From Gimesia chilikensis (lineage in GTDB: Bacteria > Planctomycetota > Planctomycetia > Planctomycetales > Planctomycetaceae): a stretch of 64,000 nt of DNA. The stretch's first letter is position 1. Each line of letters opens with the position of its first letter. A model generated the notes under the pieces. That model did not search any database, was not told the origin of the DNA, and was given only the letters and a program-made list of their open reading frames with translations. The stretch lies in the NCBI RefSeq assembly GCF_007744075.1, contig NZ_CP036266.1, positions 5,813,748-5,877,747 of the forward strand. The letters run 5' to 3'. The position numbers were made by a program, and so were the translations under genes. Below are positions 1-64,000 of the stretch, one piece after another.

Positions 1-101
1 AACTCCCGACGCGAGCCGATGCCAACGGGTTGCGCAAACGCCGACAGTGGCAGCAGCATCAGTAGAGACCAGATCAATCCTCTCAAAAGTTGCTGCTTCA
101 C
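1..101 (-). CDS. 5' end of a secreted protein (partial)
   Basis: Reading leftwards from a GTG at 99-101 gives an open frame that runs off the window edge. Its first 33 residues form a typical signal peptide: a Lys/Arg start (MKQQLLRG), a hydrophobic core (LIWSLLMLLPL) and an AFA|QP cleavage site at about residue 23. A purine-rich stretch (GAAGGGA) lies about 12 nt upstream. The gap to the upstream permease is only about 48 nt, so the two are probably co-transcribed and the secreted product may prepare or use the permease substrate. The mature protein lies outside the window, so no function can be given. Confidence 0.6.
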   Translation of the reverse strand, partial: MKQQLLRGLIWSLLMLLPLSAFAQPVGIGSRRE

Positions 102-149
102 AAGACATCATCCCTTCGTTAAATGTAACGCGTTTGAAACGGCTTTCAT

Positions 150-1853
150 TCAGGCCATGGGGAAAAATGAGACTCCCAGCAGGACGACAATGAATCCGAC
201 GACGCCCATCAGGGCCGTCATGGGGGTAATGAATTTCAGAGTCTCCCCCTCGGTCATGCCACTCATTTTACCGATGACCCAGAAACCGCTGTCGTTCATC
301 CAGGAAAGGGGCTTGGAACCGCAGCCAATCGCGAGGGCAAGATAAACCGGATGAAAACCGAGCGTGGCGGATTCCGCAATCCCGCCCAGAATCCCCACGG
401 TCGTAATCATGGCCACGGTCGACGATCCCTGGGCAGTGCGGATTGCCGTTGTGATCAGAAAGGCCAGCGTAACCAGCATCAGGGGAGAGACATCGGGCAG
501 TGATTCAATCAGAAAGCTGACGCCTGTCTGCTGCAGGACACCCCCGAAGGCTCCGCCGGCAGCGGTGATCAGAATAATCACGCCTCCCGTAGAGAGGGAG
601 GCCTGAATCGATTCGGAAAGTTCGCCCAGCGAAGATTTTTTCTGTCGCACCAGCGTCGCCAGGGCGATCACGGCAGCGATACCCAGTGCGATGTTTTTAT
701 TTCCCAGCGTCATAATCAGGTCCTGAACCTCGGGAGAGATCTGGTCGCTGATGGACTTGAACTTCAGCAGTGTGGACCCGGCAATCATTATCACCGGCAG
801 CAGGATGGGTGCCAGTGACAGCCAGAGTGAGGGAAGATCTTCGAGCTGGCTGTTGGAAAGTCTTTCGAGATCAGCCTGTGTGACGTCAGCCGAATCGCGA
901 AAGGGGAGTTCACAGTGCTTGTTGATCAGGGTGGCATAAGCCAGACCGAAGATGGCCGCGATACTGCCGACAATCATGCCCCCCATGATCATGGTGGCAA
1001 TGTCGACCCCCAGCTGCTCCGCTACAAACAGTGGTCCGGGAGTAGGCGGCACCAGGGAGTGGGCCATCGTGCCTCCGGTCACAATCGCCAGCACGTAAAG
1101 CAGGTAGTTTTTACCGGTGCGGAATCGCATCGCTTTACCGAGTGGAATCAACAGGTAAAATACCGTATCGAAGAAGACGGGAATCGCCAGCAGAAATCCA
1201 CTGGCCATGAAAGCAACGGGAGCCAGCTTCTCACCTACAAAATTAATGGCTGAGCGGACGATTCGCTCGGCGGCGCCGCTCTCGAGCAGGCACATGCCGA
1301 TGATGGCGGCTAATGCGATCAGGATGCCGATCTTGGCACAGGTCGATCCGAATCCCGCGGCCACCCGTTCGCCGACCGACTGCTGCCCCGCTTTGATGGC
1401 CGCCTTATAGTTGGCGGGGGTGATGGCAAAATCGTCGAGGCGAATCTCGCGGCTGGCGCTGTCATCCCGAACTTTGAGGTCAGCGATGATCATCCGCTGG
1501 CTGTCTTTAGTAAACTCGGAGGTCACCCGGGCCACTTCGGTCTCGGCAATCGGGATCAGCGGAAACCCGGGCTGCTCGCCACCCATAATCATCAATAGCA
1601 TGCCGGGCTGCAGCATCCCGGCTTTTTCGATCTCAATGACAATCTTCTGATTATCGGGAGTGACTTCGAGGATTTTAAACTTGTTTTTCCGGAGGGCCGT
1701 CTCCTCGATCTGCTGAGTGGGCGTCAAGACACCTACACAAATGGCTCCTGCCAGCAATGCGAGGAAGGCATGCAGACGAAAAAACAGGACGCCACCGACG
1801 ACGATGGTCACCCCGGCTAAAATAATCACGATCACCCAAGCGCTTAGTTCCAT
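150..1853 (-). CDS. GntP-family permease with an inserted hydrophilic domain
   Basis: Integral membrane transporter of the gluconate:H+ symporter (GntP) family, presumably importing a sugar acid or other organic acid. Family signatures are visible: the HSLVPPTPGP motif in the middle and the NDSGFW motif with GCGSKPLSW near the C-terminus, among about 12 hydrophobic segments. At 567 residues it is about 120 longer than typical GntP members (about 440). The extra length is a hydrophilic block at about residues 45-150, between the second hydrophobic segment and the point where the family sequence resumes (IKAGQQSVGERV). The start is the ATG at 1853, directly before the first membrane segment. 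A secreted-protein gene follows 48 nt downstream. Family assignment is firm; substrate is unknown. Confidence 0.9.
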   Translation of the reverse strand: MELSAWVIVIILAGVTIVVGGVLFFRLHAFLALLAGAICVGVLTPTQQIEETALRKNKFKILEVTPDNQKIVIEIEKAGMLQPGMLLMIMGGEQPGFPLIPIAETEVARVTSEFTKDSQRMIIADLKVRDDSASREIRLDDFAITPANYKAAIKAGQQSVGERVAAGFGSTCAKIGILIALAAIIGMCLLESGAAERIVRSAINFVGEKLAPVAFMASGFLLAIPVFFDTVFYLLIPLGKAMRFRTGKNYLLYVLAIVTGGTMAHSLVPPTPGPLFVAEQLGVDIATMIMGGMIVGSIAAIFGLAYATLINKHCELPFRDSADVTQADLERLSNSQLEDLPSLWLSLAPILLPVIMIAGSTLLKFKSISDQISPEVQDLIMTLGNKNIALGIAAVIALATLVRQKKSSLGELSESIQASLSTGGVIILITAAGGAFGGVLQQTGVSFLIESLPDVSPLMLVTLAFLITTAIRTAQGSSTVAMITTVGILGGIAESATLGFHPVYLALAIGCGSKPLSWMNDSGFWVIGKMSGMTEGETLKFITPMTALMGVVGFIVVLLGVSFFPMA

Positions 1854-2027
1854 GATTCAACCAGTTCGAATTGTAGACGCACCGTGTGTATTTCATGAAA
1901 TTCACCATTTTTTCGACACATCCTGATCGGAATCGGGTTAAATAGACGTCAGCCATTCAGTGATGTCTGACTGACTCCCGAATGAAATTCGGGGCCATTC
2001 TCTCCGTCTCAGTTCAGGTGAAAGGTC

Positions 2028-3872
2028 ATGATGAGTTTTTCCATCAAACGCACGGCACAACTTGTGAGTTTTCTCCTACTTACATTGTCGGTCCCATTAT
2101 GCCACTCTTCGACTTTCGCAGCAACAAAGAAGCAGGAGCGGGTATCCGAATCAGAGCTGGCTGCCAAGGTTGACGCGCTGATCGAAGGGGAGCTGAAGAA
2201 ATCAGGAATCACCCCGGCCCCCCTGGCCAATGATGAAGATTTCCTCCGCCGGGTTACTTTTGACCTGGCCGGCAGAATGCCCACGACTTCCGAAGTGCTG
2301 CTGTTCGGACTGGACTCGACTTCCGACAAACGCCGGGCCGTGATTGAGGAACTGCTCAAGTCGGATGATTACGGGGTGAACTGGGCCCGCTACTGGCGGG
2401 ATGTGATTTACCTCCGCGCCACCGACATGCGGGCTCGACTGAATGAAGCCCAGTTTGTCGACTGGATGACCACACAGCTGAACGAGAATAAGAGCTGGCA
2501 GGAGATCACGACCGATCTACTGACGGCCTCTGGTGACGTACGGGAAAACGGCAGCACGGCGTTGATCTTCGCACATGAAGGGGATCCGGCTGAGCTCGCT
2601 GCAGAAACCTCGCGTATTTTTCTGGGAATCCAGATTCAGTGTGCCAACTGTCACGATCACCCGACCGACAAATGGAAACGCAAAGACTTTCACGAATTGG
2701 CGGCCTTCTTCCCCCGCGTGCGGGTGCGTCCCGTACGGGATTCCACACCTCGTACGTTCGAAGTGGTATCGATGAACCAGGGCAACCAGTTTGCCCGCCG
2801 GGTACAGATGCTGAAAAACCCCGAGTTCCTGTTCCGCTCTTACGACCGTAATCGTGATGGCAAGCTGACACAGCAGGAAGTGCAGCGAACCCGAATGGCT
2901 CGCGGCTTCGAACAACTCATTTCCCGTGCTGACACAGACGGCGATAAAGCACTGACTGCGGAGGAACTGAAGAGCCTGCCTCTGCCAGAAAACACGCAGC
3001 GTTTCATGAGTGAATATTACATGCCCGACCTGAACGATCCGACGTCGATGGGTCAGGTGATCCAGCCGGTCCTGTTCGTAGGCACCAAAGCCCCCGAGGG
3101 CCTGGATGACCTGGAACGTCGCGAAGTGCTCTCGAAGTTTTTAACCTCGCAGGCGAACCCCTGGTTCTCGCGGGCCATCGTGAACCGGATGTGGTCGGAA
3201 ATGCTGGGCGAAGGATTTTATATGCCCATCGATGATATTGGTCCTGAGCGAAGTGCCGTCTATCCCGAAGTACTCGATGCCCTGGCCCAGGGCTTTACCG
3301 CCAGCGGCTATGATCTGAAGTGGCTCTGTCGGACGATTACCAATACCCGGGCGTACCAGCGGAAGATGCAGAAACGGTCTGAAGGACAGATGCAGACACC
3401 TTTCGCGGCGCAGCTTCCGACCCGTCTGCGAGGCGATCAGATTTTCACAGCCATCACGCAGGTGTTCGGCGTGGATGATCTGCAGGCCGATCCCAGTGCC
3501 GGCAACCGACGCTACCAGCGTAGCCGTTCGGCCCGGGGGCAATTCAGCAGCCTGTTTACATTCGATCCATCCACTTCGCAGGATGAGATCACCGGCGATG
3601 TTCCGCAGGCACTGTTCATGATGAATTCCGAAGCCCTCAACGGCATGCTGGGAGCGAATCGATCAACGAAACTCGCCCAGATCGCCCGCGACTACCCCGA
3701 GAATAAAGCGGCCATCCAGAAACTGTATCTGCTCACACTCTCACGAGAGCCGAGTGCAAAAGAACTGGAGATCTGCGAGGACTACTTCCAGCAGGCTGAA
3801 CAACGCGAGACTGCCCTCGAAGACCTGATGTGGAGTCTGCTCAACTCGAGTGAGTTTATCACCAAGCGTTGA
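2028..3872 (+). CDS. DUF1549/DUF1553 secreted protein with EF-hand pair
   Basis: Secreted planctomycete protein of unknown function, with an N-terminal signal peptide (hydrophobic core at about residues 12-30). A DUF1549 domain (LLIG-type start at about 45-240) contains a CANCH motif at residues 205-209, a possible c-type heme attachment site. The C-terminal DUF1553 domain (about 355-610) has NRMWSEMLGEG and the ending LLNSSEFITKR. Between them sit two canonical EF-hand loops, DRNRDGKLTQQE (273-284) and DTDGDKALTAEE (302-313). There is no N-terminal cytochrome c domain, unlike the paralogue at 60455-62956. It is followed 62 nt later by a DUF1501 gene, the usual pairing. Two ATGs (2028, 2031) are possible starts; AAAGG lies just upstream. 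614 aa. Confidence 0.9.
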   Translation: MMSFSIKRTAQLVSFLLLTLSVPLCHSSTFAATKKQERVSESELAAKVDALIEGELKKSGITPAPLANDEDFLRRVTFDLAGRMPTTSEVLLFGLDSTSDKRRAVIEELLKSDDYGVNWARYWRDVIYLRATDMRARLNEAQFVDWMTTQLNENKSWQEITTDLLTASGDVRENGSTALIFAHEGDPAELAAETSRIFLGIQIQCANCHDHPTDKWKRKDFHELAAFFPRVRVRPVRDSTPRTFEVVSMNQGNQFARRVQMLKNPEFLFRSYDRNRDGKLTQQEVQRTRMARGFEQLISRADTDGDKALTAEELKSLPLPENTQRFMSEYYMPDLNDPTSMGQVIQPVLFVGTKAPEGLDDLERREVLSKFLTSQANPWFSRAIVNRMWSEMLGEGFYMPIDDIGPERSAVYPEVLDALAQGFTASGYDLKWLCRTITNTRAYQRKMQKRSEGQMQTPFAAQLPTRLRGDQIFTAITQVFGVDDLQADPSAGNRRYQRSRSARGQFSSLFTFDPSTSQDEITGDVPQALFMMNSEALNGMLGANRSTKLAQIARDYPENKAAIQKLYLLTLSREPSAKELEICEDYFQQAEQRETALEDLMWSLLNSSEFITKR

Positions 3873-3934
3873 CCCAGAGTGACTGCCGTTTCGCTTCAAC
3901 CTTCAAAATCAATCTCTCCATCGAGGAGTTTTAA

Positions 3935-5215
3935 ATGAGTCTTTATCACCAACAGCATGTTCAGGCCGGCCGCCACGGATTTTCTCGACGGAGCTTCTTA
4001 CGCAACGTTTCCCTGGGTGCCATGGCTGCAGGCACGCTCAGTTTTCACGATCTGATGAGCGTCTCCGCGGAAGAGCTCCGCAAGCAGGGACGTTCGATGA
4101 TCCTGCTCTGGATGTCAGGCGGGCCCAGCCAGTTTGAAACCTTCGATCCCAAACCGGGAACTTCCAGTGCCGGTGATAAGGCTCCGATTAAAACCGCTGT
4201 CTCAGGCATTGAGATTTCCGAAGAGTGGAAAGAGACCGCGAAGGTCATGCAGGAGATCGCCCTGATTCGCTCAATGACCAATAAAGAAGGGAATCACCAG
4301 CGTGCGACCTACCAGATGCACACCGGCTACATTCCTTCCGGAAGTGTCAAGCACCCCAGCCTCGGCTCCAATATTGTTCGCGAGATTGGCAACCGGGAAC
4401 TGGAGATTCCGTCGATTGTTTCGGTTGGTGCGACCAACGGGGCCGGGTTCCTGGGCGTCGATTATGAACCGTTCAACGTCAGCAATCCGGGGAGCATCCC
4501 CAACAACGTGGCTGCCACCGTTCCCGATCAGCGGTACCAGAAACGGTTGGGACTACTGGGACGCCTGGATACGGAATTTGCCAGCCGGGGTGGTGAAGTG
4601 GTCGTCAAAAACCACAGTAAGATTTATAACAAAGCCTCAGCCATGGTGCTGAGCCCGCAGACGAAAGTCTTCGATCTGAGCGAGGAACCGGATACCCTGC
4701 GTCGCCAGTATGGTGAGAACAACTTCGGTAAAGGCTGTCTGCTGGCCCGTCGGCTGGTCGAAGCGGGATCGACATTCATCGAAGTTCGCTCCAACGGCTG
4801 GGACAACCACTTCGATATTTCCGAGTCGATCACGCAGCGTTCCCAGGAAGTCGACGCCGGCATGGCGACCCTGATTTCAGATCTGAAACAGCGGGGCATG
4901 CTGGATCGTACGCTGGTCGTCTGGATGGGTGAATTCGGGCGTACCCCGAAGATCAATGCCCGTAACGGACGCGACCATTATCCGCGTGTCTTCTCCGCCG
5001 CCCTGGCGGGTGGGGGCGTCAAAGGGGGACAGGTCATCGGATCTTCCACCAAAGACGGCTCTGCGGTTCAGGACCGTCCGGTTACCGTGACAGACCTGTT
5101 CTGTTCGATCTGCCAGTCGCTGAATGTGAATCCGAAGAAGGAAAACATGAGCCCGCTGGGACGTCCGATGAAAATCGTCGACGGCGGCGAAGTGGTTCAG
5201 GAACTGTTTTCCTGA
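3935..5215 (+). CDS. DUF1501 protein, Tat-exported
   Basis: Member of DUF1501, a family related to the alkaline phosphatase/sulfatase fold and very abundant in planctomycetes; its biochemical role is unknown. A Tat signal is visible at residues 18-36 (SRRSFLRN followed by a hydrophobic Ala/Gly stretch), which suggests export in folded form, often with a metal cofactor. Family landmarks include the LLWMSGGPSQFETFDPK region near residue 60 and VVWMGEFGRTPKIN near 330, followed by GRDHYP. A ribosome-binding site (GAGGAG) lies about 8 nt before the ATG. It forms a two-gene unit with the DUF1549/DUF1553 gene upstream; the partners probably work together in the periplasm. 426 aa. Confidence 0.92.
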   Translation: MSLYHQQHVQAGRHGFSRRSFLRNVSLGAMAAGTLSFHDLMSVSAEELRKQGRSMILLWMSGGPSQFETFDPKPGTSSAGDKAPIKTAVSGIEISEEWKETAKVMQEIALIRSMTNKEGNHQRATYQMHTGYIPSGSVKHPSLGSNIVREIGNRELEIPSIVSVGATNGAGFLGVDYEPFNVSNPGSIPNNVAATVPDQRYQKRLGLLGRLDTEFASRGGEVVVKNHSKIYNKASAMVLSPQTKVFDLSEEPDTLRRQYGENNFGKGCLLARRLVEAGSTFIEVRSNGWDNHFDISESITQRSQEVDAGMATLISDLKQRGMLDRTLVVWMGEFGRTPKINARNGRDHYPRVFSAALAGGGVKGGQVIGSSTKDGSAVQDRPVTVTDLFCSICQSLNVNPKKENMSPLGRPMKIVDGGEVVQELFS

Positions 5216-5235
5216 ACCACGGCCTGAATCCCTCT

Positions 5236-5269
5236 GGTGCCTGACCGCTGAAGTTCAGTCTCAGGCGCC
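5236..5269. terminator. Possible hairpin at convergent gene ends
   Basis: Arms ggtgcctga (5236-5244) and tcaggcgcc (5261-5269) can pair, with one G-U, between the converging DUF1501 and GH57 genes. The right arm overlaps the GH57 stop codon. No U-run follows on either strand, so intrinsic termination is only a guess. Confidence 0.25.
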
Positions 5270-7456
5270 GGAAGCGGCTGCTTCGCTGAGTGCCTTGGCC
5301 TGTGCGGCGGACGTATCCAGTGAGAGTGTGATCGTGACCGACCAGCGTCCTTCATCGTCGGCAACGAACTCCCAATGCGGGATGACGACCGAACTCTGAT
5401 GGACGAGTTCGTAGCCCCCTTCAGACTGGCTGATCGTTTCGATGGGGAAGGTCCAGATGCTGGCGGGCGATGATAAATCGAGTGCCGCATCCAGTCCAAG
5501 CCATTCGTCGACCAGACCGATGCGATCGAGCTTCTCCAGGTCCAGCTTTGATTCCAACTGTCCGAGTTGCTTGCCCATGTGGTTGTAGTAGTAGCGGTCA
5601 CTGGCGCCCGCAGCCATGCCGGCGAAGTTGAATTCGACGCCGAAATGCAGGGGTACTTCAGTGGGCAGGTTCGACAGTTCGTACTGGACGACCAGCGTTC
5701 CGGCAGCAGACTTGCTTAAGGAGACGGTCTTGGTGACTTCGACTTCATACGGTCCCACGTGTCCTTTACGGCTCATGCGGACATCGCATTCGTCATCCGT
5801 GCGGCGTACCGAACTCAGATAGACGCCTTCGACGAAGTCGCCCAGTTCTCCACCGCCGTTGATCACCGTATCGAGGTCTACACCCGGCTGATAGAAGTGA
5901 TCCATCAGCGACTTGCGGGGTGTATTGTCGTACTGCAGTTTCTGTTCGAGTCCCGGCTGTTTGAAGCGGACGGCGTTATGGATCTTGCCGATGTCGTCAC
6001 CATTCTGACCGCCCTGTGCCTGTTCCTGAGCCGCCTGACGGATAATGTCGTGGTAAGGCTCGGGACGCCGACAGAGCGTGGCCAGCAGGTTGTGTTTGGC
6101 GCCGCGGATATCCAGTTCATACAGGTGACCGCCGTGAGCGGGTGAGAGGAAGCTCACCAGGCGATGGCTGGCCAGGCGGATTTCTTTGCGGGCATCCAGG
6201 TTGAAGTCGGCCGCTTCGACTTCCAGCCAGTTGTTATCGCGATGATTGATCTTTTCCAGCAGTGAATCTGCTGAGATCAGATGCTTGAAGATCGCATTTC
6301 GCAGGTGAGGCAGATACAGACCGCCGAACGCACCATGCCAGTAAGGGCAGTTACACTGAGCGCGGTAAAGTTCGGTCCGAGCTTCGTGCAGGATTGGCAG
6401 GTCCTCTGCGTCGACTCCGGTGGCTTCCAGACTCTGCAGACGACTACTGACCAGCAGCATCCGCGAATACATTTCGTTGAGCTCTGAATACTTCACGCGG
6501 AAGTTACGCCAGAAGCCTCCCCGCAGGTATGGTTTGAGACGATCGAATTCTTCGTCTTCTGAGAATTTGTCTTTGAGGTGTGAGAGTTCGAGTTGCCGCT
6601 CGGAAGAGAGCGCCCACTCGTTCATTTCGCGGTAGCTGGCGTCCGGCAGGTAGCAGCTGCCCATGGGGGAAACGGTGTCGACCGATTCGCCCAGGGTCGT
6701 CACTTTGAGCCAGTCACTGTTCTGACGCAGCAGATCGAGGAAACGTCGCAGCCAGCCGTCCCGGTAGACGTGATCGTAGGTCCCGGGCCAGGCGCCGAAT
6801 TTTTCTCCGTCGTCACCAAAGACGACCACCGAATGCGGATGATGGTCGGCAATCTGTTTCAGGTAGTGAATCGTCTCGACCGGATCGGTAAAGGGAATCT
6901 GGTAGCGGAGGGTTTCGTTGTCGGGGAAAATTTTCAGCAGGCGACCTTCGTCTTCCGACAGGTAATAGCCGTGCATTTTTTCCGCCCGGACGCCGGCGGC
7001 ACTGAAGTGCGAATCGTCGAGCAGCGTAAATTCCATACCCGCGTCGACCAGGTCAGACACAAAGGACTGTTCCCAGACGCGTTCCGGAACCCACATGCCG
7101 CGAATCGGTGTCCCGAAGAGCTTCTTGAGGTATTCGGTATAGGCTTTGATCTGGCCGATACGGTCAGACTTGGGAATCCCGGCCAGGATGGGCTCGTAAA
7201 AGGGCCCCCCCAGAATTTCCACCTGCCCGGATTCTGCCAAACCGCGGACGCGATCGATGTATTCCGGATGGGCTTCCACCATCCATTCCATCAGGCTGCC
7301 TGAGGTATGCAGTGAAAAGGGGATATCCGGGTATTCTGACAAGACATCGAGAAATGGCTGATAGCTGTTTTGATAGGATTCTTCAAAAACGCCTTCAAAA
7401 TTCCCGACTGGCTGATGGTTGTGAATGACTAATACGAGCCGAAGTCGACAGCCCAT
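5261..7456 (-). CDS. GH57 alpha-amylase / 4-alpha-glucanotransferase
   Basis: Cytoplasmic glycoside hydrolase family 57 enzyme that cleaves or transfers alpha-1,4-glucan chains. The N-terminal barrel starts with LVLVIHNHQP (GH57 region 1). The likely nucleophile is the Glu in GMWVPERVWEQS, and the likely acid/base is the Asp in VVFGDDGEKFG, matching conserved regions 3 and 4. The C-terminal half resembles the DUF1925/DUF1926 beta-sandwich domains of Thermococcus 4-alpha-glucanotransferase. About 730 residues, close to that family. The frame stays open to a GTG at 7486, but the ATG at 7456 is preferred because AAGGA lies at a suitable distance and the conserved sequence starts a few residues later. 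There is no signal peptide. It lies downstream of glgA and the GalT-like gene on the same strand. Confidence 0.87.
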   Translation of the reverse strand: MGCRLRLVLVIHNHQPVGNFEGVFEESYQNSYQPFLDVLSEYPDIPFSLHTSGSLMEWMVEAHPEYIDRVRGLAESGQVEILGGPFYEPILAGIPKSDRIGQIKAYTEYLKKLFGTPIRGMWVPERVWEQSFVSDLVDAGMEFTLLDDSHFSAAGVRAEKMHGYYLSEDEGRLLKIFPDNETLRYQIPFTDPVETIHYLKQIADHHPHSVVVFGDDGEKFGAWPGTYDHVYRDGWLRRFLDLLRQNSDWLKVTTLGESVDTVSPMGSCYLPDASYREMNEWALSSERQLELSHLKDKFSEDEEFDRLKPYLRGGFWRNFRVKYSELNEMYSRMLLVSSRLQSLEATGVDAEDLPILHEARTELYRAQCNCPYWHGAFGGLYLPHLRNAIFKHLISADSLLEKINHRDNNWLEVEAADFNLDARKEIRLASHRLVSFLSPAHGGHLYELDIRGAKHNLLATLCRRPEPYHDIIRQAAQEQAQGGQNGDDIGKIHNAVRFKQPGLEQKLQYDNTPRKSLMDHFYQPGVDLDTVINGGGELGDFVEGVYLSSVRRTDDECDVRMSRKGHVGPYEVEVTKTVSLSKSAAGTLVVQYELSNLPTEVPLHFGVEFNFAGMAAGASDRYYYNHMGKQLGQLESKLDLEKLDRIGLVDEWLGLDAALDLSSPASIWTFPIETISQSEGGYELVHQSSVVIPHWEFVADDEGRWSVTITLSLDTSAAQAKALSEAAASGA

Positions 7457-7829
7457 GGGCCGCATCCTTTCATCTGTGTGGTACACAGAACTATCGATAA
7501 CGCAGTGAATTAGAACGAATGAGTGCTGACACTCGCGGGTCTGATCCTCCCCGCGTTCAGCGCCAATCCTGCAGGGTCTGGACGAATCTGACTTATAGTA
7601 AAGCCAATCTTTTACTAATGATAGAGGACTTTTTCCGAGAATAAAATCCAGGAGTCCTTAAAATCAGCACTCCTGGAGCTGAAATACTGTCGGATGGAGG
7701 GTAATTGTTAAAGCAGGTAAGTTTTCACCAGACAGAACGATGGTTTTAAGCCAAAAACTGACAGTGGCTTCTCTATTTTACCTGAGGCCGAAAAGAGCGT
7801 AACAGTGCCCCGCTCTTTGTGTTGAAGCT
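7457..7829. other. Intergenic region between GalT-like and GH57 genes
   Basis: No convincing gene is seen. It holds two inverted repeats: tagtaaa/tttacta (7596-7602 with 7611-7617), and the stronger hairpin described separately at 7647-7677. The rest should contain the GH57 promoter, but no clear -35/-10 pair was recognised. Confidence 0.5.
7647..7677 (-). terminator. Probable terminator after the GalT-like gene
   Basis: A perfect 9-bp inverted repeat (tccaggagt at 7647-7655, actcctgga at 7669-7677). On the minus strand the stem is followed by TTTTATT, fitting an intrinsic terminator about 150 nt after the GalT-like stop codon and upstream of the GH57 gene. Confidence 0.5.
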
Positions 7830-8813
7830 CTAAGACTGCTCTTTCGCGAGTTCCCGCTGGAGCAGCTCCCGCGCCTGTTCGGGGAAGACCGGATTGACGT
7901 ACATCTGGGAGGCGAGCTCGAAACCCGCCAGATGGGCCAGCCGGGGATAGATGCGCAGCGTCCAGGTGTACCCGACGTCGTCTCCCGTCGGAAACGGGGG
8001 CGTCTGAATAACAAAGTTCAGATCGTGGCTGCCCAGAATCGTCTCCAGTGCCTTGAGCAGACGTCGCGTGATTGCCGCCAGGTCGTCGAGTTCCTCATCA
8101 CGGGAGTGGTCATAGTGCGTACCGCGGGAACGGGGAATCAGCCAGGTTTCAAAAGCGAACCGACTAGCGTAGGGGCAGATCAGATCGAAGTGTTCGGTCA
8201 CGAGAACCGGGTCGGAAGCCAGCTGCTCGAACAGCGAGGTCCCCTGCTCTGCCTGATACTGTTGTGCGGTTTCAATCTCTCTGTGCAGTGCCTCGGGAAT
8301 CACGTGACTGACCATCAGCTGCGAATGGGCATGGCCGAGCGAAGCGCCCCCCAGGACTCCCTGGTTTTTGAAGATGATCGCATACTGCAAGCGGGGGTTC
8401 TGCCGATGCACGCGCAACCGGGCGCGATAGGCGTGGAACATGTTTCGGAAGCTGGCGAGTCCCAGACGGGAAATGTGCGTTTCATAGTGTGGGCATTCCA
8501 CAATGACTTCGTGCACGCCGAAGGAATCGTGTTCGGAACCGGGCGTCGAGACGGGCGTGAGAGCAGGATATTTGTTATCTACTACCCGCAGGCTCCAGCC
8601 GGGCCCGTTGGGTTTGGATCCGGGTGCGCGGACAGCGAATAGTTCAGGCTCCGTCTCGTCTTCCTTCCCCTCGGCAAAGGGATCGGAGGCGATCTGCTCT
8701 GCGCTCTGATCCTCGTCGCCCTGACTGCTCTTGATGGCGATGGGACGTTTGGCCCGTTCCGGCGCAAAGATGGTCGTCAACCCGGTCAGTGGGTCGGTAC
8801 GAATTTCAGACAT
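7830..8813 (-). CDS. galT: GalT-type hexose-1-phosphate nucleotidylyltransferase
   Basis: Member of the HIT-superfamily galactose-1-phosphate uridylyltransferases, which move a UMP or AMP group between a nucleotide sugar and a hexose-1-phosphate through a nucleotidyl-histidine intermediate. The active-site motif is HAHSQ at residues 161-165, where H163 corresponds to the nucleotidylated His; the classical motif is HPHxQ, so one Pro is Ala. The N-terminus has DPLTGLTTIFAPERAKRP and the later VVDNKYPAL segment typical of the family. 327 residues, slightly short of E. coli GalT (348). It sits between glgA and a GH57 gene, so the true substrate may be glucose-1-phosphate/ADP-glucose rather than galactose; the symbol follows the family, not a proven reaction. 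Confidence 0.82.
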   Translation of the reverse strand: MSEIRTDPLTGLTTIFAPERAKRPIAIKSSQGDEDQSAEQIASDPFAEGKEDETEPELFAVRAPGSKPNGPGWSLRVVDNKYPALTPVSTPGSEHDSFGVHEVIVECPHYETHISRLGLASFRNMFHAYRARLRVHRQNPRLQYAIIFKNQGVLGGASLGHAHSQLMVSHVIPEALHREIETAQQYQAEQGTSLFEQLASDPVLVTEHFDLICPYASRFAFETWLIPRSRGTHYDHSRDEELDDLAAITRRLLKALETILGSHDLNFVIQTPPFPTGDDVGYTWTLRIYPRLAHLAGFELASQMYVNPVFPEQARELLQRELAKEQS

Positions 8814-8872
8814 GGCAGACAGTGATTCGAATGGGGACAGAGAGATCGATTTGAAGGATCGCTGGATTCCGT

Positions 8873-10384
8873 TTAAGACGAGGCAGAAACTGATTCAGTA
8901 CTATTCGCACGAAAACTGAGCGCCTGCTGATAGACTGAGAGGTAGTTCTGAGCGCTATGCTTCCAGGACCAGTCCCGGGTCATGCCGTTCTGCATCAGTT
9001 GCTGCCAGGTTGGTTTATCATTGTACATATCGATGGCACGTCGCATCTGTCGATACAGTACGGTCGCATCAAAGTGCCAGAAGGAAAACCCGTTCGCAGT
9101 TCCGTTTTCGAGGTTGGTGTCAGAGGCATCCACGACGGAATCTGCCAGGCCGCCGACTTCATGCACGATGGGAACAGTGCCATAAATCAGGCTATACATC
9201 TGGTTCAGACCACAGGGTTCAAACTGACTGGGCATCAGGAAGATATCCAGGCCGGCTTCGATCTGGTGGGCCAGGATTTCGTCAAAGCCGATGAGCGTGG
9301 AAACCTTATCGGGAAACCGTCGTGCCAGTTCGCTGAAGGAGGTCTCGTGATACGGGTCTCCCGTTCCCAGGATGACCAGTTGCACGTCTGTGGCCAGCAG
9401 GTTCTCGGCGGCATCCAGAATCAGAGAGAACCCTTTCTGATCAGTCATGCGGGAGATTGCCCCCAGGAGTGGAACATCGGGTTTCTGTGGGAGTCCCATC
9501 CGTTCCTGCAGTGCTGCTTTACAGCGTGGCTTGCCTTCTGTGACCGTCTTTGCGGAATAATTCGCGGCGATGTGCGGATCGATCTCGGGATTCCAGTCGG
9601 TCGTATCGACGCCGTTGAGAATGCCCACCAGCCGATCGGAGTGGGAATCGAGAACGCCGTGCAGACCGTAGCCAAACTGCTCGGTGCGAATTTCCTTCGC
9701 ATAAGTGGGGCTGACCGTTGTTACCATGTCGGAGAAGACGATGCCTGTTTTGAGCAGGTTCAACTGACCGAAGAATTCCATCTGGTGGCGATTGAAGTAT
9801 TTCCAGTCGATTCCGGTGAGCAGCATATCCCAGTGCCAGTACTGCCCCTGGAAGGCCATATTGTGAATCGTGTAGACGGCGGCGGTCTTTTCGAAACCGG
9901 GCTGGTCTTCATACTCAATGTTGAGCAGCGCCGGGATCAGGCCGGTCTGCCAGTCGTTGGCATGGATAATGTCCGGTGAAAGGTTCAGTTTTTTCGTGAA
10001 CTCCATCACAGCGCGGCTGAAGAAAATGAAGCGTTCGCAGTTATCCTGATAATCCCGGCCGCCCTCGTGGTAGAGTTCGGGGCGATCAAAATAGCGGGCC
10101 TGTTCGACCAGGTAAACCGTGGCGCTGGAACCGGGGAATCCGGTTTTGCGGAGACGGGCTTCGACTTCCTTGCTGCCGACGGAGATCGTTACTTTTTCCG
10201 AACAGAGTTCGAAATCATCAAGATTGAGCCCCCGCTTCGCGATTGACTGCGGGTAGCAGGGTAAAAACAGGCTCACCTCGTGCCCGGCGTCCGCCAGTGC
10301 CTTGGACAGAGCGGAGGCAACATCAGCCAGTCCGCCCGTTTTGGCAAAAGGAATCGCTTCAGAACTCGCTACGACGATTTTCAT
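8873..10384 (-). CDS. glgA: Glycogen synthase (GT5)
   Basis: ADP-glucose (or UDP-glucose)-dependent glycogen/starch synthase, adding glucosyl units to a growing alpha-1,4-glucan in the cytoplasm. The N-terminal KTGGLADV motif (residues 15-22) binds the nucleotide sugar diphosphate. The GT-B C-terminal domain has EPCGLNQMYSLIYG and the following VHEVGGLADSV, with the conserved catalytic Glu region. 503 residues, within the normal 470-520 range. The start ATG at 10384 places the conserved MKIVVASSEAIPF at the N-terminus. It is first in a minus-strand run glgA - galT-like - GH57. The supply enzyme glgC is about 15 kb away in this window. Confidence 0.95.
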   Translation of the reverse strand: MKIVVASSEAIPFAKTGGLADVASALSKALADAGHEVSLFLPCYPQSIAKRGLNLDDFELCSEKVTISVGSKEVEARLRKTGFPGSSATVYLVEQARYFDRPELYHEGGRDYQDNCERFIFFSRAVMEFTKKLNLSPDIIHANDWQTGLIPALLNIEYEDQPGFEKTAAVYTIHNMAFQGQYWHWDMLLTGIDWKYFNRHQMEFFGQLNLLKTGIVFSDMVTTVSPTYAKEIRTEQFGYGLHGVLDSHSDRLVGILNGVDTTDWNPEIDPHIAANYSAKTVTEGKPRCKAALQERMGLPQKPDVPLLGAISRMTDQKGFSLILDAAENLLATDVQLVILGTGDPYHETSFSELARRFPDKVSTLIGFDEILAHQIEAGLDIFLMPSQFEPCGLNQMYSLIYGTVPIVHEVGGLADSVVDASDTNLENGTANGFSFWHFDATVLYRQMRRAIDMYNDKPTWQQLMQNGMTRDWSWKHSAQNYLSVYQQALSFRANSTESVSASS

Positions 10385-10739
10385 AAAATCCCAATCTATC
10401 TGGATTACATATCCGGTGGTGTGTCTACAATATTCTATACGTCATTATCGGCTGTGAGTATTGGTTCTGTAAACTCAAGCCGGTGTGTTGCGGCTGGAAT
10501 CGGCGGGTTGTTCGCACGAATGTCTCAGTACCGCTGATGAATTTCAGCAGACTATATCAGACCCGTTCTGGTTTTACCTGTTTGTTCAGTAAAATTAAAC
10601 CGGAACTGCAGCAAAATACCGCATGTGTAATTGCGGATCAATTTCAGATTCATGATAGTATATGATCTGAACCTATTCTGAACCACAGGCCATCCTCCAA
10701 GGGAGGGGCCGGGTTTCAGCACGACACTTTGTTGACAGT
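10385..10739. other. Divergent intergenic region glgA / histidine kinase
   Basis: No gene is seen. It should carry promoters for glgA (leftwards) and the two-component pair (rightwards). A C/G-rich inverted repeat (ggcc..cctcc/ggagg..ggcc, 10689-10711) lies just ahead of the kinase gene. No strong -35/-10 pair was recognised; a TATGAT-like hexamer sits near 10662. Confidence 0.4.
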
Positions 10740-12263
10740 GTGGATTCATTGACGTTGCAGTCGATCCGCGGTCTGTCTCATCCAGTCATAATTTCTGATA
10801 TGAATGATCATTCAGTCCTGAAGAATCAGCCCGAAACGACAGACCAGCCACCGGCTCCGTCTGCCGAGAGCGAAGCTGCTGCGCCGCCGCACCTGGCGCC
10901 GCCCCCCAAGATTCACCACGATGCCTTTACCTGGGAACTGCCTGCCGAAGAGATTACGCTGCGAATCCGCTGGTTTGGATTGTGTGTCGGGTATGTGCTG
11001 GTCAACTTCGTGGGCAACGATGCTGCGATTCAGGTCCCCCAGCTGAACTGGATTCTGACCCTGGGGGCGATTTATGCCCTCGCGGACACCTGGTTCAGCT
11101 TTCGAGGCAAAGTCTTTCTGGGCGAATGGCCGCTGACCATTTCCGTGATGGAGGCGCTGTTTATCGGTCTGCTCTGTCATTACGACACCGGGCTGAACAG
11201 TCCGTTCCGCTTTTATTATCTGCTCTCGCTGATTGTCTGTTCGATCCGGCACTCACCTCTGATTGCTTATGTGACGCTGGCGCTGCATCTGTTGAGCTAC
11301 ACGACGCTGCTGTTCCCCCTGCAGAATGCACCACCAGACTGGCTGACCCAGATACTGTTGATGGTCGTGTGGATGGGCTGGGTTGCCTGGGCCAGTATTG
11401 CGTTTTCCAGCCTGGTGAAACGCACGAGTCTGGAACTCTCGGTCGCCAACGAACAACTCAAACAGAACCAGGAACTGCTGGAAGACCGGATTGCCCGGCG
11501 GACGAGCGATCTGCAGGAATCCCAGGCGCTGTTGATTCAGCAGGAGAAACATGCTGCCTTTGGTCTGCTGGCCGCGGGGATTGCGCATGAGGTCGGGAAT
11601 CCGCTGGCGGGCATCAGTTCGCTCGTCCAGCTGCTGAACCGGCACAATAATGACGAATACACGAACAAGCGACTGGACGAAGTCGACGCACAGCTGCGGC
11701 GGATCCAGCGTATTTTACGCGAGCTGATCGATTTCAGCCGCCCGGCGACTACAGAGCGGAACCGCTGCTACATCAATGAAGTGATCACCGAATCGCTGAA
11801 TATCGCCAAGTATTATAAGCGGAAAAAGGGGAAGAAGATCATCACGCGATTTGCGGAGAATCTGCCCCCCGTTCAACTCGTGCGCGATCAGCTGGTGCAG
11901 GTGTTTCTGAACCTGATTCTGAATGCAATGGACGCCACCGAAGAGGGACAGTCGATTGAAATCACGACTGAAGCACGAGACGGACAGATCCTGATCTCCG
12001 TGCACGATAATGGTGAAGGCATCAAGGAAGTGGATAAGGAAAAACTGTTCCGCCCTTACTTCACGACCAAGTCCAAGGGGACGGGGCTGGGGCTGTTTGT
12101 CTGTCGCAATATTCTGGAACATTCCAATACAGGCACGATCCGAATTGACGATACCGTAAGTGAAGGGGCGAAATTCGTTGTCGCCCTGTACTGTGAAGAA
12201 GTAAAAGATCTGGGCGAAATTCCTCCGGGACCGGCCCAGGAAATGAAATTTGTAACTACCTGA
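10740..12263 (+). CDS. Membrane sensor histidine kinase (NtrB/PilS-like)
   Basis: Two-component sensor kinase. After a hydrophilic Pro/Ala-rich N-terminus it has about six membrane segments (residues 75-225), a short coiled coil (about 230-270), a HisKA domain with the phospho-acceptor His283 in AAGIAHEVGNPLAGI, and an HATPase domain with N box (NLILNAMDAT), G1 (DNGEGI) and G2 (GTGLGLF). The layout is like PilS/ZraS kinases that pair with NtrC-type regulators. Its TGA overlaps the next gene's ATG by one base (TGATG), so the pair is translationally coupled. The start is uncertain: GTG at 10740 or ATG at 10801 (20 codons later); neither has a clear ribosome-binding site. The signal is unknown. 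Confidence 0.88.
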   Translation: MDSLTLQSIRGLSHPVIISDMNDHSVLKNQPETTDQPPAPSAESEAAAPPHLAPPPKIHHDAFTWELPAEEITLRIRWFGLCVGYVLVNFVGNDAAIQVPQLNWILTLGAIYALADTWFSFRGKVFLGEWPLTISVMEALFIGLLCHYDTGLNSPFRFYYLLSLIVCSIRHSPLIAYVTLALHLLSYTTLLFPLQNAPPDWLTQILLMVVWMGWVAWASIAFSSLVKRTSLELSVANEQLKQNQELLEDRIARRTSDLQESQALLIQQEKHAAFGLLAAGIAHEVGNPLAGISSLVQLLNRHNNDEYTNKRLDEVDAQLRRIQRILRELIDFSRPATTERNRCYINEVITESLNIAKYYKRKKGKKIITRFAENLPPVQLVRDQLVQVFLNLILNAMDATEEGQSIEITTEARDGQILISVHDNGEGIKEVDKEKLFRPYFTTKSKGTGLGLFVCRNILEHSNTGTIRIDDTVSEGAKFVVALYCEEVKDLGEIPPGPAQEMKFVTT

Positions 12264-13645
12264 TGATAGAAAACAGGACGAACTCCGACGTGCAACTCAA
12301 CCGCTCGATACTGATTGTCGAAGATGAAGAAGTCATCCGCAGCTCACTGGCCGAATTTCTGACCAGCGAAGGCTACGAAACCATGCAGGCTTCGACCGTG
12401 GCCAAGGCACTGGAGTTGGCCCGGGATCGGGATTTCAATGTCGCAATCTGCGATGTGCAGCTTCCGGACGGGGATGGAATTGAACTGCTCCGCCGGTTGC
12501 AGAATATCAAGCCGAGTATTTTCGTCCTGATCATCACGGCGTACGCGACGGTCGAAAATACAATCTCTGCGTTCAAGGCGGGGGCGTTTGATTACCTGGT
12601 AAAACCGGTGATCTTTGACGATCTGTCTCACAAGCTCAATCGGCTGTTTGAATACCAGAAAATCTTCTACGAGAATCAGATTCTCAGGCGCGAGCTGGCC
12701 CGCAGCCCCGGTATCGAGGAGATTGTCGGCAGTAGTAAGACCCTGCAGAAACTGCAGAGTACAATCCGCAAGATCGCGGCTACGAACTCCAATGTGCTGC
12801 TCTCAGGGGAATCGGGGACGGGGAAAGAACTGTTCGCCCGCTCGATTCACTCGAATGGGCCCAATCGCGAACAACGTTTTCTGGCCGTGAACTGTGGGAT
12901 GCGTCCCATTGAGCTCCTGGAGTCGCAACTGTTTGGATCCGCGGCCAGTTCGCTGCAGTATCCCCAGGCGGAGCAGACCGGCGTCTTCAAGAACGCCGAC
13001 GGTGGTACAGTCTACCTAGATGAGATCTCGCAGCTCCCGCTGGGAACCCAGGGCAAACTTCTACGCGCGATCGAATACGGCGAGATCCTGCCGCTGGGAA
13101 GTGCGGAGCCTGTGAAAGTCGATGTACGACTCATCGCTTCCACGACGCGCGACCTGGCAGAGATGGTCAAGACCGGCGAATTCGAGCAGGACCTGTTCTA
13201 TCGGCTGGACGGGATGAAAATTCACATCCCTGCGCTGCGTGAGCGGGTGGACGATATTCCCGAGCTGGTTGAATATTTCATCGCCAAGCATTCGCGCAAG
13301 ATGGGCAAGCGGGTTACAGGGGCGACCAGTGAAACGATTCGGGCATTGATGTCAGCGGAGTGGAAAGGAAACGTCCGTCAGCTGGACAATGCCATCGAAC
13401 GGGCGGTGATGATGTGCGACGACACATTGATCTGCCTGAATGACCTGCCGCCCGAACTGCATCAGAACGAACCCCCACTACCGGACGTCGATGACCTGCG
13501 ACTGGCGTTGCGTCATTACGAGCGGATGCACATCACCCGCGTACTCAAGGACAGTGCCGACAAACGGGAGGCCGCCAAACGGCTCAAGCTGGGACTGTCG
13601 AGTCTGTACCGTAAGATTGAAGAACTCGATATTGAACTCGAATAG
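12263..13645 (+). CDS. NtrC-like response regulator lacking the GAFTGA loop
   Basis: Response regulator with three domains: receiver (about 13-130, phospho-acceptor D64 in CDVQLPDGDG), AAA+ ATPase (about 150-375) and a C-terminal Fis-type helix-turn-helix (about 415-458, REAAKRLKLGLSSLYRKI). The ATPase has Walker A GESGTGKE (182-189), Walker B GGTVYLDEI and the arginine-containing FYRLDGMKIHIPALRER region, so ATP hydrolysis seems possible. The GAFTGA loop that contacts sigma-54, expected after LFG at 223-225, is replaced by an unrelated stretch (SAASSLQYPQAEQ). Coupled by a 1-nt overlap to its kinase. It converges with the exopolysaccharide kinase gene, ending 11 nt from it. It may act with sigma-70 or at non-enhancer sites. 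Confidence 0.9.
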   Translation: MIENRTNSDVQLNRSILIVEDEEVIRSSLAEFLTSEGYETMQASTVAKALELARDRDFNVAICDVQLPDGDGIELLRRLQNIKPSIFVLIITAYATVENTISAFKAGAFDYLVKPVIFDDLSHKLNRLFEYQKIFYENQILRRELARSPGIEEIVGSSKTLQKLQSTIRKIAATNSNVLLSGESGTGKELFARSIHSNGPNREQRFLAVNCGMRPIELLESQLFGSAASSLQYPQAEQTGVFKNADGGTVYLDEISQLPLGTQGKLLRAIEYGEILPLGSAEPVKVDVRLIASTTRDLAEMVKTGEFEQDLFYRLDGMKIHIPALRERVDDIPELVEYFIAKHSRKMGKRVTGATSETIRALMSAEWKGNVRQLDNAIERAVMMCDDTLICLNDLPPELHQNEPPLPDVDDLRLALRHYERMHITRVLKDSADKREAAKRLKLGLSSLYRKIEELDIELE

Positions 13646-13656
13646 TCAAGCGTGAA

Positions 13657-16029
13657 TCAGCTTGTCACTTCGGTCTTTGCAGGATTCGCAGCCGGCTTTG
13701 CAGGCTCAGGTGCCGGCTTTTCGAAGTAGGCCTGATAGCCTTCATTGTCGATGTAATCATAGCCGACCAGCGAGTTGGTAATCACATTGTTGGCGATGAG
13801 ACCAGTGATTTTAATGCCGTTGGTCTGGATGATCTGCTGTACTTTGCGAATCACGCCGCGACGGTTCTTATCGATACGAACGACGAGCAGGACTCCATCG
13901 ACCGTCGAAGCGATGACGGAGGGATCGCTGACCACCACCAGGGGCGGTGTATCGACCAGGATGTAATCGTATTCATTCCGCAGCTGATTGACCATTTCAG
14001 CAAAGCGGCGCGACATCAGCATTTCCGAAGGATTTTCCGGCAGCATGCCTGCTGTCAGAATCGACAGATTGCTGATGCGGGTTTCGCGAATCGAAGTCTG
14101 GGCATCAATTTCCTGAGCCAGAACATCTCCCAGACCGACGGCGTTATTAATTCCGAACAGTTTATGCACGGTTGGTCGCCGCAAGTCAGCGTCGATGATC
14201 AGCACTTTCCGGCCTGTCTGGGCAATCGCCAGGGCCAGGTTGGAAACAGATGTTGTCTTGCCGTCTCCGGGTTCAGCACTGGTCACCTGCAACACCTTCG
14301 CACCGTTGCGTTCGGTTTTCAACAGCAACGAGGTGCGCAGAGATCGATAGGCTTCCGCTTCCCGGGATGCGGGTCGATAGTAATACCAGAGAGCTGAGTC
14401 GAACTGGCTGTCATCCATGTGAGCCGGTTCTTCTGTGAACTGGGGAACTTCACCCAGCATCGGCAGGTGCAACTGGTTACGAATTTCATCGACCGATTTC
14501 ATGGTCGTGTCCCGCATTTCGCGGAAGTATGAGAACGCGAGGACCAGTCCCAGACCGGCAGCGCCGCCTGCCATCAGGAATTTCAGCTGTCGCTTGATGA
14601 CCAGTTCGTCTTTAACGGGCGACAGCTGCGTCATGGTATAACCGCTGTTCCCTTGGGCCACTTTTTCGAGCAGCAGCTGTTTGAAAATGCTTTCCCTCTG
14701 CGTTTTGAGTTGGGCGATTTCTTCGTTGTAAGCCTGGTCCACGACCTGGTAATTACCGACCTTCTTAGCCAGTTCCGTTTCCTGATCAAAGAGCCGGGTC
14801 AGTGCGGTTTCGCGGTTTTCCAGTTCTTTCAACTGCTGTTCCATCGACTTCAGATAGATGTTTACGAAGTCGACATCCTTCACCTTTGAAACCTGGAATT
14901 CTCCCGACTCCAGATTATCGGCAGAGATTTCGATTCCCTGTCGACGATAGAGGTTGATGATCGTGTCGATGCTGCGATTGACGGCATCCAGGTCCGGATG
15001 ATTCTTTTTGTAATCCCGTTCGAGGCGATTCTTCTGAATCAGCAGCGGCATGAGATGCGTTTCGAGTGCGAGGCGTGCCCGTTCCACCTGCGTGTTACCC
15101 GGTGTGATTGCCTGAGATTCGACACCACCGGTGGTGGCTCCCGACTGTCCGCGGGCCTGGCCCATCAGAAACTGTTGCGCCAGCAGTTCCAGAGTCTCTT
15201 TGGATTCTCCGCTGGCGATGGCTGACTTGAGCGTATTGATTTTCGATTTCAGCTCGGTCAGTTTGAGCAGGTTCTGACGCCGTTCATTGTCGATTGTTTT
15301 GACGCGTTCCTGATGCATGTTCGTACTGCCTGCCACAGCGGCTTCTGAACCGGGGGTGTTTTCCCAGTACAGGGGGGCATCTTTGCGGAACTCTTTGTAT
15401 TCCTGTTTCTTCTTTTCCAAATCAGACAGAATCGACTCATTGGCCTTATTGAGCTGGTCAATAATTTCGCCCGTATTCTGATCACGCACCTCATCCAGGT
15501 AATGATGATACGCATCCACGATGGCCTGCATAATGACTTTGGCATCGTTAGAATTCTTATTCTCGTAAGTCAGATTCAGGATATTCAGATAAGTTCGGTC
15601 GGTTCCCGAGAGACGCTTGACCTTGAGAGAATCGATAATTTCCTGGGCAGGATCTTTTTCCCCTTCAAGCGAAGGCAACTCCGTGAGTTTGCCAGCTTTG
15701 ACTGCCTGGCCGACAATCCGGGGACTTTTGATGACGTCAATGTGAGCCGTCAGTTCCCCGAATGTCTGAACCTCTCCCTCTTTGATGGGAACCGGATTTT
15801 TCTGTGAGACCTGGATCTTGGTATTCGCAGAAAAGACGGGGCCCAGTTTCATGTAGGCAGCCTGTCCCAGTAACAAACCGGCCAGCAGTCCCCCGACGAT
15901 CAGGTATTTATTTCTGAAGAGCAGCCGGACGATATCCACTCCCGGAGCGGAAGTATTCGTGGTTGAATCTTCCATTCCATCGAAGTCCAGGTCGGAATGA
16001 GGTTCGAGAGGCTGAAATTCAGTATTCAC
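13657..16029 (-). CDS. Wzc-type tyrosine autokinase / chain-length regulator
   Basis: Inner-membrane protein controlling exopolysaccharide or capsule polymer length and export. An N-terminal Wzz domain starts with a membrane segment (about residues 42-62); a long periplasmic coiled-coil region follows (about 170-470); a second membrane segment lies at about 487-505; and a cytoplasmic BY-kinase domain ends the protein. The kinase has Walker A SAEPGDGKTT, Walker A' VLIIDADLRRP and Walker B YILVDTPPL. A short tyrosine cluster (YDYIDNEGYQAYF) precedes a Pro/Ala/Lys-rich tail. 790 residues, normal for the fused form. The NDP-sugar epimerase gene lies immediately upstream on the same strand, but polymerase, flippase and glycosyltransferase genes are not in this window. 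Confidence 0.92.
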   Translation of the reverse strand: MNTEFQPLEPHSDLDFDGMEDSTTNTSAPGVDIVRLLFRNKYLIVGGLLAGLLLGQAAYMKLGPVFSANTKIQVSQKNPVPIKEGEVQTFGELTAHIDVIKSPRIVGQAVKAGKLTELPSLEGEKDPAQEIIDSLKVKRLSGTDRTYLNILNLTYENKNSNDAKVIMQAIVDAYHHYLDEVRDQNTGEIIDQLNKANESILSDLEKKKQEYKEFRKDAPLYWENTPGSEAAVAGSTNMHQERVKTIDNERRQNLLKLTELKSKINTLKSAIASGESKETLELLAQQFLMGQARGQSGATTGGVESQAITPGNTQVERARLALETHLMPLLIQKNRLERDYKKNHPDLDAVNRSIDTIINLYRRQGIEISADNLESGEFQVSKVKDVDFVNIYLKSMEQQLKELENRETALTRLFDQETELAKKVGNYQVVDQAYNEEIAQLKTQRESIFKQLLLEKVAQGNSGYTMTQLSPVKDELVIKRQLKFLMAGGAAGLGLVLAFSYFREMRDTTMKSVDEIRNQLHLPMLGEVPQFTEEPAHMDDSQFDSALWYYYRPASREAEAYRSLRTSLLLKTERNGAKVLQVTSAEPGDGKTTSVSNLALAIAQTGRKVLIIDADLRRPTVHKLFGINNAVGLGDVLAQEIDAQTSIRETRISNLSILTAGMLPENPSEMLMSRRFAEMVNQLRNEYDYILVDTPPLVVVSDPSVIASTVDGVLLVVRIDKNRRGVIRKVQQIIQTNGIKITGLIANNVITNSLVGYDYIDNEGYQAYFEKPAPEPAKPAANPAKTEVTS

Positions 16030-16115
16030 AACAGGGGTCCTGATTTAGTGAGGCGCAATCTTCCTGCGATTTTGCTTCTGGGAGATGACTGAGTCGATTT
16101 CTGATGCCGGGACGA

Positions 16116-17090
16116 TTAACAACCGCCCAGGCATTTATTGGATTCTGCACCAACGTACTCAGCATACCATTCGATGGTCCGCCGCAGGCCTTCCTGAATA
16201 TCTACAACAGGTGCGTAACCCAGGTCCCGCTCCGCAGCGGAAATATCGGCCCATGAATGTTTGACATCGCCGGTGCGGGGCGGCTGGAAATCGGGATCGA
16301 AGGGTTTGTCCAACTGTTCGCAGATGAACTTCAAGAGATCGATCAGATTCAGCGAGCTGCCACAGGCAACGTTGTAAACATTCCCTGAAACGACGGCAGC
16401 GTCTGCCTGAGAGGCCAGAATGTTTGCCTGCACCACGTTATCAACGAAGGTGAAATCACGCGACTGTAAACCATCGCCGAAGATCACGGGGCGTTTGCCT
16501 TCCAGTAAGGCGGAAGCAAACAACGGAATCACAGCCGAGTAAGGGCTGTTCGGATCCTGGCGGGGTCCAAAGACGTTGAAATATCGAATCCGTACGGTTT
16601 CCAGTGAGTAAGAATTGGCAAAAGCCTGGCAGTACAGTTCGCCGGCCAGCTTGGCGGCGGCATAAGGTGACAGCACTTCGGGTGTCTGACCTTCATGCTT
16701 GGGCATCTGTTTCTGGTTACCATAAGCACTGCTGGAACCGGCGTAAACGACGCGCTGTACGCCCGAGCGACGGGCGGCATCAAGCACGTGAATGGTTCCG
16801 GTGACACAGGCTTCGTGTGTATCAAGCGGGTGATCGACACTGCGTGGAACGGAAGCCAGGGCGGCCTGATGGAAGATGATATCGACATCTTTGGCAGCGG
16901 CTTCAACGGCGGACAGGTCGCGGAGATCTCCCTCAACGAATTCGACCTGCTCTTTAATGTGCTCCAGGTTCTTCAAAGCGCCCGTGCTGAGATTGTCAAA
17001 GACACGGACCCGATGTCCGTCATTGATCAACCGCGTCGCCAGATGAGATCCAATGAAGCCTGCACCGCCGGTTACTAGATAATTTGTCAC
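16116..17090 (-). CDS. NAD-dependent NDP-sugar epimerase (SDR)
   Basis: Extended short-chain dehydrogenase, probably UDP-glucose or UDP-N-acetylglucosamine 4-epimerase (WbpP/GalE type), making activated sugars for surface polysaccharide. The NAD-binding [11 protein letters not shown] motif is right at the N-terminus, and the catalytic Ser/Tyr/Lys set is seen in YAGSSSAYG and [18 protein letters not shown] segment and the C-terminal RRTIEWY are typical of this group. The frame is open to 17153, but the GTG at 17090 is chosen: AGGA lies about 10 nt upstream and the Rossmann motif would otherwise start 25 residues in. 324 residues. It shares strand and neighbourhood with the Wzc-type kinase, 86 nt apart. 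Exact substrate cannot be read from sequence. Confidence 0.9.
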
Positions 17091-17484
17091 GTTTCTGTTC
17101 CTGCAAAGATCAAATTTCGTCGGGCCAGAACCATACAGCCAGCAGACGCCCAAGTCTGTCTCTACGAATGGCCCATTAGTTGTACTTTCAATGTAGCATC
17201 CGTTTGCCGGGTATCTGGCATGGAATTCAGACGTTTCCTCTTAATCATTATCGAACATCCTTCGCTCGATATCCTGATCCCTATTATATGCAGTCATTTC
17301 CCATATAACCAAAATAATAAGTCATGGAAGCCGGCCGCGCAGGTGCGCAGGAGAGCACCGCAGAGGACAGAGATCGAGAATAATCGCTTTAACCACTACC
17401 TGTGCAGGGTGTTGTAACAATCGTCACAATTTTGATGATTGTGTGGCAGCCTGCAGGATTTTCAGGTGTGAACGAAGGGGAAAC
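17091..17484. other. Intergenic region, epimerase / rlmB
   Basis: About 390 nt without a convincing gene on either strand. Both neighbours are on the minus strand. AT-rich around 17220-17320. No hairpin terminator or clear promoter was recognised. Confidence 0.4.
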
Positions 17485-18246
17485 TTATTTCACGCCGGGC
17501 CCGAAGGGAGAAAAGCGGGCGATCATAATTCCCGCGGCGACGGAGGCATTCAGAGAATCGACGAGCCCCGCTGAAGTGAGGCGACAGACGACATCGCATT
17601 GTTCGAGCGTGAGCCTTCTGAGGCCCTTCTCTTCATTGCCGATGACGACCATCCAGGGGCGATCCTGGCTGTAAGCGGCGACGTCTTCTTCCGCATGTTC
17701 GGACGTCCCCATGATCCAGATGCCGGCTTCCTTGGCTTCGGTGATTGCGCGACTCAGATTGGTTTCAACGGCGAAAGGAACCCCTTCCATGCCTCCCGAA
17801 GCGACATCATAGACGGTGCCGTTCAGGGGCGCTGAACGGTCTTTGGTCAGGATCACACCTCGCACGCCGAAAAACCCTGCGGTTCGAAAAATGGCGCCGA
17901 TGTTGTGCGGATCCTGAATGCAGTCCAAGGCCAGCCAAAGTCCGCGAGATTCGCCCTCTGATTTGTCCATTGCGAACAACTCGCTCAGCGAAGAGGGTAT
18001 GCGGGGTTTGACCAGCGCCACGGAACCTGCGGTGCGGCGGCCCTGATCTTCCGACTGGCGGCGTTTCATCTTCTGAGGTGGTGCCTTGCGGACCACGACG
18101 GGAATGCCGTGACTGCGGGCTTCATCGGCTACGTCTCCCCAGTTTCCCTGTGAGGCTCCCGCGGTCAGACGGATTTCGGTCACGTCGATGGGGCGGGTTT
18201 TCAAGGCAGCCAGCACACTATGGGGGTTTTTCAGCTCCAGAGCCAC
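17485..18246 (-). CDS. rlmB: 23S rRNA 2'-O-ribose methyltransferase (TrmH/SpoU family)
   Basis: SPOUT-class RNA methyltransferase transferring a methyl group from SAM to a ribose 2'-OH, most likely G2251 of 23S rRNA. A short N-terminal substrate-binding domain (about residues 1-85, starting MALELKNPHSVLAAL) is followed by the catalytic domain with the three SpoU motifs: DCIQDPHNIGAIFRTA (about 105-120), VVIGNEEKGLRR (about 198-209) and DSLNASVAAGIM (about 228-240). 253 residues, as in E. coli RlmB (243). It lies downstream of a heme-type sensor kinase on the same strand, 90 nt apart, with no evident functional link. RlmB versus other TrmH-group members cannot be separated with certainty. Confidence 0.87.
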   Translation of the reverse strand: MALELKNPHSVLAALKTRPIDVTEIRLTAGASQGNWGDVADEARSHGIPVVVRKAPPQKMKRRQSEDQGRRTAGSVALVKPRIPSSLSELFAMDKSEGESRGLWLALDCIQDPHNIGAIFRTAGFFGVRGVILTKDRSAPLNGTVYDVASGGMEGVPFAVETNLSRAITEAKEAGIWIMGTSEHAEEDVAAYSQDRPWMVVIGNEEKGLRRLTLEQCDVVCRLTSAGLVDSLNASVAAGIMIARFSPFGPGVK

Positions 18247-18336
18247 TTACACAATTCCTGAGTCAGCAAAGAAAATGATTCCTGTCGGGGCGAATCCCGA
18301 CCAATGTGCAAAGGGTAGGCGCTCTGATCGACAGAT

Positions 18337-20061
18337 TCAAGGAGTGCGTGACTCAGAATGCTTGTTCTCGGCCAGTTTTTCCGCGTATTTAGCCAGGTCC
18401 GACGATTTGAGGCGATTCATGCCGACAGAGGTGTCGTTGATATCAGAGAGCAGGTTGTCTGCATTAACCTCCATGCGAACGGGGAGTCGCACGGTAAACT
18501 GACTGCCGCGACCGAATTCACTCTCGAGAAAGACTTCCCCGTCCAGCAGCTTGGAGAGTTCGCGAATGATGGAAAGTCCCAGGCCGGTGCCTTCGTAAGA
18601 GCGGCTCATGGTATCCCGGGTTTCCGAGTTCGATTTCCCCTGGCGGAATTTCTCGAAGATGAATTCCTGCTCATCCAGGGGAATCCCGATGCCGTTATCA
18701 CGGACGAGCAGATCGAACAGTTCCGGGTCCTCTTCACAGAGGGTCGCCGAGACATGCACACGTCCCCCTTCCGGCGTGAACTTGATCGCGTTGGAAAGCA
18801 GGTTGTTCAGGATCTGCTGAATCTTGACCGAGTCCTGGAAGAGGATCGGAATCTTTGGATCGATTTCCGAAGTGAGTTCGATATTCTTTTTGTCCGCCAG
18901 CGGCAGCATGGTTCCCACGCGACGTTCGATAAGATCCGCGATGGAAATCTCCGAAAGCTGCAGTTCCATTTTGCCGCTCTCGATTTTTGCCAGGTCCAGC
19001 ACATCGTTGATCTGGGCGAGCAGGTTTTTGCCCGACATCTGAATGTTGGCGACGTAGCGTTTCTGTTTTTCTCCGAGGTCCTTGGAGTTCGCCAGCAGAT
19101 CGCTGAAGCCCAGGATACTGTTCAGCGGTGTGCGGAGTTCGTGGCTCATCGTGGCCAGGAACTCGTCTTTGAGTTTATTCATCTCGTAAAGCCGGAGGTT
19201 CACCTGGGCGAGTTCATCGACTTTGGTATCGAGGTCCGTGTTGACGGTCCGGAGTTCTTCCTGCACCGTAACGAGGTGACGCAACATGCGGTTGAACGCG
19301 TAGCTCAGCTCTTCGAATTCATCCCCGGTACGAATGTCGGCCCGCAGATCGAGATTGCCGTGTGCGATTTCATCGCTGACGTCCTTGAGGTGCAGGACCG
19401 GCTTGACGATCACATACCGCACGATGGCGTAAGCGGCGAGCATCGCCAGGACGGCGGTGATCAAAGCTGAAGCGACGTTGATCGCCCGGTTCCAGTTCTG
19501 GGCCTGTTCCACCTTCTGGGAGGGGAAGCGAATATTGACGATGCCGATCAGCCCGCCGAGTTCGAGATCCGGATCATCGTGCAGACGATGACAGGAGACA
19601 CAGGATTCGGTGGCATGAATGGCGCTGTAATACTGGAACTTGCCCTCAGACACGTCGGCGTAGAAGATTTCGTTTTCGCCCTGCTTGATGCGTTCCAGCG
19701 CCTCGTAGCCGGCACTGTCGATGGGGCGTTCCTTGGAGTCGGCGTTAGAAGGGTTGGCTTTGAAAACCGACCAGCTGTAATTTCCGAGGTCTTTGGACTT
19801 AACCGACTGGGCGATCTTTTCGATCAGCTCGCGGTATTCCTTGTTGTTCTCGGACCACTTCCAGTGCTTTTCCAGAATGATGGGGGCCACCAGCAGTCGG
19901 GCGGAGGTCACGTTCTGCTCATCCAGTACCTGGTTGTTCATCCAGGTATTGAGGGAGAAACTGGCGGTAATCAGGACCATAAGCCCCCCGCCGAACAGGA
20001 AGCGGCACTTCCGTTCGAGATTGGTTTCACCGAGCAGTTTTTTAAAAACGCGATACGACAT
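18337..20061 (-). CDS. Sensor histidine kinase with c-type heme motif in the sensor domain
   Basis: Membrane histidine kinase. A first membrane segment (about residues 25-42) is followed by a periplasmic domain resembling the Tll0287-like/DUF3365 heme sensor, with CVSCH at residues 154-158, then a second membrane segment (about 190-215), a HAMP domain (about 215-270), a coiled coil, and HisKA (ATMSHELRTPLNSILGF) plus HATPase (DNGIGI, GTGLGL) domains. DUF3365 sensors bind heme covalently through CxxCH and are thought to respond to redox state or small gases; that is family knowledge. No receiver domain is attached and no response regulator gene is adjacent, so the partner is unknown. 574 aa. 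Confidence 0.88.
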   Translation of the reverse strand: MSYRVFKKLLGETNLERKCRFLFGGGLMVLITASFSLNTWMNNQVLDEQNVTSARLLVAPIILEKHWKWSENNKEYRELIEKIAQSVKSKDLGNYSWSVFKANPSNADSKERPIDSAGYEALERIKQGENEIFYADVSEGKFQYYSAIHATESCVSCHRLHDDPDLELGGLIGIVNIRFPSQKVEQAQNWNRAINVASALITAVLAMLAAYAIVRYVIVKPVLHLKDVSDEIAHGNLDLRADIRTGDEFEELSYAFNRMLRHLVTVQEELRTVNTDLDTKVDELAQVNLRLYEMNKLKDEFLATMSHELRTPLNSILGFSDLLANSKDLGEKQKRYVANIQMSGKNLLAQINDVLDLAKIESGKMELQLSEISIADLIERRVGTMLPLADKKNIELTSEIDPKIPILFQDSVKIQQILNNLLSNAIKFTPEGGRVHVSATLCEEDPELFDLLVRDNGIGIPLDEQEFIFEKFRQGKSNSETRDTMSRSYEGTGLGLSIIRELSKLLDGEVFLESEFGRGSQFTVRLPVRMEVNADNLLSDINDTSVGMNRLKSSDLAKYAEKLAENKHSESRTP

Positions 20062-20201
20062 GGACTTCCAGCTGCTAACGAATCAGGATCAGACCAAGGC
20101 CCCGAGCCCGAGTATCCTCTGATCTTATTCCAAAATTACGCGGAGAGAAAAGCACGATTCGCCAATTCTACTCCCAATTCATTGAAATATCTGAGAAATC
20201 C

Positions 20202-21053
20202 TCAGAGGCTGTGACCGACCTGGCAACAGGGACAGTAGAAAGTGGAACGTTGCGCCTGCACGATGCGAATGATCTCCGCCCCCCGGCAGGTGGGACAGTG
20301 TTCTCCCGCCCGGCTGTAGACGCGGTGATGATTCTGGTAGCCGCCCGATTTGTTCAACGCATTCCGATAAGTGCCATCGCCGAGTGTTGAGCCTTCGTAG
20401 CGGATTGCTGCCTTTAGTATCTTGCGCGTCGCCTGGTGCAGGGCTTTGACTTCGTCTGCATTCAGTTCGTTGGCGGGGCGCTGGGGATGAATCCGGCTCA
20501 GATGCAGAATCTCACTGGCATAGAGATTCCCGATACCGGCAACCATTTTCTGGTCCAGTAAGGCGACTTTGATCGCCCGGCTGGTGCGGCCACACCGCTG
20601 CTCAAGTTCCTTGAGTGTCAGGGCCAGGGCATCCGGGCCGAGCTTCGCGGGGCCGAGCACGGTCTCCAGTTCGGCTTTGCGTAATAATTGAACCGTTCCC
20701 AGTCCACGACGGTCCCAGAACCAGAGTGATGTCTGCTTGCGTCCGTTCTGCAGACGCCATTCCAGACGGAGGTGTTCGCGATCCGGCGGATCGGAGAGTA
20801 ACATCAGTCCAGTCATGCGGGGTTCAATGACGAACGAGTCCTCGTTCTCCAGATCCAGGATCACGCGTTTGGCCAGTCTGCGTACGGAAACCACCGACTG
20901 ATTTAAGACTCTGCCCTGGATCGACTTCAGGCCTGGTTTCATCGAAATGGGCTTGCAGGTACAGCGGCATTTGACGAATTCACGGATCCGGGCGCCTACG
21001 ACGGCATCGCGGATGCCCCGCACCATGGTTTCCACTTCCGGCAGCTCTGGCAC
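20202..21053 (-). CDS. mutM: Formamidopyrimidine-DNA glycosylase
   Basis: Base-excision repair enzyme (Fpg) that removes 8-oxoguanine and formamidopyrimidines and nicks the abasic site. The N-terminus is the family's [13 protein letters not shown], with Pro2 as the nucleophile after Met removal and Glu3 catalytic. The H2TH region appears as [20 protein letters not shown]. The C-terminal zinc finger has four Cys (254, 257, 274, 277). 283 residues, close to E. coli Fpg (269). The upstream gene is divergent; the kinase downstream is 140 nt away and unrelated. Confidence 0.96.
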
Positions 21054-21318
21054 GATTATACTTTCTATAGCAATGGTAGCGGTTTTGCGTTGTCAACAAT
21101 TTTGAACGAAGTGTTTCTATTCTACTACCTGTAACTGTTCTTTCGATGTCAGCGTTCAGCTGAAACAGGAAGAAGAAGAAATTTGAGATTACGCTTGACG
21201 TTGGGCCAAAGTTGGACGATCCTAGATCATAAAGTACTTAGATTCCCTATCTTGCAGAACGTGTACACACGGCCTGCAAATCGAACCGTCAAATATCAGT
21301 GCCAATCGGAGAGCGTCC

Positions 21319-23208
21319 ATGCGCCCTAAAAACCCTCGAGTCGGCTCCAGTGTTGTTTCAGTCCTGGCAACCATCGCCTGTTTATCAATCGTACTGGCAG
21401 TCACGTTTTATCTGGTGAACCGCCAGCCTCAAGTGACCGTGGAAAAAGTGGAGGAGCAAATTCAGGCTCCTGCAGAAACCCCACTGGTCATGGAAGAACA
21501 ACAGGAAGAAGTTGTGGTTGTGCCGGAACAAACTCCTGAACCGGTTCAGGAAACTCCGCGAGTCACTCCTGAAGAAATGGTCGCCGCTCAACTGGCTGCC
21601 GGCGAATTTGGTCAGGCGATTGAAACCGCAGAGACCGTCGCTGACCTGAATGAACGCACCATGCTGCTGAAGATGGTTGTCAAAGCCCAGATGGATTCCG
21701 GCGACTTTGTTGCCGCCCTGGGAACGATCAACCGGATCCCACTGGCAGAAGCCCGCTCACAAGCAATGAGCGAACGAGCCCAGGCCATGTCATTGGCCGG
21801 GGGTTCTCAGCTGGCCGACTTCACCGAACTGATTCAGTTGATTCAGACACAGACCTCTGGCCTCTGGTCAGACACCGGGGAAGGTGACGGGGAAATCAGT
21901 CAGTTTTCCAGCGGGGTTAAGGTCGATCCCAACGGACTGCTGCATCAGATCAGTCAGCAGGAACGCAACGGACAGCTGGCAGCTCTGGGCATTAAAGCCC
22001 GTCAGGCTAACCTGAATCAGAATGTCGCTCAGAACAGCCAGCTGCGTCTGGTTTCGCTGACACGTCTGGAACAGCAGGTACAGCAGTTAATCGAAGAAGG
22101 TCGTTCACCGGTCGAAACCATGAAAATGCTCGCTGGTCTGACCAAAGTTCAATACATCTTTGTTTACCCGGAAGAGAACGAAGTCGTGATCGCCGGTCCG
22201 GCTGAAGCCTGGATCTACAACGAGCAGGGCCAGGCAGTGGGTGTCGAAAGTGGACGCCCCGTGCTGCAGCTGGATGACCTCGTTACCGTATTGCGGACCT
22301 TCTCTGACCAGGGTGAAAAAATCTTCGGCTGTTCTTTCGATCCCCGTCCTGAAGGACTGGCCCGTGTGAAAGAATTCGTCGCTCAGTCTAACGCCCGCGG
22401 CCCTCTGCACGCTGGTGGTGGTGTTCGTAACTGGACCCGTCAGCTGAAAGACAAACTGGGCGTCCAGGACATCACCCAGTACGGTGTGCCTGACACTTCC
22501 CGTGTGGCCCGTGTTCTGATCGAAGCTGACTACCGGATGAAAATGATCGGGATCGGCAAACTGGACGCTGGTGCGAATATCCCCAGCTACTTCGATCTGC
22601 TGGCCAAAGAAAACTCACAGTCGGCTCAGAAACTGGAAGCACTTCGCTGGTGGCTGACCATGAAGTACGATTCCGTACTGCACAACCCACAGCGGACCGC
22701 CTTCGAGCTGGTTGGCTCTTCGGTTCTCTGTCAGTCTGAAAACCAGATTGTGACTAAAGAAGGTCAGCGTCTGCAGACCGGTCAGGCCGAAAAGCTGAAC
22801 CGCGAATTCGCGGCGAACTTCACAAAACATTATCAGGAACTGGCCCAGAAAGATCTGGTTTACGCCGACCTGCAGAACATTTTCGATCTGGCCCTGGTCG
22901 CTGCCCTGATGCAGAACGAGCAGCTGGCCAACCGTGCTGGCTGGGAAATGAATGCCTTCGCTGCGAACGGCATGTATCGTCCCGCTGAGTACAAACCTGC
23001 TCACACGGTCGAAACGGTCGTCAATCACCGGGTCTACAACGGCAAAGACGTTGTGGTTCAGGTAGCCGGCGGTGTTCGCGTCGATACGGCATCGGTCGTT
23101 AAGAACCAGAACAACCTGAAGGTCTCTCCCGAAGTGGGAGCCGTCTCCACCAAATCACAGGCCCCGGCTCTGCCCGTCGGTCGCTGGTGGTGGGATCTGG
23201 CTAACTGA
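21319..23208 (+). CDS. DUF1598-type planctomycete protein, membrane-anchored
   Basis: Protein of unknown function, 629 residues. An N-terminal membrane anchor or uncleaved signal (about residues 13-34) is followed by an acidic, Pro/Glu-rich linker (about 38-80), a helical segment (about 85-150) that could be repeat-like, and a conserved block with LAGLTKVQYIFVYPEENEV and VIAGPAEAW (about 272-300) that I associate with the DUF1598 family. A second conserved part follows (IGKLDAGANIPSYFDLL). A ribosome-binding site (GGAGAG) precedes the ATG by 6 nt. It stands alone: divergent from mutM, and separated from the convergent sulfatase by a strong terminator. Most of the protein should lie outside the cytoplasmic membrane; no catalytic motif is seen. 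Confidence 0.8.
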   Translation: MRPKNPRVGSSVVSVLATIACLSIVLAVTFYLVNRQPQVTVEKVEEQIQAPAETPLVMEEQQEEVVVVPEQTPEPVQETPRVTPEEMVAAQLAAGEFGQAIETAETVADLNERTMLLKMVVKAQMDSGDFVAALGTINRIPLAEARSQAMSERAQAMSLAGGSQLADFTELIQLIQTQTSGLWSDTGEGDGEISQFSSGVKVDPNGLLHQISQQERNGQLAALGIKARQANLNQNVAQNSQLRLVSLTRLEQQVQQLIEEGRSPVETMKMLAGLTKVQYIFVYPEENEVVIAGPAEAWIYNEQGQAVGVESGRPVLQLDDLVTVLRTFSDQGEKIFGCSFDPRPEGLARVKEFVAQSNARGPLHAGGGVRNWTRQLKDKLGVQDITQYGVPDTSRVARVLIEADYRMKMIGIGKLDAGANIPSYFDLLAKENSQSAQKLEALRWWLTMKYDSVLHNPQRTAFELVGSSVLCQSENQIVTKEGQRLQTGQAEKLNREFAANFTKHYQELAQKDLVYADLQNIFDLALVAALMQNEQLANRAGWEMNAFAANGMYRPAEYKPAHTVETVVNHRVYNGKDVVVQVAGGVRVDTASVVKNQNNLKVSPEVGAVSTKSQAPALPVGRWWWDLAN

Positions 23209-23232
23209 GATCAGTTCATCAAAAACAGAGAT

Positions 23233-23270
23233 AAAAAAAACGCGGTCCCCAACAGGGCCGCGTTTTTTTA
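23233..23270. terminator. Bidirectional intrinsic terminator
   Basis: A GC-rich stem (cgcggtccc with gggccgcg, loop aaca, one G-U) is flanked by an A-run on the left and seven T on the right, so it can end both the DUF1598 transcript (+) and the sulfatase transcript (-). Confidence 0.85.
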
Positions 23271-23287
23271 TTGGAGTGGGCTCTCGC

Positions 23288-24709
23288 TTATTTCACGTAG
23301 CCCTTGATGCCAACCGGCTTGAGAGTCTGCGGAAAGTCGCGTGGTTCCGTGTGGGCCTGCTGCATGGCTTCGGTCATCTGTTTGACCTGTTCCGGATTCT
23401 GACTGGCGAGGTCCTTCGTCTCACCGACATCCTGTTTCAGATTGTAGAGTTCAATTGGACGATTCATCCGATTTTGAACGGCCTTCCAGTCTCCCATCCG
23501 CAGTGCCCGGGAACGAATCGTACCTTTGGTGTATTCCCAGTAAAGGTAATCATGTTTTTTCTGAGTTCCCTTCCCGAGCAACGTCGGCAGAATCGAAATG
23601 CCGTCGATATCAACGCCGGCGGGTACCTTTGCATGAGCCACATCAGCGAAGGTGGGCAGCATATCCCAGAAGGCGATCTGTAAATCAGATGTGGTGCCGG
23701 GAGCAATCTTGCCAGGCCAGCTGGCGATGAAGGGCACCCGCAGGCCGCCTTCGTACATGGTTCCCTTATGGCCTTTGAGGGGTGCATTGCCGTCAAAGAA
23801 ATCGGTCATCTCTTTCCAGTTGCCCCCCTGCCCACCATTGTCGGAAGTAAAGATAATCAGTGTGTTGTCACGGATACCCAGCTCTTCGAGCAGTTTCACT
23901 ACTTCCCCGACATGTGCATCAAGGCGTGAAACCATTCCGGCAAAGGTCGTGAGGCCATCTTCGGAACCAATGTAACCCGGACGCGGATCTTTAATCTCCC
24001 GTTTGGGGAATTTTCCCCGGTAGGGACGTTCTGATTCTTCCGGCACCACCAGTTCCACGTGGGGCAGGATGTACGACAGGTACGCAAAAAAGGGCTGTTT
24101 GCTGTTCTGGCGGATAAAACTTTTAGCGTCTGCGTGAATCAGATCCTGGATGTAGGTCCCCCGCTGATTATTTTCGTTTTCCGGCAGCATGACCTTTTCT
24201 TCATTCCGCCAGATCCAGAAGGGATAGTAGAAATGGGCATGCACCTGCAGGAGCTGACCGGTAAACTGGTCGAAGCCTTTCTGATTCGGGCGTCCCGGCG
24301 TGCCTTCGTAACCCAATCCCCATTTCCCGAAACAGCCCGTGGCGTAGCCGGCGGACTTCAATACTTCAGCAACGGTCTTGTCTTCTTCGTAGAGCAGCTG
24401 ATTCAGATCATTGGCACGCACGGCGGTATGCCCGGTGTGCTGCCCCGTCATCAATACGCTCCGTGAAGGCTGGCAAACCATGCAGCCGGCATAAGCCTGG
24501 GTGAACTTCATACCGTCTGCTGCCAGCTGATCAATGTGCGGCGTTTTGATTTTCGTCTGGCCGTAACAGCCGACTTCCGCATACCCCAGATCGTCTGCCA
24601 TGATGAAAATGATATTCGGTTTCTGCTGATCAGCGGCGCGGGTGACCGTGGTCAGAAACAGATTCAGACAGCTCAAAACTGTCAGCAGTACAAAACAACG
24701 TCGAAGCAT
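23288..24709 (-). CDS. Secreted sulfatase (arylsulfatase A type)
   Basis: Hydrolyses sulfate esters, probably of sulfated polysaccharides outside the cytoplasm. A signal peptide spans residues 1-25 (cleavage near TRA|AD). The metal-binding MADDLGYAE segment follows, and the sulfatase signature C79-Q-P-S-R83 (with LMTGQHTGH) marks the Cys converted to formylglycine. Later, IIFTSDNGGQGGN provides further metal ligands. 473 residues, normal for family S1. No sulfatase-maturing enzyme is in the window. It is transcribed alone; a bidirectional terminator lies just past its stop codon. Substrate cannot be deduced. Confidence 0.94.
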   Translation of the reverse strand: MLRRCFVLLTVLSCLNLFLTTVTRAADQQKPNIIFIMADDLGYAEVGCYGQTKIKTPHIDQLAADGMKFTQAYAGCMVCQPSRSVLMTGQHTGHTAVRANDLNQLLYEEDKTVAEVLKSAGYATGCFGKWGLGYEGTPGRPNQKGFDQFTGQLLQVHAHFYYPFWIWRNEEKVMLPENENNQRGTYIQDLIHADAKSFIRQNSKQPFFAYLSYILPHVELVVPEESERPYRGKFPKREIKDPRPGYIGSEDGLTTFAGMVSRLDAHVGEVVKLLEELGIRDNTLIIFTSDNGGQGGNWKEMTDFFDGNAPLKGHKGTMYEGGLRVPFIASWPGKIAPGTTSDLQIAFWDMLPTFADVAHAKVPAGVDIDGISILPTLLGKGTQKKHDYLYWEYTKGTIRSRALRMGDWKAVQNRMNRPIELYNLKQDVGETKDLASQNPEQVKQMTEAMQQAHTEPRDFPQTLKPVGIKGYVK

Positions 24710-24962
24710 TATGCCATTCCCTTTCGAATGTGTGGATTTGGTTTGTTTTTGAAAGATTTACATGCGTTAAATGTTTTGAAATCTCAAATTGAAAAAACGC
24801 TTTGAATTGGTCTTGACCGATTCGAGGGTACCTTCTATTCTCCCCGCACCATTAACGTTCAAGTTAATGAAATCAATTTCGAGAAGACAATTCCTGTTAC
24901 TATCACACCTCAGAATGACAGTTATCATTCTCTGTTTCAACCTTCAAGCAAATACCGGTGTT
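24710..24962. other. Upstream region of the sulfatase gene
   Basis: AT-rich, no gene seen. It must hold the sulfatase promoter (leftwards) and possibly one for the structured + strand region that follows. No clear hexamer pair was recognised. Confidence 0.35.
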
Positions 24963-25220
24963 CGTTGAGTGATTTCATTCACTCAACGGAAAGATCGAAT
25001 GCCCGAGGCACGGACGCTGAGGCATCGATCTTTTTTGAAGTCACTCCAGACTGATACCTGCCAGACCGTGAATAACAGGATGAAAATTTAAGGCGAACAA
25101 TCGCCTCCCGGAAGTGGTGCATGTCCTTCCCCCCCTGGGCTACTGCTTCCGGGAATTTTTATGCGCAAAGGCCCGTCTCGTTGAGGATCTCACGAGACGG
25201 GCCTTTTGTTTTTTGCGTTC
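24963..25220 (+). ncRNA. Candidate structured RNA / tandem hairpins
   Basis: No protein gene, but five inverted repeats in 260 nt. (1) A perfect 10-bp stem, cgttgagtga/tcactcaacg, at 24963-24988. (2) aaagatcgaatgcc/ggcatcgatcttt at 24990-25033, one bulge, followed by six T. (3) aggcga/tcgcct with loop acaa, near 25091-25106. (4) cccggaag/cttccggg near 25107-25153, followed by attttt. (5) The long terminator stem at 25167-25210, followed by ttttgtttttt. The T-runs lie on the + strand, while the nearest protein genes on both sides are on the minus strand. This suggests one or more small + strand transcripts, or a boundary of stacked terminators. It does not match the tmRNA, RNase P or SRP RNA signatures I know. 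Confidence 0.4.
25165..25218 (+). terminator. Strong intrinsic terminator
   Basis: aaaggcccgtctcgt pairs with acgagacgggccttt around a loop of about 10 nt, followed by ttttgtttttt on the + strand. On the minus strand the tail is only TTT, yet the stem lies just after the glgC stop codon, so it may serve both directions. Confidence 0.75.
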
Positions 25221-25234
25221 TCTCTGGAAGAGTT

Positions 25235-26470
25235 TCAACCCTCTTCGGGGAAACCATCCATCTTGCCGATCACGACGATCCCGGATTCAGAAACGGTAAA
25301 GCCCCGTTTTTTATCCTGCTCCAGGTCATAGCCGATCTCGCAGCCTTTGGGGATCGAAACCCCTTTATCGATGATCGCATTCCGGATCTTGGCATGTCGC
25401 CCGACGTTCACGCCGGAGAACAGAATCGAATTATCGACCTCGGCCCAGCTGTTGACGCGGACATTCGAGGAAATGATGGACTGGCTCACGCGGCCACCGG
25501 AAATGATCGACCCCGGACAGACCATACTGTCGACCGCCTGCCCGACGCGGGGCTTGGAACCTTCGCTCTGGGCGAAGACGAACTTCGGTGGTGGATCGGG
25601 TGCCTGGTACGAGCGAATCGGCCAGGTATTATCGTAGAGGTTCAGCTGCGGATGCACGGAGATCAGGTCCATATTGGCTTCGTAGTAAGCGTCGATGGTT
25701 CCCACGTCCCGCCAGTAATAGCCGTCGCCGGTGTTTTTATCCTGAAAGGGATAGGCACGGATCAGGTGGTCATCAATGATCGAGGGAATGATGTTCTTAC
25801 CAAAATCGTGCGCGCTGTCGAGCTGGGTGGCATCGTAGCAGAGGCGTTCAAAGAGGAAATTGGTGTTGAAGACATAAATCCCCATCGAAGCCAGACTCTT
25901 ATCCGGGTGCGTCGGCATCGGGGCGGGGGAAGCGGGTTTTTCTTCGAACTTGACGACCCGCATGTCATCATCGACTCCCATGACGCCGAACTGGGTCGCT
26001 TCGGTGCGGTCCACGGGAATACACCCGATGGTGACTTCGGCCCCTGATTCGCGGTGGTCGTTGATCAGTTTTGAGTAATCCATCTTATAAATGTGATCGC
26101 CGGAGAGAATCAGAATGTAATCGGAACGGGCGCGTTCGATGGTATAGATATTCTGATAGACGGCGTCAGCGGTTCCCTGGTACCACTGTTCGTCAATTCG
26201 CTGCTGGGGAGGCAGGACATCGATGAACTCATTCAACTCCCGGCAGAGGAACCGCCAGCCCAGGTTGATATGACGGTCGAGACTGGCAGCCTTGTACTGG
26301 GTCAGAATCAGAACCCGCCGCAGTCCACTGTTGATACAGTTGGAAAGGGTAAAATCGATAATCCGGTAACCGCCTCCAAACGGTACCGCAGGTTTTGCCC
26401 GATCCCGGGTGAGAGGCTCAAGGCGCGATCCCTTGCCTCCTGCCAGTATCAATGCCAGGACATTCCGCAT
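25235..26470 (-). CDS. glgC: Glucose-1-phosphate adenylyltransferase
   Basis: Makes ADP-glucose and pyrophosphate from ATP and glucose-1-phosphate, the committed step of bacterial glycogen synthesis. The N-terminal nucleotidyltransferase domain has LILAGGKGSRLEPLT (residues 8-22) and KPAVPFGGGYRIIDF; the C-terminal part is a left-handed beta-helix (SIISGGRVSQSIIS, NVGRHAKIRNAII). The start ATG at 26470 is fixed by a perfect AGGAGG at 26478-26483, 7 nt upstream; the longer open frame to 26563 is ignored. 411 residues, as expected. It is not in an operon with glgA (8.9-10.4 kb) and is divergent from a methyltransferase gene. Confidence 0.96.
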   Translation of the reverse strand: MRNVLALILAGGKGSRLEPLTRDRAKPAVPFGGGYRIIDFTLSNCINSGLRRVLILTQYKAASLDRHINLGWRFLCRELNEFIDVLPPQQRIDEQWYQGTADAVYQNIYTIERARSDYILILSGDHIYKMDYSKLINDHRESGAEVTIGCIPVDRTEATQFGVMGVDDDMRVVKFEEKPASPAPMPTHPDKSLASMGIYVFNTNFLFERLCYDATQLDSAHDFGKNIIPSIIDDHLIRAYPFQDKNTGDGYYWRDVGTIDAYYEANMDLISVHPQLNLYDNTWPIRSYQAPDPPPKFVFAQSEGSKPRVGQAVDSMVCPGSIISGGRVSQSIISSNVRVNSWAEVDNSILFSGVNVGRHAKIRNAIIDKGVSIPKGCEIGYDLEQDKKRGFTVSESGIVVIGKMDGFPEEG

Positions 26471-26477
26471 AGCTATT

Positions 26478-26483
26478 CCTCCT
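26478..26483 (-). promoter_or_regulatory. Ribosome-binding site deciding the glgC start
   Basis: AGGAGG on the minus strand with ideal spacing to the ATG at 26470. Such a perfect site is uncommon in this window, where many starts lack a visible one. Confidence 0.8.
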
Positions 26484-26737
26484 GAATATGGAACAAGGGT
26501 AAACGAAGGCTCCCTCGCTCCATTAAAATGATTCTGATGATGACTCAGCCTATGTTGTATCATCCTCTGCGCACGAAAGGAATTCTAAAAAACTCTGTTT
26601 TGCAGAAGTTCAATTTTCTTCAGGAAGTTTCGCATTGTCAGAGTGTCAAGTTGACGCGTCTGACATTTCGGAACTGTAACTTAATGAACTTCAGACAGAT
26701 TTCACGCTTGCGGCTTCTCTCCCGGAATCGATCGATT

Positions 26738-26743
26738 TATAAT
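26738..26743 (+). promoter_or_regulatory. Perfect -10 hexamer before the methyltransferase gene
   Basis: TATAAT lies 45 nt before the chosen ATG at 26789, in the 318-nt divergent region between glgC and the methyltransferase (26471-26788), which otherwise holds no gene. No good -35 is seen at 16-18 nt upstream, so this is a weak to moderate promoter call. Confidence 0.35.
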
Positions 26744-26788
26744 TTCGCGTGTTCGACTCTCACCTTCCAGATTGCGGAGAATGCATCC

Positions 26789-27451
26789 ATGAGCACCACT
26801 GACGAAAAACTCACCAAGTCCTTCTACGATCGCATCAGCCATTCTTATGACGCGCTCGCCGATTCCAACGAGCACGTGGCGCGTGAAAAAGGGCTGGCAG
26901 CCCTGGCTGTTTCTGAGGGAGAGACAGTACTCGAAATCGGGTACGGCACCGGCCATTCGCTGGTCGCTTTAGCCGAAGCGGTGGGAGAGAGTGGGCAGGT
27001 CTGCGGGGTAGATATTTCCGATGGCATGCAGAAAGTCTCGGAAAAACGCGTGGCCGAGGCGGGTCTGGCTGAGCGGGTTAAACTGTCGGTCGCCAATACA
27101 CCTCCGCTGCCCTTCGATGACAATACCTTCGATGCGGTTAGCATGAGCTTTACCCTGGAACTGTTTCCGCTGGAAACCATTCCGGAGGTACTGAAGGAAA
27201 TCCGCCGGGTCCTGAAACCGGGAGGACGTCTGGGAGTGGTCTCAATGGCTCTCACCCAAGAAGGGGAAAAAGACAGTTTCCTCGAGAAGACCTACAAATG
27301 GATGCACCAGCACTTCCCGCACATCGTGGACTGCCAGCCGATTAACGCTGTTGGCTTTCTGAAAGAGGCCGGCTTCGAAATCAAGGTTGAAAACAACCTT
27401 GAAATCTGGACCATGCCGGTCGCAGCACTGGTTGGCGTTTCCCCAGCCTGA
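26789..27451 (+). CDS. Class I SAM-dependent methyltransferase (UbiE-like)
   Basis: Rossmann-fold methyltransferase of about 220 residues in the UbiE/COQ5-like group. SAM-binding motif I is VLEIGYGTGHS (about residues 48-58), followed by the acidic VCGVDISDGM and the post-motif VSMSFTLELFP and RRVLKPGGRLGVV segments. The frame is open from 26528, but the ATG at 26789 with GGAGA upstream begins the conserved sequence (MSTTDEKLTKSFYDRIS) and follows a TATAAT hexamer. Acceptor substrate is not identifiable: menaquinone precursor, small molecule and lipid are all possible. The next gene is 135 nt downstream on the same strand. Confidence 0.88.
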   Translation: MSTTDEKLTKSFYDRISHSYDALADSNEHVAREKGLAALAVSEGETVLEIGYGTGHSLVALAEAVGESGQVCGVDISDGMQKVSEKRVAEAGLAERVKLSVANTPPLPFDDNTFDAVSMSFTLELFPLETIPEVLKEIRRVLKPGGRLGVVSMALTQEGEKDSFLEKTYKWMHQHFPHIVDCQPINAVGFLKEAGFEIKVENNLEIWTMPVAALVGVSPA

Positions 27452-27586
27452 TTGAGCGGGGTCGGGCCGTTCCCGCTGCAGTGTGTTTTTGCTGGCGAGG
27501 CGGGTACGTATTTCGTAAGATATCAGTCTAACCCAATACGACCCGCCCGGAAGTTACATTCACGCCTTGCAGACTGGAACCTCAAC

Positions 27587-28957
27587 ATGAAATCACGCGC
27601 TTACACTTCGGCATTTGCCCTGTTCTGTTTTGTCATCAACTCTGTTCTCCCTGCGTTTGGAGAAGAAAAAGCTGAAGAGAAACAGGGACCACTGGAATTA
27701 CCGCGGGTTGAGGCGTCTTACCATCCGCCCTATTATTCGACCACTTACGAACAACCAGAAAATCCCGCAGAAGGACAGCTGCAGATCGGCGTGACGTATA
27801 CGCTCTGGATTCCCGAGGGACTCAAGCAGGTCCGCGGGATCATCGTACATCAGCATGGTTGCGGTGAAGGGTCCTGCAAGGGGAGTGTCACCGCGGCTCA
27901 TGACCTGCACTGGCAGGAACTGGCCCGTCGCAACGGGTGTGCCCTGTTGGGACCGAGCTTCCACCAGGTACAAGCACAGAACTGCCGCCTGTGGTGTGAT
28001 CCGCGGAACGGGTCCAGCCAGGTCTTCACCGACTCACTGAAGAAGCTGGCGGAGCTCTCCGGTCATCCCGAAGTTGCGACGGCTCCCTGGTGTCTCTGGG
28101 GGCATTCGGGGGGCGGATTCTGGTCGAGCCTGATGCAGATGCAGTACCCCGAACGAATTGTCGCGATCTGGTTCCAGTCTGGTACTGCCTTTGGTTACTG
28201 GACGAAAGGTGAGATTGAGGCTCCGACGATTCCCGAGGCAGCGATGCAGATTCCAATGATGGCCAATCCGGGTTTCAAAGAGAAAGGACACGAACGATTC
28301 CGTCGCGCCTGGGATGGTAGTCTGGCGATGTTCAAAGCCTATCGTGCTAAAGGGGCTCCGATCGGTTTTGCCCCGGATCCCCAGACGGGACACGAAACCG
28401 GGGATTCACGCTACCTGGCAATCCCCTTCTTCGACGCCTGTCTTAAGCTGCGGCTTCCGGATCAGGTGGGATCGCCGTTGAAAAAAGTGAATGTAGAACA
28501 GGGCTGGCTGGCACCATTGAACAGCGAAGAGACGCCGGTTCCCTTTGATCAATATACCGTTGATAAAGCAACTGCGGTCTGGTTGCCCAATCAAACCGTC
28601 GCGCTGGCCTGGCTCGACTTTGTGAAAACCGGTGCTGTTGGAGATCAGACACCCCCGCCGGCACCGACCAACGTCAAAGTCGACTCGAAGACCGGTACTA
28701 TCACCTGGAACGCGGGTACGGATTTTGAAAGCGGTCTGCAAAAATTCCTGGTTCAACGCGATGGAAAGACCATCGGTCAGGTTCCTGAAAAACCGACGAA
28801 TCGCTTCGGACGCCCGCTGTTTCAGAACATGAGCTACGGTGATACTCCCGTGCTGCCGCTGCTGAAGTTTCAGTTCGTGGATAAAGCCGCTGAGCCAGGG
28901 AAGGCGCATCAGTATGAAGTGATTTCCGTCAACACGGCTGGGCTGAAATCCAGGTAG
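27587..28957 (+). CDS. Secreted alpha/beta hydrolase with C-terminal FN3-like domain
   Basis: Exported protein of 456 residues. The signal peptide covers residues 1-26 (hydrophobic core, cleavage near AFG|EE). The catalytic part has the hydrolase nucleophile elbow GHSGGG (Ser in about the middle) and a Cys-containing HQHGCGEGSC segment near residue 90 that may bind the oxyanion region or form disulfides. It resembles esterase/poly(3-hydroxyalkanoate)-depolymerase-like planctomycete proteins. From about residue 355 (PPPAPTNVKVD onward to YEVISVNTAGLKSR) it looks like a fibronectin type III domain. The ATG at 27587 is chosen because it starts the signal peptide; the frame is open 45 codons further. 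It ends 27 nt from a convergent gene. Substrate unknown. Confidence 0.82.
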   Translation: MKSRAYTSAFALFCFVINSVLPAFGEEKAEEKQGPLELPRVEASYHPPYYSTTYEQPENPAEGQLQIGVTYTLWIPEGLKQVRGIIVHQHGCGEGSCKGSVTAAHDLHWQELARRNGCALLGPSFHQVQAQNCRLWCDPRNGSSQVFTDSLKKLAELSGHPEVATAPWCLWGHSGGGFWSSLMQMQYPERIVAIWFQSGTAFGYWTKGEIEAPTIPEAAMQIPMMANPGFKEKGHERFRRAWDGSLAMFKAYRAKGAPIGFAPDPQTGHETGDSRYLAIPFFDACLKLRLPDQVGSPLKKVNVEQGWLAPLNSEETPVPFDQYTVDKATAVWLPNQTVALAWLDFVKTGAVGDQTPPPAPTNVKVDSKTGTITWNAGTDFESGLQKFLVQRDGKTIGQVPEKPTNRFGRPLFQNMSYGDTPVLPLLKFQFVDKAAEPGKAHQYEVISVNTAGLKSR

Positions 28958-28984
28958 TTCCGTGTGTGGTATGAAGACTAAACG

Positions 28985-31900
28985 TCAAGCCGCTCGTTTC
29001 AGCTGGATAGAATCCTGGAAGAGATCGTCGTACTGTAAAGAGACGGTCTCTGCGCTGAACCGATCGATGATCTGATCCTTAACCTGACTGAGACTGGCTG
29101 CATACTTATCTCGTTGTGCCAGGAACTGATGAAAATACCAGACCGCTTCCCGCACACTAAATTCGACGGGGAACGTAAATCCGGCCTGATACTCATCCAG
29201 AACGACTTTGATATCCCCCACATCGGTTGATAAGATCGGCACTCCCAGGGTAAGCGCTTCCAGCATAGCAACCGGCAGGCCTTCAAAAGCGGAAGTGAAG
29301 ATCATTCCTTTTGAGACGGCAATCAATTCCAGGGGATTATTCACAAAGGAAATCTGAATTACATTCCGAAGCTGATGGGTGTTGATATACGCGTCGACTT
29401 CACCTTTCAGGTCGCCATCACCCACCATGATAAAACATTCGGGCCGACCAGCGTCCCGGAGTGACCTGACCATTTCCAGAAAAGCGAGTGGGCGTTTCTG
29501 ATAGGTCTGGCGTGCGATGTGAATATACTTATCAACGTCTGCAGGCAGGCCATACTTCTGGCAAACTGTGGCGGCATCAAATTTCGAACGCTTGAACTCA
29601 CGAATGCGGGCAGTATCGACTGCATGGTAAATATGCCTGATCCGCTCCTGTGAAATTCCTTTCTCAGTCTGCATCACCGATTCAATTTTCCGGTTGATGG
29701 CGACAAAGCGGTCGAAGCTCTGAATCCCCGGGTCCGTATAGTGTTGAATCCAGCCCGCCTGCTGATCGTAGACCTGGTGATCGACTATCGGCACATCCTG
29801 AAAAATCTGGCGAATCTTCCGACTGTTGGAAACAAACCAGTTAGATCCATTCGTAACGAGGAGGAGTTTCGGATCAAATTGACGCTTAAATGCCTGTAAC
29901 AGATCCAGGTAATCATCCACCTGGGCAATTTCTGCGAAGTCATAAATATCGTCTGTAAACTGCTGAACCTGATGATGCAGACTTCCGCCACGTGACGTGT
30001 GGGGATCGAACGTAATCACGACGAAATGATATTTCGCCTGGAGTTCCTGCATCACTGCAATGATGTTACGTTCTGCCCCGCCGACAGCCATAATGATGGG
30101 AAACACGAAGACGACAGGTTTATTATCGGGTGCGTGCAGATGATGCAGATCAAACACGCCTGGCGGATCAGGTGTGTGCTGACCAAAGCTTAATTTCAGA
30201 TTTGGATTGACCGCCTGCAGGTGTTCTGAACCAGTGGCAAACAGCTCTTCGAGAGAGAATTCCCGTACTCCCTCTGGAGCGGGCAATAGTCGCAGCAAAC
30301 GCCCCTTCTCCACCACTAGTGAATCCTGGGAGAAATAAAGATTGCGTTTGAAAAATAACTGCGCCGCGAGATTTTGCACACCAACCGTTGGCCCCTGCTC
30401 ATACGAATAAGAAATGAGAGCATAATCAGCCTGTGAGCATGCCAGTGAGATCAACACATTCTTGATGTGAAAGATCAAAGGCAGCTCTGACTCATTTTGA
30501 ACCTGCAGAACATAATCAAAATGGACAGAGTCTAAATCAGTAGTGAATCCCGTGGCACCTTCCAGTTGATATTCAAAGCCGTCATCGGCTGGCATCAGAA
30601 ACAGAACGGAAGATCCGAGCTCTTTCTGGCAGGCCTGAATCGACTCAAGCGAGATGGTCCCTGGGGACAAGATCGCAACGCGCGGAAGGCCGCTGACGAC
30701 AGGGAGTACCGCCAGGGGATCGTCTTTCGCATCATCTTCTTCCTGCTCAGGAGGGAGTGGTTCCTGGGTCCCCTGATTTAGATTTCGCGTCCGTTGCCAC
30801 GTTTTCGGCATTTTCAGTTTCTGTTTTAAATAAGCCCTGGTTTTCTTTTTAGCGAGTCTTTTCAAACCGGGACGTACCATCCAGCTACGTAACTCAATCG
30901 GCAGTGAGTCACTGATCAGTTCGTTGGCCAGCCTGATATCGTCTCGATTCCATCTGAAATTCAGCAGACGGCGATAATATTGGACCAGCAGAGTTCCGTT
31001 CGTCAGTTCGTTTTCATCTCTCAACTGATCCAGAACCAGACTTTCGAGGCCATCGTAATAGTCATGACCGAAACAGAGGTCATACAGAAAGTGTTCAACG
31101 CTATATTTGTCGTAGGCTTCCGCCTGGGTCAGGTAACCTGCAATGAATTTGAATTTGAACAGCTGGAGATAAACCAGAGACAGAATTTTTTTCAGCCTGT
31201 CATCATCGGGATGATTTTTCAGCTTTGCTTCCAGTTCGTGACAACAATGATAGACCAGGGGTAACTGTCGATGAGGCTGTGTTTGCACTCCATGATTTTG
31301 CAGATAATTATGGTACTGATCGACGTAACAATCGATGCCTAGCCATCGGTGCCATTCTGTATGCAGTACCCCAAAGACATAAGCCATTTCTCCTGCAGTT
31401 TCCTGTCGATGACAAAATCCTTCGACGTCATATTCATGAAAATGCAAGGCGTGTGCTGCCGGTGCATAGAAAACCTGCATTCCATGCGAAGACAGCCGAT
31501 AAGCCAGTTCAATGTCTTCAAAATTAACTTTGTAAAACCGCGTATCAAACTTAATCGGTTCCAATGACAGCAAATTGCTGGAAACGCTGACGTTGCACGT
31601 ATAGAAGTGGGTATAGTCGACGAAACTGTTTTCGGGCATCTGATCAAAACAAAACTGTTCGTGCCCGATCTCAGTAATATGAGTGAGAAGATGATTCTGT
31701 TTCTGATCGGGATGCCAATCGACTCGCCCCTGAATGGCAACATGATCTCCGAATTCTTTTCCCAGTTTGACATGTAGATTTAACAGGTCAGTTCCCGGAT
31801 AGATGTCATCGCCGAGGAAGAGCAGTCGTCGCCCCCTGGCTGCCTCAACCCCGCTGTTTCTCGCTTCTGAAGGACCTGCATGCGGATTGGCCAGAATCTG

Positions 31901-32158
31901 CATTGGCAACCGGTTTTGATATGACTTGAGGATCTTTATGGTTTCATCTTCGGAACCATCATCACAAAATATCACTTCATAATCGACAGTGGTCGCAGCG
32001 TCTACTTTCAGCCAGCAATCGAGTAAATCCCTAAGTCGATCTGCCCTGTTGTAGGTTGGAATAACAACGCTGAGTTCAACAGGATATGACCTATGATCTG
32101 GATCTGGCGGAAAGACATTAAGTCTGTTTTGAGATGATGACACTGGAATCCATTCCAT
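28985..32158 (-). CDS. Two-domain glycosyltransferase (GT2-GT4 fusion)
   Basis: Large (1057 aa) cytoplasmic protein with two glycosyltransferase domains. The N-terminal GT2 domain (about residues 28-260) has LSVVIPTYNRADRLRDLL, the acidic FCDDGSEDET and the LFLGDDIYPG segment. A middle region (about 300-660) is helical and unassigned. The C-terminal GT-B domain of the GT4 type (about 680-1040) has VFVFPIIMAVGGAERN, KRPLAFLEMV and LEALTLGVPILSTDVGD. Such fusions build polysaccharide or decorate surface glycans; both sugar donors and the acceptor are unknown. There are no adjacent glycan genes, and its base composition looks more AT-rich than its neighbours. About 1 kb of gene-poor DNA lies upstream. 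Possible horizontal acquisition, not shown. Confidence 0.88.
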   Translation of the reverse strand: MEWIPVSSSQNRLNVFPPDPDHRSYPVELSVVIPTYNRADRLRDLLDCWLKVDAATTVDYEVIFCDDGSEDETIKILKSYQNRLPMQILANPHAGPSEARNSGVEAARGRRLLFLGDDIYPGTDLLNLHVKLGKEFGDHVAIQGRVDWHPDQKQNHLLTHITEIGHEQFCFDQMPENSFVDYTHFYTCNVSVSSNLLSLEPIKFDTRFYKVNFEDIELAYRLSSHGMQVFYAPAAHALHFHEYDVEGFCHRQETAGEMAYVFGVLHTEWHRWLGIDCYVDQYHNYLQNHGVQTQPHRQLPLVYHCCHELEAKLKNHPDDDRLKKILSLVYLQLFKFKFIAGYLTQAEAYDKYSVEHFLYDLCFGHDYYDGLESLVLDQLRDENELTNGTLLVQYYRRLLNFRWNRDDIRLANELISDSLPIELRSWMVRPGLKRLAKKKTRAYLKQKLKMPKTWQRTRNLNQGTQEPLPPEQEEDDAKDDPLAVLPVVSGLPRVAILSPGTISLESIQACQKELGSSVLFLMPADDGFEYQLEGATGFTTDLDSVHFDYVLQVQNESELPLIFHIKNVLISLACSQADYALISYSYEQGPTVGVQNLAAQLFFKRNLYFSQDSLVVEKGRLLRLLPAPEGVREFSLEELFATGSEHLQAVNPNLKLSFGQHTPDPPGVFDLHHLHAPDNKPVVFVFPIIMAVGGAERNIIAVMQELQAKYHFVVITFDPHTSRGGSLHHQVQQFTDDIYDFAEIAQVDDYLDLLQAFKRQFDPKLLLVTNGSNWFVSNSRKIRQIFQDVPIVDHQVYDQQAGWIQHYTDPGIQSFDRFVAINRKIESVMQTEKGISQERIRHIYHAVDTARIREFKRSKFDAATVCQKYGLPADVDKYIHIARQTYQKRPLAFLEMVRSLRDAGRPECFIMVGDGDLKGEVDAYINTHQLRNVIQISFVNNPLELIAVSKGMIFTSAFEGLPVAMLEALTLGVPILSTDVGDIKVVLDEYQAGFTFPVEFSVREAVWYFHQFLAQRDKYAASLSQVKDQIIDRFSAETVSLQYDDLFQDSIQLKRAA

Positions 32159-33189
32159 ATTTCTAAATCGAGAGCGACTTTGAAAGGCCCGTATGGTAGT
32201 GGTATTTGAGATGTGATTTGAATGCCCGGGGTGGGCAGAGAGGAGTCTGAGAGGTTCGAGGAGAGCTTATAGACTAAACATCAAAATACGTAAAGCCCAA
32301 GATCCTGAACCTGCATGCAAGCTAATTGATAAAATTGTGCGTGAAACCTATGGCTGATTCTCACGATCAGCGAAAACATGCATATACATTAGGATAGATT
32401 TGTAAATTTATTATCAAGAGCATTTCCAGTCAATACAAATTATTTCTCTGGTGCTTCTTAGGCAAATGGTGAATACTCGATTCCCTTTCAGGGGATGAGG
32501 CTGTTGTCTTTTGAGGAAACCAACCTATGCACAAATGCGAACATTCCTGTCTGATGCATTCATTAACCTGTTCTTTCTCCCCTGAGTCATCGGCTGTAAA
32601 ATCTGGAAAGCCTCTCCACTTGCCTCAAAAAATAACTTCAGAAGATCAATCTATCCCCTCCCAGAGACAGGAAAGATGATTCGGATTTCAGAGGATTGAT
32701 CTGCTGGAGATTCGGTTTTTACGATAGCAGATCTTCTTCAGGGGCGCGCACGGGTCAAGGGCAGAAGCTCTTCAATGGTTTTGAAACCAGGCTGAAGCTA
32801 CGGTCAGGTGAGTTGATTATGCTCCGAATATGCTGCGAAATGATTTGAAAATCAGGGAGACAATGGGAAGGTATGCCTGTTGTTCCAGTGAAAAACGGGA
32901 AAAATCGACGTCGATTCAGGTGCTGCTGACGAACAGGTTCGACAGATTCCAGTGCACGCATCATCCGCCTCGCGCGCGAAGCACAATTGCACAACAATAC
33001 GATTCGGAGAGGGGGGTTCAAGATCAGTCTGTTCAGCTGAAAATTGAGTGCACGAGCGATCATTTTTTACTACCACGAAAGGCACGAAATTTTGAAGACA
33101 TGCATCCATGTTTGTGACAGCAGATAAGCGATGCGAATGAGCCCGATAGTCTGAAGTTTTCAAGAGCAGCAAATCCGCCTGAGTTAACT
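32159..33189. other. Gene-poor region of about 1 kb
   Basis: AT-rich, no convincing long gene on either strand. It holds one weak small ORF (32527-32679), an 8-bp inverted repeat gatctgct/agcagatc (32698-32733), and a short direct repeat cacgaaa-gg-cacgaaa near 33075 of a kind seen in many genomes' intergenic DNA. The promoter of the GT gene should be at its left end. It may be a decayed gene region. Confidence 0.4.
32527..32679 (+). CDS. Weak small-protein candidate (50 aa)
   Basis: ATG at 32527 with GAGGA about 10 nt upstream, ending TGA at 32677-32679. The product is polar, starts MHKCEHSC with three Cys in its first 15 residues, and has no membrane segment. Support is only the ribosome-binding site in an otherwise gene-free stretch; codon use is not clearly coding. 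Confidence 0.18.
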   Translation: MHKCEHSCLMHSLTCSFSPESSAVKSGKPLHLPQKITSEDQSIPSQRQER

Positions 33190-34161
33190 TTATTCCCCCG
33201 GATATTTATCCCAGCGATAGGCGACTTTGGAGTTCTGCCAGAAGACTTTATCGAGGGCTGCCTGCCCTTTGTCCTGCAGATAATCGACCAGAATTTTCTG
33301 TAGCGTTACATAGTCGGCGGCCCGCTCTGAAACGGGCCAGTTACTGCCGAAGATCATGCGGTCGACACCAATCTGGTTCCAGATGACATCCAGCGTCGGG
33401 CGGTAATAGTCCACATCTGAGGGGACATCATTGGGACGATGACGAGAGGCGCCTTCCACCAGGGCAGAGACCTTGATGAAGACCTGCTTCTGATCGGTCA
33501 GTGCTTCCATGTAACGCCGCCATTCGGGATCAATTTCGTCGCCTTTGATCACGACGTTGCCGATATGATCAACAACGATACGCAGGTCGGGAACCTGTTG
33601 GGCAACCTTGCGGGCTGCATCCAGAGTCACCGGTCCACCGTTGAGATCGACCTGCAGGCCCTTGTCGGCCATGAATTTCAGATCGTCGATGAAGCGGGGT
33701 TGGGAGAGTCCTGGTTCGACCAGGTTATGATTCACGCGGATGCCTTTGTAGATCGGGTTTTTAGCGAACCGTTTCAGTTGCTGACGAAACTGGGGATCGC
33801 CGGGAGTCAGACGACCGACGAAGCCGATAATCACCGGGTTGTCTTTTGCGACATCAAGAATCCACTGGTTGTCTTCGACCAGTTTACTGGCCTCCACAAC
33901 GACTGTCGCATTGACCGGCTGGTACTTCTTCAGCGCCACGAAGTCTTCAGGAAGGACGGTCCGGTAGAGCGATGAATTCTTTGGGGGCCAGGGAACGCCC
34001 TCGGGACGGCTGGGATCGTAGAAGTGGGTGTGCGTATCGACAACCTTCTGAGGCAGTAATTCCTGTGTTTTCTCCGCAGCAGCCCAGCTCAGAGTAGTCT
34101 GAGCTGCGACAAGGCCTGCAGAAGCCGATTTCAGGAAGTGACGACGATTCATGGATTGCAT
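33190..34161 (-). CDS. Tat-exported amidohydrolase (amidohydrolase 2 family)
   Basis: Metal-dependent hydrolase of the amidohydrolase_2 (TIM-barrel, lactonase/decarboxylase-like) family. The N-terminus is a Tat signal (MNRRHFLKSASAGLVAAQ) from the second Met; the mature domain begins VVDTHTHFYDPS, with the HxH metal ligands. Further ligands are likely the His in IVVDHIGNV and the Asp/Asn-region of MIFGSNWPVS, where many relatives have Asp. The ATG at 34161 is chosen over the open frame to 34317, because GAGG lies 9 nt upstream and the signal starts there. 324 residues. Transcribed alone, divergent from a DUF11 protein gene. Substrate unknown; relatives act on lactones or small carboxylates. 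Confidence 0.87.
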   Translation of the reverse strand: MQSMNRRHFLKSASAGLVAAQTTLSWAAAEKTQELLPQKVVDTHTHFYDPSRPEGVPWPPKNSSLYRTVLPEDFVALKKYQPVNATVVVEASKLVEDNQWILDVAKDNPVIIGFVGRLTPGDPQFRQQLKRFAKNPIYKGIRVNHNLVEPGLSQPRFIDDLKFMADKGLQVDLNGGPVTLDAARKVAQQVPDLRIVVDHIGNVVIKGDEIDPEWRRYMEALTDQKQVFIKVSALVEGASRHRPNDVPSDVDYYRPTLDVIWNQIGVDRMIFGSNWPVSERAADYVTLQKILVDYLQDKGQAALDKVFWQNSKVAYRWDKYPGE

Positions 34162-34469
34162 GGGGGTACCTCGAGGCTGGTGAAACTGGATGTCTGTACG
34201 CCGTTCTTTACAGCATACCAGAACTCGGACCGCTGGCCAGTCAGAATTCATGCGGAGGAGCGAATCTCCAAGGCTCACGTTTGAACAACGAGCCCAGCAT
34301 GACTTATCTATTTTCACAGACAGTCGCTCTGAAGGGCCGAATCAGGAAACGCACTTCCCATAGAGGGTTCTTTTTGCTAACTTTCACGCACTGTCTATCT
34401 TACTATGCATCTTATGGGAGCCTGTTGCCAGGGTTGGCAACGTGCAAATTCAACGGACCTGAGATTGTG

Positions 34470-36212
34470 ATGCCCCAGCCGGAAAACCGTAATTCGAAAT
34501 GGAATCAGCGTGAGGAACTCACGTCTGAAGCGGAAACGGAAGCGGTCGACAGTGGGGAATACAGTGATCTCAGCGATGATTCTGCCCAGGAAGCGGACTG
34601 GTATTCACAGGAAATCGACGACGATGCCGACGAATACGACCTCTCTCTGAAGTTCGAAGATTTTGCTCCAATCTGGCTGCAGAAAGCCAAGTCGTTATAC
34701 GACAGCAACCCGGAATGGTCAGTGGCTTCAGCCCTGGGTATCGTGGCATTGGTTCTGACCACCCTGCTCTTCCTATCGATGCCCGCGCCTTCGAAAGAAC
34801 CGGTGGCCGCAGCTCCTGAAGCCGAAATTCCCTTTATTCTGGAACCGACGGTCACTTACCAGGACTTTGACTCGGAGCCCATTGATACACGTCTCGAAGT
34901 CGAACCGGACGCCGCTTTGCCCGTGGAGTTGATGGAGAGTGAACCGCTGCTGGTCTCTTTTGGAGAATTGCCAAACACTCTGGTAGAACACGCTGCACCC
35001 CGGGAAAGAATGCCGGAATTTACGCTGCCCGATTTCAACATCCCTCCCGAGCCTGCAGCGGCTGCGCCTGAACTGGCGATGAATGTACAACGAATTCAGA
35101 TCATCGAACGAGAGATGCTCGATCCTGCGATTGACGAACCATTTCTGGTAGAAGCGAACCCAACGGCGATAGCGGATCCACAACAACTGGAACCAGGCGA
35201 CCGACTGCTGTTTGATCGAAGCTGGCAGCGCATCGATCTCGTCCGGGCGGATCAACAGTCCGAGCCAGCCATTCGCCCCACCTTGTACCATGAGCGTTTT
35301 CCAGGAGGAGAACATGTGCAGGTGGGACGCGAGCAACCGCAGGAACGGAGCCGACTGGATCACCTCACTCGAGTGTCGGCACCGCGACAACAGGAAGAGC
35401 TAGAAATCGAAATCCGCAAGCAGGCTCCCCAGGAAGGGTCTTCTCAAAAACTGTTGACTTATTCCATTCTGGTTAAGAATGGAGGCAGCTCACCCGTCTA
35501 TGATGTGCAGGTAGAAGAGACGATCTCCCCTACAACAAGTCTGGTGGATCTTTCACCGCCGGCTGAGGTCAATCAGAATCTGGTCACCTGGAAACTGGCG
35601 CAACTGGATGCCGGTGAAGAACGGGAACTACAGGTTAAAGTCTTTCCGAATCAGGAAGGTCAGGTACAGACCAGTTCTGCGATCCGCCTGGCCTCGAATG
35701 TGACTTCGGCCACCGAAATTACCGCCCCTGAACTGGCTCTACAGGTTAATGGTCCCGAAGCGGTCACCGCTGGTGAAGTATTCGCGATGGACTTTGTGAT
35801 AACGAATGAGGGACAGCAGTCCCAGGCGGATGTGAGTCTGAATCTGGATCTTCCTGAAGGGCTCACGCACGACCAGGGACGTCAGTTGACTTTCAAAATT
35901 GATCAACTGGCAGGAAATGAATCTCGACGGTTGCGTGCCCGGGTGAAAGCAGTGAAGACTGGACAGGTCACCTCGCAGGCCGTACTCGTCCTGCAGGGGC
36001 GCTCACTGGAAGAAGCCGCTTTGCAGCAGGAAGTCAGTGCTCCCGCTCCTCAACCGGCTCAACCAGAGGCCAAACCTGCAACACCACAGCAACCGGCTGC
36101 TCCCGCGAAGCCAACTCCTCCCACGCCAGCACAGCCAGCTCCTGTAACGGCTCCCAACTGCCCCTGTCAGCCGCCTGTCTATTATCTGCCTGTTCCCTGG
36201 ATGACCCCCTGA
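34470..36212 (+). CDS. Membrane-anchored DUF11-repeat protein
   Basis: Protein of 580 residues with an acidic cytoplasmic N-terminus (about residues 1-75, rich in Asp/Glu/Ser), a single membrane segment (about 90-110, ALGIVALVLTTLLFLSMP), a long linker, two DUF11-like immunoglobulin-fold repeats (about 315-415 and 420-520), a Pro/Ala/Gln-rich stretch (about 525-565) and the ending NCPCQPPVYYLPVPWMTP. DUF11 repeats are adhesion or wall-associated modules. The upstream open frame to 34281 is unlikely to be coding; the ATG at 34470 starts the hydrophilic sequence. It is 95 nt ahead of the PhoD-like gene on the same strand. Function unknown, probably structural at the cell surface. Confidence 0.78.
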   Translation: MPQPENRNSKWNQREELTSEAETEAVDSGEYSDLSDDSAQEADWYSQEIDDDADEYDLSLKFEDFAPIWLQKAKSLYDSNPEWSVASALGIVALVLTTLLFLSMPAPSKEPVAAAPEAEIPFILEPTVTYQDFDSEPIDTRLEVEPDAALPVELMESEPLLVSFGELPNTLVEHAAPRERMPEFTLPDFNIPPEPAAAAPELAMNVQRIQIIEREMLDPAIDEPFLVEANPTAIADPQQLEPGDRLLFDRSWQRIDLVRADQQSEPAIRPTLYHERFPGGEHVQVGREQPQERSRLDHLTRVSAPRQQEELEIEIRKQAPQEGSSQKLLTYSILVKNGGSSPVYDVQVEETISPTTSLVDLSPPAEVNQNLVTWKLAQLDAGEERELQVKVFPNQEGQVQTSSAIRLASNVTSATEITAPELALQVNGPEAVTAGEVFAMDFVITNEGQQSQADVSLNLDLPEGLTHDQGRQLTFKIDQLAGNESRRLRARVKAVKTGQVTSQAVLVLQGRSLEEAALQQEVSAPAPQPAQPEAKPATPQQPAAPAKPTPPTPAQPAPVTAPNCPCQPPVYYLPVPWMTP

Positions 36213-36306
36213 ACAACGCAGAGTTGAATGGCTCTCCCGACTTCGGTTACTATCAACGCTGAACCCAGCATAGGAATGTAACCCTGGAATCAGTGGAGAA
36301 CTCACC

Positions 36307-37788
36307 ATGTCTGCCTGCCTCACCGTAATGTCGCCACGCCTGTTTCTACTTGGCCTGCTCGTATTTCTGGTGAATGATCACCAAAGCACTTCCGCATACG
36401 GACAGCAGCTGGATCGTAAACAGGGAGAGATGGCAGGAGAGGTCGATACCGGTTCCGTTATACTCCAGTCTCGACTGACGGCTCCTGAACTGGACGAAAC
36501 GGGCGATGTTCCCGGCAGAGCGGGTGTGGGGCGTTTTGAAATCTCGACGGACAGGAGTTTCGCCAAATCGCGTTATACGGACTGGCTGACGGCCAAACCC
36601 GAATCTGACTTTATCCTGAAAACAAAAGTCACAGGACTCCAACCGGGAACCCGTTATTACTATCGCCTGCAGTTTGGTGCAACAGAGAACAAAACCGAAA
36701 CGGGCCCCGTCAATACATTCGAGACGCTTCCCGCTCCCGAGACAGTAGCTGAAATGTCCTTCGTGGTCGTGACGGGAATGAATTATCGCGCCTTCTATAA
36801 AGGTCTTGCCGGGCGTCCCCCATACAAGAGGAAAGATCGCGATCTGGGGTTTCCGGCACTGGCCAGCATCCTCAAGCTCAAACCGGACTTTTTCGTAGGC
36901 ACCGGGGATAACGTCTACTACGATCACCCTTACGACAATCCCGCCAGGACCCCAGCCGAGCTGAGAAAGAAATGGCACGAACAGTTCGTGCAGCCTCGTT
37001 ATGTCGACCTGTTTGCTAATGTGCCGACCTATTGGGAAAAGGACGACCACGATTTTCGGTACAACGACTGTGACTTATCAAAGAAGAAGCGTGAGCCGGG
37101 AGTCGAACTCGGACTGGAAACCTTTCGCGAACAGGTGCCAGTCGTGGATCCGGATGAGAGTGATCCGATCACTTACCGTACCTATCGCATGGGCAAGCTG
37201 CTGCAGGTCTGGTTCACTGAAAATCGAGACTATCGCAGCAACAACCGCGACAAAGATGGTCCGGAGAAAACGATCTGGGGGAAGAAACAGCGTGCCTGGC
37301 TGCAGGAGACTCTGCAGAATTCAGACGCGACGTTCAAGGTGCTGATTTCTCCTACGCCAATGATCGGCCCCGATGGGAAAGGAAAAATTGATAACCACAC
37401 CAACATCAATGGATTCCGCCATGAACGCGATTCGTTCTTTCAGTGGATTAAAGAGCAGAAGCTGGACCAGAACGGATTTTACATCGTGTGCGGCGATCGT
37501 CACTGGCAGTACCATTCGATTCATCCGACAGGTGTGGAAGAATTTTCCACCGGTGCTCTGGTTGATGCCAACTCGCGACTGGGAGTCGCCCCGGGAAACA
37601 AAAAGGGGACCGATCCGGAAGGCCTGGTCAAGCAGCCATACACTTCGAATCCGGCTTCGGGTGGTTTTCTGTATGTCAAAGTGACACCGGAGAAGGAAGA
37701 TTCGAAAGCTCTGCTCCAGTTTCTGTTTTATGACGAGCAGGGTAAACTGCTGCATCAGGTCAATAAAACGCAGTCCCTGAAACACTGA
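36307..37788 (+). CDS. PhoD-like alkaline phosphatase/phosphodiesterase
   Basis: Exported metallophosphoesterase of 493 residues with an N-terminal signal peptide (about 1-35), an Ig-like PhoD N-terminal domain (about 45-145) and a calcineurin-type catalytic domain. Metal-ligand motifs are GTGDNVYYDHPYDNP (about 200), YWEKDDHDFRYND (about 240) and GDRHWQYHS (about 400). PhoD enzymes release phosphate from phosphodiesters and organic phosphate with Fe/Ca cofactors. There is no twin-arginine motif, so export is probably Sec-type, unlike classical PhoD. It sits at the head of a plus-strand run with the DUF6807 and amidohydrolase genes, about 100 nt apart; joint function is unproven. Confidence 0.88.
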   Translation: MSACLTVMSPRLFLLGLLVFLVNDHQSTSAYGQQLDRKQGEMAGEVDTGSVILQSRLTAPELDETGDVPGRAGVGRFEISTDRSFAKSRYTDWLTAKPESDFILKTKVTGLQPGTRYYYRLQFGATENKTETGPVNTFETLPAPETVAEMSFVVVTGMNYRAFYKGLAGRPPYKRKDRDLGFPALASILKLKPDFFVGTGDNVYYDHPYDNPARTPAELRKKWHEQFVQPRYVDLFANVPTYWEKDDHDFRYNDCDLSKKKREPGVELGLETFREQVPVVDPDESDPITYRTYRMGKLLQVWFTENRDYRSNNRDKDGPEKTIWGKKQRAWLQETLQNSDATFKVLISPTPMIGPDGKGKIDNHTNINGFRHERDSFFQWIKEQKLDQNGFYIVCGDRHWQYHSIHPTGVEEFSTGALVDANSRLGVAPGNKKGTDPEGLVKQPYTSNPASGGFLYVKVTPEKEDSKALLQFLFYDEQGKLLHQVNKTQSLKH

Positions 37789-37886
37789 CATAGAGTGTTG
37801 AAGTTGCCTTGCATCCGGTGATTCACCAAAGCTAGCATAAATAAAGTCCGTTCCCGGAATGACACCTTACTGATTGAGTCGCACAT

Positions 37887-39158
37887 ATGAACCATGCCCT
37901 ACGCCTCGCAAGTTTTCTGATTCTGACCGCCAGTCTCGTGGTCTGTCACATTGAAACGGTTTCTGCAGAGAATGGTTCACTCGGCACGATCAGCATCAGA
38001 GCCGGGAAGACTCCGCTGCAAAATCAACCGGTGAGCGTGGACCTGTCTGATTCCCAAGCGATGACTCAGCCGGTGCATCTGATCGATCCCGCTTCGCAGG
38101 AAAAGATTCCGGTTCAGATCGAAACCCGGGACGGGCAGCCGAGCCGACTCTGGTTGATTTATCCCGGCACACTGGCAGCCGGTGAGACAAAAACGCTGGA
38201 TCTGAAAACGGGAGCGGTACCTGCGGCCCGCGAAGTGACGATCAAAGATACCGGCAAGGCCTACCAGATCATGATTGGTCAGCATGAGGTACTGGCCTAC
38301 AACTACAAGCACGTTCCCGCGCCGAAAGACCTGCATCCGCTGTATGGCCGCAGTGCTCATATTCATCCGATCGTGACCCCAGGTGGCAAAGTCGTCTCGG
38401 ATGAATTCCCTCCCGACCACGCTCACCAGAGTGGACAGTTTCTGGCGTATACCAAATGTATTTTTGAGGGACGCCCTACCAATTTCTGGGAGATCAAGAG
38501 TAATAAGGGGCGTGTACGGTTTCATAAACTGCTGTCAAAACAGTCAGGTCCGGTGTTCGGTGAATTACAGGTCGAACAGGAATTTGTCGACCTGACAGGA
38601 ACTGCTGAAAAAGTCGCTTTGAAAGAGATCTGGACCATTCGTGTCTGGAATCAGCTGGAAGCGAATCCGGAATACTGGATGTACGACATCACCTCCAATG
38701 CACGCTGTGCATCTGACAGCCCGTTGCTCCTACCCGAATACCATTATGGCGGCATGGCGATCCGCGGTGGTCGGGGCTGGACGAAAGAGAACTGCCGTTT
38801 CCTGACATCGAATGGAAAAACCCGCGAAAACGGCAATCACGACCGCTCCCGGTGGTGTGATATTTCCGGACGGCAAACAGCCGATGAATCCTTCAGTGGC
38901 TTTACGATTTTAAGTCACCCACAGAACTTTCGCTTCCCGGAGCCGGTTCGCATTCATCCCTCGATGCCTTACATGGTTTTTACCCCCAGTGTGCTCGGCG
39001 ACTGGAAAATAGAACCGGGGACGCCTAATATCAGTCGCTACCGATTTCTGGTTCACGATGGTCCGGCGCTCTCAAACACTGACCAACTCTGGAACAGCTA
39101 TGCCCACCCACCCCAAGTCGCATGGAAACTGGCTGCTCCTACCGAAACTGAAAAATGA
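37887..39158 (+). CDS. DUF6807 (PmoA-family) secreted protein
   Basis: Secreted protein of 423 residues of the family annotated 'PmoA'/DUF6807, common in planctomycetes and unrelated in function to methane monooxygenase. A signal peptide spans about 1-27 (cleavage near VSA|EN). Conserved parts include AHIHPIVTPGGKVVSDEFPP followed by DHAHQSGQ (about 150-180), giving several His that could bind metal, and WWEIKS-like FWEIKSNKGRV. The stop codon is 10 nt before the next start, so it is probably an operon with two amidohydrolases. Role unknown; the family often accompanies sugar-acid or polysaccharide degradation genes. Confidence 0.83.
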   Translation: MNHALRLASFLILTASLVVCHIETVSAENGSLGTISIRAGKTPLQNQPVSVDLSDSQAMTQPVHLIDPASQEKIPVQIETRDGQPSRLWLIYPGTLAAGETKTLDLKTGAVPAAREVTIKDTGKAYQIMIGQHEVLAYNYKHVPAPKDLHPLYGRSAHIHPIVTPGGKVVSDEFPPDHAHQSGQFLAYTKCIFEGRPTNFWEIKSNKGRVRFHKLLSKQSGPVFGELQVEQEFVDLTGTAEKVALKEIWTIRVWNQLEANPEYWMYDITSNARCASDSPLLLPEYHYGGMAIRGGRGWTKENCRFLTSNGKTRENGNHDRSRWCDISGRQTADESFSGFTILSHPQNFRFPEPVRIHPSMPYMVFTPSVLGDWKIEPGTPNISRYRFLVHDGPALSNTDQLWNSYAHPPQVAWKLAAPTETEK

Positions 39159-39168
39159 AAGTAACACA

Positions 39169-39951
39169 ATGATCTGGGACCTGCACTGCCACCTCTCCGG
39201 GGTGGATGGAAAAACAGTCGATGAACGTATCGCCCAGTTGATGGTCTATGCTGACCGGATGGGCGTAGAACGCCTGGTCTTTTTTATGGGCTGGCCCTTT
39301 CTGATCGATCCGACGCCGAAACAGTTCCGTGAGCAGAACGATCAGGTCATGCAAGCCATCAGCCACTGGCACGATCGGGCGTTTGGCTTCGTCTATCTGA
39401 ACGCCAAGTATGTGGATGAAAGTCTGGAAGAACTGGACCGCTGCGTGAAAAATGGTCCGATGATCGGTGTTAAGTTGTGGGTCGCTGCCCGCTGCAATGA
39501 TCCTGCCATCGATCCGATTATCAAACGCGCGGGGGAACTCAAGGCCCTGATCTATCAGCATACCTGGTTTAAGACCGGTGGGAACCTGACAGGCGAATCA
39601 ACGCCCAGCGACCTGGCCCTGATGGCAGCCCGACATCCCGAGATCCCCATCATCGCCGGGCACACAGGCGGCGACTGGGAACTGGGTCTACGGGCGATTC
39701 AGAACAGCCCGAATCTCTACGCGGGAATTGGTGGCTCCGATCCGACCGCTGGCATGACGGAGATGGCTGTCCGCACTTTGGGAGCGGAACGCGTGCTGTA
39801 TGGCAGCGATATCGGCGGCCGCAGTTTTTCATCTCAACTGGCAAAGGTTCAGGGAGCTGATATTCCCGAAGTGTCTAAACGACTGATTCTGGGTGGTAAC
39901 CTCAAGCGACTGTTGACCCCCATTTTGAATGAAAAGGGGATCAAAGTATGA
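39169..39951 (+). CDS. Cytoplasmic amidohydrolase with intact metal site
   Basis: Amidohydrolase_2-type TIM-barrel hydrolase, 260 residues. All expected metal or catalytic positions are visible: DLHCH (HxH, residues 4-8), YQHTW, IIAGHTGGDWE and LYGSDIGGR (Asp). No signal peptide, so it acts in the cytoplasm. The start ATG at 39169 lies 10 nt after the DUF6807 stop; the longer frame from 39058 is overlapping and rejected. Its ATGA end overlaps the next gene by 4 nt, implying translational coupling with a degenerate homologue. Substrate unknown. Confidence 0.85.
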   Translation: MIWDLHCHLSGVDGKTVDERIAQLMVYADRMGVERLVFFMGWPFLIDPTPKQFREQNDQVMQAISHWHDRAFGFVYLNAKYVDESLEELDRCVKNGPMIGVKLWVAARCNDPAIDPIIKRAGELKALIYQHTWFKTGGNLTGESTPSDLALMAARHPEIPIIAGHTGGDWELGLRAIQNSPNLYAGIGGSDPTAGMTEMAVRTLGAERVLYGSDIGGRSFSSQLAKVQGADIPEVSKRLILGGNLKRLLTPILNEKGIKV

Positions 39952-40727
39952 TTTATGACGTCAACGTTTATCTCTCACAGTGGCCGTTCCGCCGTCTGCC
40001 CAATGATGATACTGCTTCCCTGGTCAGAAAACTCAAACAGAATCAGATTCAGCAGGCCCTGGCCGGCAGTTTCGATGGGCTGCTCCACAAAGATCTGATG
40101 TCGGTGAATCAAAGGCTGGTTACAGAGTGTCAGACTAAAGGGGAAGGCATTCTGGTTCCCGTCGGCAGCATTAATCCGCGTCTCCCAGGCTGGGAAGCGG
40201 ATGTCATCGCCTGTCACGAAAAGTGGAAGATGCCCGGCATCCGGCTGCATCCGAATTATCACGAATACGAACTCAGTGATCCTGCCGTGAAGAAGCTGTT
40301 TGCCCAGGCAGCCGAGCGTGGACTGTTCATCCAGATTGCCATGCGGATGGAAGACGATCGGACACATCATCCGCTGGTGCGCGTGCCCGATGTGAATTTT
40401 GAAGCCTTGCCGGGCCTGATGAAACAGCATGAACAGCTGCAAGTCACCATCTTGAATGGAATGAAGTCACTGCGAGGAGCGAAGCTGACCCGCTTGACGG
40501 AAAACCCGAATCTGACGATCGAGATCGCGATGCTGGAAGAAGTGGGCGGGATCGAGAAGCTGATGAAACAGGTTCCGTATCAGCAGATTCTGTTTGGTTC
40601 TTACTATCCATTTTTCTATCTGGAATCGAGCCTGAATAAACTGAGGGAATCTCAGTTGGGTCAGGAAATCGAAACCATAATTATCTGGGAGAATGCACAG
40701 GAGCGTTTTGTGCCGAAGCAATCATAA
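39948..40727 (+). CDS. Degenerate amidohydrolase homologue
   Basis: 259-residue protein of the same fold as its upstream neighbour, and coupled to it by a 4-nt overlap. The expected HxH near the N-terminus reads NVY (MIYDVNVYLSQWPF), and the Asp position of LFGSD is Tyr (ILFGSYYPFFY). Some His remain (GIRLHPNYHEY, DDRTHHPLV). Probably a non-catalytic partner or an enzyme with a changed metal site; many planctomycete operons carry such N-V-x amidohydrolase-like proteins. It converges with the SecA-like gene, 9 nt apart. Confidence 0.8.
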   Translation: MIYDVNVYLSQWPFRRLPNDDTASLVRKLKQNQIQQALAGSFDGLLHKDLMSVNQRLVTECQTKGEGILVPVGSINPRLPGWEADVIACHEKWKMPGIRLHPNYHEYELSDPAVKKLFAQAAERGLFIQIAMRMEDDRTHHPLVRVPDVNFEALPGLMKQHEQLQVTILNGMKSLRGAKLTRLTENPNLTIEIAMLEEVGGIEKLMKQVPYQQILFGSYYPFFYLESSLNKLRESQLGQEIETIIIWENAQERFVPKQS

Positions 40728-40736
40728 GATCTGTGC

Positions 40737-42677
40737 TTACTCGGTCCATTCCAGGTAGGGATCAAGGCCCATTTTATGAAACATCTCGATACGGAACTTT
40801 TCCTGCTTGAGCATATCACGCCGCTGTTTGCGATGCAGCTTTTCGAGGAAGTCCTGCGTCTTCTTGAAAAACGAAATCCAGCCGGGTGACAGTTCGCCTC
40901 GTTCATCGGCTTTCGCAGAACGGATGATCTGATTCAGCTGGTTCAATTCCAGACAGCGGAGCAGTTCATCCTCGAGAGAGAGGAAGAACTGATAATGCCC
41001 AGGGTCACCTTGACGAGCAGAACGACCGATTAACTGACGGTCGATACGGGCCGAGGTATGCATTTCCGTAGCGATCACATGCAGACCGCCATTTTCGCGA
41101 ACGATATCTTTGAGCAGGATGTCGGTCCCCCGCCCGGCCATGTTGGTGGCGATCGTCACGCGGGCAGGTTCGCCCGCTTTTTTGACGATCTCAGCTTCCT
41201 GTTCGTGATACTTGGCATTCAGAATCTGATGCGGAATCGCCTTCATCGCCAGCAGATCTCCCAGTTCTTCGGAGGCTTCCACCGAGGGGGTTCCGACCAG
41301 AATGGAACAACGTTTTTGACGCAGTCGTTCGATTTCTTCGACCACCGCCATCCGCTTGGCCTGCAGTGTTTTGAAGACGCGGGGAGGACTTCCTTTCCGC
41401 AGACAGGGGCGATGGGTGGGGATCGATGTCACTGAGACTTTGTAGGTTTTTCGAATCTCCCGTTCTGCCAGGGCTGCGGTTCCAGTCATCCCAGCCAGGT
41501 GGGCGTAGTTCTGGAAGAAGCTCTGCACAGTAATCCGCGCTGCCTGACCTGTGGCTGCGGTAATTGGAACATGTTCCTGAGCTTCGATGGACTGATGCAA
41601 CCCGTCCTGCCATTTACGGCCTTCCATCATACGGCCCGTAGATTCATCGACGATGACCACTTCATCATTCACGACCACGTAATCGCGATCTTTCAGAAAG
41701 CCGAAGCGGGCGATCAGCGACTGTTCGACCTGTTTGTAGATGCGTTCGGTGTCGATCGAATCCAGCAGCGAAGGCTTGGGCATCAGCAATACTTTGCGAC
41801 AACCCTGATCAGTCAGATAAGCAGACCGTTTTTTGGGCTCGTAAACGTAATCGACTTCAGATTCCAGTTGATGCGTGGCCCGGTTGCTCCAGCGGAAGAG
41901 GTTTACGGAAGCCGCATCGTTGGGCTGAATCAGACCGATAATCAGCGGTGTCCGGGCTTCATCGATCAGCACACTGTCTGCTTCGTCAATCAGGGCGAAG
42001 TAATTTCCCCGCTGAACCAGTGGTTCCTTGCCCGAAGATTTGTGATTAGAAATGGCCTGCTCTAACTGCCCCGGGGCACTGGCTCCAATGCGAATGCGAT
42101 CCCTGAGAAAGTCAAAGCCCATTTCATTGGCGGTGCCGTAGGTGACATCGAGACCGTAGGCAATGCGTCGATCTTCGTCTTCCATATCAGAGGTGATACA
42201 ACCAACGGATAATCCGAGTTTATTGAAAACAGGTCCCATCAGCTCTGAGTCACGTTTCGCCAGGTAATCGTTGACGGTCACCACATGACAGCCCTTGCCC
42301 ATTAGCGCTCGCAAATAAGCGGGGAGCACTGCTGTCAGCGTTTTTCCTTCCCCGGTCTGCATCTCGGCGATGCCCCCTTCAAAGAGCGCGATTCCCCCCA
42401 TTAGCTGTACAGGGAAATGGGCCATTTTCAGGGTTCGCCAGGCCGATTCCCGTACCAGGGCATACGCCTCGGGCATGATTCTCTTGAGTGGCTCACCCGA
42501 CTTGGCGCGCCAGCGCAATTCCAGAGAATAGCGTTCGAGCTCGTCATCAGTCACTGTCTTCAACGCTTCCCCACGCTTAATAATCTGATTAGCCTGGGCG
42601 CGCCAGCGGGAGAGCCGGGATTTAGCAGGGCGAAATCCGGTTTTCATCCAATGATAGCTGTGCGAAGAGATGCTCAA
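40737..42677 (-). CDS. Shortened SecA-like translocase ATPase
   Basis: Paralogue of the SecA preprotein translocase motor, 646 residues against 800-900 for usual SecA. Retained: the motor start GGIALFEGGIAEMQTGEGKT (Walker A at about 105-113), CHVVTVNDYLAKRD, the DEAD-box IDEADSVLIDEARTPL (about 228-245), the preprotein-crosslinking part with VDESTGRMMEGRKW, MTGTAALAEREI, and the second motor domain with NMAGRGTDILL and IGRSARQGDPGHYQFFLS. After this only about 85 residues follow, so most of the scaffold/helical-wing region and the C-terminal zinc finger are missing. It is divergent from the LEDRTLLS giant genes, 650 nt away. It may be an accessory motor; no SecY or SecE gene is nearby. Confidence 0.9.
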   Translation of the reverse strand: MSISSHSYHWMKTGFRPAKSRLSRWRAQANQIIKRGEALKTVTDDELERYSLELRWRAKSGEPLKRIMPEAYALVRESAWRTLKMAHFPVQLMGGIALFEGGIAEMQTGEGKTLTAVLPAYLRALMGKGCHVVTVNDYLAKRDSELMGPVFNKLGLSVGCITSDMEDEDRRIAYGLDVTYGTANEMGFDFLRDRIRIGASAPGQLEQAISNHKSSGKEPLVQRGNYFALIDEADSVLIDEARTPLIIGLIQPNDAASVNLFRWSNRATHQLESEVDYVYEPKKRSAYLTDQGCRKVLLMPKPSLLDSIDTERIYKQVEQSLIARFGFLKDRDYVVVNDEVVIVDESTGRMMEGRKWQDGLHQSIEAQEHVPITAATGQAARITVQSFFQNYAHLAGMTGTAALAEREIRKTYKVSVTSIPTHRPCLRKGSPPRVFKTLQAKRMAVVEEIERLRQKRCSILVGTPSVEASEELGDLLAMKAIPHQILNAKYHEQEAEIVKKAGEPARVTIATNMAGRGTDILLKDIVRENGGLHVIATEMHTSARIDRQLIGRSARQGDPGHYQFFLSLEDELLRCLELNQLNQIIRSAKADERGELSPGWISFFKKTQDFLEKLHRKQRRDMLKQEKFRIEMFHKMGLDPYLEWTE

Positions 42678-43331
42678 GTTGCCTCCCGGAATGTTTGAAA
42701 CACAAATCTGAGTATCAGTCAGCCGCCTGTTGGTCTCTGAAACACATGTAAAGGCGATGGTTACTCAACTGAAAGACGCTTCTGGACGTGAAAGATAACG
42801 CTGAATGTCAAAGCGAAAACTCAGAGAATCTGAGGGCCTGCCTCATGATTCCTATTCCCAACAGAGAGATGTAAATCTCTATGGAATAGACACTTATCCT
42901 CATAAACATCCAATAAATCTGTCCAGTTTAAGCATCATTTTATCCAATGAACGGATCTACAACCAAACAAAAAAGTGAAAAACCCAACCCGGTCTTTAAA
43001 ATGGTTTCACCACGATAAGTTGTTACGGTCCGTTGACTTAAATCAACATTTCGCATCATGTTCAGCAGGTAAATGTTAGATCGAAGTCAACCAATCGTCA
43101 TATTCGGTGCAGATTGTTTTTTGACTACGTCATATAGAAACAGAACACCCATTCGGTACAATTACCCTAAAGAATGAAAACATTCCAATTTACCTGTTTT
43201 TTTAGGTAGTGCCCCTGCTTTAAAATCAGGACCTGAACATGCAGGTTCTGATCCCCTGCAGTCGCCATCCGCCAGAGGACTGAATTCTTAAGACACCCCT
43301 GACTGACTCATACACTAAAGATACCGAATAC
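42678..43331. other. Divergent region, SecA-like / giant protein 1
   Basis: 654 nt, AT-rich, no gene seen. It should hold both promoters. A TACAAT hexamer occurs near 43158 without a clear -35. Near 43229 a weak hairpin (caggacctg/caggttctg) could lie in the 5' leader of the giant gene. Confidence 0.35.
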
Positions 43332-46300
43332 ATGATCTCAAAATTGATTGATAATCTGTGGAGACCACGCCGACACCAGCACCATCGTCGGCTCAAAAAA
43401 ACAACGGCTCCACTGGCAGCAACTGAGAAGCTGGAAGACCGGACCCTGCTCAGTGGTCAGGACCTGATCGCGTTTGGACAGGCTTTAGCTGCAGCGAACG
43501 TCACTCTGTATGGTGCAGTCTGGGATGCCGATACGACAGCACAAAAAGCGTTGCTGGGTGATGGCGCGACTTATATTAATTTTGTCGACATTACAGACAA
43601 CGAACGCAATCTGAATGGCAGTGCTGCTGACGTGGGTATCAGCGATGTACAGGACCTGCGCCCCATCTGGAGACTGAACAACGGTACGTTAATCGAAGGC
43701 AGTTCCATTAACAGTCTGCAGGATCTGGCAACGGCAACTGGAATCGCGATCACGAATTCGGAAGGTCCTTATCTCAAAGACATTCCCACTCAAAATCTGT
43801 TTGCCAATACCGGCCTGCATGTTGCCCTGGATGGATTCGATCCCGACGGCGGACCATTGACGTACACGATAGAGAGTAGCAATCCGAATGTCTCCGCACG
43901 CTTACTGACTGGAAATCGCAGTTTGCGCATCAACGTCGCAGGCTATGGGGAGATGATTTTTGAACTGTTCGAGGGGAGAGCTTCCCGCGCTACCGACCGG
44001 ATCATTCAGCTCGCACAGGAAGGCTTCTACGATGGTGTCAGCTTCCACCGGATCATCAATGATGCCATCATTCAGGGGGGAGATCCCACTGGAACCGGCG
44101 CTGGCGGTTCTACCTATGGTTCATTCGACGATCAGTTTCATCCCGAATTACAACACGTGCAATCCGGCCTGCTCTCGATGGCCAAAGCACAAGACGACAC
44201 CAATAACTCCCAGTTCTTCATCACGGATCGCCCGCTTCGCAGACTCGACTATCAACACACTATTTTCGGTTTCCTGACCGAAGGCGACGATGTTCGCAAT
44301 GCCATCAACGATGTGAAAGTGATCAATACGGACGATCCGCTTTTTAATATCACCATGGACAGCGTGGAAGTCTTTTCTGACTTTGAAAATGCCACGCTCT
44401 TCTTAAATGCTGCCGAAGGTTATAGCGGTTCATCCACGATCACGGTGACCGTCACCGACCAGGATGGAAATCAGCAGCAGCGACAGTTCCAGGTCAATGT
44501 GGCACCGGATACGATCGACCCTCCCTATCAGGACCAGGTCACCGGCAACATTATTTTTGATGCTTCAGATGCCAACCCTTACCTGGCAGATATTCCCACT
44601 CTGCAAGTCAGGGCCGGAGAATCCATTCAGTACCAGTTGCAGGCCATCGACGTCGATGCGACGGCTCCCAACAACGGGGTCCCAGTCTATATGAATCAGG
44701 ATCTCCTCTCTGATTATGGTTTGTACATTCCGGTTACGGCCCCTGCGGGACTGATTAATACCATTGACCTGAACAACCAGGGAATCCTGACGATCAGCCC
44801 CAATGCCGGGCTGGCACCAGGCATCTACCAGTTAACCGTGGCAGTTGGATTTCAGACCAGTGCGATTGACTACCAGGTCGTGACGGTCGTAGTGACCGAA
44901 CCTCCCGTTGCCAACAACGATTTTGTCGCCCTGCAGGGAGATACTCCCGCGTCGTTCGATATCTTCGCGAATGATACAGACAGTGATGGCAGCATCGATG
45001 AACAATCCGCGGAAATCATCTCTCAGCCCACACATGGTACTGTTACGCTGGTGCAGGTTGGCGAAGATGATTACGAAATTCAGTATACGGCAGACGGCTC
45101 TGGTTACATGGGTCTCGACTCCTTTACCTATCGAGTCGCAGACAACCTGGGCGCCTACTCGAATGTCGCTACCGTACAGTTTTCGATTGCCCCCGAGGGA
45201 GTGATTCTGGTCACCAATCTGACCGATACTTCTCCCAATAACCGGGTGACTTTACGCAGAGCGATTCAGGCAGCCAATTCAGACACGAGCATCGGTGTCG
45301 CCCCCGCGGGGAATGGCGCAGACATCATCATGTTCGACCCTGCTCTGTTCAATGGCACTGCAAAAACACTGATTATTTCTCAAGACCTTGAGATCACAGA
45401 CTCGCTCACAATCATCGCTCCGACTTCTGCAGAAGGGGCTCCGCTACTGACTATCGACGCATATCAGAATGATCGGCACTTCCTGATCGATGACGGTCTG
45501 GAAAGCGATCTTGTAGTGAGACTGGAAAACCTGAAACTGACCAAGGGTAATCTCGGCGATAACGGGGCATCAATCTTTAACGCCGAAAACCTGGTGATCA
45601 CAAATAGCGAAATCACCAATAACCAAAGTACCTCCGGACTGGGCGGTGCCATCTACAATACGGGACATCTGGAAGTCTATGACACCCTGTTCCAGTCCAA
45701 TCTTTCTCTCTACTCTTCTGGAGGGGCGATCGTCAGTCAGTCTGGTACTGTAATTTTGAATGGAAGTACGGTGAACCAGAATACCGCAGAGGGATTTGGA
45801 GGCGGTATCTATGCCATCAATTCCGATGTCACGCTGATTAACAGCACGCTATCGACAAATGTCAGCGCAAGCGGAGGGGGAGGCGGCCTCTATCAGAACG
45901 GTGGTACTCTGACGATCAACGGATCGCTCATCACCGACAACACCACTGGAGCCGCCACCGATGGTGCAGGGCTCTACCTCTTCGATCTCACAACCACAAT
46001 TACCGATTCCACCTTTTACCTGAACCGCAGCTCTGGTTCCGGGGCCGCCATCAGACAGTCAGACGGATCGCTGACCGTTCGCAGCAGTACGTTTTATGAC
46101 AACTCGGCACTGTTTGGGGACGGGGGAGCAATCTCATCAGGAGCCCTGACAACATTGCTGGTCAACATCACCCTGTCCGGGAATACAGCCAGCAGCAGCG
46201 GTGGGGGCATCTACTTCTCCAATCCGGTTGATTTCGACAGTGCCATTATCAGCAACAGCACCATAGCGAATAATACCGCAAACCAGGATGGAGGCGGCCT

Positions 46301-47957
46301 CTTTTCCTCGTTCGATGTAATTACGCTGAACAACACAATTGTTGCCGACAACTCTGCTTCCAGTTCAGGCGATGACATCAGTGGCTACGTGAACGGGTCT
46401 TACAGCCTGGTGGAATCGACGTCTGGATTTACCAATCAGGGATCGAATTTTATCACCGGCCAGGACCCCGAACTGCTGCCCCTCGCCGATAACGGTGGTT
46501 CCACTCTGACTCATGCATTGACGACAACCAGTGTCGCCATCGATGCTGGTAATCCCGCCTTTGATCCCAGTGCGTTTACTCCCGAACTGACTCTGGATCA
46601 GCGTGGTTCTGCCCGTGTTGCCGACGGTAATAACGATACCATCAGCCGCGTTGATATCGGAGCCTATGAGGCAGAATCAGTTCTCGCTTCAGCAGACATG
46701 ACCGTGAAATGGAAAGCCACCAGTACTGGTAGCGAAGGGCAAGTCGGCTCCCTGCCAGCCAACGTGGATTTCCTGGACGAGTTCAGTCCGGTCACCGTCG
46801 AGATCTGGGTGAGCATTACTAATTCCACTCAAAATGGCGTTGCATCAGCTGCCGTAGACTTCAGCTTTGATGCGACTTATCTGACAGTAGAATCAATCGT
46901 ATACGGCGCCGGATTTACTCAAAACCAGACCGGGGCCATCGACAATGAAAACGGGACCATCACCGGCCTGGGGGCTTCCAGCGAATTGTCTGCTTTGGGA
47001 GCAGAAACTCTCGTGCTACTGGCGCGTGTGAACCTGTCCGTCAAACCGATCGACCTCAACGCCGACGGGCAGTACATGCAGCCTGTGGGCAATGTGGACT
47101 TTGAGATTTCGAACAGTGTCATTAACTCTGCTGTCGGAGCCGCAATGGTGACGGAAGGTGCAGCGGTGAATCTGACTCTGGTCCCAGCGCTCTACGACCT
47201 GAATGACAGTGGCAAGATTGATTTTGGAGACCTGCTTCTATTCGTTTCTGTCTACAATAAAACCACCGGTGCTCAAGGAGCGGACGCCACCTGGGCCTCC
47301 GACTTTGACCGTTCAGGTAAAGTCGATTTCAAAGACCTCACCCTGCTGGCTGCCAATTACAATAAGGTAAAAGGGGGCAGCAGTTCCTTTGTCTATCCGA
47401 CCAACTTCAGTGAAGTCTGGCAACAAAACAACCTGGTCACCGCAATCATCAATTCAGAAAATGACAACACGCAACCATTGACCAGTGAAGAGGCCGCGCC
47501 GGTCCTCGAAGCTGCGAAACAACAGGTCGCCGCCAGTTCTGATGAGATTACCATTGAACAGCTCAATGACGTCAAACTGGAGATAGTCGAACTGCCGGGA
47601 AATCAGCTGGCCAAAGCTGACTCTTCCACCAATACAATCTACCTGGATGTTAACGCCGCAGGCTGGGGCTGGTTCGTCGACAGCTCGCCATTCTCGAATA
47701 GCGAGTTCGATGCCACCGAAGACCCCAGAATCTTCTCAGCGGGCCTCCTGAGTGCTGCCAGCGGTCAGATCGACCTGCTGACCGTTCTGTTGCACGAGCT
47801 CAACCACCTGCTGGGACACGAACATAACTCTGATGCCCCCATCATGGAGCCAGTTCTGGAAACAGGTGAACGCAGACTGCTGGATTACGGGAACTCAGAA
47901 GCCACCGATGAATTTTTCGGAAGTTATCTGGATCCTGAATTCGGGGGGATTATCTAA
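43332..47957 (+). CDS. Giant secreted protein: cyclophilin, beta-helix, dockerin-like, metzincin
   Basis: 1541 residues. The basic N-terminus with LEDRTLLS at 34-41 is the export-type motif of many planctomycete giants. Domains in order: an Ig/cadherin-like region; a cyclophilin peptidyl-prolyl isomerase domain (about 195-335) with FHRII (238 on), IQGGDPTGTG and SQFFITD; a VCBS/cadherin-like repeat (about 525-620); right-handed beta-helix repeats with many small 'GGAIYN' turns (about 640-1120), ending in an IDAGNP/QRGSAR segment; a dockerin-like Ca2+ pair (1288-1346: YDLNDSGKIDFGDL, DFDRSGKVDFKDL); and a C-terminal HELNHLLGHEH (1488-1498) with IMEP Met-turn, typical of metzincin zinc proteases. 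It could be an adhesive surface protein with folding and proteolytic activities. The prime start is ATG 43332. Confidence 0.9.
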   Translation: MISKLIDNLWRPRRHQHHRRLKKTTAPLAATEKLEDRTLLSGQDLIAFGQALAAANVTLYGAVWDADTTAQKALLGDGATYINFVDITDNERNLNGSAADVGISDVQDLRPIWRLNNGTLIEGSSINSLQDLATATGIAITNSEGPYLKDIPTQNLFANTGLHVALDGFDPDGGPLTYTIESSNPNVSARLLTGNRSLRINVAGYGEMIFELFEGRASRATDRIIQLAQEGFYDGVSFHRIINDAIIQGGDPTGTGAGGSTYGSFDDQFHPELQHVQSGLLSMAKAQDDTNNSQFFITDRPLRRLDYQHTIFGFLTEGDDVRNAINDVKVINTDDPLFNITMDSVEVFSDFENATLFLNAAEGYSGSSTITVTVTDQDGNQQQRQFQVNVAPDTIDPPYQDQVTGNIIFDASDANPYLADIPTLQVRAGESIQYQLQAIDVDATAPNNGVPVYMNQDLLSDYGLYIPVTAPAGLINTIDLNNQGILTISPNAGLAPGIYQLTVAVGFQTSAIDYQVVTVVVTEPPVANNDFVALQGDTPASFDIFANDTDSDGSIDEQSAEIISQPTHGTVTLVQVGEDDYEIQYTADGSGYMGLDSFTYRVADNLGAYSNVATVQFSIAPEGVILVTNLTDTSPNNRVTLRRAIQAANSDTSIGVAPAGNGADIIMFDPALFNGTAKTLIISQDLEITDSLTIIAPTSAEGAPLLTIDAYQNDRHFLIDDGLESDLVVRLENLKLTKGNLGDNGASIFNAENLVITNSEITNNQSTSGLGGAIYNTGHLEVYDTLFQSNLSLYSSGGAIVSQSGTVILNGSTVNQNTAEGFGGGIYAINSDVTLINSTLSTNVSASGGGGGLYQNGGTLTINGSLITDNTTGAATDGAGLYLFDLTTTITDSTFYLNRSSGSGAAIRQSDGSLTVRSSTFYDNSALFGDGGAISSGALTTLLVNITLSGNTASSSGGGIYFSNPVDFDSAIISNSTIANNTANQDGGGLFSSFDVITLNNTIVADNSASSSGDDISGYVNGSYSLVESTSGFTNQGSNFITGQDPELLPLADNGGSTLTHALTTTSVAIDAGNPAFDPSAFTPELTLDQRGSARVADGNNDTISRVDIGAYEAESVLASADMTVKWKATSTGSEGQVGSLPANVDFLDEFSPVTVEIWVSITNSTQNGVASAAVDFSFDATYLTVESIVYGAGFTQNQTGAIDNENGTITGLGASSELSALGAETLVLLARVNLSVKPIDLNADGQYMQPVGNVDFEISNSVINSAVGAAMVTEGAAVNLTLVPALYDLNDSGKIDFGDLLLFVSVYNKTTGAQGADATWASDFDRSGKVDFKDLTLLAANYNKVKGGSSSFVYPTNFSEVWQQNNLVTAIINSENDNTQPLTSEEAAPVLEAAKQQVAASSDEITIEQLNDVKLEIVELPGNQLAKADSSTNTIYLDVNAAGWGWFVDSSPFSNSEFDATEDPRIFSAGLLSAASGQIDLLTVLLHELNHLLGHEHNSDAPIMEPVLETGERRLLDYGNSEATDEFFGSYLDPEFGGII

Positions 47958-48348
47958 TGGCTCCGTCCGAGTTTCGAGGAACCTGTTTTTTTAAGAGGAA
48001 TCTACCTTGTTAACGGTGAGAATTCGTAAGTTCAGACGTCCAGAAGATAATGGTTCTGCGCGGTACGTTCGTCAAAACCTGAATCAACGGCTGCTTTTCG
48101 GTCGATCTTTTTTATCTTTTACTTGACATACGTAGTTTTGCTGCTGCACAATCGGTGGTAACTTTGCCCATTTTAACACTTAATCGTCGGTGTTAACTTG
48201 GGAAAACATGTGATGGGAAGCGAGCCCAGGCTCAGCCATCAGGAATAACGGAAACACTTAATTCGTTTTGCAACAAAGAGTTAAGCAACCTCTTCAAGAT
48301 AAGCGACTCGCTGAAAACAGCTGACCTGTTTTGGCATGATATGGAAAG
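47958..48348. other. Region between the two giant genes
   Basis: 391 nt, no gene seen. It contains a TTGACA (48123-48128), imperfect direct repeats (cggtggtaactttg / cggtgttaacttgg near 48154 and 48187) and an inverted repeat taacac/gtgtta. No strong terminator after the first gene was found, so read-through into the second gene is possible. Confidence 0.4.
48123..48152 (+). promoter_or_regulatory. Possible sigma-70 promoter for giant protein 2
   Basis: Consensus TTGACA (48123-48128), then an 18-nt spacer and CACAAT (48147-48152, 4 of 6 consensus). A short direct repeat straddling this site could be an operator. Confidence 0.25.
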
Positions 48349-51300
48349 ATGCAAATGATGTTTATGAGAACTAAACGTCGTCACCAGCCTGGTCGAATTG
48401 GTTCATTTCTTCAACGTTTACGTAGAGGTCGTGCTCGACGTTTGAAGAATCTACGACTGAACGCAACAGTCCACTCCTATTCGACCGTAGAAAATCTGGA
48501 AGACAGAACACTCCTGTCGGCTGTTAATTCACTCATCGATCCCAACGTCTATGATTCTCCCGCCGATTTCAATCCTGATGATTACGGCACCGGAATCAAC
48601 AACTCACCCAACCGGGGTTTGACCAACCAGACGCAGTCGCAACAGCGATCACAGGCCACTGTGACTGAGGAGGACAAACAGAAACAGGAAAATGACCTGG
48701 GCCAGGTAGACGCTCCCAGCAATCCCTCTCAGTTTTCTGTCAATGAGGGAGAAACCATCGGCACGACTGGGACCAATGACGATATTGGTTCAGCCCAGTT
48801 GATCTCCGGCCTGGGTACAGGTATTGACGATGAGTATGACGCCGATATTAAAGGCTATCTCGCTAACGCCACTGTAAACACATTCCGGTCACCATTTCCC
48901 GAAGATGATGGCTCCATTCTGCTGGCCAACGATTTGGGGATCCTCCCTGGACAACAGATTTCGATTTTCAACGCTCAACTGGGTGATGGCCCTCATGGAA
49001 GTGCTGGAACCGGCACAGGTGACTTCGACTTCTATCAGATTAGTGGTGTTCAGGCGGGCGACCGACTCTCAGTCTCTGTGAGAGACTCCACTCAGTTCTT
49101 CAACCTGGATCCCATTGTGGCGATCTATACCAGTTCCGGATTCCAGGTTGCGTATGATGACGATGGTGGTACTTCCCTCGACAGTTTGCTGGAATACACG
49201 GCAACACTCGATGGTGATTACTACATCATGGTCTCCAGCTTCTATACAGGCACTCCGAATGATCCTTTCGATGAAACCAGTGGAAATGGTGCTGGAACTA
49301 ACTCGCGGGCCGAAGGGGCTTACGATCTGACAGTCGGTCTGAACATACAGGATGTGGATTACTTTGCAGTCGAACTGGAAGCAGGCGACATTCTGGGAGC
49401 CAACGTAACCGGCGCAGCCCAGACGGTTTCCATGTATGGCCCCAGTGGCGGTCTGATTCAGCAGTCGTCTTTCTACCTGTCAGATCTTTACCCTGCTGAC
49501 AGTCCCCTGCCCGGCGATGGTAACGCCGCGGCCTCCTTCGTGGCTCCAGTAGCCGGAACTTATTATGTGGGGATAACGGGTGATGTCGGGCTCTATGATC
49601 TCCAGTTGCGAGTTTTCCGTCCCGAGTTGGAAACCCAGATGCCCGGCGCTATCCAGACACTGTACATCGATTTTGATGGGGCAGAAGTCGATCCTTCCAT
49701 CTTTGACAGTTTCCAGGCTTCACGTACTGCTACCATGTCCCCCTTAAGCTCGTTCCTGGGGAACTGGGGGCTCACCGCTGCTGATGAGGAAGCGGTCATC
49801 CGGGCTATTATGGCCACTGTGGAAGAGAATTTTGCTGACCTCGCATCGGCCAACAATGGTGATTTTGCTACCACCAACAATCCGGGTGACTACGGAATTC
49901 GCATCTTAAACAGTTTTGATAACCCCGGTCTCGACGAAACCAATACCCCGAATCTCAGCCGTGTGATTGTCGGGGGAACGATCAACGAACTGGGTATCGG
50001 TACCATCGGTATCGCTGAGTCGATCGATGTTGGTAACTTTGATACAACTGAATCGGCTGTCGTGCTTCTGGACCTGCTCAGCAGCACGAACCCGGCAGAC
50101 CCCAACTCATTGAATAATATCGTCCGTAACTTTACCTCCAGTATTGTCGATTTGATTGGTGTCGCTGTCGGTAATATTGTGACTCACGAAGCAGGTCACT
50201 TCTTCGGCCTGTGGCACACCTTGAATTACGTTTCACCATCACAAATTATTGACCAGGGTGGCAATCTCGCCAACACAATCGGACTTGGCAACGATAATTT
50301 CTTCGGTACCGGTGACGATATTGATGTCGATTTCAATGTGGGTTTCCTGAATGACTTCCTGGGAACTCAGGACAGCCCCAACACACTGGCCTTTGGCCTG
50401 TCTACAGGAGCGTTCTACGGTATTGATTACGGCGATGCTCCTGCCCCCTACCCCACACTGGAAGCAGACGATGGTGCTCGCCATGACCTCGCAGGCGGCT
50501 TAACACTGGGCGCTTCCATCGACTTTGAAGACGATGGTCTGCCCAGCCTGGATGCTTCCGGTGACGGTGCAGACGACGATGGCATTGTCTTCCTCGATCC
50601 CAACGGAAATATCACCAACGGCATTTCCATCAGCGATAACATTGCCACTGTCGAAGTAACCGTCAACGGTGCTGGTTATCTCCAGGGCTGGATCGATTTC
50701 AATGGCAACGGTGCCTGGGAAGCCAGCGAGCAGATCTTCACAGACGAGTTCCTCACTGCAGGCACCCACCAGTTGTCCTTCAGTGTCCCTCAGGGCGTGG
50801 GTGAATTCGTGATTGGCGAAACATTCGCACGCTTCCGTTTCAGTACACAGACCGGACTGGGTGTAACCGGTTATGCTCCTGACGGGGAAGTCGAAGACTA
50901 TCGACTCGAACTGACGGCTTCCCGTTACGGAACGATCGTCTTTGATGACGCTACCTACGACTCAGGTGATCTGATCACAATCACTGTCACCGATGGCGAT
51001 CTGCTGGGAGCAGGTACAGTCGATGTGACTGTCACATCAACCGGCGGTGACCAGGAAAACGTCACTTTGACAGAAGTCGGTTTCGGAACCTTCACAGGCA
51101 CGATCAACTCTTCACCGGGCACACTGGTTGTCGGTGACGGCATTCTGCAGGTCGTCTTTGGTGAAACAATCACCGCGGCTTATGCTGACGCTGACACAGG
51201 AGAAGGTCAACCCGGTAACTACCTGGGTGACTTCGTCTCCACCAACCTGAACAGTCCGCGTGATCTGGTCTTCGGCCCCGATGGCGATCTCTACGTCAGT

Positions 51301-53313
51301 AACGGCTTTGAAGGCTCAGACGGATCCGATCATACGGTCGAGCGGTTCGATGGCCAGACAGGTGAGTCCCTCGGCTCCTTTGTGATCCCTGGCTCAGGTG
51401 GCATCGACGTTCCCAACGGTCTGGTATTCGGACCGGATGGAAACCTTTATGTCGCCAGTTCTGATACAGGACAGATTCTGCGATACGACGGCCAGACCGG
51501 TTCGATTATTGGCTCAGGTGTCTTCGCTTCCGGTGGTGGTCTGGTTCAACCCCGCTTCATTACCTTCGGTCCTGGTTCCGCACCTGGTATCCCCGACCTC
51601 TATGTTGCCGACACCGGCTTCCTGCGTGATCGAATTTTACGCTATGACGGTCTGACGGGCGCATTCATCGAAGAATACGTTGCCCGCAGTGAAGGTGGCA
51701 TGGGCAAACCCTATGGCATGGCCTTCGACAGCAGCGGAAATCTGTATGTCGCCAGCTTCAATACCAATGAGATTCTGAAGTTCGATTCCAATGGAGACCC
51801 AGTTCTCGGCGGCCCATTCATTGCTGCTGGAACAGGTGGGCTCGCAAACCCACGCGGGATTACAATTGGTCCGGACGGACTCCTGTATGTCGCCAACGGT
51901 GCCACCGAAAGCATTCTGCGATTTGATCCCAACACGGGTGCATTCGTTGATAATTACACCTTCAACGCCACCATCCAGTTGCCTTACGGCCTCACCTTCG
52001 GACCGGATGACAACCTTTATGTGGTTGATACCGACCTGGGTAAAGTCCTGAAATTCGCTGGTCCATTCGGTACCTCAACAGCACGTGTGATTACAGACAC
52101 GGCTCTGATCGTTGCCAGCAACGGCGTCGATTACGGTGATGCTCCCGCTTCATTCCCGGTACTCGATGCCGAAAATGGTGCCAAGCATGCAATCAATAAC
52201 TACACGAACCTCTATCTCGGTGCCGGCGTCACTGCTGAAGCCGATGGACAGGAATCTGCGACAGCGAGCCTGGACACTGATGACGGCATCCTGCTCAACC
52301 CGATTATTGCCGGTGATACTTCTACATCGATCACCATCATCTCATCCGGGACAGGCTTTATGGATGCCTGGATCGACTTCAATGGGGATGGCGACTGGGA
52401 CGATCCAGGTGAGCAGATTCTCTCCAGCCAGGCAGTTGTTGCTGGTGCTAATTCTGTTTCCATTGCAGTCCCTCTGGGTGTGACTGTCGGTGATGTTGCA
52501 GCCCGCTTCCGCTTAAGTTCGGCTGGTGGATTATCGACCACGGGTGCAGCAGCGGACGGGGAAGTCGAAGACTACCTGGTCACGGTCGTGCCGCAAGGTT
52601 TCACCGGCCTGCTGCCCGATCCGAACCGACCTGGAAAGTCAGCTCTGTTCATCACTGGTACTCAGGCAAATGATATCATTCTGCTCTCGCAGACCTACCA
52701 GACCAATATCGTTCAGGTTCGCCTGAATGGCGTCAACCTGGGTGAGTTCGCTCCCACGGGTGGCGTTTATGTCTGGGGCCTGGGCGGAGATGACCAGATT
52801 ATTGCCGACGACACCTTCTACAACCGCGAATCAATGTTCTTCGGCGGACTGGGTAACGACTACCTCGTCGGCGGCTGGGGCAACGATGTTCTGATCGGTG
52901 GTGCAGGTAACGATACCATCGAAGGTGGCCCTGACGGCTATGACATCCTGATCGGTGGCCTGGGTTCTGACTTTCTGCGTGGGCATAACGAAGCTCTCTA
53001 CACCGACTATGGTCAGAATGGTGACATCCTGATTGGTGGAGCAACAGTCTATGACAATGGCCTGGCACAACTGTTTGCGATCTACCAGGAATGGATTTCT
53101 GCCGATCCGTTTGGAGACCGGGTTGCCAGCATCAGTACTCGCGTTGATAACGCATCCCTGGGCGTAAATAACGTTCGCCTGGATGATACGACTGTCTTTG
53201 ACGACGGCGAACTGGACCAGCTCTACGGTGCCGTGGCCCGTGGTGATGACTGGTTCCTGCTTGATCTCGGTTACGATATCAACAACGCCGGTGCTCACGA
53301 TGTCCGGCAGTAA
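48349..53313 (+). CDS. Giant secreted protein: PPC, metzincin-like, GEVED, NHL, RTX-like
   Basis: 1654 residues. Basic N-terminus with LEDRTLLS at 50-57. Then an acidic linker; a pre-peptidase C-terminal-like beta domain (about 225-330, [19 protein letters not shown]) and a second similar part; a protease-like region with [11 protein letters not shown] (613-623), the HExxHxxGxxH zinc motif, where the expected Met-turn reads IID; two GEVED domains (about 690-856 and 1264-1415) ending DGEVEDY; NHL/SMP-type beta-propeller repeats (about 963-1242) of the form [13 protein letters not shown]; and RTX-like Ca2+-binding nonapeptides (about 1494-1548, [11 protein letters not shown]). It probably sits on the cell surface or is released. 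It is followed by a strong terminator. Confidence 0.9.
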
Positions 53314-53334
53314 ACCAACTACCCCACGTTAACC

Positions 53335-53376
53335 ACACAGCCCCTGAGAAATTCATTTTTCAGGGGCTGTGTTTTA
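53335..53376 (+). terminator. Intrinsic terminator after giant protein 2
   Basis: A perfect 13-bp stem (acacagcccctga / tcaggggctgtgt) 22 nt after the stop codon, followed by tttatt. It also faces the end of the convergent dihydrouridine synthase gene. Confidence 0.85.
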
Positions 53377-53394
53377 TTAATTCTGGCGTCTAAC

Positions 53395-54465
53395 CTACCA
53401 GCGTTCGACGGGACCGTTGGGGGTTTTGACCAAAGCAGTGGGAACAGAGGACTCGCGTTCTCCATGACGTTCGCGGATCTGGTTCACGATCTCCTGAAAC
53501 TCATCCGCAGATTCCAGGCGACGCAGACGGTCTTCCAGATCTTCCGGAATTCCGAGGCGGGCACCGTACCAGGCGGCAAACTTCCGTATCAGCTGGCAGC
53601 CATAGTTGTCATAATGATCGATCATCAGACGGAAATGATGCTCAAGAAACGCGATCTGTTCCTCGCGGTCCGGTTCTTCAACAGGCTGATCTCCTTTGAG
53701 TGTCATCTCAATCTTGCGAAAGATCCAGGGATCCATCATCGCACCCCGGCCAATTGAAACAGCTTCACAACCCGTTTCTTCACGCATACGGAAAGCATCT
53801 TCGACCGTACAGACATCTCCGTTGCCGATCACCGGAATCTCCTGTACCGCTTCCACCGTCTGTCGGATGCCATCCAGATCGACACTGCCGCCAAATCCCT
53901 GATTACGGGTCCGTCCATGAATCGTAATCGCAGCGACACCCGCCTGCTCAAATTCCCTCGCGAGTAACGGCGCGGTGATCGAATCCCGGTCCCAGCCCAG
54001 TCGCATCTTAACGGTAACTGGCAGCGAAACCGCATCTACGACGTCTGCCACCATCTGACAAGCTTTTTCCGGGGAGCACATGATCCGTGCCCCACCGCCG
54101 CTGCCGTTGATTTTCGCCATGGGACAGCCCATGTTCAGGTCAACCGCCTCATAGCCGGCTGTTTCCAGCCAGCGGGCGGCTTTGACGAGTTCCTCAGTCA
54201 CTCCACCAAAGATCTGTACTGTTAAAGGACGATCAGCAGAGGACGTCTTGAGCAATGCCTTTGATTTCCGACTGCCAGCGAGCAGATGCGAAGCCAGCAC
54301 GAGATCGGTCGTACAGAGTCCTACGCCTCCGAGACGGCGTAAAGCGACACGAAAGGCGTGCTGCGTATATCCGGCCAGAGGAGAGAGAAAATAGCGGGAA
54401 CTCAGCGTGCGATTCCCAATCCGGATTTCGGGAGATTCGACAGTACTCCACTTGATCAGAGACAT
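53395..54465 (-). CDS. dusB: tRNA-dihydrouridine synthase
   Basis: FMN-dependent reduction of uridine in the tRNA D-loop. TIM-barrel with LSPLAGYTQHAFR near the N-terminus, DLNMGCPMAKINGSGGGARIM (the catalytic Cys in GCP), VKMRLGWD, ITIHGRTRNQGFGGSVD, VIGNGDVCTVEDA and SIGRGAMMDPWIF. 356 residues, as expected (DusB about 320-340). It is last in a minus-strand run: zinc-ribbon protein, Maf, dusB (30 nt after Maf). DusB is the most likely class; the class assignment is by overall resemblance. Confidence 0.92.
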   Translation of the reverse strand: MSLIKWSTVESPEIRIGNRTLSSRYFLSPLAGYTQHAFRVALRRLGGVGLCTTDLVLASHLLAGSRKSKALLKTSSADRPLTVQIFGGVTEELVKAARWLETAGYEAVDLNMGCPMAKINGSGGGARIMCSPEKACQMVADVVDAVSLPVTVKMRLGWDRDSITAPLLAREFEQAGVAAITIHGRTRNQGFGGSVDLDGIRQTVEAVQEIPVIGNGDVCTVEDAFRMREETGCEAVSIGRGAMMDPWIFRKIEMTLKGDQPVEEPDREEQIAFLEHHFRLMIDHYDNYGCQLIRKFAAWYGARLGIPEDLEDRLRRLESADEFQEIVNQIRERHGERESSVPTALVKTPNGPVERW

Positions 54466-54495
54466 AAGATTTGACGTTTTCTTTCCAAATGCGTT

Positions 54496-55122
54496 TCAGC
54501 TGACTAACGGCAACAGGTTTTCCAGGGGTAATCCTACTACATTGGTCAGGCTGCCTTCAATTCGCTTTACAAAGATACTGCCTGCCCCCTGAACCGCGTA
54601 GCCCCCTGCTTTACCTAGTGATTCTCCCGTTGACAGGTACCAGTCCAGATACTTGAGTACATGCGACCGCTCGTGAAACGTGACCAGCGTCTCACAAAAT
54701 CCAGTCTGGATGCCTGTAGAGGAACGTAAACAAAGTCCGGTAATCACCCGATGGGTCTTGCCTGCAAAATCGTTTTCAAACCAGTCCCGCACTGCCAGCT
54801 CCCAGCCGGAACCGGTTGGGGGCTGGCCCAGAACTACAAAATGCCCCGGTTGTCGCTCTACAACAACAATGGTATCCGAAGTTAACAATAGAACCTGACG
54901 CAGATCCCCGTTGCACGACTGTGCGAACACGTCTTCATTCTTAGCCAGGCAGATTTCTGCCAGCTGTTCTTTAATCGAAGACAGATCATGCAGTCCTTCA
55001 AACCCCGCCTCCTCAGGATTGAGAGGAGGGACCACTTCGATCGCCGATTCAGGCACCAGCTGCATCAGCAGCTCTCTGCGTCGGGGAGAACGGGAGCCCA
55101 AAATCCATTTCTGAAATTGCAT
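54496..55122 (-). CDS. maf: Maf-family nucleotide pyrophosphatase
   Basis: Hydrolyses non-canonical or normal nucleoside triphosphates (dTTP/UTP in the YhdE class) to monophosphates, protecting cells or influencing division. The N-terminal motif WILGSRSPRRRELL matches the family SxSPRR, and TSDTIVV and the C-terminal GGYAVQGAGSIFVKRIEGS complete the active site. 208 residues. It sits 13 nt after a zinc-ribbon gene and 30 nt before dusB on the minus strand. The inserted charged segment around residues 75-110 makes it a little divergent from standard Maf (about 190 aa). Confidence 0.9.
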   Translation of the reverse strand: MQFQKWILGSRSPRRRELLMQLVPESAIEVVPPLNPEEAGFEGLHDLSSIKEQLAEICLAKNEDVFAQSCNGDLRQVLLLTSDTIVVVERQPGHFVVLGQPPTGSGWELAVRDWFENDFAGKTHRVITGLCLRSSTGIQTGFCETLVTFHERSHVLKYLDWYLSTGESLGKAGGYAVQGAGSIFVKRIEGSLTNVVGLPLENLLPLVS

Positions 55123-55135
55123 ATTCTGCCTGTAT

Positions 55136-55399
55136 TCAAATTCGAGACCAGAAAAACGCGCTGATAATTGTCAGGACGATGCCCAGGATTCCCAGCATCA
55201 CCCACCAGGAAGGGCGATCGCTCAGTGGATCCGTATTGCGTGTGAGATACTCACCACAGATCGGACATGCGACGGCATCCTCATAGACGTCTGCGCCACA
55301 ATTGCTGCACTCAATGGTCTCTGACTCCGATTCTTCATCGTATCCATCATCGGGACCATATTCGTCAGCATCATATTCAGAATCCCAGTCATCATACAT
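55136..55399 (-). CDS. Small zinc-ribbon membrane protein
   Basis: 87 residues: a highly acidic N-terminus (Asp/Glu/Tyr-rich, about residues 1-28), a zinc-ribbon with CSNCG and CPICG (C-x2-C twice, about residues 32-53), and one C-terminal membrane segment (about 67-84, WVMLGILGIVLTIISAFF). Similar small zinc-ribbon tail-anchored proteins are common and mostly uncharacterised. It heads an operon with maf and dusB (13 nt gap). A TATACT-like hexamer is found on the minus strand at 55440-55445. Confidence 0.7.
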   Translation of the reverse strand: MYDDWDSEYDADEYGPDDGYDEESESETIECSNCGADVYEDAVACPICGEYLTRNTDPLSDRPSWWVMLGILGIVLTIISAFFWSRI

Positions 55400-55748
55400 T
55401 TGAGTTTATCATCCTCTCGCCAATCCACGGTTGCAAATGAGTATAATGTACAGTGCAGTTTAACCCTATTTCTTTCATCAGCAGGAAAGGGGCTACGATA
55501 CTCACTATTTTGAGAATTAACAAAACTTTTGCGTTGGATTGTGTGACTCAGTGGTATAAAAACACGGAAGTGTTATTTATTAACTGAAACCTGGCGAACT
55601 ATGCCCTCTCTTTCAGTTCATGCATCGGCCTCTACTGATGCACCAGCCTGGATGAAGCTTGTCTGAGCTAAGCCTTCCCCAAGCACACCTTCGTGTGCAC
55701 CCCGATTCGTTTTCATCATTTTATTATTCTAGCTACTGGAGACTCAAG
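55400..55748. other. Divergent intergenic region before the DUF1559 gene
   Basis: 349 nt, no gene. Promoter-like hexamers: TATACT (minus strand, 55440-55445) for the zinc-ribbon operon; and on the plus strand TTGGAT, a 15-nt gap and TATAAA at 55555-55560. The long leader of the DUF1559 gene (about 190 nt) could hold regulation. Confidence 0.3.
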
Positions 55749-56654
55749 ATGCAGCCTCGCAGCATCCGCCCCGTCCGCCCGATGGGTTTCACCCTGATCG
55801 AACTTCTTGTCGTGATTGCCATCATTGCGATCCTGATTGCTCTACTATTGCCAGCTGTGCAGCAGGCGCGTGAAGCAGCCCGCCGCAGTACTTGTAAAAA
55901 CAATGTCAAACAGCTGGGGCTTGCCTTCCATAATTACCATGAAACACATCGCAGCCTGCCTCCCGGTTGGGTTCAACGATCTCTGTCTGCCTCCTGTCAG
56001 CCTTCAGCAACCAGTACAGGTAGCTGTCTGCCCGGTTGGGGCTGGAGCACCATGCTGCTGCCATTTCTGGACCAGGCAAACCTCTACAATGCACTGAATG
56101 TATCATCGAGCAACCTGAGTGTGACTCCCACGGATCAGACGAAAACCAAAATTCCCCTGTTCCGCTGCCCCTCCGATGTCGGCAGTGATCTGAACGCAGA
56201 TCGCGGCGGACACGCGACATCCAACTACAAAGGGATTTATGGCAGCCGGGGAACCGGATCAATTAACACCAGTCCACATAACGCCGCAGCCGGAAATGGT
56301 TCTTTCTGGTCCAACAGCAATACCAAAATTCGTGATATTACCGACGGCACGAGCAATACACTCCTGATTGGTGAAACCGCACGGGGTCGCGTAGGGGCGA
56401 ATACCTACAATGGTGGCATCTGGGTCGGTTACTATGACAACGGTAAAACAGCATCCTGCGTTTGGAAAACGGAAAACCACCCTGGTTCACTAATCAATGG
56501 TACGCTGGCGTGGGCCTTCAGCAGTCAGCACACTGGTGGGGCTCACTTCCTGCTGGCCGATGGCGGGGTTCGATTTATCAGTGAAAATATTGACGGCACA
56601 ACCTACGAAAACCTCGGAAAGATCAGTGACGGAAATGTCATTGGTGAATTCTGA
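55749..56654 (+). CDS. DUF1559 prepilin-like protein with H-X9-DG domain
   Basis: Type II/IV pseudopilin-like protein of 301 residues, one of a family greatly expanded in planctomycetes. The class III-type N-terminal signal RPMGFTLIELLVVIAIIAIL has the processing site G|FTLIE with Glu at +5, and one hydrophobic helix. Next is the conserved QQAREAARRSTCKNN segment and the DUF1559 body. The C-terminus holds the H-X9-DG motif (HTGGAHFLLADG) and ends VIGEF. The ATG at 55749 is chosen because it begins the signal; the frame is open from 55659. No pilus assembly genes are adjacent. It is probably a minor surface or secretion component; exact role unknown. Confidence 0.9.
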   Translation: MQPRSIRPVRPMGFTLIELLVVIAIIAILIALLLPAVQQAREAARRSTCKNNVKQLGLAFHNYHETHRSLPPGWVQRSLSASCQPSATSTGSCLPGWGWSTMLLPFLDQANLYNALNVSSSNLSVTPTDQTKTKIPLFRCPSDVGSDLNADRGGHATSNYKGIYGSRGTGSINTSPHNAAAGNGSFWSNSNTKIRDITDGTSNTLLIGETARGRVGANTYNGGIWVGYYDNGKTASCVWKTENHPGSLINGTLAWAFSSQHTGGAHFLLADGGVRFISENIDGTTYENLGKISDGNVIGEF

Positions 56655-56704
56655 TCTCAGTAATTGATCCAGACTGATCCTCCGGGATCACAGATTTAAA
56701 TAAC

Positions 56705-56737
56705 AGAGCCCCGATACAAAACATGTATCGGGGCTCT
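56705..56737. terminator. Bidirectional hairpin terminator
   Basis: A perfect 14-bp stem (agagccccgataca / tgtatcggggctct) with loop aaaca lies between the converging DUF1559 and hslU genes. T-tracts are short on both sides (tctcattt on +, TGTTATTT on -), so efficiency is uncertain. Confidence 0.65.
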
Positions 56738-56761
56738 ATCTCATTTCAGGATCTCGCCTGT

Positions 56762-58126
56762 TTACAGAATAAACTTACTGAGATCTTCATCTTCCACGAT
56801 CGTGTGCAGTTTCTGCTGCACATACGCGGCATCGATGACGATCTTCTTCGTCTTCAAATCTGGTGCTTCATAACTGACCTCTTCCAGTAACCGTTCCAGA
56901 ATTGTATGCAGGCGACGGGCACCGATGTTCTGAGTCGTCTGGTTGACCTGGAAAGCGATGTCCGCCAGCGCTTCCAGCCCATCCTGTTCGAACTTCACAT
57001 CGACGCCTTCTGTTTTGAGCAGTGCCTGATACTGCATGGTAATTGAACTCGACGGTTCTGTCAGAATCCGCAGAAAATCTTCTCGCGTCAGTTCCTGCAG
57101 CTCGACGCGAATCGGAAAGCGCCCCTGCAGTTCGGGCATCAGATCTGACGGCTTGGTACGGTGAAAGGCCCCCGCGGCGATAAACAGCATGTAATCTGTT
57201 TTTACGGAACCACTGCGCGTCTGCACGGTCGTTCCTTCGACGATGGGAAGCAAATCGCGCTGCACCCCCTGGCGACTGACATCACCGCTGCGATTTCCCC
57301 CTTCTTCGGAAGTACAGATCTTGTCAATTTCGTCGATAAACACAATGCCGTGCCGCTCTGCGAGATCCACCGCTTCCTCGGCAATCGCATCCTTGTCCAT
57401 CAATCCTTCCACTTCCTGTTCCAGCAGAACCTTGCGGGCCTCTTTGACCATCATCTTACGATGCTTGCTCTGCTGAGGCATGATGCGTTCAAACATGCCC
57501 TGCAGGTCGACATCCATCTGGTCCATGCCCATATTTGAAAAGACCTGCACGGGAGAGTTTTTCTGCTCCACCGAGATTTCCACTTCTTTTTCTTCCAGGG
57601 CGCCCTGGAGGAGCATTGTGCGAAACTTGTCGCGGGTGCGCTCGTAGCGTTCCTGCGAATCTTCTTCCTTAACCTCTTCGGTGGATTCACGGAAAGATGA
57701 TTCCCATTCCGGGCGGGGGATCAGGAGATCCAGCAGGCGTTCTTCGACACGAGCCTTGGCTTTATCCACCAGCTCAACCCGTTTTTTCTCACGCACCAGA
57801 TTCTTGGCAGAGTCTACCAGGTCACGAATCATGCTTTCGACATCGCGGCCGTAGTAACCAACCTCTGTGTATTTGGTCGCTTCAACTTTGATAAAAGGTG
57901 CATCAATGAGCTGAGCCAGCCGCCGGGTAATTTCCGTCTTCCCGACCCCCGTTGGTCCGATCATCACGATGTTCTTCGGGGTAATTTCCTTGCGAAGCTC
58001 ATCAGGCAACTGTTGCCAGCGCCAGCGGTTTCGCAGTGCGATTGCTACGGCGCGTTTGGCATCATCCTGACCAACAATATGTTTATCCAGTTCGGCAACA
58101 ATCTGCCGGGGCGTTAGTTCGTGCAC
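56762..58126 (-). CDS. hslU: HslU (ClpY) AAA+ unfoldase
   Basis: ATPase ring of the HslUV protease: unfolds substrates and feeds them to HslV. The N-terminus [20 protein letters not shown] and Walker [14 protein letters not shown] (about 57-69), a central I domain (about 110-230), Walker B FIDEIDKI, and the C-terminal DLSKFIL tail that docks into HslV are all present. 454 residues, normal. Start ATG at 58126 overlaps the hslV end by 13 nt, so the two are translationally coupled. Confidence 0.97.
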
Positions 58127-58674
58127 TCCAACTCCTCCACGATAATATTATTATTCGTATAGATATCGATTTCTGATGCGATACCCAACGAGTTCTTGAC
58201 GATTTCCGGGGCGGACAGATCTGAATGCCTCACCAGAGCGCGGGCAGCCGCAGTCGCGTAGTTGCCCCCCGAACCAATGCCAATCACTCCATCCGAAGGA
58301 ACAACGACATCCCCCTGCCCGGTAATCAGCAGACTGTGTTCGGTGTTAACCACAATAATCAGCGCTTCCAGCTTCCGCAGGACGCGATCAGTCCGCCAGT
58401 CACGTGCAAGCTCAGTTGCTGCGCGAGGCATATTTCCGGGATAGTCCCGGGCTTTGACTTCAAACCGTTCCAGCAGCGAAAAGGCATCTGCGGTAGACCC
58501 GGCGAACCCACACACAATCTGGCCATCCAGAATTTTGCGGATCTTGCGAGTATCACTCTTCATAACGGTATCGCCGTGCGTGACCTGTCCATCACCGCCG
58601 ATCGCCACTTTGCCGCCATGACGCACTGTCAGGATCGTTGTCGAACGCCACTTCTTTTTATCTTTGGAACTCAT
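58114..58674 (-). CDS. hslV: HslV (ClpQ) peptidase
   Basis: Threonine protease of the HslUV complex, a proteasome beta-like subunit. The N-terminal nucleophile TTILTVR begins at residue 12, after an 11-residue extension ([11 protein letters not shown]) that must be removed to expose the Thr; E. coli HslV has only Met before it. The [14 protein letters not shown] segment and the LEALIIVVN region are typical. 186 residues. No better internal start exists, so the extension seems real. It precedes hslU with a 13-nt overlap. Confidence 0.95.
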
Positions 58675-58975
58675 AACTGCTGTTTCTTAATAAGATTCTG
58701 ATAGAAGAACTCTGATCACGTTAGCGGGTAGACACCATAGAACAGAGACGACAGACATGCAAGCATCCGGTATCTGAATCATAGTCCCCCGGGTTTGCGT
58801 TTTTCAATCGCAGCCGGAATACATGCGCGGTGTTTTATCTTAGACTCAACGCTGAGATCATCGTCAGGGATCACTGAGACAGGGAAAATAGCCTCGATTG
58901 CGCAGGAAAACAGCCCTGACTCACATGGAGCAGGGCTGTTCTGTCGATTCAGTGATGATCAGACGAACTGGACAC
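58675..58975. other. Intergenic region, hslV / DUF1501
   Basis: 301 nt with no gene. It includes the terminator of the DUF1549/DUF1501 operon (58909-58940) and presumably the hslVU promoter, which was not recognised. Confidence 0.4.
58909..58940 (-). terminator. Terminator after the second DUF1501 gene
   Basis: A perfect 10-bp stem (aacagccctg / cagggctgtt), about 36 nt after the DUF1501 stop; on the minus strand it is followed by TTTTCC. Confidence 0.65.
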
Positions 58976-60397
58976 TTAAGCCAGTACACCATGAGCCACG
59001 TGACCGGCCACATCGGTCAGGCGGAAATCGCGACCGGCATATCGATAGGTCAGCTTTTCATGGTCCATGCCCAGAATGTGTAGCAGTGTGGCATGGAAAT
59101 CGTGAATATGCATTTTATCTTTGGTGGCGTAATAGCCGAATTCATCGGTCGCCCCATACTGGAAGCCGGACTTCACGCCGCCTCCTGCCATCCACATTGT
59201 GAACCCTTCGGGATTATGATCGCGACCATTCTTACCTTGAGCAGTAGGAGTCCGGCCGAATTCACCACCCCAGACCACGAGCGTATCTTTGAGCAGACCA
59301 CGCTGTTTCAGGTCTTTCAAGAGAGCGGCGATCGGCTGGTCGACCTCTTTCGCATTTTTGGTATGCCCTTCAAACAGGTTGCTGTGCTGATCCCACTGGA
59401 CCTTCTGATCACTGTGAGAAACCTGAATGAAACGTACGCCACGTTCTGCGAAACGACGGGCCATCAGACACTGGCGTCCGAAGTCCGCGGTCTCTTTCTG
59501 ATCCAGTCCATACATTTTCTGAGTGGCTTCCGATTCATCTGAAATGTCCTGCACTTCGGGTACTTCTTCCTGCATGCGGAAGGCAAGTTCAAAGCTGCCA
59601 ATGCGGGCATCGAGTACCTGGTTCGGACCGGCTTCATCCTGGTGCATCCGGTTCAGTTCATTCATGAACTCGACCTGCTTCCGCTGTACTTTACGGGAGA
59701 GGAAGTTGTTCTTGATATATTCGATCTGAGCGTTTTCCGCAGCGATCGCAGCGTTCCCCAACGGAGTTCCCTGGTACGGGGCTGGCAGAAACGCAGAGCT
59801 CCAGTTTTTGACGCCACCATGGGCCAGAGTCGGACAGATGGTAATGAAGCCGGGCAGATTCTGATTTTCCGTGCCCAGGCCGTAAGTCACCCATGAGCCC
59901 ATACTCGGACGCACAAATGCGTCACTCCCCGTATGCAGTTTCAACAGGGCGCCACCGTGGGCTGCATTAGTGCCGTAGACAGAATTCAGGATACATAAAT
60001 CATCCACACACTCAGCGACATGAGGAAACAGTTCACTGACATGAATTCCGCTCTCACCATACTGCTTGAATTTCCAGGGCGACTTCAACAGATTGCCGGT
60101 CGGTGCAAACTGTACCCGGGGCTTATCGAAAGGCAGCGGCTTGCCATCATACTTCTGTAACTGAGGCTTGTAATCGAACGTGTCCATGTGAGAAGGTCCG
60201 CCCTTCATGAACAGGAAGATTACCCGCTTGGCACGCGGCGTAAAATGTGGTTGCCGGGGCGCAAGAGGATCTTTCGATGAGGCAGCCGCTTTTGACTCTT
60301 CATTCAACATGGAGAGCAGCGCCAGATTGCCGAAACCAATTGCTGATTTCTTTAACAGATCCCTACGGGAGAACAGTGATTGAGGCAGGATACTCAT
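58976..60397 (-). CDS. DUF1501 protein (second copy), exported
   Basis: 473-residue DUF1501 family member. The N-terminal Tat-like signal reads FSRRDLLKKSAIGFGNLALLS. Landmarks include FLFMKGGPSHMDTFDYKP (about 60-78) and VVWGGEFGRTPTAQG (about 375-390), followed by GRDHNPEGFTMWMAGGG with a His-rich HIHDFHATLLHILG segment near the end. It follows the DUF1549/DUF1553 gene by 57 nt and is the normal second member of this pair. Related to the sulfatase/alkaline phosphatase fold; enzymatic function not established. It is longer by 47 residues than the copy at 3935-5215. Confidence 0.92.
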   Translation of the reverse strand: MSILPQSLFSRRDLLKKSAIGFGNLALLSMLNEESKAAASSKDPLAPRQPHFTPRAKRVIFLFMKGGPSHMDTFDYKPQLQKYDGKPLPFDKPRVQFAPTGNLLKSPWKFKQYGESGIHVSELFPHVAECVDDLCILNSVYGTNAAHGGALLKLHTGSDAFVRPSMGSWVTYGLGTENQNLPGFITICPTLAHGGVKNWSSAFLPAPYQGTPLGNAAIAAENAQIEYIKNNFLSRKVQRKQVEFMNELNRMHQDEAGPNQVLDARIGSFELAFRMQEEVPEVQDISDESEATQKMYGLDQKETADFGRQCLMARRFAERGVRFIQVSHSDQKVQWDQHSNLFEGHTKNAKEVDQPIAALLKDLKQRGLLKDTLVVWGGEFGRTPTAQGKNGRDHNPEGFTMWMAGGGVKSGFQYGATDEFGYYATKDKMHIHDFHATLLHILGMDHEKLTYRYAGRDFRLTDVAGHVAHGVLA

Positions 60398-60454
60398 GGC
60401 AGGTCTCGATAATTTATATGAATAATGGATACAGGTAGTGGCTCGCAGCAGTTT

Positions 60455-62956
60455 CTATCGCAGATAGATGAACTCACTGGAAGCCAGAAATGACTGACAG
60501 AGCACCTGCCAGGCACGCGTGATCCGTTGTTCCGAAGATTTCGTTTCCGCCTGCAGTTCCTGTTCAATATCGTCCAGGAAATGCAGAGATTTATTGATTT
60601 CCATTTCCGTTGGTTGACGTCCATATGTCTTGAGGAACAGTTTCTGGATCTTCTGTTCCGGAGACAACGCGGTTTCATGCTGAATCTGTTCTGCCATCCG
60701 ATGGGATGCATTTTCGATCAGATGACTGTTAAGCATGAATAGTGCCTGGGGAGCCACTGTCGTCGACGCCCGGTTCCCGTTGAGCACACTGGCATCCGCA
60801 TAGTCAAAGAGCATGAACATGCCAAACAGGTGATTACGGATGACAGGCAGATAGAGTGAACGACGGTTGAAATCGTATGTCACGCCATCTTTGGATTCGT
60901 GATTGAAGACGAACGCACGGTTGTCAACGTTCATCAATGATCCGCCCATGGTCAGGTCCAGTCCATCACTGACAGCCAGGATAGCATCGCGAATCGATTC
61001 TGCTTCCAGACGGCGAATGTCGGCATGCCACATCAGTTGGTTATCGGGATCGATCGCTGCCGCTTTCGCATTCCATTCGCTGCTCATCTGCCAGGTATTC
61101 GACAACAGAATTATGCGGTGCAGCTCTTTGAGCGACCAGCCCTCTTCCATTAACGTTGCCGCCATCCAGTCCAACAGACTCTGATTGGTAGGCTTGGCGC
61201 CCAGTTTTCCGAAGTTATCGGTGGTCGCAACAATTCCCTTCCCAAAGTGCCAGCGCCAGACCCGGTTCGCAATCACACGCGAGGTTAATGGATGTTCGGG
61301 GTTACCCAGCCACTCAGCGAACTTAAGACGACCACTCTGTTCTTTGGGGAATGGAGTTTTGGGTTCGGGAGTCAATACGACAGGCACGTGCCGGGGGACG
61401 GTTTCTCCCAGTGTCAGATGACTGCCGCGAATGTGAATCGGTACGTCCGTGGTTTCGCGCTCTGCGGCCCCCAGGGCCGTGGGGATTTCAGGGCGCGTCT
61501 TCTTGAGTTTCGCAACTTCGGCTCTAAGTGTTTTCAACTCGGCCTGTGCTGCTTTGGTATAAGCTTCTTCCGGCTTCTTGGGGAGCTGATAGTCTTTTCC
61601 TCCCTCTTTCTGCAACCGTTCATTTTCCGCTTTGACCAGTGCAGCAATTTTTGCTTCTTCGCCTTTGATTTTCTCATCCCAGCGGGCCTGTTCCTGTTTC
61701 TGCTCAGGAGTGGCCAACGGATTTTCGTACCAGCGAGCAACTTTATTATAGTGCTCCATGATCTTGGTACTTTTAAGAATACCAGCCAGACCATAATAAT
61801 CGTGAGCCGAGATGGGATCAAACTTATGATCGTGGCAGCGGGCACAGCCCAGTGTCAGCCCCATCATCGAAACGCCGATCGTGTTAATCTGCTCGTCGAT
61901 GATATCCATCTCCATCTTGGTGGCATCCACTTCCGCCAGAACCTTAGGGCCCAGCGAAAGAAAGCCGGTTGCAATCAGTCGTTCATTCCGCTGTGCAACA
62001 CTCTCTGCCGGCTCCATCAGGTCGCCAGCCAGTTGTTCTTTAATGAAGACGTCGTAAGGTTTGTCTTTATTGAACGCATTGACAACATAATCCCGATACT
62101 TCCAGGCGGTACCGTAGGCAATATTTTCATCGAGACCATTGGAGTCTGCATAGCGGGCGACGTCGAGCCAGTGCCGTCCCCAGTGCTCACCGTAATGCGG
62201 CGAAGCAAGCAGACGATCGACAACTTTCTCAAAGGCATTTGGTGAAGTATCGTTGAGGAAGTTTTCGACTTCTTCCTGCGTCGGAGGCAGACCGGTCAGA
62301 TCAAAGGTCGTCCGGCGAATGAGTGTCCGTTTATCGGCAGGTGAGGCAGGCTGCAGCCCTGCTTCTTCCAGCTTGTGTAATACAAACTGATCGATGGGAT
62401 TTTTGACCCATGCTTTATTTTTGACTTCGGGCAGTGCCGGTTTACGTACGGGCTGGAAAGACCAGAATTCACGTTCCTTCTCCAGGTCATACTTACCCTT
62501 GTCGCTGGCAGCGCGGAGTTTACTTAAGTCTGCGTTCGGATAAGGTGCCCCCATTTTGACCCAGTCACTCAGGTCTTTGATTTCCTGCTTACTCAGCTTC
62601 TCATCGGGGGGCATCTGCAGGTCATTCGACTGGTAATTGACAGCCGTGATCAGCAGGCTCTGTTCCGGCTTTCCGGGCACGATCAGCGAACCAGCTTTGC
62701 CCCCTTTGGCGATCCCGTCAAAGGTATCGACACGCAGATCTGATTCCTGGGCATCCTCTCCGTGACAGTCATAGCAATGCTTAATCAGCAGAGGACGGAT
62801 TTTCGATTCGAAGAACTGAATCTGTTCCTGACTCGGTTTCTGTTCGGCTGCGTTGACGGGAGAAAGCGTCAGCAGGCAGACCAGAGCGAACAGCCCGGTA
62901 GAACACTGTGTTACGAAAGAAAAGAAACAATCTCGTAAACTCGCAGGCATCTTCAT
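60455..62956 (-). CDS. Planctomycete cytochrome c / DUF1549 / DUF1553 protein
   Basis: 833-residue secreted protein with three family domains: an N-terminal planctomycete cytochrome c domain (PSCyt1) with C61-YD-C64-H65; DUF1549 (about 150-360); and DUF1553 (about 540-800) with RVIANRVWRWHFGKGIV and TTVAPQALFMLN. A second CARCH motif lies at 371-375 (GCARCHDHKFDP), followed by a coiled-coil linker. The signal peptide (about 1-37) implies periplasmic location, and two possible c-type hemes suggest a redox role; heme binding is inferred only from motif. It heads the two-gene operon with DUF1501. No EF-hands are present, unlike the copy at 2028-3872. Confidence 0.93.
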   Translation of the reverse strand: MKMPASLRDCFFSFVTQCSTGLFALVCLLTLSPVNAAEQKPSQEQIQFFESKIRPLLIKHCYDCHGEDAQESDLRVDTFDGIAKGGKAGSLIVPGKPEQSLLITAVNYQSNDLQMPPDEKLSKQEIKDLSDWVKMGAPYPNADLSKLRAASDKGKYDLEKEREFWSFQPVRKPALPEVKNKAWVKNPIDQFVLHKLEEAGLQPASPADKRTLIRRTTFDLTGLPPTQEEVENFLNDTSPNAFEKVVDRLLASPHYGEHWGRHWLDVARYADSNGLDENIAYGTAWKYRDYVVNAFNKDKPYDVFIKEQLAGDLMEPAESVAQRNERLIATGFLSLGPKVLAEVDATKMEMDIIDEQINTIGVSMMGLTLGCARCHDHKFDPISAHDYYGLAGILKSTKIMEHYNKVARWYENPLATPEQKQEQARWDEKIKGEEAKIAALVKAENERLQKEGGKDYQLPKKPEEAYTKAAQAELKTLRAEVAKLKKTRPEIPTALGAAERETTDVPIHIRGSHLTLGETVPRHVPVVLTPEPKTPFPKEQSGRLKFAEWLGNPEHPLTSRVIANRVWRWHFGKGIVATTDNFGKLGAKPTNQSLLDWMAATLMEEGWSLKELHRIILLSNTWQMSSEWNAKAAAIDPDNQLMWHADIRRLEAESIRDAILAVSDGLDLTMGGSLMNVDNRAFVFNHESKDGVTYDFNRRSLYLPVIRNHLFGMFMLFDYADASVLNGNRASTTVAPQALFMLNSHLIENASHRMAEQIQHETALSPEQKIQKLFLKTYGRQPTEMEINKSLHFLDDIEQELQAETKSSEQRITRAWQVLCQSFLASSEFIYLR

Positions 62957-63176
62957 CGTTTTTCCCGGTAGTTTTCAGGTAGGAACCACAGTCTGACGTC
63001 GAGGAGCGCTAGCTTCTCACTCGGACACGGTGTGGTCTGGAGTGAAGGTAAGATTTTTTGATGATTGAGCTTATGCTTACCTTCATTATATTCCATCTCG
63101 GTTAAAAATCAGCAAAAATACATGGATGTCGTCGAATTCCAGTCGATTTTCTGCCACTGAAATGTGGCTAAATCGC

Positions 63177-64000
63177 CTAATTTCCGACAAAACTCTTGGA
63201 TGACGCGTGGTGCAATTCCTTGAGGAAGAGCTCCACATCGTCCATTGTATTGTATCCATGCAGGGCCACACGGATTCGACCGGCGTGGTACATGGGGTGA
63301 ATCTCTTTACTGTGCAGGTGCTTATAAATCCGCTCTGCTTCCGGGTGCCGGAAAGCGATGATTCCCGCCAGATCTTCTGTCTGTTGGGGCGAAATCAACT
63401 CGACACTTGATTCTTTCAGGCCGGCAAGACAGGCTTCCACCAGAGGTGCCGTCGCCTTCTCGATCTTTTCGACCCCGGTTTCTGTGATGTACTGTAAGGC
63501 TGCTCGGATCGCATAAACAGCTGGATAGTTGGGCATCCCCACCGTAAAACTGGCCGCCCCTGGCAGACTTTCCGCTTTTTCGAAACGCTGATCTCCAAAA
63601 GCGTCTTTCAGATTGAACCAGCCCCCGGCAGGAACGGTCCAATCGCTGGCTTTCTTCGATGGCACACCGACCAGTCCACCTCCATGTGAAGCCAGAATCC
63701 ACTTGTGAGTGCTGCTGATCACCAGATCGATGTCTTCCAGATCCAATGGGATGCGGCCCAATGCCTGGGTTACATCTAACGCGATCAACGCTGAGGAGTG
63801 CTGACGAATCGTCTGAATCACTTCTTTGAGCGGAATCATGAACCCGTTGAAAAAGCTGACCAGGGAAATACTGACCATGCGGGTTTTATCACTGAGCAGG
63901 GATTGCAAGTCTTCCAGACGTAGTTCCCAGTCGCGGGCTTCCCAGATTTTGACCGTAGCAGGACAGCTCTGCTGCAACCCGAAAGTGTAGCTGGCGGGGA
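63177..64000 (-). CDS. Class V aminotransferase (partial, N-terminus outside window)
   Basis: The frame is open through the right edge (reading PASYTFGLQQSCPAT inward), so the gene continues beyond 64000. PLP-enzyme of fold type I, class V (cysteine desulfurase/selenocysteine lyase/isopenicillin N epimerase-like). The cofactor Lys is in SSTHKWILASHGGG, with the Asp of ALDVTQALGRIPLD about 25 residues before it. The C-terminal small domain has GRIRVALHGYNTMDDVELFL. No C-terminal catalytic-Cys loop typical of IscS/SufS is seen, so a general class V aminotransferase or epimerase-like role is more likely. It is divergent from nothing visible here; its other neighbour is the DUF1549 gene. Confidence 0.85.
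   Translation of the reverse strand, partial: PASYTFGLQQSCPATVKIWEARDWELRLEDLQSLLSDKTRMVSISLVSFFNGFMIPLKEVIQTIRQHSSALIALDVTQALGRIPLDLEDIDLVISSTHKWILASHGGGLVGVPSKKASDWTVPAGGWFNLKDAFGDQRFEKAESLPGAASFTVGMPNYPAVYAIRAALQYITETGVEKIEKATAPLVEACLAGLKESSVELISPQQTEDLAGIIAFRHPEAERIYKHLHSKEIHPMYHAGRIRVALHGYNTMDDVELFLKELHHASSKSFVGN

Follow-up and report, generated by a model that had tools for sequence, protein, structure and literature searches.

The systems closest to the locus described here are the planctosome, the products of planctomycete giant genes, the cyclophilins and the matrixins. The planctosome hypothesis proposes non-cellulosomal cohesin-dockerin complexes with M12B and M14 peptidases in freshwater Planctomycetes, in which cohesin-dockerin contacts bind the metallopeptidases to anchoring and adaptor proteins that are separate chains (PMC6461901). 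It is the nearest published idea: cohesin, dockerin and zinc peptidase modules are there proposed to act jointly outside the cell. In the present case, by contrast, a cohesin-like domain, a dockerin and a metzincin lie on one chain, and the combination is repeated on about ten proteins of a single genome. Giant-gene proteins of Stieleria varia carry cadherin, tandem-95 and matrixin annotations, one protein of 6858 aa being annotated Matrixin (PMC7717043), and giant genes have also been counted in Gimesia (PMC7716864); neither of these two papers mentions a prolyl isomerase. Such proteins are likewise long and β-rich with cadherin-like domains, whereas the protein considered here, at 1541 aa, is shorter, and an explicit cassette forms its C terminus. 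Cyclophilins (PF00160; human PPIL1, PPIL2 and CypA) have the same fold as the domain described below, which shares their R55, Q63, Q111, F113 and H126. Unlike the known cyclophilins, it sits inside an Ig-like domain that belongs to a long protein, and the site has been lost in half of the genus. Matrixins (peptidase family M10) share HExxHxxGxxH and the Met-turn, and karilysin is the nearest solved structure by profile; in contrast to other M10 members, the domain found here is C-terminal, lies behind a dockerin and is followed by a conserved tail.

The window analysed is a stretch of 64,000 nucleotides from the genome of Gimesia chilikensis (8.29 Mb, one contig). A single open reading frame with an ATG start (43332..47957; this and all features below lie on the + strand unless stated otherwise) encodes a 1541-aa protein that is probably exported. 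In the family sample, each of the 11 genomes of the genus contains a full-length ortholog. The domain order given by Pfam and NCBIfam is cyclophilin, Big_9, POMP/choice-of-anchor Q β-helix, cohesin-like, dockerin and matrixin. A first-pass annotation had placed a cyclophilin and a metzincin signature on one adhesin-like chain, and the single frame and the profile matches bear this out. The β-helix and the dockerin-like Ca2+ loops that it described correspond to Chlam_PMP and choice_anch_Q matches and to two loops bearing D/N ligands. It made no mention of a cohesin-like domain, of the LEDRTLLS leader, of the Ig-like nesting or of the F60A and W121R changes. An assembly error or chance fusion was considered and rejected: the same architecture occurs in independent complete genomes, in one reading frame.

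The LEDRTLLS motif (aa 34-41, 43431..43454), which we take to resemble the LEPR-XLL leader, is found near the N terminus of most paralogs that carry the same cassette. An NCBIfam scan of three N termini at E values up to 10 gave no match to any model, and secretion, which rests on the architecture and this leader motif, is probable. The Ig-like domain that houses the cyclophilin is followed by a second, uninterrupted Big_9 domain (aa 523-616, 44898..45179, Pfam E 6.1e-12) and by a right-handed β-helix of POMP/choice-of-anchor Q repeats (aa 640-1115, 45249..46676, matched by Pfam Chlam_PMP and NCBIfam choice_anch_Q). With this composition, the product is probably a surface or matrix protein.

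The cyclophilin (aa 199-347, 43926..44372) matches PF00160 (Pro_isomerase) with 121.5 bits against a cut-off of 21.7 (E 5.1e-35). An AlphaFold2 (AF2) model of aa 136-410, built from 46 sequences, reaches pLDDT 91.5 and pTM 0.88 and places strands before and after the cyclophilin; every match listed by Foldseek against the PDB is a cyclophilin (best E 3.8e-16; TM, normalized by target length, up to 0.93). The strands belong to a Big_9/cadherin-like host domain, whose N-terminal half spans aa 146-198 (43767..43925) and whose C-terminal half spans aa 348-393 (44373..44510). Taken separately, the N-terminal half has no match to any domain and the C-terminal half scores 20.6 bits (cut-off 23.6); joined without the cyclophilin, the two halves give a Big_9 match of 27.3 bits in one alignment that spans the junction. 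Profile matches and model agree in placing the cyclophilin inside a Big_9/cadherin-like (Ig-like) domain.

Among the best 80 loci, dozens of proteins from Planctomycetota show the nested arrangement, most of them about 580-1880 aa long; judged by the aligned range, one Lentisphaeria protein shows it too. Planctomycete loci align over the cyclophilin and its flanks, whereas in most other phyla the matches span the cyclophilin alone; one weak locus was matched in viral contigs. The pairing with a protease had been called unusual, and it is: a metzincin signature occurs in 0 of about 75 other planctomycete nested-cyclophilin proteins, some of whose reading frames end at locus ends. In the open-licence literature searched, we found no description of a planctomycete fusion of a cyclophilin with cadherin or dockerin domains, and no report of a nested cyclophilin or of the loss of its catalytic residues.

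The active site of the window copy is intermediate. FHRII begins at aa 238, so that the equivalent of Arg55 is aa 240, as had been noted from the letters, and SQFFITD begins at aa 293. The active-site string RAIQGAKAQFRLH (R55, F60, M61, Q63, A101, F113, W121, L122, H126) retains the equivalents of R55, Q63, A101, F113, L122 and H126, as well as Q111, and carries the changes F60A, M61I and W121R. Single changes of F60 or W121 in human CypA lower activity and do not abolish it. With the equivalents of both F60 and W121 gone, the window copy may retain weak activity. Among its closest relatives, the window cyclophilin is under purifying selection (dN/dS about 0.04-0.05); because this constraint coincides with conserved Arg55 and His126 equivalents, the domain may still be an active isomerase, which would count against the reading favoured below.

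Across 89 sequences the active site is well conserved: Arg55 is present in 81, Phe60 in 77, Gln63 in 82, Phe113 in 82 and His126 in 81. Most of the exceptions are Gimesia orthologs, and outside Gimesia the site is nearly always intact. The nested domain is present in 15 of 17 Gimesia genomes, and the core active-site residues are kept in 7 of these 15 orthologs and lost in 8, the remaining fold being conserved. In the columns whose conservation outside Gimesia reaches 85% or more, the degraded orthologs retain 22 of 77 active-site cells (29%) vs. 246 of 301 others (82%), and the intact orthologs 66 of 77 (86%) vs. 287 of 301 (95%); one sequence that ends at a contig end (L090) was scored on its remaining active-site positions. 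For the degraded set, the difference between active-site and other cells gives a Fisher p of 2e-18, the cells being phylogenetically non-independent. Insertions of at least 4 residues after the equivalent of CypA 101-103 occur in degraded copies only. A further nested cyclophilin with a degraded site (QVSLGARGQFQIR) and an LEDRTLL leader is seen in another genus of the same family (L017, genome G054).

The well-supported branches of the protein tree force 3 active-site changes. A tree of the cyclophilin only needs 2, with six degraded copies weakly grouped (84/90). The site thus appears to have been lost in at least two or three Gimesia lineages, and because the six degraded copies group weakly, exchange of the domain between members of the genus may account for some of these seemingly independent losses. 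The stand-alone cyclophilin served as a control: its 13-residue active-site string is the same in 12 of 12 Gimesia genomes. A genus-wide trend to loss of cyclophilin sites was rejected, the stand-alone copy being unchanged. Pairs of orthologs diverge unevenly along the chain. The intact pair L010 and L036 is 97.3% identical in the cyclophilin vs. 59-94% in other parts, whereas the window copy and the degraded L009 share 61.1% identity in the cyclophilin, vs. 91.5 and 89.1% in the two Ig halves on either side of it.

The C-terminal cassette begins with a cohesin-like domain (aa 1127-1283, 46710..47180). Pfam Cohesin matches aa 1155-1213 of the whole protein with 24.9 bits and the sub-region with 29.1 bits (cut-off 24.1), covering only positions 15-76 of the 139 in the profile, and 6 of 10 paralogous copies are matched. 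A type I dockerin (47193..47351) follows, with duplicated F-hand Ca2+ loops, DLNDSGKIDFGD and DFDRSGKVDFKD, both with D/N ligands. Dockerin_1 scores 18.1 bits on aa 1288-1340 in the whole protein and 22.8 in the sub-region against a cut-off of 22.9, and a dockerin profile run against the PDB finds cellulosomal dockerins (best E 7e-4). Both domains are predicted from scores that lie close to the cut-off.

The matrixin-like (metzincin) domain (47418..47867) contains the zinc-binding motif HELNHLLGHEH (from aa 1488, 47793..47825) and the Met-turn IMEP (from aa 1504, 47841..47852). It is followed by a conserved tail (TGERRL ... TDEFFG ..., 47862..47954) recognized in paralog and ortholog alignments; most copies show the ending PG.R...D.FF after the Met-turn. 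Peptidase_M10 matches aa 1447-1512 with 21.9 bits in the whole protein and 27.2 in the isolated domain (cut-off 24). The profile matches 17 of 17 metzincin copies at E 0.1 or better, and a profile built from these 17 copies finds karilysin (E 4e-6). The first-pass annotation had suggested a domain search for all three modules: Pro_isomerase scores above its cut-off, Peptidase_M10 does so as an isolated domain only, and Dockerin_1 falls just short. Likewise, of the two enzyme folds that it assumed, the cyclophilin is borne out by its model, whereas the AF2 model of the cassette, made from four sequences only, has a pLDDT of 43.9 and the metzincin fold rests on the profile matches. The HExxHxxGxxH motif is complete in 14 of 14 orthologs read, and the Met-turn methionine is absent from three (L010, L036 and L037). 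Searched across the phylum, the metzincin is matched strongly in Gimesia and in a small number of further genomes; the many weak matches fall mostly on the zinc-motif region and are read as general zincins.

The cassette is widely reused within the genome. A 415-aa query that starts at the cohesin-like domain and reaches the C terminus matches the genome at 16 further places. Nine of them carry the whole cassette, and their HExxHxxGxxH lies 50-63 residues before the C terminus; 2 have only a matrixin-like end, in which Asp is the third ligand, 3 have a different end with HEIGH, and 2 are without the motif. Near their N termini the nine whole-cassette paralogs carry LEDRTLL (7), LEDRRLL (1) or LEERTLL (1). 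Their N-terminal parts differ, those of the four that were scanned consisting of β-helices or DUF5650 repeats. The metzincin is thus part of a standard ending that this genome uses on ten long proteins, and not a dedicated partner of the isomerase. Two cassette proteins of the genome (L138 and L139) are made up of ten or more DUF5650 repeats. In three very long frames (L142, L143 and L144, 4363-5835 aa), the cohesin-dockerin region is followed by another C terminus, in which HEIGH lies about 235 residues before the end; all three share the ending FxxWxGPxx.

The surroundings of the gene are conserved. A short SecA-like ATPase of 646 aa is encoded upstream (40737..42677, - strand) and divergently transcribed, and downstream lies the gene for a 1654-aa protein (48349..53313) with an LEDRTLLS leader, GEVED, NHL and RTX-type repeats and a Reprolysin_4-like motif; neighbourhood comparison shows both to be syntenic. 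The order short SecA-like gene, 1541-aa gene, second LEDRTLLS gene and dus is kept in those Gimesia loci that are long enough, and the gene for the 1654-aa protein adjoins that for the 1541-aa protein in every Gimesia locus examined. Of the four SecA-type genes in the genome, three are short (frames of 628-675 aa), the full-length SecA being a 1188-aa frame; the other two short ones lie at C1:8093771-8094943 and C1:5588006-5589169 (G000). The short SecA-like gene of the window, conserved in position, is among the best-conserved genes of the region (88-99% identity). A link between it and the export of surface proteins is only a guess.

The interpretation we favour, with slightly better than even confidence, takes the protein as modular and located at the surface or in the matrix. 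Its nested cyclophilin would be shifting from an enzyme to a module for binding or structure, on a chain that ends in a widely shared anchoring and processing cassette. A β-rich shaft of Ig/cadherin-like domains and β-helix would bear the cyclophilin, inserted in one of the Ig-like domains, as a projecting side domain, and the cohesin-like and dockerin domains would assemble the protein with others like it, possibly in a calcium-dependent manner. In most Planctomycetota the nested cyclophilin, its catalytic site kept, probably acts on or binds proline-containing stretches of extracellular partners. In Gimesia catalysis would have become dispensable, the pocket being repeatedly lost and filled by insertions; because the scaffold stayed throughout, the lasting job of the domain in this genus would be binding or structure. 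The metzincin most likely takes part in the maturation, release or turnover of the cassette-bearing proteins, and would not act in concert with the cyclophilin.

Plain relaxed selection would instead make the Gimesia cyclophilin a functionless insert in passive decay. Divergence of the domain is indeed raised in the degraded lineages, but an unconstrained insert should lose its scaffold too, whereas these copies keep 82% of the conserved columns outside the active site, every copy has an open frame and no ortholog read has lost the domain; decay of this kind is unlikely. The first-pass annotation had suggested that a prolyl isomerase and a protease on a secreted scaffold might fold or process neighbouring surface proteins, taken here as joint action by two active enzymes. 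R55, Q63, Q111, F113 and H126 are kept in the window copy and the gene of another large LEDRTLLS protein is always adjacent, as such a role might lead one to expect. However, isomerase residues are lost in 8 of 15 Gimesia orthologs while HExxH is kept wherever it was read, the metzincin is part of a separate cassette shared with nine proteins that are otherwise unlike this one, and nested cyclophilins outside Gimesia are without its signature, so that we regard the joint role as still less probable than passive decay. The concentration of changes in the pocket, where the insertions vary in length, would also fit diversifying selection on an exposed surface that serves in recognition, directed for instance at phages or grazers. 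Here dS is saturated in several ortholog pairs and the divergence precludes site-wise dN/dS, and this account seems to us the least probable of all.

The favoured shift from enzyme to binding or structural module can be carried further. In Gimesia the embedded enzyme may be turning into a variable recognition module, in which inserted loops replace the pocket lineage by lineage on a constant fold, with the cassette assembling and trimming a set of surface proteins; this extension is speculative, and we would put it no higher than passive decay. To our knowledge, no sorting route has been established for the large surface proteins of Gimesia, and the shared C-terminal cassette may explain how they are assembled or trimmed. 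The part most worth following is the cyclophilin: one genus offers, at one gene position, a natural series of active-site loss with the fold kept and the stand-alone cyclophilin as control, and this series permits asking what a non-catalysing cyclophilin is for.
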